Of a stretch of DNA of 32,018 nt, positions 1 to 32,018 are shown piece after piece. Positions within the stretch are counted from its first letter, which is position 1. Each line of letters starts with the position of its first letter. This DNA comes from Defluviitaleaceae bacterium (GTDB taxonomy: Bacteria > Bacillota > Clostridia > Lachnospirales > WQUN01), in assembly GCA_009785615.1 (NCBI GenBank), contig WQVX01000019.1:1-32018 (forward strand), written 5' to 3'. The notes beneath the pieces were generated by a model, which searched no databases, was not told the origin of the DNA, and saw only the letters and a list, made by a program, of their open reading frames with translations. The translations under genes were made by a program, and so were the position numbers.

Positions 1-48
1 GCACAAGCAAACCAAGCACCACAAAGCGTACTTCAATTGCTTGGATAA
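1..48 (+). CDS. flagellin C-terminus (partial)
   Basis: The first 15 codons read AQANQAPQSVLQLLG and then TAA. This matches the strongly conserved C-terminal D0 helix of bacterial flagellins, which usually end in AQANQxxQxVLxLL. The rest of the gene lies to the left of the window. Flagellin is exported and polymerised into the flagellar filament. An intrinsic terminator starts 40 nt after the stop, consistent with a monocistronic, highly expressed gene. The identification rests on a short but very characteristic tail. Confidence 0.85.
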   Translation, partial: AQANQAPQSVLQLLG

Positions 49-88
49 TTTTATTGATTGCACTCTTGATATCTTTGATATCAATTTA

Positions 89-117
89 CCCCTCTCGTTT
101 TGGAGAGGGGTTTTTTT
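89..117 (+). terminator. intrinsic terminator of flagellin
   Basis: CCCCTCTC (89-96) pairs with GAGAGGGG (103-110) around a 6-nt loop, followed by seven T (111-117). It is a textbook plus-strand rho-independent terminator placed just after the flagellin stop codon. Confidence 0.93.
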
Positions 118-173
118 GTTGCTCAAACGATTTTGGAATACTATTTTTTCAGAACTTAAAGCCTTGCGTAGCT

Positions 174-1586
174 TTATTGCATAACCGCTATCCCAATCAT
201 AAGCGATGAGTAATTACCGCTTCGGGGTACGGCAGAAAAACTCCATTCGCCGGGGGTAATGTTAGTTACCCGTACTCTATATCCATCAGAAACCTCTAAG
301 GTGATAGATGGTTGCATTGCGTTTAAGTCAGTAATATTGCCGGTTACTGTGCCATAGTTATCTATAATGAAGATATTACCATATGGATCAGTAAGGGTTA
401 CATAATAAAATTCGCTTCCTGCACCAAACATTAACATAAAGCCATTGCCTTCAAATGTATAGTTAAATGTTTCCGGCGTATGATCAGCAGGGGCTTCTTC
501 ATCAAACTGAGGCATGGCAGGAGATGCAGGGGAAGGAGAAGCAGTTCCCCATGGCATAGCACCCGGAACAGGAGCAGCAGGCGCACCCGGGGCAGCAAAT
601 GCAACATCCGGTGAAAAAGATTCTAATTGGATTCGTCTTGTTCCTGCCATATCAAATACAGCACCTCTATAAATAAAGCCTTCTCTCTCTGCTAAATACT
701 GTAAATTTCTATCTACTTCAATATTCTTAATTCTAAAAATAAGATACTCTATAAAGTTAATCATGTGAGAAGTTGCTTGGACACTGTTGTGAAAAGATGT
801 ATAAAAAACTGTGCCTTCGCCATAATCAAAAGATATTGCAAGCGGCGTTAATCCATAGGTATACAAATCACCTTTAATATATACTGTGGCATTATCATCA
901 AAATCTGTTATTGAATACCACCCACTTAAATCAAAGATTACATCTAAATCTTCAATTCTCATATGAGAAGCCAGAGTTGAATGTACAATATTTGCTTCAA
1001 CTATTTGAGATGGATTAGATGAAAATTCCGCAATTCCGGGAAATGCCGATTGAAGTACTCTTCCTGCAAGGTCAGATGCATATACAATACCACCTTGGTA
1101 AACAAATTCATTTAATACATGATAATCAAAATGACTATGACTACCACAATTAATAAAAATTGCATAAAATTCTTTAAGCCTTTCAATATTTGCGGCATCT
1201 GCATGTGATAATACATAAATATCAATACCTGCACTAAAATGTCTTAATATTTGCCCAACATTATCAAAATGAGCAGCAGAAACACCTATTTTTATTGCTT
1301 GCGGGTCATTATCATTTGCTACATCATCATTATCATTGTAATCATTATTGTTATGATCATTTGCTATATCATCATTATCATTGTAATCATTATTGTTATA
1401 ATCATTTACACCATCATTATCGTTGTAATCATTTACATCATTATCGTTGTAATCATTTGCGCTACTTGTTGAAATGTCATCATCATTTACTGTAACATCG
1501 TTGTAAGTGTAGTTTGCAAAAGCAGTCATAACTAAAAGAGATAGTAATGCTATTATCGCTACTACTTTTAAAAATTTTTTAGACAT
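174..1586 (-). CDS. secreted Asn/Asp-repeat protein with GATase-like domain
   Basis: 470 aa of unknown function. Residues 1-24 form a signal peptide (basic SKKFLK, hydrophobic core, TAFA/N cleavage), so the protein is exported. Residues 25-97 are low complexity, built from NDYNDND-like repeats. Residues about 98-290 look like an alpha/beta domain of the ThuA/glutamine-amidotransferase-like type (IKIGVSAAH, INCGSH, YGEGTVFYTSFHNS). A Pro/Ala-rich linker follows at about 335-372 and then a beta-rich C-terminal domain (TLTDPYGNIFIID, ITPGEWSFSAVP) resembling extracellular PPC/Ig-like modules. No LPXTG motif or C-terminal anchor is visible. The ATG at 1586 has a GTGAGG ribosome-binding site nearby. 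The signal peptide is clear; the domain calls are inferences. Confidence 0.6.
   Translation of the reverse strand: MSKKFLKVVAIIALLSLLVMTAFANYTYNDVTVNDDDISTSSANDYNDNDVNDYNDNDGVNDYNNNDYNDNDDIANDHNNNDYNDNDDVANDNDPQAIKIGVSAAHFDNVGQILRHFSAGIDIYVLSHADAANIERLKEFYAIFINCGSHSHFDYHVLNEFVYQGGIVYASDLAGRVLQSAFPGIAEFSSNPSQIVEANIVHSTLASHMRIEDLDVIFDLSGWYSITDFDDNATVYIKGDLYTYGLTPLAISFDYGEGTVFYTSFHNSVQATSHMINFIEYLIFRIKNIEVDRNLQYLAEREGFIYRGAVFDMAGTRRIQLESFSPDVAFAAPGAPAAPVPGAMPWGTASPSPASPAMPQFDEEAPADHTPETFNYTFEGNGFMLMFGAGSEFYYVTLTDPYGNIFIIDNYGTVTGNITDLNAMQPSITLEVSDGYRVRVTNITPGEWSFSAVPRSGNYSSLMIGIAVMQ
1311..1451 (-). repeat. in-frame tandem repeat (45/45/27/24 bp)
   Basis: Units begin with ATCATTT at 1311, 1356, 1401 and 1428. 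The first two are 45 bp and nearly identical; the last two are shortened to 27 and 24 bp. All lengths are multiples of 3, so the Asn/Asp/Tyr repeat of the secreted protein stays in frame. This pattern is prone to slippage and copy-number change. Confidence 0.9.
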
Positions 1587-1626
1587 AATTATTGCCTCAC
1601 TTTTCTTTTAATAGTTCACCGGGGTT

Positions 1627-2607
1627 TTACACCTGCATTCTCAAACGTTTAAGAGTAAGCGTTACTGAGCCATCTGAATGATTTTCGATATTCATTTGAT
1701 CATCATCCATGGCAATTTCTGCCGGAAATTTAACTTCTATACCATTTTCTGCTTTAAGACGGTGAGTACCAAACTGCTGTTTAACAAATTTAGCACCCAA
1801 GGGCATATCTTCTACAATACCGGCATCGCGTATGGTATGTACAAAATCCCGTTTTACATTTTCATCTTCAAATACTCTTGCTGCTACATTATCCATTGAT
1901 ACAATTCCGTCAGCCTCTTCAGCTTCTTCAGTGATAGCGGTTTTAAATAAAGCGCGAGTTTTTATATCGCTATCAAAAAACTCTTGTACAAATTCATCCG
2001 TTACTTCGCTGATAATTTGAGCTGTCTCTTTGCGAGAAAGTGATGATTCACATTCCAAATAAAATTCTGAAAAATAGTTAACTGCTTCACCTCCTATGTT
2101 ATGAGCCTTTTCTATTAACGTAATCAACATGGGGCTAAAAGGTATTAGACAGGCTTCTTCTACTTTACCACTGTTAAAGGGCAATACTGTATGGCATTTA
2201 ATCAAATTGTTACCTAACTTTCCTGTCTCATGCGTAAAACATTCATTGTAATTTAATTTAAATATAGCTACATATTGATCATGTTTTTCGTAAAACCTAA
2301 CTACAAGCAAATCTGCTTGGGGGATATCTCCGTGGCTGTTTAAAATAGCCTCAAGGCGAGATGCACAAGTATAAGCAAAGTCTTTAAAATTTGTCTCTTG
2401 GTTTATATATGATTGGATTGCTTGATATATTGCAGAGTCTGCCTTAAAAGTAGCCTCTCTGGCGGCAGGATTTCTCATTAATTTTTTAACATGCTTGCTT
2501 ATAAAGGCTTCACAAACTTCGCTGTCAATATCAAGTTCACTTTCTGAATATACTGAGGGACTACCATCATTTTTGATAATATGCAAAATTGCATTTTTAA
2601 TTTCCAT
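1627..2607 (-). CDS. NdpA/YejK-like nucleoid-associated protein
   Basis: The 326-aa product resembles the 37-kDa nucleoid-associated protein family (NdpA/YejK) along its whole length: N-terminal MEIKNAILHIIKNDG, a central AIFKLNYNECFTHE region, and a C-terminal NGIEVKFPAEIA / GSVTLTLKRL segment. Family members bind the nucleoid; their exact role is unclear. An in-frame ATG exists at 2637, but the ATG at 2607 is chosen because AAGAGGTG sits 4 nt upstream of it and homology starts at MEIKN. It is divergent from the SDR gene, with only about 30 bp between the two starts. No transmembrane segments are seen. The family call is from memory of conserved stretches. Confidence 0.72.
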   Translation of the reverse strand: MEIKNAILHIIKNDGSPSVYSESELDIDSEVCEAFISKHVKKLMRNPAAREATFKADSAIYQAIQSYINQETNFKDFAYTCASRLEAILNSHGDIPQADLLVVRFYEKHDQYVAIFKLNYNECFTHETGKLGNNLIKCHTVLPFNSGKVEEACLIPFSPMLITLIEKAHNIGGEAVNYFSEFYLECESSLSRKETAQIISEVTDEFVQEFFDSDIKTRALFKTAITEEAEEADGIVSMDNVAARVFEDENVKRDFVHTIRDAGIVEDMPLGAKFVKQQFGTHRLKAENGIEVKFPAEIAMDDDQMNIENHSDGSVTLTLKRLRMQV

Positions 2608-2629
2608 TTTACACCTCTTATAGTATAAT
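2601..2629 (+). promoter_or_regulatory. candidate sigma-A promoter of the SDR gene
   Basis: TTTCCA (2601-2606), a 17-bp spacer and a perfect TATAAT (2624-2629). Transcription would start near 2636, only 2-3 nt before the ATG at 2639, giving a leaderless or almost leaderless mRNA. The promoter overlaps the start of the divergent NdpA-like gene. Confidence 0.5.
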
Positions 2630-2638
2630 AATCGCATT

Positions 2639-3487
2639 ATGCGTATATTAATTACCGGAACAAATGGCTATATTGCCAAAAATTTTGCTGCATACACAGA
2701 AAATACCCGCCTGATTAGTTTGCGAGATGATGAATGGCGCAACACATCTTTTGCGGGTTACGACGCTATTCTTCATGCTGCGGGGCTTGTCCATAAAAAA
2801 GAAAATCGTCGCAATCAATATGATTACTATGCTATTAACCGAGACTTAACTTTTGAATTAGCTAAAAAAGCTAAGGCGGACAAAGTCGGACAATTTGTTT
2901 TTTTATCCACCATGAATGTATATAACTTGACTGATATTACGGATAATACAATTACAGCAGATACTCCAACAAACCCTACAACTAACTATGGTCGGTCTAA
3001 GCTGGCGGCAGAATCGCTAATTACAACATTATCTGACGATGCATTTCGTGTAGCAATTTTGCGCCCTCCCATAGTGTATGGTTATAACTGCCCGGGGAAC
3101 TTTCAAAGATTATACAATCTTATCAAAAAAGCACCGATTTTTCCGGATTATAAAAATTCCAGGAGTATGGTTTATATACAAAATCTATGTTTCTTTATTC
3201 ATTCTATCATAAAAGAGAAAAAGGAAGGTATATTTTTTCCAAGAGATCCTACTCCTGTTGCTACCGGGGAAATGGCTGAGGCTATAGCTAAAGCCCAAGG
3301 CAAGAAATTATACTTAACTCGGGCTTTCAACTTGCCTATAGATATACTAATGCCTTATATGTCTGTAATCTATAAAATGTTTGGCGATTTAGTATATGAT
3401 TCATCATTACCGGATGGAGGAGATAATGATTTAGCTAATCCGGTAGATTTTAAAACTGCTTTGATGGCGAATAACTATTTAGAGTAG
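2639..3487 (+). CDS. NAD-dependent epimerase/dehydratase (extended SDR)
   Basis: 282 aa, an extended short-chain dehydrogenase/reductase. The Rossmann signature GTNGYIAKNF is at residues 7-16, with Ala in place of the usual third Gly. Next come HAAGLVH, the strand FVFLSTMNVY and the catalytic YGRSK (YxxxK), then LRPPIVYG. This layout is typical of nucleotide-sugar 4-epimerases/4,6-dehydratases that supply sugars for cell-surface polysaccharides; the substrate cannot be told. It has no Shine-Dalgarno sequence, and TATAAT lies 10 nt before the ATG, suggesting leaderless translation. It stands alone between two minus-strand genes, so it must have its own promoter. Confidence 0.8.
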   Translation: MRILITGTNGYIAKNFAAYTENTRLISLRDDEWRNTSFAGYDAILHAAGLVHKKENRRNQYDYYAINRDLTFELAKKAKADKVGQFVFLSTMNVYNLTDITDNTITADTPTNPTTNYGRSKLAAESLITTLSDDAFRVAILRPPIVYGYNCPGNFQRLYNLIKKAPIFPDYKNSRSMVYIQNLCFFIHSIIKEKKEGIFFPRDPTPVATGEMAEAIAKAQGKKLYLTRAFNLPIDILMPYMSVIYKMFGDLVYDSSLPDGGDNDLANPVDFKTALMANNYLE

Positions 3488-3510
3488 CAGGCTTGTCCAA
3501 AAGTCTGCTA
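3485..3510. terminator. hairpin between convergent SDR and kinase genes
   Basis: TAGCAGGCTT (3485-3494) pairs with AAGTCTGCTA (3501-3510) through one G-T wobble, with a 6-nt loop. It begins on the SDR stop codon itself and fills the 24-bp gap to the kinase stop. The T-tails are weak on both strands, so termination strength is uncertain. Confidence 0.5.
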
Positions 3511-3511
3511 T

Positions 3512-5080
3512 TTACTTACTAAAATTATCCACAGCCGTACGCTCTACAGCTAAACAAGCTTTGTACCGCTTCATAAATGCAGCAAATCCCTTCACATCTT
3601 CCGAACGTGGTTTTATGCCGGTGCTGGGAAAGTTAGCAAATACTTGGTCATTTAAAAAGGCATCAAGTGTAACTTTATTATTATCCAAATAAGAAGCCAG
3701 CAAAGCTATACCCCAAGCACCACCTTCTCCTGCATTGTCCATTACAGCAACGGGAACATTAAGTGCGCCTGCCATAAGCCTTTGCCCCACACCTTCAGTT
3801 TTAAAGAATCCACCATGCCCCATTAATTGTGTGAGTGTTACTCCTTCTTTTGCTAAAATATCCATGCCTAATTTAAGGGTTGCCATTACAGACATCAGCA
3901 TGGTTCTCATAAAGTTAGCCATTGTAAAGGAGCTGTTTGGTAGTCTCATAAATAGTGGGCGGCCTTCATCAAATCCTGTATTGTGCTCTCCCGAAAGATA
4001 GTTGCAGGCCATAAGTCCACCACCATCAGGGGAACCTTCTAAAGCGGCTTTGTACAATGTTTCATATAAATTGCCCGGCTCTATTTTTTGACCGGTATGT
4101 GCTGACAAAATTTCACTAAACATTTGAACCCAGCCATCCAAATCTGATGTACCATTGTTGCAATGAACCATCGCTACCGGCTTGCCATCAGGGGTCGTAA
4201 CTATATCAAGCTCAGGATATACTTTTGAGAGTGCTTTTTCCAATACTACCATAGCAAAGATAGATGTTCCCGATGATACATTGCCGGTTCGTGCTGCTAC
4301 GCTGTGAGTGGCCACCATACCTGTCCCGGCATCACCTTCCGGCGGACAAAACGGAATCCCCGGTTTAAGTACACCACTCGGGTCAAGTAACTTTGCCCCT
4401 TCTTCTGTAAGCTGTCCGGCATTTTCTCCGGCTACAAGAACCTTTGGCATAATATCCATGAGTTTCCAGTCAAAAGCTTTTTCAAGGACAAGGGAATCGA
4501 ATATTCCAACCATGCTGGCATTGTAGCTCCCTTTTTCGCTGTCTATGGGGAACATCCCGGAGGCATCACCTATCCCCAAAACTTTTTTGCCGGTAAGTTT
4601 GTAGTGAACATATCCCGACAAAGTAGTTATAAAATCGACATTTTTTGCATGATTTTCTCCATTTAAAATAGCCTGATATAAATGTGCAACACTCCAGCGC
4701 AAAGGAATATTGTGCCCAAAACTCTCTCTTAAAATGGTTGCTGCCTCGCCGGTACTTGTATTGCGCCATGTACGAAACTCTGTAAGCACATTGTCTTTAT
4801 TATCCATAGGGATATAACCATGCATCATAGCTGATAATCCTATGCCTGAAATTGCTGTAAGAGGCTCGCCATATTTTTTTTGGAAAGAAGCTGCCAAATC
4901 TGCATAAGCGGCCTGGAGTCCTGACCATATTTCGGATAAATGGTATGTCCATACTCCATTTTCCAGCCTATTTTCCCAATTGTGATTTCCTACTGCCACC
5001 GGCTTAAAGCTCTCGTCTATTAACACGGATTTTATCCGTGTAGAACCTAATTCGATACCTAAAAAGAGACTTTTCTTCAT
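3512..5080 (-). CDS. FGGY-family carbohydrate kinase
   Basis: 522 aa, a full-length member of the FGGY sugar kinase family (xylulokinase/ribulokinase type), which phosphorylates pentoses or other polyols with ATP in the cytoplasm. The N-terminal phosphate motif reads [15 protein letters not shown], with Glu where many members have Asp. The substrate-side motif is GLSAMMHGY, the second phosphate/catalytic region EGDAGTGM plus GNVSSGTS, and the C-terminal adenosine-binding region GHGGFF...[16 protein letters not shown]. The ATG at 5080 is preceded by GTGAGGG. It is monocistronic; no sugar-isomerase neighbour gives the substrate. The family is sure; calling it xylulokinase would be a guess. Confidence 0.85.
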
Positions 5081-5100
5081 ACATATCCCTCACTTTTTTT

Positions 5101-5113
5101 TAGTATCATACTA
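5101..5113. promoter_or_regulatory. palindrome upstream of the sugar kinase (possible operator)
   Basis: TAGTATCATACTA is a perfect 6+1+6 palindrome lying about 20 bp upstream of the kinase start, just before its ribosome-binding site. Its location suits a repressor site, but no regulator is known and it could be chance in AT-rich DNA. Confidence 0.3.
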
Positions 5114-5151
5114 TTTTTTACCATTTTTAGCAATCATTTATATGTTTATCA

Positions 5152-6243
5152 TTATTGTATCACCTCTATAATATCTACTGCTTTAGGCGGACATCCCGCA
5201 ACATAGGTATCATAACCACAAGTACAATTGCCTATCCCAATTACATCAATTGATTTTGAAGTTTTACCCTTAAATCCTTGGCCAATACAAATTTTTTTGT
5301 TAATAGTATCGGCTGTACCACCAACCTGATGCAAAGCAAACATCAAAGAAGCATAACATACGGAACACGCAGCATTTTCTTTTATATTCTTATTATGATA
5401 TTGCTTAGATAAGCGGTTAGCTTTTTGCTGATGTATAGGTTTTTGATTAGAATTTAACTCAATAACTGTAGTTTCCGGCGAATAAAATTCTCCTATATCA
5501 CTATTACGAGCATAAGCTAAATAGCCGATACTTTCAGGCTTGTAGCCAATTAATTCTGCACAATAAGAATCCAACAACACCGGGTTACGCCCGGCTATAA
5601 TACGATTAGCTTCTATGGGACTACCTCCTTCTTCAAAGGTTAAGTCTCCACAAATTCCATCTATCACATTGTAATGTATTGGCAGTAATGAAGCTAACGC
5701 TGCAATAGGCTTGTGTAGCCCCAGGGTATGAAATCGCCTCATTTCTTTTTCCGGTATGCAACCTTTGAGATTTTTCATACAACAAGTTAAACGTGTTTGG
5801 CAATGGGCTTTTAAAACAGGAACATTTATTAGAAATTCAGCATTTAAAGCTTCTTCAGCTATCTGGATTTCCAGGCCATTATATAAAGGATCATCCGGCC
5901 TAAGAGTCTTGAAATTAGAATTTTTTAGATCAATCAAAGTAACTCCATATTTTTTTTCCAAATATTCATAGCCACATACTTTATATGCTTTTTGAGTGCT
6001 ATAACCCACTGCTGAGCTTTCCATTATCTGTATTTTTTGGATGCCAAAATCGTTTAAAAATTGAATTATTCCCTCCAGCACCTCGGGATGTGTAGTTGCA
6101 CCATTGTTAGGAGGGCTGGGTATTACTAAATTTGGTTTAATGGATACAACCATCCCTTTGCTTAGATAAGAATTGATATCTGATTTTGCCAAAGTATCAT
6201 AGGTGGTTTTTACCCAATTTTTCCCGTAATTTATTGTTATCAT
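5152..6243 (-). CDS. DUF362 domain protein
   Basis: 363 aa from the ATG at 6243, chosen because GGAGGAGGG lies 8 nt upstream; the in-frame ATG at 6285 has no ribosome-binding site. The N-terminal and central parts match the DUF362 family: GMVVSIKPNLV, GATTHPEVLEGII, IMESSAVG, LINVPVLKAHCQTRLTCCMKN, then an aspartate-containing LLDSYCAELIGY region. The C-terminus is Cys-rich (CSVC, CTCG, AGCPPKA). That pattern could bind metal or an Fe-S cluster, but it is not a canonical 2[4Fe-4S] ferredoxin. The function of DUF362 proteins is unknown; they are common in anaerobes. A terminator at 6284-6326 separates it from yvyF. Confidence 0.78.
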   Translation of the reverse strand: MITINYGKNWVKTTYDTLAKSDINSYLSKGMVVSIKPNLVIPSPPNNGATTHPEVLEGIIQFLNDFGIQKIQIMESSAVGYSTQKAYKVCGYEYLEKKYGVTLIDLKNSNFKTLRPDDPLYNGLEIQIAEEALNAEFLINVPVLKAHCQTRLTCCMKNLKGCIPEKEMRRFHTLGLHKPIAALASLLPIHYNVIDGICGDLTFEEGGSPIEANRIIAGRNPVLLDSYCAELIGYKPESIGYLAYARNSDIGEFYSPETTVIELNSNQKPIHQQKANRLSKQYHNKNIKENAACSVCYASLMFALHQVGGTADTINKKICIGQGFKGKTSKSIDVIGIGNCTCGYDTYVAGCPPKAVDIIEVIQ

Positions 6244-6283
6244 TAATAAGACCCTCCTCCATTTTGTTACCGGTTGAATCAAC

Positions 6284-6326
6284 AAAAAAACCCTGCGGAC
6301 ATAGTCAATGACTACTTAACCGCAGG
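6284..6326 (-). terminator. intrinsic terminator after the yvyF-like gene
   Basis: On the minus strand CCTGCGG (6326-6320) pairs with CCGCAGG (6298-6292), with inner pairing of AGTC/GACT, followed by seven T (6290-6284). It ends the trpS/yvyF-side transcript. Confidence 0.85.
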
Positions 6327-6337
6327 TTATATAACTA

Positions 6338-6757
6338 TTATCTTTCGTAATCTTTTTTTGTCTTATAAATATGCATACCCGAACTTCGTTTGCTGGAACT
6401 GGCAGAGGGTCCTGGCCCAAGTGATGGAGAATCATATGAAAGCTCTTTTGCAAATTTTCTGTTACAAGTATCGCAAAAATTACCAGTTTCAATAGCTGTA
6501 CCACATCTAGCACACCTAAGTTCGCCTTCCAAACCTTTTGTTATCTGGAGGCGTCCTTCACGTAGATATTCCAAAATGCGTTTGGGGGATACGCCCGTAG
6601 CATCAGATGCTTCTGTTATACTGGATAGTGGATATTCTTCAAGATAATCACGTAGCTTTTGAAACTGTTCTTCATCTGCTCTTTCACATTTTGGACATAC
6701 CGGACTAACGATCTTTGTAAATAAGCGGCCACACTTAGGACAATTCATTACTTTCAC
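6338..6757 (-). CDS. YvyF/TIGR03826-type flagellar regulatory protein
   Basis: 139 aa, matching the YvyF family (flagellar operon protein TIGR03826). It has an N-terminal zinc-ribbon-like pair (CPKC at 6-9, CPKC at 21-24), then a helical segment ending in the hallmark ATGVSPKRILEYLREGRL, then a second Cys pair set (CARC, CDTC) and a disordered Ser/Pro-rich tail. Family members are small cytoplasmic proteins in flagellar gene clusters. The start is GTG at 6757: AAGGGGGTGG sits 7 nt upstream, whereas the ATG at 6748 would be 16 nt away. It fits the nearby flagellin fragment and chemoreceptor, although no other flagellar gene adjoins it. Confidence 0.8.
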   Translation of the reverse strand: MKVMNCPKCGRLFTKIVSPVCPKCERADEEQFQKLRDYLEEYPLSSITEASDATGVSPKRILEYLREGRLQITKGLEGELRCARCGTAIETGNFCDTCNRKFAKELSYDSPSLGPGPSASSSKRSSGMHIYKTKKDYER

Positions 6758-6784
6758 TTACTGTCCACCCCCTTCTTTCTATAC

Positions 6785-7783
6785 TTATTTTGGAAAACCA
6801 ATAGCATCTTTAACTGCTGCAAGCGTACCTTGAGCCATTATGTTGGCTCGTTCTGCATTATTTTTGATAATCCCATCTATATAAGCAGGATCTGCTTGTA
6901 GCTCCTTAAAACGTTTCCGGAAAGGTTCAAGCATTGATACAACAGCTTCGCCGGTTTTTGTTTTAATGTAACCATAACCGGGGCTGTCAGCAAATTCCTT
7001 TGTACATTCTTCAATTGTATGGTTAGTTGCACAAGCGTAAATGGTTATTAGATTACTTAGCCCGGGCTGCTCTTCCGGATCATATCGAACCTGATTTAAA
7101 GAATCTGTCATAGCTCGTTTAAATTTCTTCATTATTGTATCCGGGTCATCTAACAGAAAAATTACATTATTTTCGTTAACCGTCTCAGATTTAGACATTT
7201 TTCTGGTAGGGTCATGCAAACTCATGATTTTTGCGCCTACAGGAGCAATATATGGTTCCGGTATTGTAAAAATTTCACCATAGATATTATTAAATCGCAT
7301 TGCTATGTCGCGGCATAGCTCAAGATGTTGTTTTTGATCTTGTCCTACAGGTACTAAATTAGTTTGAAACAATAAGATATCTGCTGCCTGCAACACAGGG
7401 TAAGTATATAACCCTGCATTAATGTTATCTTCATGTTTTTGAGATTTATCCTTAAACTGAGTCATTCGGTTAAGCTCACCCATATGAGTGTAGCAGTTTA
7501 ATATCCACGAAAGTTCGGAATGAGCCGGGACGTGAGACTGGTAATAGAGAACATTTTCTTTCGGATCAATTCCCAAAGCAATAAACAAGGTAAGAAGATC
7601 ACGTGCCTTTGTACGAAAAAAGTCAGGATCCTGTCTCACGGTTATAGAGTGCAAATCAACCACACAAAATAGGCAGTTATAATCCTTTTGCAGGTTAACC
7701 CAATTTTTAATAGCACCAATGTAGTTAGCTAGTGAAGGCACGCCTGTAGCCTGCATTCCACTGTAAAGAATTTTTTTTTCCAA
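6785..7783 (-). CDS. trpS: tryptophanyl-tRNA synthetase
   Basis: 332 aa, the usual length for bacterial TrpRS (about 330). It charges tRNA-Trp with tryptophan. The class I KMSKS signature is perfect (RKMSKSE, near residue 195). The HIGH-equivalent region reads TGVPSLANYIGAIKNW, with Ser-Leu-Ala-Asn where most homologues have (T/H)LGN. Other markers are PVLQAADILLFQ and VPVGQDQKQHLELCRDIA. The start is TTG at 7783 with GGAGG 9 nt upstream; no better ATG exists until residue 10. No T-box leader (AGGGTGGNACCGCG) is seen upstream. The yvyF-like gene follows 27 bp downstream and is probably cotranscribed. Confidence 0.95.
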   Translation of the reverse strand: MEKKILYSGMQATGVPSLANYIGAIKNWVNLQKDYNCLFCVVDLHSITVRQDPDFFRTKARDLLTLFIALGIDPKENVLYYQSHVPAHSELSWILNCYTHMGELNRMTQFKDKSQKHEDNINAGLYTYPVLQAADILLFQTNLVPVGQDQKQHLELCRDIAMRFNNIYGEIFTIPEPYIAPVGAKIMSLHDPTRKMSKSETVNENNVIFLLDDPDTIMKKFKRAMTDSLNQVRYDPEEQPGLSNLITIYACATNHTIEECTKEFADSPGYGYIKTKTGEAVVSMLEPFRKRFKELQADPAYIDGIIKNNAERANIMAQGTLAAVKDAIGFPK

Positions 7784-8164
7784 AACAAAATACCTCCAAA
7801 CCGTGCAGATGAAGTTTTCCTATGAATAAGATACCACATTTATGTACTGCCCGCAAGTAATAGTAAACCAATTGACGTTTGCAAGCGTACATTAATATAA
7901 CATAAGTTAAACGAAAGCAAACCAACTGCTAATATATATCTTTATTATACGTTGGAATAGATTGACAATAATACTGCTTTGGATTTATCATAGTAGATAG
8001 TGCTGATAATTTAATTTTTAGTTGTCAATTTTTATGTTGAATTCGTACCAGTTCAATATAATTAAAACAGAAATTTCGACAAAATTAGATGTTAAATTTC
8101 AATTTTATATAAATTTATATTAAACCTGTTCTCTAACAGCTAGCGGACAGGTTTTGTTGAGGGG
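7784..8164. other. divergent intergenic region trpS / chemoreceptor
   Basis: 381 bp of AT-rich DNA without a credible gene. It holds a plus-strand promoter candidate at 7962-7991, a second TATAAT at 8057-8062 without a good -35, and a 10-bp hairpin at 8122-8155 (AACCTGTTC with GGACAGGTT) directly before the chemoreceptor start. No c-di-GMP riboswitch or T-box signature was recognised. Confidence 0.6.
7962..7991 (+). promoter_or_regulatory. candidate promoter of the chemoreceptor gene
   Basis: A perfect TTGACA (7962-7967) with an 18-bp spacer to TATCAT (7986-7991, 5 of 6 matches to TATAAT). It would give a leader of about 165 nt containing the hairpin at 8122-8155. Confidence 0.45.
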
Positions 8165-10399
8165 ATGAAAGACATTAGCATCAAAAAGACAAAACGGCTT
8201 TATTTAAAGCTTATTGTAGGCATTGCATTAATAGCAGCCATGGGTCTGTCTCTGTATGTAATAGTAGTCAATACAGTTATACGTGAAATGGTGTATACCA
8301 ATGCCATAGGAGTAATCCGTAATCAAAGTACTATTTATGCTCTTGAAGTTGAAGTTTGGCTTAGTGATAGGGGGAGCAACATAGAAATAAACCACGCTGA
8401 AGAGGATCTTCGTAGTGCTGTATCAGTTTTAATGCGGCAAATTCAAAACCGTTCTGATGGTTATGTATTTTTGATTGGCGAGAGTGGTGAGATTTTATTC
8501 CATCCAAATTCGGCATTTGCACCTGCCGGAGAAAGAATTCATAACATATCTGAAATACCGGCCTATACATTATTGAGAGGAAATAATATAGGCGGACAGA
8601 CATTTGAATTTACAGATACTAACGGAACACCTTCGTACTTAATGCCCACTACTTTACAAATGATACCATGGACTTTTGTTTCTGTTGTTCCCATAAGTAA
8701 TGTAAATGGCCCTGTCTTTACCACTTTGGCAACAGCTTTAGGATCTGCTTCATTTTTACTAAGTCTAGTAATTATATTTGTTATTGTGTATATGGCTATC
8801 ACCATTAAAAAAGCTATTACAACCTCAGTAAATGACTTTAGAGCCTCTTCTTTGGCACTGTCGTCCGGAGGTGTTTCACGCAATATTAAAACAGATACTT
8901 CATTTGGTCTTAATGAAATGGACGAGGAATTTAACCGCAACCTGGATATTGTTGCTCACTTAATAAGAGATATCTCTGCAATGAACAACGAACATGCCAA
9001 CGGCAATTATAAATCAAGGATAGATAGTGCGTTTTATGAGGGTGGCTTTCAAACCATAGCTTTGGGTGTAAATGCAATGGTAGAACAACATACAGAATCT
9101 AAAATTGAAATTTTAGATTGCATTTCTAACATAGTAAGCGGAGACTTTGCTGCTCACATACGAAATTTTCCGGGGGACGAGGCTTATATCAATAACTCCA
9201 TAGAAGGCTTGCGAGAGAATATCTATAATATTGCTAATGCTGTCAGTAATGCAGCCAGAAATGCGCAAGATGGCAACATTGATTATTCTTTAGATCCTAC
9301 CAGATATAAGGGAGAATGGGTTAGCCTTATTGAAGAATTGAATGGTATTCTTGTTGCTATGGGGAACCCGCTTAGAGAAACTACTCAAGTGCTGGATGCT
9401 ATTAAGCAAGGAGATTTTAGCGCAAGTGTAGAAGGTCAATTTAAAGGTGCTTTTTTATCTATTAAAGAGGCAATAAACACAACAAGCAAAGAGATTTCAT
9501 CCTATATTGATGAAATTAACGATGTGCTTTCTTATCTGGCAAAAGGAGATTTAAACCACACTATAAATCGTCCATATATAGGACAGTTTGCCTCTATCAA
9601 AGACTCAATTAATGCTATATCTGAAAAATTAAACGGAACTATCAAAGAAATTACAATTGCCACAAATCAAGTATCTATAGGTGCAGAGCAAATTTCTCAA
9701 AATGCTAATAGGCTGGCACAGGGTGCAGTAACGCAAGCTGCAACTGTAGAAGAATTAGTATCCGTTACTGCAAGCATAAATTCACAGTCACAAAAAAATG
9801 CGCAAAATGCACAAAATGGGGCTGTATTGATGGAAACTGCTAAAGAGGCAGCAGAAGCAGGTGATACCGAAATGGTAGCGTTATTGGAAGCTATGGATGC
9901 TATTTCCCTATCTTCCGGTAACATTACTACAATTATTAAGACCATCGAAAGCATAGCATTTCAAACAAATTTGCTGGCATTAAATGCTGCTGTAGAAGCC
10001 GCAAGAGCCGGAGAACATGGCAAAGGGTTTGCCGTTGTAGCCGAAGAAGTTAGAAACCTTGCTACCAGAAGCAGTGAAGCCGCAAGGCAAACCAGTGGGA
10101 TGATAGAAGAATCACTTAATCATGTAAACGAAGGAACAAAAAAGGCCAACGACACTGCCGGCAGTCTTGAACGCATTGTATCTACCGTCAAAGAAGTTTC
10201 AGAAGTTATTAATCAAATTTATCAGTCATCATTAGAACAAACTGATGCTATTGGTAGTATAGACATAGGTTTATCTCATATCAGTGAGGTTGTACAAGAA
10301 AATTCAGCTACCAGTCAAGAAACTGCATCTGCCGCCCAGGAACAAAATACACTAACTGATGAGTTGCGGCAAAAAATGACTTATTTCCATACAAGTTAA
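8165..10399 (+). CDS. methyl-accepting chemotaxis protein
   Basis: 744 aa. TM1 is at about 14-36, an extracytoplasmic Cache-type sensor at about 40-180 ([18 protein letters not shown]) and TM2 at about 186-213. Several HAMP-like repeats follow (about 320-500; [37 protein letters not shown]). A long helical signalling domain carries the chemoreceptor hairpin [16 protein letters not shown]. It senses an unknown ligand and controls CheA/CheW and hence the flagellar motor. The repeated HAMP region makes it longer than simple receptors. The ATG at 8165 is the only suitable start before TM1, but GAGGGG abuts it with no spacer, which is unusual. No CheW-binding pentapeptide tail (NWETF type) is present. 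Confidence 0.93.
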
Positions 10400-10419
10400 A
10401 AATTTTTTATAAATTTGAT

Positions 10420-10467
10420 AAAAAACTAACCAAGGTGATGTAATGATTTCAAAACATCACCTTGGTT
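10420..10467. terminator. bidirectional terminator between chemoreceptor and QueG-like gene
   Basis: A perfect 14-bp stem, AACCAAGGTGATGT (10428-10441) with ACATCACCTTGGTT (10454-10467), and a 12-nt loop. On the minus strand it is followed by AGTTTTTT, so it clearly serves the minus-strand QueG-like gene. On the plus strand the T-run comes later, but it also sits just after the chemoreceptor. Confidence 0.85.
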
Positions 10468-10578
10468 ATATTAGTACCATTTTTTTCATCCTTATGTTTT
10501 TTTATCCTATTATAACTTACCTTGCTTTCTTTTGCTGATTTTTTATGTCATCACCCGCTATTTCCAAGCAAGAAAAAG

Positions 10579-11487
10579 TCAGCATCTATGTTTCATTGCA
10601 CGTAAGGCATTTCGCTTCCAAGTCGGCAATCCGTCTTTTCCTGCAAATGGAAATTGTGGATAGATAACTTTAAGGTAGGTGTTTTCGTCCATATCTAATA
10701 TAGCTTCGGGCTGAAGAAGTGGCTCAAGCTGTGAAAGTAGTGGATACTCTTCTGTTTCAGTAAACTTGCCTTTGTTTAAAGGGCATATATCCTGACAAGC
10801 ATCGCAGCCAAACAATCTTGTACCCATGGCTTTTTCATCAGCTTCATTTGGATCATCTTTGCTATATAGCAACCGTGGAATGCATCTGCCTCTATCCATT
10901 GATAAACTGCCGGATAATGCTTTGGTTGGACATATCTGTACGCATTTCAGGCAATTCTCACTACATCCGGGTACTAAAGTATTTTCTGATGCAGTATCGT
11001 AGTCCAATATTGTATCAACTACCCAGACATCAATCCCATTATATGAGCCATGGGCTTTCGTATAAAAAAAGTTGTTACATCCAAAGTGCCCTAAGCCGGC
11101 TTTAAATGCTGCTATTCTGTCAGGTATGGATGCCTTTACAATAAAGCATCTGTTGGCCGCCAAAAAAGTTTCAAATTCCATCTTTGAACGATGTTCATGA
11201 GAATAAAAAGGGTAGCGGCTAAACAAATAATACTTTCCAATACGACCATTTAATGATTCAGGAATTTTATATTGGGTATAACCACGGATACATACGATGA
11301 TAGATTTTGCTTGTTTAGGTGGTTCGACCAATCCATATAAAGGTTCATAAAGGTCTTTGGATTTAGGAAAAGCTTTAACACGTTCGTCTAAAGCTTGACG
11401 ATATTCTTCAAATGGTGCGGCCGGGATAATACCACAGCCACTATAGCCTAATTGCAAAGCTTTTTTTTTGATATCTTTTGATTGCAC
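10579..11487 (-). CDS. QueG-like 4Fe-4S double-cluster protein
   Basis: 302 aa, related to epoxyqueuosine reductase (QueG), which reduces epoxyqueuosine in tRNA using cobalamin and two [4Fe-4S] clusters. The N-terminal domain shows AALRAL-type segments and AGLGHFGCNNFFYTKAHGS; in true QueG this site usually reads AGLGWxGKNxxxxxxxxGS. Two cluster motifs follow: CSENCLKCVQICP and CDACQDICPLN. The C-terminus has TWKRNALRA, as in QueG. The changed GHFGCNN site (Cys for Lys) suggests a paralogue rather than certain QueG activity. The start is GTG at 11487, with AAGGCGGG about 8 nt upstream; the nearby ATG at 11494 is out of frame. It is separated from the RNA-repair operon by about 110 bp. Confidence 0.75.
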   Translation of the reverse strand: MQSKDIKKKALQLGYSGCGIIPAAPFEEYRQALDERVKAFPKSKDLYEPLYGLVEPPKQAKSIIVCIRGYTQYKIPESLNGRIGKYYLFSRYPFYSHEHRSKMEFETFLAANRCFIVKASIPDRIAAFKAGLGHFGCNNFFYTKAHGSYNGIDVWVVDTILDYDTASENTLVPGCSENCLKCVQICPTKALSGSLSMDRGRCIPRLLYSKDDPNEADEKAMGTRLFGCDACQDICPLNKGKFTETEEYPLLSQLEPLLQPEAILDMDENTYLKVIYPQFPFAGKDGLPTWKRNALRAMKHRC

Positions 11488-11595
11488 GTTGCATTCCCGC
11501 CTTCTATAAGTCTAATTTTAGTCATTGCAATGGATTTTAGACCTGTCCGGTCCTTTTTTGCACAAGCCATTTATATATTGTCTGTTTGCCAATAT

Positions 11596-11949
11596 TCACG
11601 TATTTCCACGTCCCCACGGGCTTTCTTGCCCCGGGGCACAAAAGCCGTTTTCACTGACATCTCCATTATAAGTTTCCCCGGCGATTTTCATTGTAGTAGA
11701 ATGTTTCAAGTGCAATTTATTCAATGTATAGGCTATATGGTCAATTAGCCCATCTTTGCGAAAACTCGCTTTTTTATGCTCCAAAATTTCATTGCAACTA
11801 TACGTTAGCAATGTCTGTAGTGAGTGAATATCACATCGTTTGAGCGTATTGTATAAACGCACCGGCAAATCAAACTCTTCAACATCCAATTTAATGCCTT
11901 GGAGATTTGGAAAGGCATCGCCAAGTTTCATGTCATAGTTCAAATTCAT
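11596..11949 (-). CDS. RNA polymerase alpha-CTD-like protein
   Basis: 117 aa. Residues about 25-80 (LPVRLYNTLKRCDIHSLQTLL ... CNEIL) resemble the helix-hairpin-helix fold of the RNA polymerase alpha-subunit C-terminal domain, normally a DNA (UP element) and activator contact. The rest of RpoA is absent, so it is a stand-alone alpha-CTD-like protein. The start at 11949 has AGGAGGG 8 nt upstream, inside the preceding small ORF. It is the last gene of the RNA-repair operon. The final about 30 residues (from AGETYNGD) are low in obvious structure, and other frames stay open there, so a frameshifted C-terminus is possible. The role is unknown; transcription modulation is an inference from the fold. 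Confidence 0.6.
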   Translation of the reverse strand: MNLNYDMKLGDAFPNLQGIKLDVEEFDLPVRLYNTLKRCDIHSLQTLLTYSCNEILEHKKASFRKDGLIDHIAYTLNKLHLKHSTTMKIAGETYNGDVSENGFCAPGQESPWGRGNT

Positions 11950-11951
11950 TT

Positions 11952-12089
11952 TTAAGCCCTCCTGTTTGTATCCCTTCCGTCAATCATTTTGTGGATGAGG
12001 TGGTCATACGCTTCTCACATTAGCAGTTCCATATCCACGACAATTTCGCGTTGTAGGCAAATAACTTGTTCCTTTATTTTGGGGTTCAT
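11952..12089 (-). pseudogene. small ORF interrupted by an in-frame TGA
   Basis: A 46-codon frame starts with ATG at 12089, only 11 nt after the rtcB stop, and ends with TAA 2 nt before the alpha-CTD-like ATG. Residues before the TGA are MNPKIKEQVICLQREIVVD plus MELLM; after it, in the same frame, EAYDHLIHKMIDGRDTNRRA. The TGA is at 12015-12017. The tight operon spacing on both sides argues that this was, or is, a real gene. A recent nonsense mutation is the simplest reading; UGA recoding cannot be excluded, but no SECIS-like element was identified. No family was recognised and there is no clear ribosome-binding site, so translation would be coupled to rtcB. Confidence 0.45.
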
Positions 12090-12099
12090 GGTCGGCTTT

Positions 12100-13206
12100 T
12101 TACTCTGCCGCTTTGAAATTATATAATGGTTTAATTGTTTTCACAATTTCCACAGTATCCCCAATATTAGCAATAATTGCCTCCATTGGCTGATATGCAA
12201 AAGGTGCTTCGTCAAGTGTGCTTTGATTTATTGTTGAAGAATATATCCCCTTCATAGCTTTTTGATATTGGCTTAATGTGATGCTTGCTTTGGCTTCGGA
12301 GCGGCTCATGATGCGCCCTGCACCGTGGGGGGCAGAATAATTCCAATCTTCGTTACCTTTGCCAATGCAAATTAAACTTCCATCACGCATATTCATGGGA
12401 ATTAACAGGCGTTCGCCTTTCTGTGCTGACACCGCACCTTTGCGTAGAATGTCTGTTTCAAGGTCAATATAATTGTGTATGGTGGCAAATTGCTCTGTTA
12501 TTTTCAATTTGACTCTTTTTTCCAATTCTCTCACGATAGCTTTGCGATTCAAATCAGCATAATCTTGTATAATAGCCATGTCGTGGAGATAATCATCAAG
12601 CATCGTGCCTTCCAAATAAGCCAGTACCCTATCTGCACCTTTGCCCTTTCGACCCAAATTGTCTGCGGCAGCATTCTGATACCAATCGCACACTTGCTTG
12701 CCAAGGTTGCGACTGCCGGAATGTATAATAAGGTAGAGTTGTCCTTCTTCATCACTTCCTAATTCTATGAAGTGATTGCCTCCACCCAATGTACCGATGG
12801 ATAATGCGCCTCGCTTGGCATCAATATGTTTTGCACAGCGTAGAGTAGTCAAGTCTATTTCCTCATTAAAATGGTGCGGCTCTTTTCGTATGGAAAAGCC
12901 GGCAGGGATATATTGGTGAATGGCTTTGTCCAGTTGCCCCAAATCTACACGTTTATTTTTGAGAATAGCGGTTTCCATGCCGCATCCAATATCTACACCA
13001 ACAAGATTTGGTACAACTTTGTCAGTAATCGTCATCGTTGTGCCGATAGTACAACCCATCCCGGCGTGAACGTCCGGCATGATTCGGATTTTACTGCCGG
13101 AAATAAATTCTTGGTTCAGCAGATGTTCAATTTGCTGGATGGCACTTGGTTCAGCATTATCTGTGAACATTTTTGCGGTGTTGTATCTTCCTTGAAGTTC
13201 GACCAT
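12100..13206 (-). CDS. rtcB: RNA-splicing ligase RtcB
   Basis: 368 aa from the ATG at 13206, somewhat shorter than E. coli RtcB (408). RtcB joins RNA 2',3'-cyclic phosphate or 3'-phosphate ends to 5'-OH ends using GTP and Mn2+. The metal and active-site motifs are intact: PDVHAGMGCTIG, VGVDIGCGME (metal Cys), LGGGNHFIEL, HSGSRNLG and SAPHGAGRIMSRSEA, whose His would carry the GMP adduct. The ATG at 13218 abuts AGGAG with no spacer; the ATG at 13206, with AGGAG 12 nt away, fits the usual N-terminus (MVELQGRYNTAKVFTDN-like). It lies 38 bp downstream of pnkp. No archease gene is visible. Confidence 0.95.
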   Translation of the reverse strand: MVELQGRYNTAKMFTDNAEPSAIQQIEHLLNQEFISGSKIRIMPDVHAGMGCTIGTTMTITDKVVPNLVGVDIGCGMETAILKNKRVDLGQLDKAIHQYIPAGFSIRKEPHHFNEEIDLTTLRCAKHIDAKRGALSIGTLGGGNHFIELGSDEEGQLYLIIHSGSRNLGKQVCDWYQNAAADNLGRKGKGADRVLAYLEGTMLDDYLHDMAIIQDYADLNRKAIVRELEKRVKLKITEQFATIHNYIDLETDILRKGAVSAQKGERLLIPMNMRDGSLICIGKGNEDWNYSAPHGAGRIMSRSEAKASITLSQYQKAMKGIYSSTINQSTLDEAPFAYQPMEAIIANIGDTVEIVKTIKPLYNFKAAE

Positions 13207-13244
13207 AGTTTTTATCATCTCCTGTTGGATATTTACAAATAATA

Positions 13245-15749
13245 TTATAATCTTGGGTCAACGGGTTCGCTTTCCATTGCAAGTACTCCAAACACACATT
13301 CGTGAACACGATAAAGTGGCTCGTTACGCACAAATCGTTCCAGTGATTCTACCCCAAGAGCAAATTCACTTAAAGCCATGCTTCGTTTCTTTGTCAAAGA
13401 GCGTTTTTTTAATCGCTCCAAATTTTCACCATAGGCATATTCTGCACCATAAATAATACGCAAATATTCTTTGCCTCGGCATTTCATAGCGGGCTGAAGC
13501 AACTCCATGCCCTTCTTGGCAATAAAATCATAAGGCTTCACCACCATGCCTTCACTTCCGAAAGTGGTCAATTCTTCCCACCATTTAATTCCGGTGGTGA
13601 TGCTATTTGCATCATGTAAATCCACAATCAAATTGGATGTAGCTATAAAAATGGAATCTGTCATGTACTTTGCTATGGTTTCCATGTGCCACGCATGGCT
13701 TTCTCCAAACCATGTATTGCCTTCTGTTGCCATAATGTGGAACGGAGCAATTTTATAATCGTCTAAATGCTTAACATCCCAACAATAGCCACGATATGCA
13801 GTAGTATAGCGGCTTATGGCATCTGCCCTACCTTGGTATCGTTCTTGCAATTCAGACAGCAGGGCATTTTCACCCAATTGTTCCATTGACTTGCTAATGG
13901 CATCTATCGCCGCAGAAATACCATGTTTTCCGGCACATCCAACAGGGGCATATTGTTCTTCCAATAACTTCTGTGCCTTGGCAGACCATGGCATGATTTC
14001 GCAGTCAAGGCACAGCCAATCCGTGCTAAATGCATCCCAAAATCCTGATGCATACAGCAAGTTTTGTAAGTGAACCAAGAGTGCAGTTTCTTTTTTAGCA
14101 TCATCAAAAAATTGTCTGCCTGTTCGTGTGTAAATAATGCCAAAGCTACCATCATTTATTTTGAATCGCTTTTCCGCAGTTTCTCTATCTTTGCACAGCA
14201 CAATTACGCCACGCGAACCCATGTGCTTCTGCTGGCATATAACTTTGGCGATGCCTTTGTTTTTGTAATAATCGAAAGCCTCGCTCGGATATTCCAAATA
14301 ATGTGCTAATTTGCCGGTTTCACATGGTGACATGGTTGGTGGCAAATAAATCAACCAATGGGGGTCTGCGGCAAAGCGGCTCATAATTTCTAAAGCGGCG
14401 GCAGAATTTTCTGAGTTAATTTTTATGCTTTTACGCAAAGCAGTGTTCAGATATTTCTGCCCAAGCACATCGTCAATATTTAGCATATCATCATTTATTG
14501 ACAGTGCGATGGGTTTTGCCGGAACGCAATATTGTGCGAGGGCATCTACTTGCATAATGTTTTTTTCGGGATAGCGTAAGGCGGTCAGTTTGCCACCAAA
14601 CACGCATCCGGTATCTATGCAAAATGTGTTGTTCACAATCTGCACATCAGGGCATGGTGTATGCCCATAAACAACCGTTGCCCTGCCTCTATAATCATTC
14701 GCCCACGGTAAGCGTACAGGCAGACCATATTCGTCTGTTTCACCTGTGGTATCGCCATATAAACAAAAATCACGCACACGACCGCTTGCGCGTCCTTGGT
14801 ATTTTTCAATAATCCCTGCGTGAGAAACCACAAGTTTACCACTATCAAACACATAATGGCTGACTAAACCATCCAAGAATTTTTTTGTTTCGTTTATAAA
14901 CTCCTCGCTTTGGTTATAAACTTGTTCCACAGTAATATCCAGCCCATGCGTTAATGTAACATTTGAGCCTTTTAATTTCTTAAACAATTTGGCATCATGG
15001 TTTCCGGCAACACAATATGCATTTCCGGCTTGCACCATATCCATAACAAGGCGAAGCACCTCAACATTTTTTGTGCCGCGGTCACATAAATCGCCAAGAA
15101 AAACAACCCTGCGCCCATCAGGATGGACGCCGTTTACATAGCCGAGTTTTTCCAATAAGGCGCAAAGTTCATCATAGCAACCGTGAATGTCGCCGATTAT
15201 ATCAAACGCGCCTGTAACGTCTTTTTTGTTGTTCCACAAGGGCTTGCGGATTATTTCCACGTTTGCGATGTCATCTTCACTTTTAAGAACATACACATAA
15301 CGGAAGCCTTCTTTTTGCAAACGCTTAATAGAGCGGCGGAGTTGTTCACCCTGCCTATAGATTACCTTGCCGCTAAAATTGCGGTCGGTACGTGCTTCAT
15401 TACGCTCTTTGCATATGTTTTCCGGGACATTTAGCACAATGGCTACAGCATGACAGTCCTGTTGCTTGGCTAATTTTAATAGATTGGCGCGTGCTTCTTT
15501 TTGGACATTGGTCGCATCAATAACTGCCAAATTCCCAAGTTCGAGGCGTTTTTGTGCAATATAATAAAGCGCATCAAAAGCCTGTGCTGTTACAAGCTGA
15601 TTATTTTCGTCATCAGACACAAGTGCGCGAAAATAATCTGACGAAAGCACTTCTGTGGGCTTGAAGTATTTGTTTGCAAATGTGGATTTCCCGCTCCCGG
15701 AAACGCCTACAAGTGCCACGACAGCCAGTTCGGGGATTTCTATACGCAT
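13245..15749 (-). CDS. pnkp: polynucleotide kinase-phosphatase-ligase Pnkp
   Basis: 834 aa, the normal size of bacterial Pnkp (about 850). Three modules appear in order. A 5'-OH kinase comes first, with P-loop GVSGSGKST at 15-23. Next is a calcineurin-like phosphatase that removes 2',3'-cyclic and 3' phosphates, with GDIHG at 186-190, GDLCDRG at 239-245, GNHD at 249-252 and YGHTP at 361-365. Last is an ATP-dependent ligase-like adenylyltransferase with KHMGSRG, whose nucleophile Lys is about residue 508. In known systems Pnkp heals both ends of a broken RNA, and its ligase needs Hen1 to seal. Its start overlaps the end of hen1 by 10 bp, with GGGAGTG upstream, so translation is coupled. All catalytic motifs look intact. 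Confidence 0.96.
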   Translation of the reverse strand: MRIEIPELAVVALVGVSGSGKSTFANKYFKPTEVLSSDYFRALVSDDENNQLVTAQAFDALYYIAQKRLELGNLAVIDATNVQKEARANLLKLAKQQDCHAVAIVLNVPENICKERNEARTDRNFSGKVIYRQGEQLRRSIKRLQKEGFRYVYVLKSEDDIANVEIIRKPLWNNKKDVTGAFDIIGDIHGCYDELCALLEKLGYVNGVHPDGRRVVFLGDLCDRGTKNVEVLRLVMDMVQAGNAYCVAGNHDAKLFKKLKGSNVTLTHGLDITVEQVYNQSEEFINETKKFLDGLVSHYVFDSGKLVVSHAGIIEKYQGRASGRVRDFCLYGDTTGETDEYGLPVRLPWANDYRGRATVVYGHTPCPDVQIVNNTFCIDTGCVFGGKLTALRYPEKNIMQVDALAQYCVPAKPIALSINDDMLNIDDVLGQKYLNTALRKSIKINSENSAAALEIMSRFAADPHWLIYLPPTMSPCETGKLAHYLEYPSEAFDYYKNKGIAKVICQQKHMGSRGVIVLCKDRETAEKRFKINDGSFGIIYTRTGRQFFDDAKKETALLVHLQNLLYASGFWDAFSTDWLCLDCEIMPWSAKAQKLLEEQYAPVGCAGKHGISAAIDAISKSMEQLGENALLSELQERYQGRADAISRYTTAYRGYCWDVKHLDDYKIAPFHIMATEGNTWFGESHAWHMETIAKYMTDSIFIATSNLIVDLHDANSITTGIKWWEELTTFGSEGMVVKPYDFIAKKGMELLQPAMKCRGKEYLRIIYGAEYAYGENLERLKKRSLTKKRSMALSEFALGVESLERFVRNEPLYRVHECVFGVLAMESEPVDPRL

Positions 15750-17125
15750 AATGTAAACACTCCCATCTGTGTTGGCGCACCATGTATTTCAGATGCCTCG
15801 CCTATGTCAGAAAATTTTACTTTATAGCCAAATTTGTCTGCTGTTTTATTCGCCCAATTTTGAAATTCAGCACGAGTCCATTCAAAACGATGGTCGCTAT
15901 GACGCACATCATCTTCATGCAAATTTGCATAGTTGGTGTTATATTCGCGGTTGGGAGTCGTTAGCACAACCACAGGCGGTTTTGCGAATTCAAAAAGCAT
16001 TCTCTCAAAAGCAACAAGGCGCGGAATATCCAAATGTTCTATTACCTCAATCACACAGGCGGCATCAAACCCATTAAATCTGGCATCTTTATAGGTAAGC
16101 GAACCTTGAAAAAGATTTACACGTTCCAACATGGATTCACTTGCCCGTTCCAATTTTAACCGCTCGTTAGCACGTTTAAGGGCAACATGAGAAACATCTA
16201 CTCCTGTAATTTGCGTAAATTGCCTATCTTTTACAAGTTGTTTAATTAATCGTCCTTCGCCGCAACCCAAGTCAATTATTTTTTTCGCACCACAATTTTT
16301 CAGCGTAGCAATAACACTGTTGAGGCGTTGTGTATTAAGATTTTTAACTGCTTCTTTTTCTTCCGTTTCGGAAAGTATATCCGAGGAAGTCGTATCAGTT
16401 TCTGTTAGTCGTTCAAATGCAATGCTTACAAGTGATTTTCTGCGATTAAGATATCTTCCGGTGATGTATGTTCTTTCCGGATGGTTGGGAAGCCAATCTT
16501 CGCCTATTCGCAGTAGTTTATCCACTTCGTCCGCACCAACCCAATAATGTTTGTGTCTATCAAATACAGGAATCAGCACATAGATGTGCTTCAGCAAATC
16601 TCGTAAGCGAACCTTGCCGCTGATAGTTAAGTTCACATATTTGCTTTCGCCCCATTGCGGGAAATTTTCATCAGATACAAAGGTTTCATATTTTACATCG
16701 TACCCAAGCGGCTCGAAAACACTGTTTAATTTGCCTTGCTCGCCACGGCATGGCATCATGGTTATTGTGGCAGATAACTCTAATGGTGAATCGGAAAGGG
16801 CTTGGTGTGCATCTGCCCTCCCTGTCATGGCTGTGCCATATACCCTTGAAATGGCTGTACTCATGAAAGAGGATGAAACATACGGACGGTCATTGACATA
16901 CTCAAATAAACCTCCGCTTGTTGCACCTTCTTTGCCACGGGCAAGGTCTATGGGGTTAATATCCAACAGCAATGCCGCTGTGGTGCGCTCGGCTGAAATT
17001 TCCGGGTAAAACACATATGCTTTGCCATGGTTTAGTTCAAAAGTCTGTGGACGATTTGGATTTTTGAACAAAAGATACCCCAAGTCCGATGCGTTTTCCC
17101 CTGTGTACGTTATGGTTAAGAGCAT
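15740..17125 (-). CDS. hen1: 3'-terminal RNA ribose 2'-O-methyltransferase Hen1
   Basis: 461 aa. The N-terminal half (1-240) matches the bacterial Hen1 domain that binds Pnkp and activates its ligase. The C-terminal half is a SAM-dependent methyltransferase with DLGCGEG at 285-291 and the Hen1 metal-binding signature E360-x2-E363-H364 (EVIEHLD), with a further His in DHRFEWTR (about 412). Bacterial Hen1 methylates the 2'-OH of the 3' end at a broken RNA before sealing, which makes the repaired bond resistant to the same ribotoxin. The ATG at 17125 follows AGGAGG with good spacing. It lies 31 bp after the WG-repeat gene and overlaps pnkp. Confidence 0.95.
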   Translation of the reverse strand: MLLTITYTGENASDLGYLLFKNPNRPQTFELNHGKAYVFYPEISAERTTAALLLDINPIDLARGKEGATSGGLFEYVNDRPYVSSSFMSTAISRVYGTAMTGRADAHQALSDSPLELSATITMMPCRGEQGKLNSVFEPLGYDVKYETFVSDENFPQWGESKYVNLTISGKVRLRDLLKHIYVLIPVFDRHKHYWVGADEVDKLLRIGEDWLPNHPERTYITGRYLNRRKSLVSIAFERLTETDTTSSDILSETEEKEAVKNLNTQRLNSVIATLKNCGAKKIIDLGCGEGRLIKQLVKDRQFTQITGVDVSHVALKRANERLKLERASESMLERVNLFQGSLTYKDARFNGFDAACVIEVIEHLDIPRLVAFERMLFEFAKPPVVVLTTPNREYNTNYANLHEDDVRHSDHRFEWTRAEFQNWANKTADKFGYKVKFSDIGEASEIHGAPTQMGVFTLCV

Positions 17126-17156
17126 GGCTCATCCTCCTGTTTATCACAAAACTTTA

Positions 17157-18272
17157 TTAATCCCATGCGCCTTGCTTCCAATCATGGGCATACATATATT
17201 TGCGTACATCCTCTACAATATCTTGTGGCACGTTATCCCAAGCAGTTGTAATATGGGCAGGTGTTTTCCAAATTAAGTATGCATAGTGAGCAATTTCCCA
17301 TTCCATATCTTCTTTGGCGGCAGCTTCCAATACGGATTCATAGGTGTGTGATGGCTCAAGCAGTAATTTAGAACCATCTACATCATCATGGATATCAACC
17401 ACAAGGCCGTATTTTTCTCCATTTGCTAAAATTCGGAAACTGACATATTGCCCTCCATCTCTGTAAGAATTTTGGCGAGTTTCCCAGGTAGGAACATTAT
17501 ATCGAACAGGTTTTTTAGTTAGATTTTGTGCAATAATTTCATTTCCACGATTTACAATGCCATATAGTTTGTGTCCATTTTTTGTATTTTCCATTGTGGT
17601 ATAACCACCCCAGCCATCCCACCATATATCATCCCATTTATATCCGATATCCGGCGATTTTTGGTTTGGCGGGTCATATCGCAAATCAAAAGCACCCCAT
17701 TTTTGTTTCACTAAATTTTTTACGAAGAAAATCCCGTTTGCTGTTTCTGCTCTTTTAATATCAACATTACATATCGAATAATAATCGGGGTAAATCCAAA
17801 AGTCGAAATTTTCATCAACAACTCCATAGTAGCCAATTGCCTTTACTATTGCGAACCCGTCATCACAAAACTCATCGCACCAATCCCATTGCGGTGGCAT
17901 GGTAATTTCTCCGGACCATCCATCGCAATGACCCCACTTTTCCTCAGCAATATTTAATTCTTTCAGTGTGTAATAATTTAAGTCACTGATGATATTTACA
18001 TATACACAAACCCAACCGGGATACGGTAATGTCGTTTCATCGCTAAAATCCATAAACTCATCCCATTCGCATACAGTCGAAAAGGGAACACAGGACATAT
18101 TTGCTAATGGCAGTGCCTTCGTGTGAGCAAGGGGGTAATAACACTGTCCGTCAATAATGCAAGTTGGTTTTATATTTTCCTGATGTGGCGCAGCAAATAA
18201 AACCTTTTTGTCGATTATTATCCCTTCGGCTTCGATTTTATTTGCATGATTGTAAACCTTGCATTTTTTCAC
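17157..18272 (-). CDS. WG-repeat-like protein, first gene of the RNA-repair operon
   Basis: 371 aa with no signal peptide or membrane segment, so cytoplasmic. It is rich in Trp and Asp and contains WG-repeat-like units: DGFAIVKAIGYYGVVDENFD near the middle, KWGAFDLRYD, HKLYGIVNRGNEIIA and KYGLVVDIHDD. WG repeats form beta-structures of unknown binding role in many bacterial proteins. It starts with GTG at 18272 (GGGAGG 10 nt upstream) and is 31 bp from hen1, so it is cotranscribed with the repair enzymes. That suggests an accessory, sensing or RNA/partner-binding role, but this is inference from context only. It is not a known Pnkp/Hen1 component as far as I can recall. Confidence 0.6.
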   Translation of the reverse strand: MKKCKVYNHANKIEAEGIIIDKKVLFAAPHQENIKPTCIIDGQCYYPLAHTKALPLANMSCVPFSTVCEWDEFMDFSDETTLPYPGWVCVYVNIISDLNYYTLKELNIAEEKWGHCDGWSGEITMPPQWDWCDEFCDDGFAIVKAIGYYGVVDENFDFWIYPDYYSICNVDIKRAETANGIFFVKNLVKQKWGAFDLRYDPPNQKSPDIGYKWDDIWWDGWGGYTTMENTKNGHKLYGIVNRGNEIIAQNLTKKPVRYNVPTWETRQNSYRDGGQYVSFRILANGEKYGLVVDIHDDVDGSKLLLEPSHTYESVLEAAAKEDMEWEIAHYAYLIWKTPAHITTAWDNVPQDIVEDVRKYMYAHDWKQGAWD

Positions 18273-18291
18273 GTTATTTATTCCTCCCTAA

Positions 18292-18353
18292 AGTTGTCAA
18301 CTCATATGTACCATATGGCTTATCGCAATACCTAAATAAATGGATATTCCATT
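18292..18353. promoter_or_regulatory. cluster of palindromes in the RNA-repair operon leader
   Basis: Within the leader are AGTTGTCAACT (18292-18302, palindrome), two CATATG copies 3 bp apart (18303-18308 and 18312-18317) and an AATGGA/TCCATT hairpin (18339-18353). They lie between the candidate transcription start and the ribosome-binding site, so they could be operator or RNA-level control sites. No regulator is encoded next to them. Confidence 0.35.
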
Positions 18354-18370
18354 ATTGACCGCAGATTCTT

Positions 18371-18399
18371 AGTATAACATAGGCGGATTGGAACGGAAA
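18371..18399 (-). promoter_or_regulatory. candidate promoter of the RNA-repair operon
   Basis: On the minus strand TTTCCG (18399-18394), a 17-bp spacer and an extended -10, TGT followed by TATACT (18376-18371). Transcription would begin near 18364, giving a leader of about 92 nt before the GTG at 18272. Confidence 0.5.
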
Positions 18400-18435
18400 G
18401 ACAATGGTAGGACGTGGCAAAGCCCACGGTTTTTA

Positions 18436-18465
18436 TTTCAAGGTACGGATAGGATATGTTATAAT
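18436..18465 (+). promoter_or_regulatory. candidate promoter of aat
   Basis: An extended -10, TGT plus TATAAT (18460-18465), is perfect; the -35 (TTTCAA, 18436-18441) is weak, which fits an extended -10 promoter. The leader carries an inverted repeat AATCGGT (18490-18496) / ACCGATT (18508-18514). Confidence 0.5.
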
Positions 18466-18548
18466 ATAAATGAATGTGTTCATGCATCCAATCGGTGACA
18501 AAATGGAACCGATTGCGACTTAAAATTTGATATAAGGATGTGACTAAA

Positions 18549-19193
18549 ATGCCTGTTTTTAGGCTATCCAATGATTCAAATAAATTTCCAATACCTGAAC
18601 TTGCCCGTGATGATGGCCTATTAGCTGTTGGCGGTGATTTAAATCCTGAAAGACTGTTAAATGCATATTCCAACGGAATTTTCCCATGGTATAATCCGGA
18701 CGAAATGATAAAATGGTGGTGCCCTAAGGATCGTTTTGTTATTTTTCCTGATAAAATCCACATCTCAAATAGCATGAAAAAATTATTAAATAAGACAGCC
18801 TTAGAAGTAAAAATAAATACTGACTTTGATTGCATTATGCGAAATTGCCGGATGGCAAGAGAAAATCTCACTTGGATTACTGATGAAATGGAAAGGGCAT
18901 ACAATAAATTGTTTGCCCTTGGCTATGCTTTAAGTGTAGGAATTTATGAAAATAGCGACCTTGTTGGTGGCCTGTATGGTGTAGTTATAGGAAAATGCTT
19001 TTTTGGAGAAAGCATGTTTTCAACAATTGATAATGCCTCAAAACTGGCATTAATAAAGTTATCTGAAAAATTAGCAAAAGATAATTTTGTCTTTATTGAC
19101 TGCCAATTTCATACGGATCATTTGGAAAGTATGGGTGGGCAATATATTTCATGGGCAGAGTACAAACAGCTATTAAACAACTGCCGGGATTGA
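18549..19193 (+). CDS. aat: leucyl/phenylalanyl-tRNA--protein transferase
   Basis: 214 aa from the ATG at 18549, a typical length for Aat. The enzyme adds Leu or Phe from aminoacyl-tRNA to N-terminal Lys/Arg of proteins, marking them for ClpS/ClpAP-type degradation (N-degron pathway). Family motifs are intact: DDGLLAVGGDLNPERLLNAY, NGIFPWY, KWWCPKDRFVIFP, the GGLYGVVIGKCFFGESMFS core and DCQFHTDHLESMGG. The ATG is preferred over the GTG at 18540 because AAGGA then lies about 10 nt upstream; for the GTG it would be 1 nt. It is divergent from the RNA-repair operon. Confidence 0.95.
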   Translation: MPVFRLSNDSNKFPIPELARDDGLLAVGGDLNPERLLNAYSNGIFPWYNPDEMIKWWCPKDRFVIFPDKIHISNSMKKLLNKTALEVKINTDFDCIMRNCRMARENLTWITDEMERAYNKLFALGYALSVGIYENSDLVGGLYGVVIGKCFFGESMFSTIDNASKLALIKLSEKLAKDNFVFIDCQFHTDHLESMGGQYISWAEYKQLLNNCRD

Positions 19194-19371
19194 AGCTGTG
19201 TGAAAAACAAAGGTGATATAGCTTGTAACAAAATTGGACATAGCTACATAACATGTAATTAGAACAACCTAGATCCCACTGTATCAAGGGTAACGGTGTT
19301 CTTTCAGATAGATAGTCTTGGAGGTTTAAAAAAAATCACATGACACACCTTAACCTGAAAGGAGGGGAATC

Positions 19372-19536
19372 ATGAGTGAATTGTTTATTGTAGAAAATCT
19401 TATGCGATATTTAGGTCAAACTGTTACAGTTTTTACTACTAGTGGTGGCTTGTCCGGTAATGGCTTTACCGGCGTTTTAGCCGGAGTCCATTCCGGATGT
19501 GTTCGTTTGATTACTGATATTGGCGCAAACCAGTGA
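19372..19536 (+). CDS. 54-aa protein with Gly-rich TSGGxSGxGFTGVL motif
   Basis: A short gene with an excellent ribosome-binding site (AAAGGAGGGG, 5 nt before the ATG). The product begins MSELFIVENLMRYLGQTVTV and continues through FTTSGGLSGNGFTGVLAG to VRLITDIGANQ. The alternating hydrophobic/Gly pattern suggests a small beta-barrel. I recall similar small proteins in clostridia, but not a named family or function. It stands alone after aat and is followed by a strong 63-nt hairpin, its likely terminator. The ribosome-binding site and codon structure make coding likely. Confidence 0.7.
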   Translation: MSELFIVENLMRYLGQTVTVFTTSGGLSGNGFTGVLAGVHSGCVRLITDIGANQ

Positions 19537-19654
19537 ATTTAACTACCATAAAATCAACGCACAGCTTAACTAACATTGCTTCATTTTATCACAAGATTCA
19601 TCAACCCACAAATTGCAACAAACAAAATTTGGTTTTGTATTTTCATAAATTTTT

Positions 19655-19717
19655 CATAGAAACAGGCTAAGTCACCGCTAGAAGTCAAAGACTTCGTGGC
19701 TTAGTCCTGTTTCTATG
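19655..19717 (+). terminator. 63-nt near-perfect hairpin, likely terminator
   Basis: CATAGAAACAGG plus CTAAGTCAC (19655-19675) pairs with GTGGCTTAG, a bulged T, and CCTGTTTCTATG (19696-19717). The apex is a second hairpin GAAGTC/GACTTC (19681-19695). It is followed by CTGTTTTT. The stem is much longer than needed for a terminator, so an additional role or a mobile-element origin is possible. Confidence 0.5.
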
Positions 19718-20054
19718 CTGTTTTTCAGGCTTTTTCATAAAACAATCTGTAAATAAATACAGGCAAACCAAGCGGCGGGCGGCCGCTAAAAATTAAATCA
19801 GAAGGAGGACAAGCAATATGAATCATGTAAGCCTGTAGATAAAGTGCTATTTTAAAGCCATTTCCTGCAAGTGAAGTACAAGTAAAAGTATGTTAATTCC
19901 CGTTGATACCTGTTGTTTTGTGTTAGCGAGATGCAAGATATAATCCACTAATTTGAGAACATCGACCTGCTCATCGGCTATTTCTCTTGTGATCTACTTA
20001 GCATACTTTAAAATCAAGAATTGATTTAAGACTTCTCTTGTCTATTGTACTAAA

Positions 20055-20086
20055 AAAGCCTACTTCTCGTTTGAAAAGTAGGCTTT
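20055..20086 (-). terminator. intrinsic terminator facing minus strand
   Basis: AAAGCCTACTT (20055-20065) pairs with AAGTAGGCTTT (20076-20086). On the minus strand the stem runs straight into TTTTTT. It lies just outside the left end of the IS21 element and would stop outward minus-strand transcription from it. Confidence 0.7.
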
Positions 20087-20207
20087 GCATATTTAGTAAA
20101 TCTGTTACCGGTAAACTAAAATCCCCCACTTACGGCAAACAAAATTCCCCATAGTAGAAGGCACTTGTGTAGAATAATGGAAAAAACACAGGAGGCCAAA
20201 AAAAGAA

Positions 20208-20887
20208 ATGGTGGGAATAGAAATGTATGCAGAAATAAAAAACGTAAATTAATGGGATATTCAAAAAGAGTATGTGCGAGAGAATTAAATGTGGATAGGA
20301 AAACAATCCGGAAATATTGGGACATGGAGGAAGGAGAGTACGCAGGAGTAGTAATAGAGTCGAAAAGGCGAACAAGAGGGCTAGATGAATATAGAAACTT
20401 CATAGTGGGGCGTTTAAATGAATATCCGGAGATAACAAGTGCCATTACAGAAGATCATCTGAGAAAAGACGTACTTAAAGCATTTGAAACTCTTGATGGT
20501 GCAAAAGAATATATTGACCGAATCATAGTAAAGTACCCAAGATATGTGAGAGATCAGCTAATCATCATACGAAACACCCAAAAAAGTTATGAGATGGCTG
20601 AATTGCAAAAAGCAATAGACTATTGCTTAGAGAGAGAACTCATAAGTGCAAATGATTTTCGCGATACATTAGCATATTTCAGAGCAGCGGAAGCACCGAT
20701 AGAACCACGGAAGGTAAGTCTGCCTACGAAATATTCATTAATCGTGGCGCAGGCACGTCCGGTCAATGCCTATATTCAAGCATTTGATGGCAACAAAAGG
20801 GGGGGAATATATCATGAATCACGAAATTATTTCCCTTGCAAAGCAATTCCGTCTAAGTTCCCTATACGATGGTATTATCTCAGTTAA
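20208..20887 (+). pseudogene. istA transposase remnant
   Basis: The natural start appears to be ATG 20208 (MVGIEMYAEIKN), preceded by a GGAGG-type site. It shifts frame near 20240-20255 into the frame reading LMGYSKRVCARELN, the IstA N-terminal helix-turn-helix (VDRKTIRKYW). After NEYPEITSAI the sequence jumps to a C-terminal part (PRYVRDQLIIIRNTQ). The central DDE catalytic domain is missing: about 230 residues remain of about 400-500. The protein could bind the ends but not catalyse transposition. Confidence 0.75.
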
Positions 20888-21151
20888 TGAAGATGCAAGC
20901 CATGAGGATTTTATTCTTGATGTCCTTAGGAAAGAGGCTGCCCTCCGTGATGAACGCACAACAAAGGAGCACCTCAAACATGCCTGCTTTCCTTCTTTTA
21001 AGAGTTTTGATGACTTTGACTGTTCTTTTCAAAAGGGGGGGTTAATCTCAAGCAGATAAAAACCTTGGCTAAGCCGGAATGGCCGGATTCTTTATTCAAT
21101 CTTATTCTTATCGGTTCGCCCGGTACAGGTAAAACTCATATAGCCCTTGCT
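20814..21151 (+). pseudogene. istB N-terminal fragment (frameshifted)
   Basis: It starts at ATG 20814 (MNHEIISLAKQFRLSSLYDG) after a G-rich ribosome-binding site. A run of seven G (21035-21041) breaks the frame after SFQKG. Homology continues in another frame with AKPEWPDSLFNLILIG and the Walker A motif GSPGTGKTHIALA, then stops abruptly near 21151. IstB is the AAA+ helper ATPase of IS21; this copy lacks Walker B and everything after it. Confidence 0.8.
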
Positions 21152-21191
21152 GAGCCTTCACTTTTCGCTTGCTCTCGTGTAGTGGAAGCGG

Positions 21192-21403
21192 TGGCGGGTG
21201 GTATACTGCGTTTAAAGACGGGGGTTGATATGGTGAATTCTGCCCATCATCTCATCCCCCGTCGCCTACTTGCGAGCCACCACCCGCCAAAAATTTTGTC
21301 AAGGCATTTTCACCGCCTTGACAAAATTTTAGCCGCAACGGAGCCTTTTTCGTTGAAGGCTTTTACAAATATATACATTTTGGTTTTGCGGCTTTATTTT
21401 TTT
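21192..21403 (+). ncRNA. three directly abutting hairpins ending in a T-run
   Basis: Helix 1 (21192-21289): TGGCGGGTGGT / ACCACCCGCCA, then GACGGGGG / CCCCCGTC, then GATATGG / CCATCATC (one bulge). Helix 2 (21290-21330): AAAATTTTGTCAAGGC / GCCTTGACAAAATTTT, 16 bp. Helix 3 (21331-21393): AGCCGCAA / TTGCGGCT enclosing AGCCTT / AAGGCT, followed by TTATTTTTTT. The helices join with no spacer nucleotides. The block sits between the truncated istB and the right IS end. It may be a structured RNA, a non-autonomous insertion or a multi-part terminator; no known family was recognised, and the strand is inferred from the terminal T-run. Confidence 0.45.
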
Positions 21404-21510
21404 GGTTTTAATTTACTTTATTGTTATGTTTTTTGGGGGATTTTTATTTGCCTAAACCGGGGGATTTCTGCTTGACAGTGACAGTTTTAGGTTATTGGCA
21501 CATCTATTAT

Positions 21511-21680
21511 ATGGCTGCATTTGGCATTTTTCAAGATATTAAACAGGCTCTCATGAGTTGAAACATAATGCTTGGGTTACTCCATATAATCTCAATGGAA
21601 AGTACTATATATCATTTATGGATAGTAAAAAAGCGGCTACGCCGCTTTTTTACTATCCTGATATTTCCTTTCTTCATTAG
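21511..21680 (+). pseudogene. possible frameshifted small-protein remnant
   Basis: ATG 21511 opens MAAFGIFQDIKQALMS, then TGA. A +1 shift leads into LKHNAWVTPYNLNGKYYISF and on to TAG at 21680. The second part looks protein-like, but the frame runs through a perfect terminator hairpin (21621-21657), no ribosome-binding site is clear, and no family is recognised. It could be chance. Confidence 0.2.
21621..21657. terminator. perfect 17-bp bidirectional terminator
   Basis: GATAGTAAAAAAGCGGC (21621-21637), loop TAC, GCCGCTTTTTTACTATC (21641-21657). The T6 lies in the stem on both strands, so it can terminate both ways. It lies between the IS21 remnant and the minus-strand 24-aa gene. Confidence 0.8.
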
Positions 21681-21722
21681 CGATAGCCTACTGCAAAATT
21701 TTAAGGTGATAAACTATTTACA

Positions 21723-21797
21723 TTAAGAACTTACATTTGGTGTGTTGTCGTTAGTAGTTTGCTTTTTTTGTTTTTTATTATCCTTATTTTTAGCCAT
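21723..21797 (-). CDS. 24-aa Lys/Asn-rich peptide
   Basis: ATG at 21797 with an ideal GGAGGTGAT ribosome-binding site 7 nt upstream. The product begins MAKNKDNKKQKKQTTNDNTP and ends NVSS. It is very hydrophilic and basic. I recall similar very small Lys/Asn-rich proteins in spore-forming clostridia but cannot assign a family. The near-consensus ribosome-binding site is the main evidence; the terminator at 21621-21657 lies downstream on the same strand. Confidence 0.55.
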   Translation of the reverse strand: MAKNKDNKKQKKQTTNDNTPNVSS

Positions 21798-22104
21798 GTG
21801 GAATCACCTCCATTTCTACTTGTAATTATTATTCCACGCTTAATCAAAAATATAAGTCATTTCACTAACTAGGATTATTATCCAGCAAATTAAAATTTGC
21901 AAACAAAAAGGGGCAATGATACCAATGTCCACAGGTTAAGAAAATTTTGAAAATATAGCAGAAAAACAGCTAAAACACTTGACAAAGGAGAGACGCCCCA
22001 AAAATCGTGAGAACACATTGTAATCAATGGTGTACCTCAAGAATATTGGAAGTGACTGTGGTGAAATTAATACAAGACCAAATTTTGGCGGAACACCCAT
22101 GCCG
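21798..22104. other. short gene-free region before the istB fragment
   Basis: About 300 bp, AT-rich. It must hold the promoter of the 24-aa gene on the minus strand, though no clear -35/-10 pair was seen. The plus-strand frame from ATG 22027 merely reads into the istB fragment and shows no IstB homology before about 22105. Confidence 0.4.
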
Positions 22105-22446
22105 GTAAATGCCCTAACAGAAGCGAAAAATCAAGGTATTCTCTCTCGTTTCATGAAGCAGTTCGAGAAGTTAGACCTGCTTATATGTGACGAATGGGGT
22201 TACGTCCCCATCGACTCTGACGGGTCGAAACTGCTCTTTCAAGTTGTTTCGGAGTGCTACGAAAGGAAGTCTGTAATAATCACTACAAACCTTGAGTTTG
22301 CTCGCCGGAACGACATTTTCACCGATACCAAGATTACCGCCGCTCTGCTTGATAGGATAATCCACCATTCTCACCTGTTGGATTATACAGAGCGAGAATC
22401 CAGACGGTTGCATGATGCCCTCTTGAACATCAAGGCCACGGGATAG
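22105..22446 (+). pseudogene. istB C-terminal fragment (second IS21 remnant)
   Basis: The reading starts abruptly at VNALTEAKNQGILSRFMKQF and carries the IstB Walker B region LDLLICDEWGYVPID, SVIITTN and the C-terminal TAALLDRIIHHSHLLD, ending at TAG 22446. The Walker A half is missing. It begins roughly 25 residues after the point where the first istB fragment stops, but the right IS end at 21483 and about 620 bp lie between them. It is therefore either a second IS21 copy or a rearranged part of the same one. No IS21 inverted repeat follows it. Confidence 0.8.
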
Positions 22447-22549
22447 CATTGTGGAAACCATGGAAAATCTAATTCGTTAAGTGGCTGTTTCCGGTTTCCC
22501 ACAGTTACCACAACGCCTGCTACCACTAAAGACCAATATGATGATTGAT

Positions 22550-22572
22550 AAAAAAAGAACGGCTTGCGCCGT
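22550..22572 (-). terminator. intrinsic terminator facing minus strand
   Basis: On the minus strand ACGGC, loop GCAA, GCCGT, then TCTTTTTTT. The stem is only 5 bp but the T-run is strong. It lies left of the candidate ncRNA and could end a minus-strand transcript crossing it. Confidence 0.5.
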
Positions 22573-22639
22573 ATTATCCAATCACCATTGTTTACATTTA
22601 TTGGCAATCACTGCTGCACTTTTATATTGACAAACACAG

Positions 22640-22994
22640 TATGGGCGATAAACACAAGACCGTAAAGGAGATTGGCAATCCTTCGGGCCAGGAAGCATGG
22701 GTACGAGCATAATGATACTCCTGTCCAGCCACAACCTTAGCGGCGAGTACGCAGACGTAATGGGGGCAGCAGCACGAGAACCGTGCCGGGGTGAGATTCC
22801 CGTGGGGCTGTTGCTAAAAAGCCCTCCGTAATTGTAACAACGCCTAACACCGAAGGCGTAAAAGGTGGTGCGTTTCTAAATAAATTGGCTAGGCTGACTT
22901 TTTGAGCCTGTTGTTTAGGTTTTTGAAAATTAAGCGTCTAGTCATTGTTTATGTTGAAATTGCACAAGGGCGAGATATATCCTTGTGCAATTTT
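22640..22994. ncRNA. GC-rich structured tract, candidate non-coding RNA
   Basis: No credible ORF. Between 22680 and 22860 the sequence is visibly GC-richer than its surroundings. Stems found by eye: TACG/CGTA with a CAGA loop (22748-22759); an 8-bp outer stem GCAGCAGC/GCTGTTGC (22766-22773 with 22807-22814) enclosing CACG/CGTG (22773-22785) and CGGG/CCCG (22787-22802), a three-way junction; ACGCCT/AGGCGT (22840-22859); AGGCT/AGCCT (22891-22909); and a terminator-like hairpin at 22957-22994. A TTGACA lies at 22627. The strand is uncertain because a minus-strand terminator sits at 22550-22572. It matches no RNA family I can recall, and shows no group I/II intron core. Confidence 0.5.
22957..22994 (+). 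terminator. 13-bp hairpin, likely terminator of the candidate ncRNA
   Basis: AAATTGCACAAGG (22957-22969) pairs with CCTTGTGCAATTT (22981-22993), with an 11-nt loop, ending in TTTT on the plus strand. It would terminate plus-strand transcription of the structured tract. Confidence 0.6.
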
Positions 22995-23076
22995 GCATCT
23001 GCATAGAATGACAAGTTTCTAAGCCGTTTTTATCGGCATATATTTTATGGATAGAGTTTAGAAGGAGGGGGCGCAC

Positions 23077-23298
23077 ATGAATGATGCGGTTGAAATAGGT
23101 GGTATAAAGTATAAGATGAAACAAACGGCAGATAACATTACCCTTCAAAGGTACAATGAAAAACATAAGATGTGGGTAAATCTTCACTTCCCAAAGGGCA
23201 ACCATGATGAGGGTAAAAGAATTGAAGATGAAATTATACAAATCCTCTCGAACCAGTATATAGAGCGGAACGCCCAAGCGGTTATTACCCCTTCTTAA
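23077..23298 (+). CDS. 73-aa protein upstream of the serine recombinases
   Basis: Starts at ATG 23077 after GGAGGGGGCGCAC. The product contains YNEKHKMWVNLHFP and an amphipathic C-terminal helix (EDEIIQILSNQYIERN). No family is recognised with confidence. Small proteins of this size are often found next to large serine recombinases, where they may act as directionality factors or regulators. That is context inference only. It is cytoplasmic, with no membrane segment. Confidence 0.65.
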   Translation: MNDAVEIGGIKYKMKQTADNITLQRYNEKHKMWVNLHFPKGNHDEGKRIEDEIIQILSNQYIERNAQAVITPS

Positions 23299-23337
23299 AA
23301 ATAATCGAAAAAAAATTCGCAAAATTAAAAATAGAGG

Positions 23338-23366
23338 TTGCGCTTTCTAATCTGGCGCGCTATACT
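23338..23366 (+). promoter_or_regulatory. candidate promoter of the recombinase operon
   Basis: TTGCGC (23338-23343), exactly 17 bp, then TATACT (23361-23366). A further TATAAT lies about 15 bp downstream. Both are just before the GGAGGTG site of the first recombinase. Confidence 0.5.
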
Positions 23367-23409
23367 TATTAAGGTAGTATAATTGTAGTGTGAATGGAGG
23401 TGATTGTAC

Positions 23410-25023
23410 GTGACGAAAACAACGAGGGTTGGTTGCCTATACCGTGTTTCCACTAAGAAGCAAGTAGAGGAAAATGACATACCCATGCAAAAAAACGCCT
23501 GTACTGCGTTTATTGAATCTATGCCAAGCTGGGTTTTGGCAAAGGAATATTACGAAAAAGGCGTTTCAGGGTATCATGTATCGGCAGAGCAAAGGTATGT
23601 TTTGCAGCAGGCTCGTTCTGATGCTGAAAATGGGCTGTTTGATGTTCTACTGGTTTTCATGTTTGACCGTTTAGGACGGCGCGAAGATGAAACCCCTTTT
23701 ATTGTTGAATGGTTTGTTGGACAAGGTATAGAAGTATGGAGTGTCAAGGAGGGACAGCAACGCTTCGATAACAGGGCTGATAAGCTGATAAACTACATTC
23801 GTTTCTGGCAATCAGGCGGCGAGAGTGAAAAAACCTCCATACGTGTTAAGGAAAAGCACAAGCAAATGGTTGAAGATGGGGTTTTTCGTGGCGGTACACC
23901 ACCATATGGTTATAAGTTAGTAGAATCCGAAAACAAGAACCAAAAGGGCTATAAGCTAAAAGAACTCGCTATTGATGAAAAAGAAAGCGAGGTTGTTAAA
24001 ACTATATTCAAACTTGTATGTGAAAATGGGTATGGAGGGCATAGAGTAGCCAAATACCTAAACGAAAGGGAAATCAAAACAAAAAGAGGTAACTACTGGA
24101 CAACTGATACCATTATGTCCTTGCTTAAAAACCCCATTTATAAAGGTTATTATGTGTCGGGCAAAAGACCGTCCACACGTGGAGAAAGTAAAAGAGTATC
24201 TTCTGATAATTGGGTTTACTCTAATGAACGACTTCCACACCTAATAATTGTTGATGAACAGATATGGAATAACGCAGAAGAAATTAGGGAATCAAGAAAA
24301 GTAAAAACCGGCAAATATCCAAGACAGACAAAAGGTCCATTACTCTTTGTTGGGTTGGCGAAATGTTCTGTATGCGGTGCAAATTTAGGTTCGAGATATG
24401 CGGTTAAAAAATGGACGAGAAAAAAAGACAACCAAGAAATTAAATTTTTGCAACCAAAATATATATGCTTTGGGCGTAGAGCAACCACTCCATGCACAGG
24501 ACAACGGACTTTTAGCCAAAAGAAAATTGACCCTGTTGTTATGGAGGAAGTGTATGCTTATCTGAATACCTTGCAAACGCTGGATTTATCGTCAAAAATA
24601 GATGCTATGCAAGGTAAGATTAAGCAGAATACAGAAAGCGACTTGCAAGATATAAGGAAACAAATCACCAAATCCGAAAAGGAACTGGAACTGCTTAACA
24701 ATGAAATCATCAAAACGCTAACGAATGAGAGCAGTTTCACAGCCGAGCAACTCTCCAAAATAATTAGCAAAAAAGAGGACGAGTTGGAACAGCTACAACA
24801 AGGCGAGGTAAAGCTATCCGAAGAACTCTCTATTAGCCTAAAGGAAGTAAACGCTTTTGTTGAACTACAGACGATGATACCAAACTGGCGGCAAGAGTTT
24901 GAAGCATCAGAAGTAGATGTACAAAAAATGTTGGTAGCAAAACTTATAGATTCTGTGGTTATTTCAAGCGACAGCATAGATGTTCATTTCAAATTTAATC
25001 TGTTTGACTTGGACCCGGCATAG
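23410..25023 (+). CDS. large serine recombinase 1
   Basis: 537 aa from the GTG at 23410 (GGAGG 9 nt upstream); the TTG at 23404 lies within the site and is less likely. The N-terminal catalytic domain has YRVSTKKQ with the nucleophilic Ser at about residue 14, VSGYHVSAEQR and FMFDRLGRREDE. Next is the recombinase domain (FRGGTPPYGYKL, TTDTIMSLLKNPIYKGYYVSG). Then come a zinc ribbon (CSVCGANLGSRY ... YICFG) and a long coiled coil (about 415-500). Such enzymes integrate or excise mobile elements by double-strand cleavage through a phosphoserine link. It forms a tandem pair with the next gene, 15 bp apart. Confidence 0.93.
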   Translation: MTKTTRVGCLYRVSTKKQVEENDIPMQKNACTAFIESMPSWVLAKEYYEKGVSGYHVSAEQRYVLQQARSDAENGLFDVLLVFMFDRLGRREDETPFIVEWFVGQGIEVWSVKEGQQRFDNRADKLINYIRFWQSGGESEKTSIRVKEKHKQMVEDGVFRGGTPPYGYKLVESENKNQKGYKLKELAIDEKESEVVKTIFKLVCENGYGGHRVAKYLNEREIKTKRGNYWTTDTIMSLLKNPIYKGYYVSGKRPSTRGESKRVSSDNWVYSNERLPHLIIVDEQIWNNAEEIRESRKVKTGKYPRQTKGPLLFVGLAKCSVCGANLGSRYAVKKWTRKKDNQEIKFLQPKYICFGRRATTPCTGQRTFSQKKIDPVVMEEVYAYLNTLQTLDLSSKIDAMQGKIKQNTESDLQDIRKQITKSEKELELLNNEIIKTLTNESSFTAEQLSKIISKKEDELEQLQQGEVKLSEELSISLKEVNAFVELQTMIPNWRQEFEASEVDVQKMLVAKLIDSVVISSDSIDVHFKFNLFDLDPA

Positions 25024-25038
25024 AATGGGGTGCATCAT

Positions 25039-26943
25039 GTGAAAACTAAGAGAGTTGTTTGTCTATATCGTGTAAGCACGAAAACACAGCTAACCAATGA
25101 TGATATTCCCATGCAGATAAAAGCCTGTGCCGACTTTATAAAAAAACAACGGACTTGGAAACTGGAAAAGGAGTACACAGAAAAAGGCGTGTCGGGCTAT
25201 CATAAATCAGCTAAAGAGCGTGATGTATTAGTACAGCTTCAAAAAGATGCCGTTGCCGGGTTGTTTGATGTTCTTCTTGTTTTCATGTTTGACCGTTTGG
25301 GTAGGCGTGAGGACGAAACCCCATTTGTGGTTGAGTGGCTCGTAAGTCAAGGCATTGAAGTATGGAGCGTTAGCGAAGGACAGCAAACCTTTGATGACCA
25401 TACCGACAAGCTAATAAACTATATACACTACTGGCAATCAAGTGGTGAAAGTGAACACACCTCTATACGTGTTGCCGAAAAACATAATCAATTAGTCGTG
25501 GACGGCAAATTTCGTGGAGGATGTGCGCCATATGGCTATAGGTTAGAATATTCGGGCGAGTACAACCGAAAAGGCTATGAGCGTAAGAAACTCGTTATAC
25601 ATGAGCTGGAAGCAACGGTTGTTAGAAGAGTTTTTGAATTATCCTCCGACATAAACATGGGCAGTTATCGAGTGGCGCAAATTCTAAATGACGAAGGATT
25701 GACTACCCAACGAGGTAAAAAATGGACTGTACAAACAATCTTACGAATGTTAAGGAATCCTGTATACAAGGGTGACTATGTTGCAGGAAAGGTAAGAAGA
25801 AAACGTGGCAAGCCCGTTACATCCAAAAAAGAAACTTGGGTACATTCAAGAGAGCTTGTAAAGGAATTGACGGTCGTAGACGTTGCCTTGTGGGAACAAG
25901 TAAATGCGAATATAAGCCAACGTGACACAAGAGCGGGCGCAACCCCACATGATAAAAGCGGATTCTTATTGACCAACGTTGCGTATTGCAGTTATTGCAA
26001 AGCAAAAATGCACCCAAGAATCAGCCGCTCGAAGCGACAACTTAAAGGAACAGGCGAAATAGCCGTTTACAGTTCAAAATACTATTTTTGCCCCAAGAAA
26101 GCACGGCAAGGTGACTGCGATGGTTATGTACAGCACGGCATCAAGAGAATTGAAGCCGCCTTGTTGGATGAAATATATGCATACTTGGATAGTATCAAGG
26201 CTATGGATATATCACGCACGATTATGAACCGCAAGGCTAAACTTCTAAAAGGGCAATCCGAAACAATAAAGCCTATGCTACAAAAAATAGCCACTCTAAA
26301 AAAAGAAGTAGCTAGACTCGAAGAAGAAATTTTGAAATGCCTAGCTGGTGAATCGGCATTTACGCAAAAACAACTATCAGAAGCCATGAGCGATAAAGTA
26401 AGCGAGTTGTCTGCAATGGAGCATGAGGTCAAAACCGAAAAAGAAAAGACAGCAGTAGCTATCAATCGCTTAGACGAATTAACTGTTTTCAGAAAGTTGG
26501 TTGTATCGTGGAAAAAGGAATTTTCACGAGCCAATACCGAAACGCAAAGTGCTTTAATCAGTATGGTCATAGACCATGTACATATCGCCCGTGATTCGGT
26601 CGATATTAAATTCAAATACAACCACCATGATATAGAAGATATTTATGGTGGCAAAATTATAAGGCAAGGGGGTGCACCACCCGCTTGTCCAATCGGAAGT
26701 TCTTGCGATGGATGCTGGGGCGATCGTTGTGAAAGAGGTATTGGCAGTCCTCCGCTTGGTGGTAATAGAGGCGGGGATTGCTGTGGACGCCGTGGCTGGG
26801 GATGGAACCCTGCTTGGCGTGGAAGCAGTTGTGGTTGCGGCTGGGGATCAAATCGTTGGGGTTGGGGCGGTTATAACTGGCTTGGCTCTGTAGCGGAAAT
26901 ACCGGTTAGCAAAATTGTTAACTTTACCCATAATACAATCTAA
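25039..26943 (+). CDS. large serine recombinase 2 with Gly/Trp/Cys-rich tail
   Basis: 634 aa from the GTG at 25039 (GGGG 8 nt upstream); this start mirrors the first recombinase, and GTG 25030 is the alternative. It is a paralogue of recombinase 1 along its catalytic domain (YRVSTKTQ, VSGYHKSAKER, FMFDRLGRREDE), recombinase domain (FRGGCAPYGYRL, TVQTILRMLRNPVYKGDYVAG), zinc ribbon (CSYCKAKM ... YFCPKKARQGDCDG) and coiled coil. The usual end is near IKFKYNHHDIEDI. After it comes a unique tail of about 90 residues rich in Gly, Trp and Cys (RGWGWNPAWRGSSCGCGWG). The tail looks like a fusion with an unrelated reading frame. It probably works with recombinase 1, perhaps as a heteromer. Confidence 0.92.
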   Translation: MKTKRVVCLYRVSTKTQLTNDDIPMQIKACADFIKKQRTWKLEKEYTEKGVSGYHKSAKERDVLVQLQKDAVAGLFDVLLVFMFDRLGRREDETPFVVEWLVSQGIEVWSVSEGQQTFDDHTDKLINYIHYWQSSGESEHTSIRVAEKHNQLVVDGKFRGGCAPYGYRLEYSGEYNRKGYERKKLVIHELEATVVRRVFELSSDINMGSYRVAQILNDEGLTTQRGKKWTVQTILRMLRNPVYKGDYVAGKVRRKRGKPVTSKKETWVHSRELVKELTVVDVALWEQVNANISQRDTRAGATPHDKSGFLLTNVAYCSYCKAKMHPRISRSKRQLKGTGEIAVYSSKYYFCPKKARQGDCDGYVQHGIKRIEAALLDEIYAYLDSIKAMDISRTIMNRKAKLLKGQSETIKPMLQKIATLKKEVARLEEEILKCLAGESAFTQKQLSEAMSDKVSELSAMEHEVKTEKEKTAVAINRLDELTVFRKLVVSWKKEFSRANTETQSALISMVIDHVHIARDSVDIKFKYNHHDIEDIYGGKIIRQGGAPPACPIGSSCDGCWGDRCERGIGSPPLGGNRGGDCCGRRGWGWNPAWRGSSCGCGWGSNRWGWGGYNWLGSVAEIPVSKIVNFTHNTI

Positions 26944-26973
26944 AAATGAAATTAGAAGTACAATAAATTAAAA

Positions 26974-27036
26974 ATAGACGAGGCTGTTATAAAATCAAAA
27001 CCTAATGTTTTGTTCTTTTAGAGCAGCCCCGTCTAA
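26974..27036. terminator. terminator between recombinase 2 and oxidoreductase
   Basis: TAGACGAGGCTG (26975-26986) pairs with CAGCCCCGTCTA (27024-27035) with one A-C mismatch and a long loop. A-rich and T-rich flanks allow function in both directions, as suits two convergent genes. Confidence 0.6.
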
Positions 27037-27049
27037 AATTTGTTCATTT

Positions 27050-28480
27050 TCACTTGCTAAAAATATTTCTTGCAACATGAACACCGGCGGCTCCTGCTTG
27101 AGCCAATCCACGTGTTACTCCTGCACCATCTCCTGCGCAATATAAACCACTTATGGCAGTTTGAAGGTTGCTATCTAAATTTGGTCTTGCAGAATAAAAT
27201 TTTGCTTCCACACCGTAAAATAGTGTGCTATCTGATGCAAAGCCGGGTGTTACTACATCTAAAGCATATGTCATCTCTACAATGCTTTTTAGGGTATTGT
27301 ATGGCAACACCAAACCCAAATCGCCCGGCATAGCTTCTTTAAGGGTTGGTTCTAAAAAACCTTCCCGGATGCGTTTTTCTGTAGAGCGGCGTCCGCGAAT
27401 AAGGTCACCAAATCTCTGAATGATAACCCCTCCGTTAGAGAGGTCATTAGCACGTTTACATATCTCCCTGGCATACTCGTTAGGTTTGTTAAAAGGACTG
27501 GTAAATTTATGTGAAACTAACAATGCAAAATTTGTATTTCTTGAACCATATTGAGGATCAAAAAAGGCATGTCCATTAGCTGCCATTACACCGGAATGAT
27601 TTTCTACAACTACATGCCCTGATGGATTAGCGCAAAAAGTTCGTACTGCCATTCCTGTAGAAGAATTGAAAATAAGTTTGGCTTCATATAAATGACGATT
27701 AATATCTTGCATCACTACATCAGATACTTCTGCACGTACGCCAATATCTACTTGATTGCAAGCCATAGGAATTTTACGCTTGGAAAGAATATCAGCAAGC
27801 CAAGCAGAGCCGTCTCGACCCGGAGCAATTAAAATATTTTTTGCTTCAAGAGTGTAGCCATCAGCAGTAATAACACCTGTCGCTTTTTGTATACCGGAAG
27901 AATCTTGGCTTGATGTAAGAATATCGGTTACTTCTATGGCAAAGCGCATCTCTATTTTATCTTGCAAAAAATCAAAAATTGACTGCATAACTTTTAGGTT
28001 TATTTCTGTACCTAAATGGCGGACTTTGGCGCGCAGCAATTTCATTCCGGCACCATATACTTTTTGTTCAATAAGGCGCACTTCCTCAGTATCAGGGTCT
28101 GTAATTTGGTTCGGGGCACCATGAGATAAGTTAATAGAGTCTACATAATTTATAAGTTTTAGTAGCTTTGAATGCGGCATATACTCACCAAGCCATCCGC
28201 CAAATTCTGTTGTTATATTAAATTTGCCATCAGAATAAGCACCGGCACCACCAAAACCGGATGTAATGGAGCAGGCGGGAAGGCATCCGGCGGGTAGCTT
28301 GTCTCCTTTGGATGTAGGGCAAAATTTGATTTTACCTTGTAAAATTGGACATTTTCGGGCATAAATATCTTGCCCGCGTTCTAAAAGGAGAACCTTGGCA
28401 TCGGGCGCAAGCTTCATAGCCTCATAAGCGGCAAAAATACCTGCCGGCCCGGCACCTACAATAATAAAGTCATAAATCAT
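27050..28480 (-). CDS. FAD-dependent oxidoreductase (COG2509-like)
   Basis: 476 aa. The N-terminal dinucleotide-binding motif VGAGPAGIFAAYEA starts at residue 8 and is followed by LLLERGQD. A central Cys-containing stretch (PILQGKIKFCP, LPAGCLPACSITSGFGGAGA) and SDGKFNITTEFGG are typical of the uncharacterised FAD-dependent dehydrogenases related to COG2509. Near the C-terminus GLYCAGDGAGVTRGLAQAGA is the second FAD motif. Substrate and electron partner are unknown. The ATG at 28480 has AGGAGTG upstream. It appears monocistronic, between a recombinase terminator and a surface-protein fragment. Confidence 0.88.
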   Translation of the reverse strand: MIYDFIIVGAGPAGIFAAYEAMKLAPDAKVLLLERGQDIYARKCPILQGKIKFCPTSKGDKLPAGCLPACSITSGFGGAGAYSDGKFNITTEFGGWLGEYMPHSKLLKLINYVDSINLSHGAPNQITDPDTEEVRLIEQKVYGAGMKLLRAKVRHLGTEINLKVMQSIFDFLQDKIEMRFAIEVTDILTSSQDSSGIQKATGVITADGYTLEAKNILIAPGRDGSAWLADILSKRKIPMACNQVDIGVRAEVSDVVMQDINRHLYEAKLIFNSSTGMAVRTFCANPSGHVVVENHSGVMAANGHAFFDPQYGSRNTNFALLVSHKFTSPFNKPNEYAREICKRANDLSNGGVIIQRFGDLIRGRRSTEKRIREGFLEPTLKEAMPGDLGLVLPYNTLKSIVEMTYALDVVTPGFASDSTLFYGVEAKFYSARPNLDSNLQTAISGLYCAGDGAGVTRGLAQAGAAGVHVARNIFSK

Positions 28481-28533
28481 TTATATTTTCACTCCTAACG
28501 AATGTTATCATAGGTGAAATATACCACAATTAG

Positions 28534-28971
28534 TTAAAAATCACCACCACCCGCTGAGCCCATTGGCACATTGAATAGTTCACCAACCGCATATCGCAGC
28601 CTTTCGCCTGTTCTGTCATCCATGAAATAGCGGGCGATTTCAAACTGTACCCCAGCTAAAGGCTCTTGGGTTACACCGTCTATTTTTCGGATGGCATAAT
28701 CCGGGTAACGGTAATTCCGTACAGTTACAATGTACTCATTATCTACGCCAACAGCGAACACAACAGGGTCAGCGGCTTCATAACCGGGCAATGGGCGGGT
28801 TTCGGTAATTACCCATGTATTAGCCGGGAGATTAGCAAGACGAATCATACCGGCCGCATCTGTAGTAAACTCGAAGCTGTTATTAGCAGCGTTCTGCAAT
28901 TGGTCGCCAGCAAGTGTCGAAACTTCCAAGACAATTACAATGCACGATATTGTCATTGGTCTTGTTATCAA
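28534..28971 (-). pseudogene. SpaA/Cna-B-type surface protein fragment
   Basis: Up to 145 codons. From about residue 30 the sequence reads as prealbumin-like (SpaA/Cna-B) repeats of Gram-positive pilins and adhesins: FEFTTDAAGMIRLANLPANT, WVITETRPLPGYEAADP, then YAIRKIDGVTQEPLAGVQF starting a second repeat. There is no signal peptide, LPXTG or membrane anchor; the first about 30 residues show no homology and no ribosome-binding site is clear. It is therefore most likely a leftover internal piece of a larger gene, next to the tRNA-fragment boundary. Confidence 0.65.
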
Positions 28972-29094
28972 TATTTTAGAATTTGGACTTTGTATTGATA
29001 CTCTTGCTTCACATTTTTAGCACATGACCAAAGACAGTACACTTAAAAACAAAAAACCAGCAAATCATTAGATTCACTGGCTTTCCAGTAAGTA

Positions 29095-29147
29095 CGGAGG
29101 GTAAGGGATTCGAACCCTTGCGACGTTTCCGTCAAACGGTTTTCAAG
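29095..29147 (-). other. 3' fragment of tRNA-Ser(UGA), likely attachment site
   Basis: On the minus strand the sequence runs from the anticodon loop CTTGAAA (anticodon TGA at 29145-29143) through ACCGTTT, a class II variable arm GACG/CGTC with a GAAA loop (29133-29122), the T-arm AAGGG-TTCGAAT-CCCTT, and the acceptor end ACCCTCC plus G at 29095. The 5' half is absent: no matching GGAGGGT and no D-arm precede it, and the 5' strand of the anticodon stem does not pair. A 3' tRNA fragment of this kind is the classic att left by tRNA-targeting integrative elements. The element should lie at higher coordinates. Confidence 0.75.
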
Positions 29148-29199
29148 TTTTCTTCCCTCAGTGGAAGTTAGCTGAATCAGTTGGAAGATATAGTACGTT

Positions 29200-29247
29200 A
29201 AAGACGGCGAAAAGTCAAGGAAACACTGACTTTTCGCCGTCTTTTTT
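29200..29247 (+). terminator. strong 18-bp intrinsic terminator
   Basis: AAAGACGGCGAAAAGTCA (29200-29217) pairs perfectly with TGACTTTTCGCCGTCTTT (29227-29244), loop of 9 nt, running into T6 on the plus strand. No plus-strand gene lies to its left in the window, so it may insulate the element or end a transcript crossing the att junction in the circular form. Confidence 0.85.
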
Positions 29248-29483
29248 GCGTTTGAGCAGTAACCATGCGGGTTTGCGGGAAACGGCGATTTAGCAAAAAT
29301 TTTTGCACGTTGGGCAAACATCAGACAAACATTGTCCACTCAATCAAACACATTTATTGTGCGGCACAACGGCATTTGGATTTTCGGCTTCTCGGAAATC
29401 GGGCAAACATTTTTATAGTTTTCAAATTCGTACAGATTAGCGTCTACCTACTATTGACAAATATTCCAAACATGGAGGACGCT

Positions 29484-29774
29484 ATGAATCAAGTAAAGCA
29501 AGGAAAGTATGAATCGTTACGAGAACAGTACCCGCCGCACATCAGCCTTGACCAGCTACACAGAATATGCGGGATAGCAAAACGGAGTGCGAAATATCTC
29601 GTTGAACATGGAATTATTCCCGCCCAAGACACGGGCAGGCAGACATGGCGGTATAAAATCGCCCTTGATGATGTCATTATTTATCTTCGCCGCCGTGAAC
29701 AAGTTGGCAGTATGATACCCTCGCGGGGTAGTATCTTCCCGCAAGAATCCTACTCGCAAAATGAGTACCCGTAA
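29484..29774 (+). CDS. HTH-type DNA-binding protein 1
   Basis: 96 aa from ATG 29484, chosen for the GGAGG 5 nt upstream (29474-29478). The core YPPHISLDQLHRICGIAKRS followed by AKYLVEHGIIP and WRYKIALDDVIIYLRRRE looks like an excisionase/MerR-like winged HTH with a recognition helix and a C-terminal site for a hairpin-type wing. It is the first gene of a tight plus-strand cluster (overlapping the next by 14 bp) leading into parA. It is probably a regulator or excisionase-type accessory of the element; the family is inferred from pattern only. Confidence 0.65.
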   Translation: MNQVKQGKYESLREQYPPHISLDQLHRICGIAKRSAKYLVEHGIIPAQDTGRQTWRYKIALDDVIIYLRRREQVGSMIPSRGSIFPQESYSQNEYP

Positions 29775-30090
29775 ATGCTTCGCACAAATGGTACTACCAG
29801 GGCATGAATCGGATATTGCTGAGTATTTTAACTTCATTTATGCGGAGTATGATGATTTGCTGACTACCGTTGATGTCGTTGAAATGACAGGGCTTGAAAA
29901 AAGCACGGTATTGAAATTGCTGAAAGCCGGGGCTATCAAGTCAATAACGACCAACCCGAAGTATCTCATACCCAAACCATACCTATTAGAATTTGTCATA
30001 ACGCCACGGTTTATCAATTATCGGACAAACTCAGAGCAATTCAAAAAAATATTAGGGGGTTTTGAGATATGGACAAATGCAAAATCATAA
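29761..30090 (+). CDS. HTH-type DNA-binding protein 2
   Basis: 109 aa from ATG 29761; ATG 29788 is an alternative. The central part LLTTVDVVEMTGLEKSTVLK / LLKAGAIKSITTNPKYLIPK is a clear excisionase-like helix-turn-helix followed by a short beta-wing, the pattern that binds DNA next to attachment or partition sites. It overlaps gene 1 by 14 bp and parA by 22 bp, so the three are translationally coupled. Its likely role is control of the element or excision; not proven. Confidence 0.68.
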   Translation: MSTRKCFAQMVLPGHESDIAEYFNFIYAEYDDLLTTVDVVEMTGLEKSTVLKLLKAGAIKSITTNPKYLIPKPYLLEFVITPRFINYRTNSEQFKKILGGFEIWTNAKS

Positions 30091-30860
30091 CCGTTGCCAA
30101 TCAAAAAGGCGGCACAGGTAAGACAACCACCGCCTGTAACCTGGGCTATGCCTTGGCAGAACAAGGCTACAAGGTGCTTCTTGTGGATTTTGACCCACAA
30201 TCTAACTTGTCTATGAGCTTTGGGATTGAACGTCCCAACGAATTAACGCTATCCATGCACAATCTACTGGCGATGGTAATGGACGGTGAAACTCTACCAG
30301 AGAAGGCTTACTATATCATGCACGGCTCAAAGGTGGATATTATCCCCTGCAACATAAACCTTTCCGTCACGGAAATAAATTTACGTGACGAATTAGGCGG
30401 GGAGCATACGCTATCAGAACTACTTGAACCATTGCGGAGTGACTACCATTTTATAATCGTAGACACCAATCCATACCTTGGGTTACTCACTATCAATGCT
30501 TTGGCTGCTTGTGATGAAGTCATTATACCTGTAAGCCCACAATTATGGTCAGCTACGGGCTTAACGGATTTGCTACAAACTATTTTCAAGGTTAAACGCA
30601 AAATTAATTCACGGATAACGATTGCGGGGATTGTGCTAACCATATGTGACGAGCGTACAAGGTTGTTCCGTGAAGCAAAGAAACTTCTGGATGATTTTTG
30701 TGGTGATAGAATCAAGATGTTCAAAGCTCGCATCCCCAATACGGTAAAAGTCGGGGAAGCAAACTACGCAAGCCGTAGCATTTTGGAATATTCGGCAGAC
30801 AGTAAGGCGGCACTTGCCTACAAAAACTTTGCACTGGAGGTAAGCAGTCATGCCAAATAA
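30069..30860 (+). CDS. parA: ParA/Soj-family partition ATPase
   Basis: 263 aa, typical for plasmid/ICE ParA. The deviant Walker A KGGTGKTT is at residues 13-20. The second motif VDFDPQSNLS follows, then the Walker B-like FIIVDTNPYLG, where most homologues have DxPPxLG, and PVSPQLWSATGL. ParA binds DNA non-specifically in its ATP form and, together with ParB on parS, segregates low-copy replicons or ICEs. The start has a GGGGG site, and it overlaps both neighbours (HTH 2 by 22 bp, parB by 11 bp). The unit marks the right-hand element as plasmid/ICE-derived. Confidence 0.93.
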   Translation: MDKCKIITVANQKGGTGKTTTACNLGYALAEQGYKVLLVDFDPQSNLSMSFGIERPNELTLSMHNLLAMVMDGETLPEKAYYIMHGSKVDIIPCNINLSVTEINLRDELGGEHTLSELLEPLRSDYHFIIVDTNPYLGLLTINALAACDEVIIPVSPQLWSATGLTDLLQTIFKVKRKINSRITIAGIVLTICDERTRLFREAKKLLDDFCGDRIKMFKARIPNTVKVGEANYASRSILEYSADSKAALAYKNFALEVSSHAK

Positions 30861-31371
30861 CAAGAACATAGCCAAACCACGGCTACAAAATCTTGACGAT
30901 TTATTTCAGCTTAATGATGGCGTAAACCCATTGGAACAGACTATGCCGATAATGCAGACCCAGCCCGCAAATAAACGTGCCGTAACTTCTGTTGCTGTTG
31001 AACAGCTAACCCCGTTCAAAGACCATCCATTCCACTTATACGCTGGAGAACGCTTAGATGATATGGTTGCAAGCATTAAGGCAAATGGCGTACTTGTGCC
31101 GATTATCGTTCGCAAGGTGGGTAGCATTTTAGAAATATTGTCCGGGCATAACCGAGTAGAAGCCGCCAAACTGACAGAACTCACGGAAGTACCTGCTTTA
31201 GTGTTTGAGGATATTTCTGATGAGGACGCAATGGTATATGTGGTTGAAACTAACCTTATACAGCGTTCATTTAAAACCAAGATTAAACAGCTTTTGGTTA
31301 TGACAAAGGGCGTAGCGTTTGATTATAAAATCAGACACTACGCCCTTTGCAATATCCAAAAACAATATTGA
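30850..31371 (+). pseudogene. parB: ParB N-terminal part, truncated
   Basis: 173 aa instead of about 280-300. The N-terminal ParB/CTP-binding domain is intact: GERLDDMVASIKANGVLVPI, LSGHNRVEAAKLTELTEVPA, then VVETNLIQRSF. Directly after RSF the sequence diverges (KTKIKQLLVMTKG) through a hairpin and stops at 31371. The central HTH and C-terminal dimerisation domains are missing. An Rpn-family gene on the opposite strand starts at once, so an insertion or rearrangement near 31275 probably cut parB. The rest may lie beyond the window. It overlaps parA by 11 bp. Confidence 0.8.
31305..31348. terminator. hairpin at the parB/Rpn junction
   Basis: AAAGGGCGTAG (31305-31315) pairs with CTACGCCCTTT (31338-31348), extended by GT/AC past one mismatch. 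A second small stem CAATAT/ATATTG follows at 31350-31370. The pair lies exactly where ParB homology stops and the Rpn gene ends, so it may be the Rpn terminator (weak T-tail) or the end of an inserted unit. Confidence 0.5.
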
Positions 31372-31376
31372 TAAGT

Positions 31377-32018
31377 TTAGATAGCTTTACAGAGGGCTTC
31401 TACTTCGTCATGGGGCAAGCCAGTAGCAGTGGAAACATCAGCAACAGACATCTTCATGCTTAGAAGGTTTTTGGCTATATCCGATTGCATTTGAGTAACT
31501 GCCCCGTGTTCTCTCGTAGCATTATCCCGTTGTTCCTTTAGTCGCGCTTCATAAAGCTGTCTAGCCTTTTCATCGGCAGATAGTTCCAATAAACGCAAAG
31601 TTGCTTTTTTCATAACAGGGCTTTTTTTGGCTAACACACTTAATTCCTCCTCCGTCTTGACATCAAGAAACTTCATCCAGTCAAGTAGTTGTGGGTTTGG
31701 TGTTTCGGTATCATTAAACAGCTTACGGGCTTTTGGAATTTCCAGAGTATGAATTTCCAAAATGTCTGTTAGCAAAACTTTATTTTCAATATCGTACAGC
31801 CCGAATTTATGATGAAATTTATCGCTTTGCTTAATAAGTGTATGGTCTGTAATGACAATACTGATTACACGCTTGATTTTGCCATACTTGTCACTTTCGC
31901 CAATTTGCTCCGTTATTAGCTTTGAAACATAAAATACAATTCTGGATTCCATAAAAGGCATAGGGTCTACTTGAATTTCCACATTCAAAATTTTGCCCGA
32001 TTTTAGCTTTATCTTTAC
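31377..32018 (-). CDS. Rpn-family PD-(D/E)XK nuclease (5' truncated by window)
   Basis: The frame stays open to the window edge, so the gene starts outside; 213 residues are visible. The visible N-terminal part VKIKLKSGKILNVEIQ carries the end of the PD-(D/E)XK active site (E-x-Q). It is followed by MPFMESRIVFYVSKLI and a C-terminal helical region ending in a putative HTH (MSVADVSTATGLPHDEVEAL). This matches Rpn recombination-promoting nucleases (PD-(D/E)XK family 'transposases'), found in many copies in clostridia. It sits convergent to, and immediately downstream of, the broken parB. Confidence 0.82.
   Translation of the reverse strand, partial: VKIKLKSGKILNVEIQVDPMPFMESRIVFYVSKLITEQIGESDKYGKIKRVISIVITDHTLIKQSDKFHHKFGLYDIENKVLLTDILEIHTLEIPKARKLFNDTETPNPQLLDWMKFLDVKTEEELSVLAKKSPVMKKATLRLLELSADEKARQLYEARLKEQRDNATREHGAVTQMQSDIAKNLLSMKMSVADVSTATGLPHDEVEALCKAI

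What the first reader, a model, noticed from the sequence alone, without database searches (positions are those of the whole stretch)
22640..22994. Unassigned structured RNA next to the serine recombinases
A 350-nt ORF-free tract is GC-rich within AT-rich DNA. It shows a three-way junction (8-bp stem enclosing two 4-bp hairpins), at least three further stems, a possible alternative pairing AACGC/GCGTT (22839-22843 with 22870-22874) that competes with the ACGCCT stem, and flanking terminators on both sides. It lies just upstream of a recombinase operon, so it could be an element-encoded ncRNA. No known family was recognised.
Basis: partly seen in the sequence, partly recalled or inferred. Interest (0 to 1): 0.65.

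Follow-up and report, generated by a model that had tools for sequence, protein, structure and literature searches.

The report
Truncated pemK/canT antitermination RNA
The tract is a shortened copy of a known but functionally unassigned RNA family (Rfam "pemK RNA"), and the evidence gathered here indicates that this family is the same thing as canT, an RNA with which the mobile element Tn916 makes RNA polymerase ignore stop signals, so hundreds of mobile elements in Gram-positive bacteria probably use this trick.

Summary
The tract holds a real structured RNA on the + strand, but not an unknown one: 22709-22805 matches Rfam RF02913 (pemK RNA; 62 bits, cut-off 35). Rfam types the family cis-regulatory; no function was found in the papers searched. 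In 116 copies, helices P1-P5 covary, G-U but not A-C exceptions in P2 show that the + strand is the RNA, and two parts outside the Rfam model appear: a boxA-like element 130-270 nt upstream, and a long-range helix (PX).

The copy in a Tn916-like element lies in canT, the experimentally shown cis-acting processive antiterminator RNA (PMC11658703). The inactivating canT mutation (ATA to TGC, nt 283 after orf8) falls on the first three bases of the pemK consensus AUAAUGAUAC, and the inactivating 162-bp deletion removes the core. I therefore assign pemK RNAs as canT-type antiterminators of mobile-element operons. No held paper makes this link.

The window copy lacks boxA, UACGUU and the 5' strand of PX, lies beside a broken IS21 gene, and is probably a relic. 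For the window: new member of a known kind. The family-level link is the interesting part.

The parts
22709..22805 (+). pemK RNA core (RF02913, model 1-61), starting with the conserved AUAAUGAUAC
   Evidence: cmscan 62.4 bits, E 3.9e-9 in the window
22643..22708 (+). 5' part that remains: GGGCGA box (22643-22648), P1 hairpin (22665-22669/22679-22683), PX 3' strand (about 22698-22708) without its partner
   Evidence: alignment with homologues; partner strand and UACGUU absent, best boxA match has 6 mismatches
22721..22769 (+). P2: CUGUCC 22721-22726 with GGGCAG 22764-22769
   Evidence: 100% of cells paired in 37 sequences, 4 of 6 pairs with changes on both sides; 28 G-U and 0 A-C cells
22770..22788 (+). 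P3: hairpin around the loop AGAAC
   Evidence: all 7 pairs with changes on both sides
22789..22801 (+). P4: GGG/CCC hairpin with loop UGAGAUU
   Evidence: pairs verified in the window
22805..22824 (+).
   Evidence: own-versus-permuted pairing z -12.4, 0/3000
22840..22859 (+).
   Evidence: sequence
22957..22993 (+). 13-bp hairpin followed by TTTT, possible weak terminator between the RNA and the downstream genes
   Evidence: not called by the terminator scan
22601..22628 (+). promoter-like site TTGGCA-16-TATATT just upstream of the truncated RNA (chance not excluded)
   Evidence: 3 found, 2.8 expected
23077..23298 (+). 73-aa ORF with a good ribosome-binding site, in the place that small TnpW/Xis-like genes take in homologous loci; no family match
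23404..25023 (+). large serine recombinase 1 (Resolvase, Recombinase, Zn_ribbon_recom)
25030..26943 (+). large serine recombinase 2
20766..22446 (+). broken IS21 istB (fragments 20766-21059, 21065-21475, 22027-22446) directly upstream
   Evidence: Pfam IstB_IS21

Best explanation
The tract is a member of the pemK RNA family (RF02913), which I identify with canT, the cis-acting processive antitermination RNA of Tn916. Full-length members consist of boxA, UACGUU, a long-range helix PX that closes a multi-branched domain (P0, P1), then AUAAUGAUAC and P2-P5. They are transcribed as a leader ahead of the integrase, mobilization or maintenance genes of mobile elements. The nascent RNA folds and modifies the RNA polymerase that made it, so that it reads through terminators downstream, including those met after the element has excised and circularized. 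Shown by others: antitermination, cis action, processivity and orientation dependence of Tn916 canT. Shown here: a pemK RNA lies inside canT, the point mutation and the deletion hit it, the structure covaries, and boxA is enriched. Inferred: that all family members do the same; that boxA recruits NusB/S10 as in rRNA operons; that the window copy, which has lost boxA, UACGUU and the PX 5' strand, is weak or dead.
For: Window hit RF02913, 62.4 bits. A Tn916-like element of pCF10 carries RF02913 at L192:4506-4606, 55 bits, between orf8 and xis. canT(S3), ATA to TGC at nt 283 after orf8, equals L192:4506-4508, the first AUA of the pemK consensus; canT(delta162), nt 229-390, equals 4452-4613. Both mutants lose antitermination, and canT works in cis, processively, on heterologous terminators and in one orientation only. 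A Tn5397-like element has the RNA in the same place, after orf7/orf8 and before tndX. boxA with at most 3 mismatches: 58/110 upstream regions, against 2/110 on the reverse strand, 2/106 downstream and 8/550 shuffles; the same sequence stands in rrn spacers of the same genomes. PX: own pairing -11.7 versus -7.9 (sd 0.24) when permuted, 0/5000. P2-P4 pairs 94.9% versus 45-55% when slid. G-U 28 versus A-C 0 in P2. Downstream genes are mobile-element genes; upstream often Sigma70_r4 and HTH_16 as in Tn916 orf7/orf8.
Against: Function is proved for one member only. In the 400-bp canT fragment the S3 mutation had little or no effect, which the authors could not explain. Fragment boundaries could not be read, so the need for boxA is untested. 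The pCF10 element is Tn916-like, not Tn916 itself. Relatedness of sequences inflates the permutation z-scores. For the window copy there is no expression evidence, and its truncation argues against activity. Terminators between RNA and gene are not a general feature (no control).
Confidence: 0.82

Rival explanations
1. Ligand- or protein-responsive leader (riboswitch or attenuator) that controls only the next gene through a local terminator or the ribosome-binding site, as the Rfam type 'Cis-reg' would suggest.
For: Rfam types the family Cis-reg. The RNA stands in sense orientation upstream of genes. The window shows a competing pair AACGC/GCGUU next to hairpins.
Against: No consistent terminator follows the RNA (no control). 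The switch pairing in the window lies outside the conserved RNA. The family stands before unrelated genes. canT acts on heterologous terminators in series.
Confidence: 0.1
2. boxA and the structured RNA only protect a long untranslated leader from Rho, and the structured part has another, unknown job.
For: boxA is enriched upstream and resembles rrn boxA, where it protects untranslated RNA.
Against: canT suppresses intrinsic terminators T1-T3, rrnB T1/T2 and lambda t0 in a reporter, and mutations in the structured core abolish that.
Confidence: 0.08
3. Guide or target-recognition RNA for the recombinase (like IS110 bridge RNA or omega RNA).
For: It stands next to recombinase genes in many loci.
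Against: It also stands before ParA, MazF and tyrosine integrases. Loop sequences such as AGAAC and GUGAAAUU are conserved instead of varying with the target.
Confidence: 0.01
4. A short conserved ORF (AUG AUA ... GGU GAA AUU CCC) instead of an RNA.
For: In the window the frame from 22712 is open.
Against: Only 8 of 61 distinct copies keep the two ends in one open frame; P2 and P3 change on both sides.
Confidence: 0.01

Closest known systems
Rfam RF02913 pemK RNA
   Same: Core sequence and hairpins, 62.4 bits, above the gathering score
   Different: Rfam models 61 core positions; the RNA also has P5 and, upstream, P1, P0, PX and boxA. The window copy lacks boxA, UACGUU and PX
Tn916 canT (Wirachman & Grossman 2024, PMC11658703)
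   Same: Contains an RF02913 RNA at the mutated positions; same place after orf7/orf8 and before the recombination genes
   Different: The window copy is truncated, has a different recombinase pair downstream, and no conjugation genes were recognised near it in the window
put RNA (HK022), EAR RNA (B. subtilis eps) and lambda nut/rrn boxA antitermination
   Same: Works like them: cis-acting RNA leader, processive read-through; boxA shared with rrn and nut
   Different: Different sequences and structure (from own knowledge); membership not claimed
pLS20 conAn1/conAn2 bipartite system
   Same: Antitermination for conjugation operons of Gram-positive elements
   Different: pLS20 positions 1-45000 hold no RF02913 match; needs a protein, ConAn1

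Membership tests
RF02913 pemK RNA | Covariance model score at or above 34.8 bits | tested here: met
   62.4 bits, full model 1-61
RF02913 pemK RNA | Conserved AUAAUGAUAC and hairpins P2-P4 | tested here: met
canT-type antiterminator (as defined here from homologues) | boxA 130-270 nt upstream of the core | tested here: not met
   window best match has 6 mismatches; only TATTGACAAACA at 22625
canT-type antiterminator (as defined here from homologues) | UACGUU and long-range helix PX | tested here: not met
   no PX partner better than shuffles in 22250-22690
canT-type antiterminator (as defined here from homologues) | Core bases whose mutation inactivates canT (AUA of AUAAUGAUAC) | tested here: met
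   window 22709-22711 AUA; canT(S3) position matched in L192
canT-type antiterminator (as defined here from homologues) | Cis-acting, processive read-through of terminators | not testable with these tools
   shown for Tn916 canT only
IS110 bridge RNA / omega RNA | Fixed partnership with one recombinase or nuclease family | tested here: not met

The most novel reading that the evidence does not exclude
RF02913 is a family of boxA-bearing, about 300-nt processive antitermination RNAs that mobile elements across the phylum use to take over the host's rRNA-type Nus machinery and switch on integration, transfer or maintenance operons, so that an orphan Rfam family and canT are one widespread system with a defined, testable architecture.
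Probability: 0.7. Interest if true: 0.75.

Novelty: new member of a known kind. Interest (0 to 1): 0.62.

Why it matters
It gives a function to an orphan RNA family found in 133 of 392 genomes sampled from this order and 26 of 398 sampled from the phylum. It generalizes canT from Tn916 to elements with serine or tyrosine recombinases, ParA/ParB or MazF, and adds a covarying structure model and a boxA to an RNA whose structure its discoverers called complicated. Read-through of terminators by a cis RNA would be a common control layer of horizontal gene transfer in Gram-positive bacteria.

Tried and rejected
Coding: frame not kept. Riboswitch/attenuator: no general terminator after the RNA by a loose, uncontrolled scan. 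Bridge/guide RNA: gene contexts too diverse. Energy z-scores gave no signal. A pattern scan of viral contigs gave nothing; phages gave two weak hits. No other copy of the DNA around 22100-22720 was found in 41 genomes, so the edge of the IS21 relic could not be fixed. pLS20 holds no family member in the stretch scanned. A calibrated extended covariance model was planned but not built; permutation and pair counts were used instead.

Full report
1. What is in the window. Rfam at gathering threshold gives one match in 32 kb: RF02913, pemK RNA, + strand, 22709-22805, 62.4 bits, full model (alignment). So the tract is a structured RNA of a catalogued family, with no function beyond 'Cis-reg' in Rfam; the original description (Weinberg et al. 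2017, from my own knowledge) is not in the held library. GC content is raised as stated, but folding energy alone would not have shown it.

2. Homologues. RF02913 occurs in 38 of 146 near relatives, 133 of 392 genomes sampled from the order and 26 of 398 sampled from the phylum, often in several copies per genome. I collected 116 copies with flanks and oriented them. Conservation runs beyond the Rfam model on both sides: a P5 hairpin after the core; before it P1 with GCSAUGAC, a P0 hairpin with GAGCGA, and further upstream UACGUU and a boxA-like sequence.

3. Structure. On a 37-sequence alignment, 94.9% of cells in P2, P3 and P4 pair, against 45-55% when partners are slid; 12 of 16 pairs have changes on both sides. 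In P2, exceptions to Watson-Crick pairing are 28 G-U and no A-C, so the + strand RNA is what is selected, not DNA or the other strand. Own-versus-permuted pairing supports P1, P2, P3, P4 and P5 (z -8 to -17) and the long-range helix PX, whose 5' strand follows UACGUU and whose 3' strand directly precedes AUAAUGAUAC (-11.7 against -7.9, sd 0.24, 0 of 5000). In the window the conserved fold is also the more stable of the two.

4. boxA. TGTTCTTTGAAAACT with at most 3 mismatches lies upstream in 58 of 110 copies, mostly 130-270 nt before the core, against 2 of 110 on the opposite strand, 2 of 106 downstream and 8 of 550 dinucleotide shuffles. Spacers of rRNA operons in the same genomes carry the same element, including the variants TGCACCTTGAAAACTGAATA and TGTACATTGAAAACT. 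That boxA binds NusB/S10 is established for rRNA operons; here it is inference.

5. Identity with canT. In elements related to Tn916 the RNA lies after orf7 (sigma-like) and orf8 (HTH) and before tndX. In Tn916, Wirachman and Grossman (PMC11658703) found between orf8 and xis a processive, cis-acting, orientation-dependent antiterminator, canT, needed for transcription past terminator T1 and for conjugation. They report a 162-bp deletion (nt 229-390 after orf8) and an ATA to TGC change at nt 283 that destroy it. In the Tn916-like element of pCF10, orf8 ends at L192:4223, so nt 283 is 4506, where the sequence reads ATA, and RF02913 matches 4506-4606. The mutated bases are the first three of the pemK consensus; the deletion removes P1 through P4. 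boxA stands at 4342-4356, with PX as in the other copies. The paper does not mention Rfam or boxA in its main text, and no held paper links pemK and antitermination. A caveat from the same paper: in a 400-bp fragment the point mutation had little effect.

6. Context. The first large gene downstream was a serine recombinase in 25 of 48 loci, otherwise mostly a tyrosine integrase, PemK/MazF or ParA; the genes upstream are often Sigma70_r4 and HTH_16 proteins. The RNA thus belongs to mobile elements in general, not to serine recombinases, which argues against a guide or bridge RNA.

7. The window copy. It keeps GGGCGA, P1, the core and P5, but has no UACGUU, no PX 5' strand and no boxA (best match 6 mismatches; only TATTGACAAACA at 22625). 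Upstream lies a broken IS21 istB; downstream a 73-aa ORF without family and two large serine recombinases. No conjugation genes were recognised nearby. I read it as the remnant of an element whose antiterminator has been cut at the 5' end. A promoter-like site at 22601-22628 could still drive it, but such sites are expected by chance. The claimed terminators are weak, and P6 with its alternative pairing lies outside the conserved RNA.

8. Verdict. Member of RF02913: certain by Rfam's criterion. Family works as canT: likely (0.82), proved experimentally for one member. Window copy functional: doubtful. Most interesting is the link between an orphan RNA family and a proven antiterminator, with an extended architecture that can be tested in laboratory strains.

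Noticed in passing
window 12100-17125 (- strand): RNA-repair cluster: RtcB ligase, Pnkp (kinase-phosphatase-ligase) and Hen1 (ligase-Pnkp-associating region plus methyltransferase) side by side.
   Followed up: partly
window 20165-22446: Decayed IS21-type element: istB split into at least three fragments.
   Followed up: partly
L084 (G000:C11) 1339-1442: Second, divergent pemK-like RNA in the same genome, just under the gathering score (34.5 bits).
   Followed up: no
window 29265-31988: HTH, ParA, ParB_N genes and, on the other strand, a PDDEXK_2 transposase-type nuclease: signs of another mobile element; no RF02913 match beside them.
   Followed up: no
L192 4449-4700 (- strand): 'Hypothetical protein' WP_001845478.1 (place of orf5) is annotated antisense across the canT/pemK RNA; the canT paper found orf5 not needed, so it is probably a spurious call.
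   Followed up: partly
core of many copies, e.g. L041, L192:4530-4560: The loop of P2 holds a conserved block AGUCACAG-UCCGAGCGU...GCGUCGCAGG-CAAUG, shortened or replaced by a small hairpin in others; it looks like a tertiary-contact module.
   Followed up: no
window 25030-26943: The second serine recombinase ends in a Gly/Trp-rich tail of unusual composition, perhaps a frameshift or fusion.
   Followed up: no
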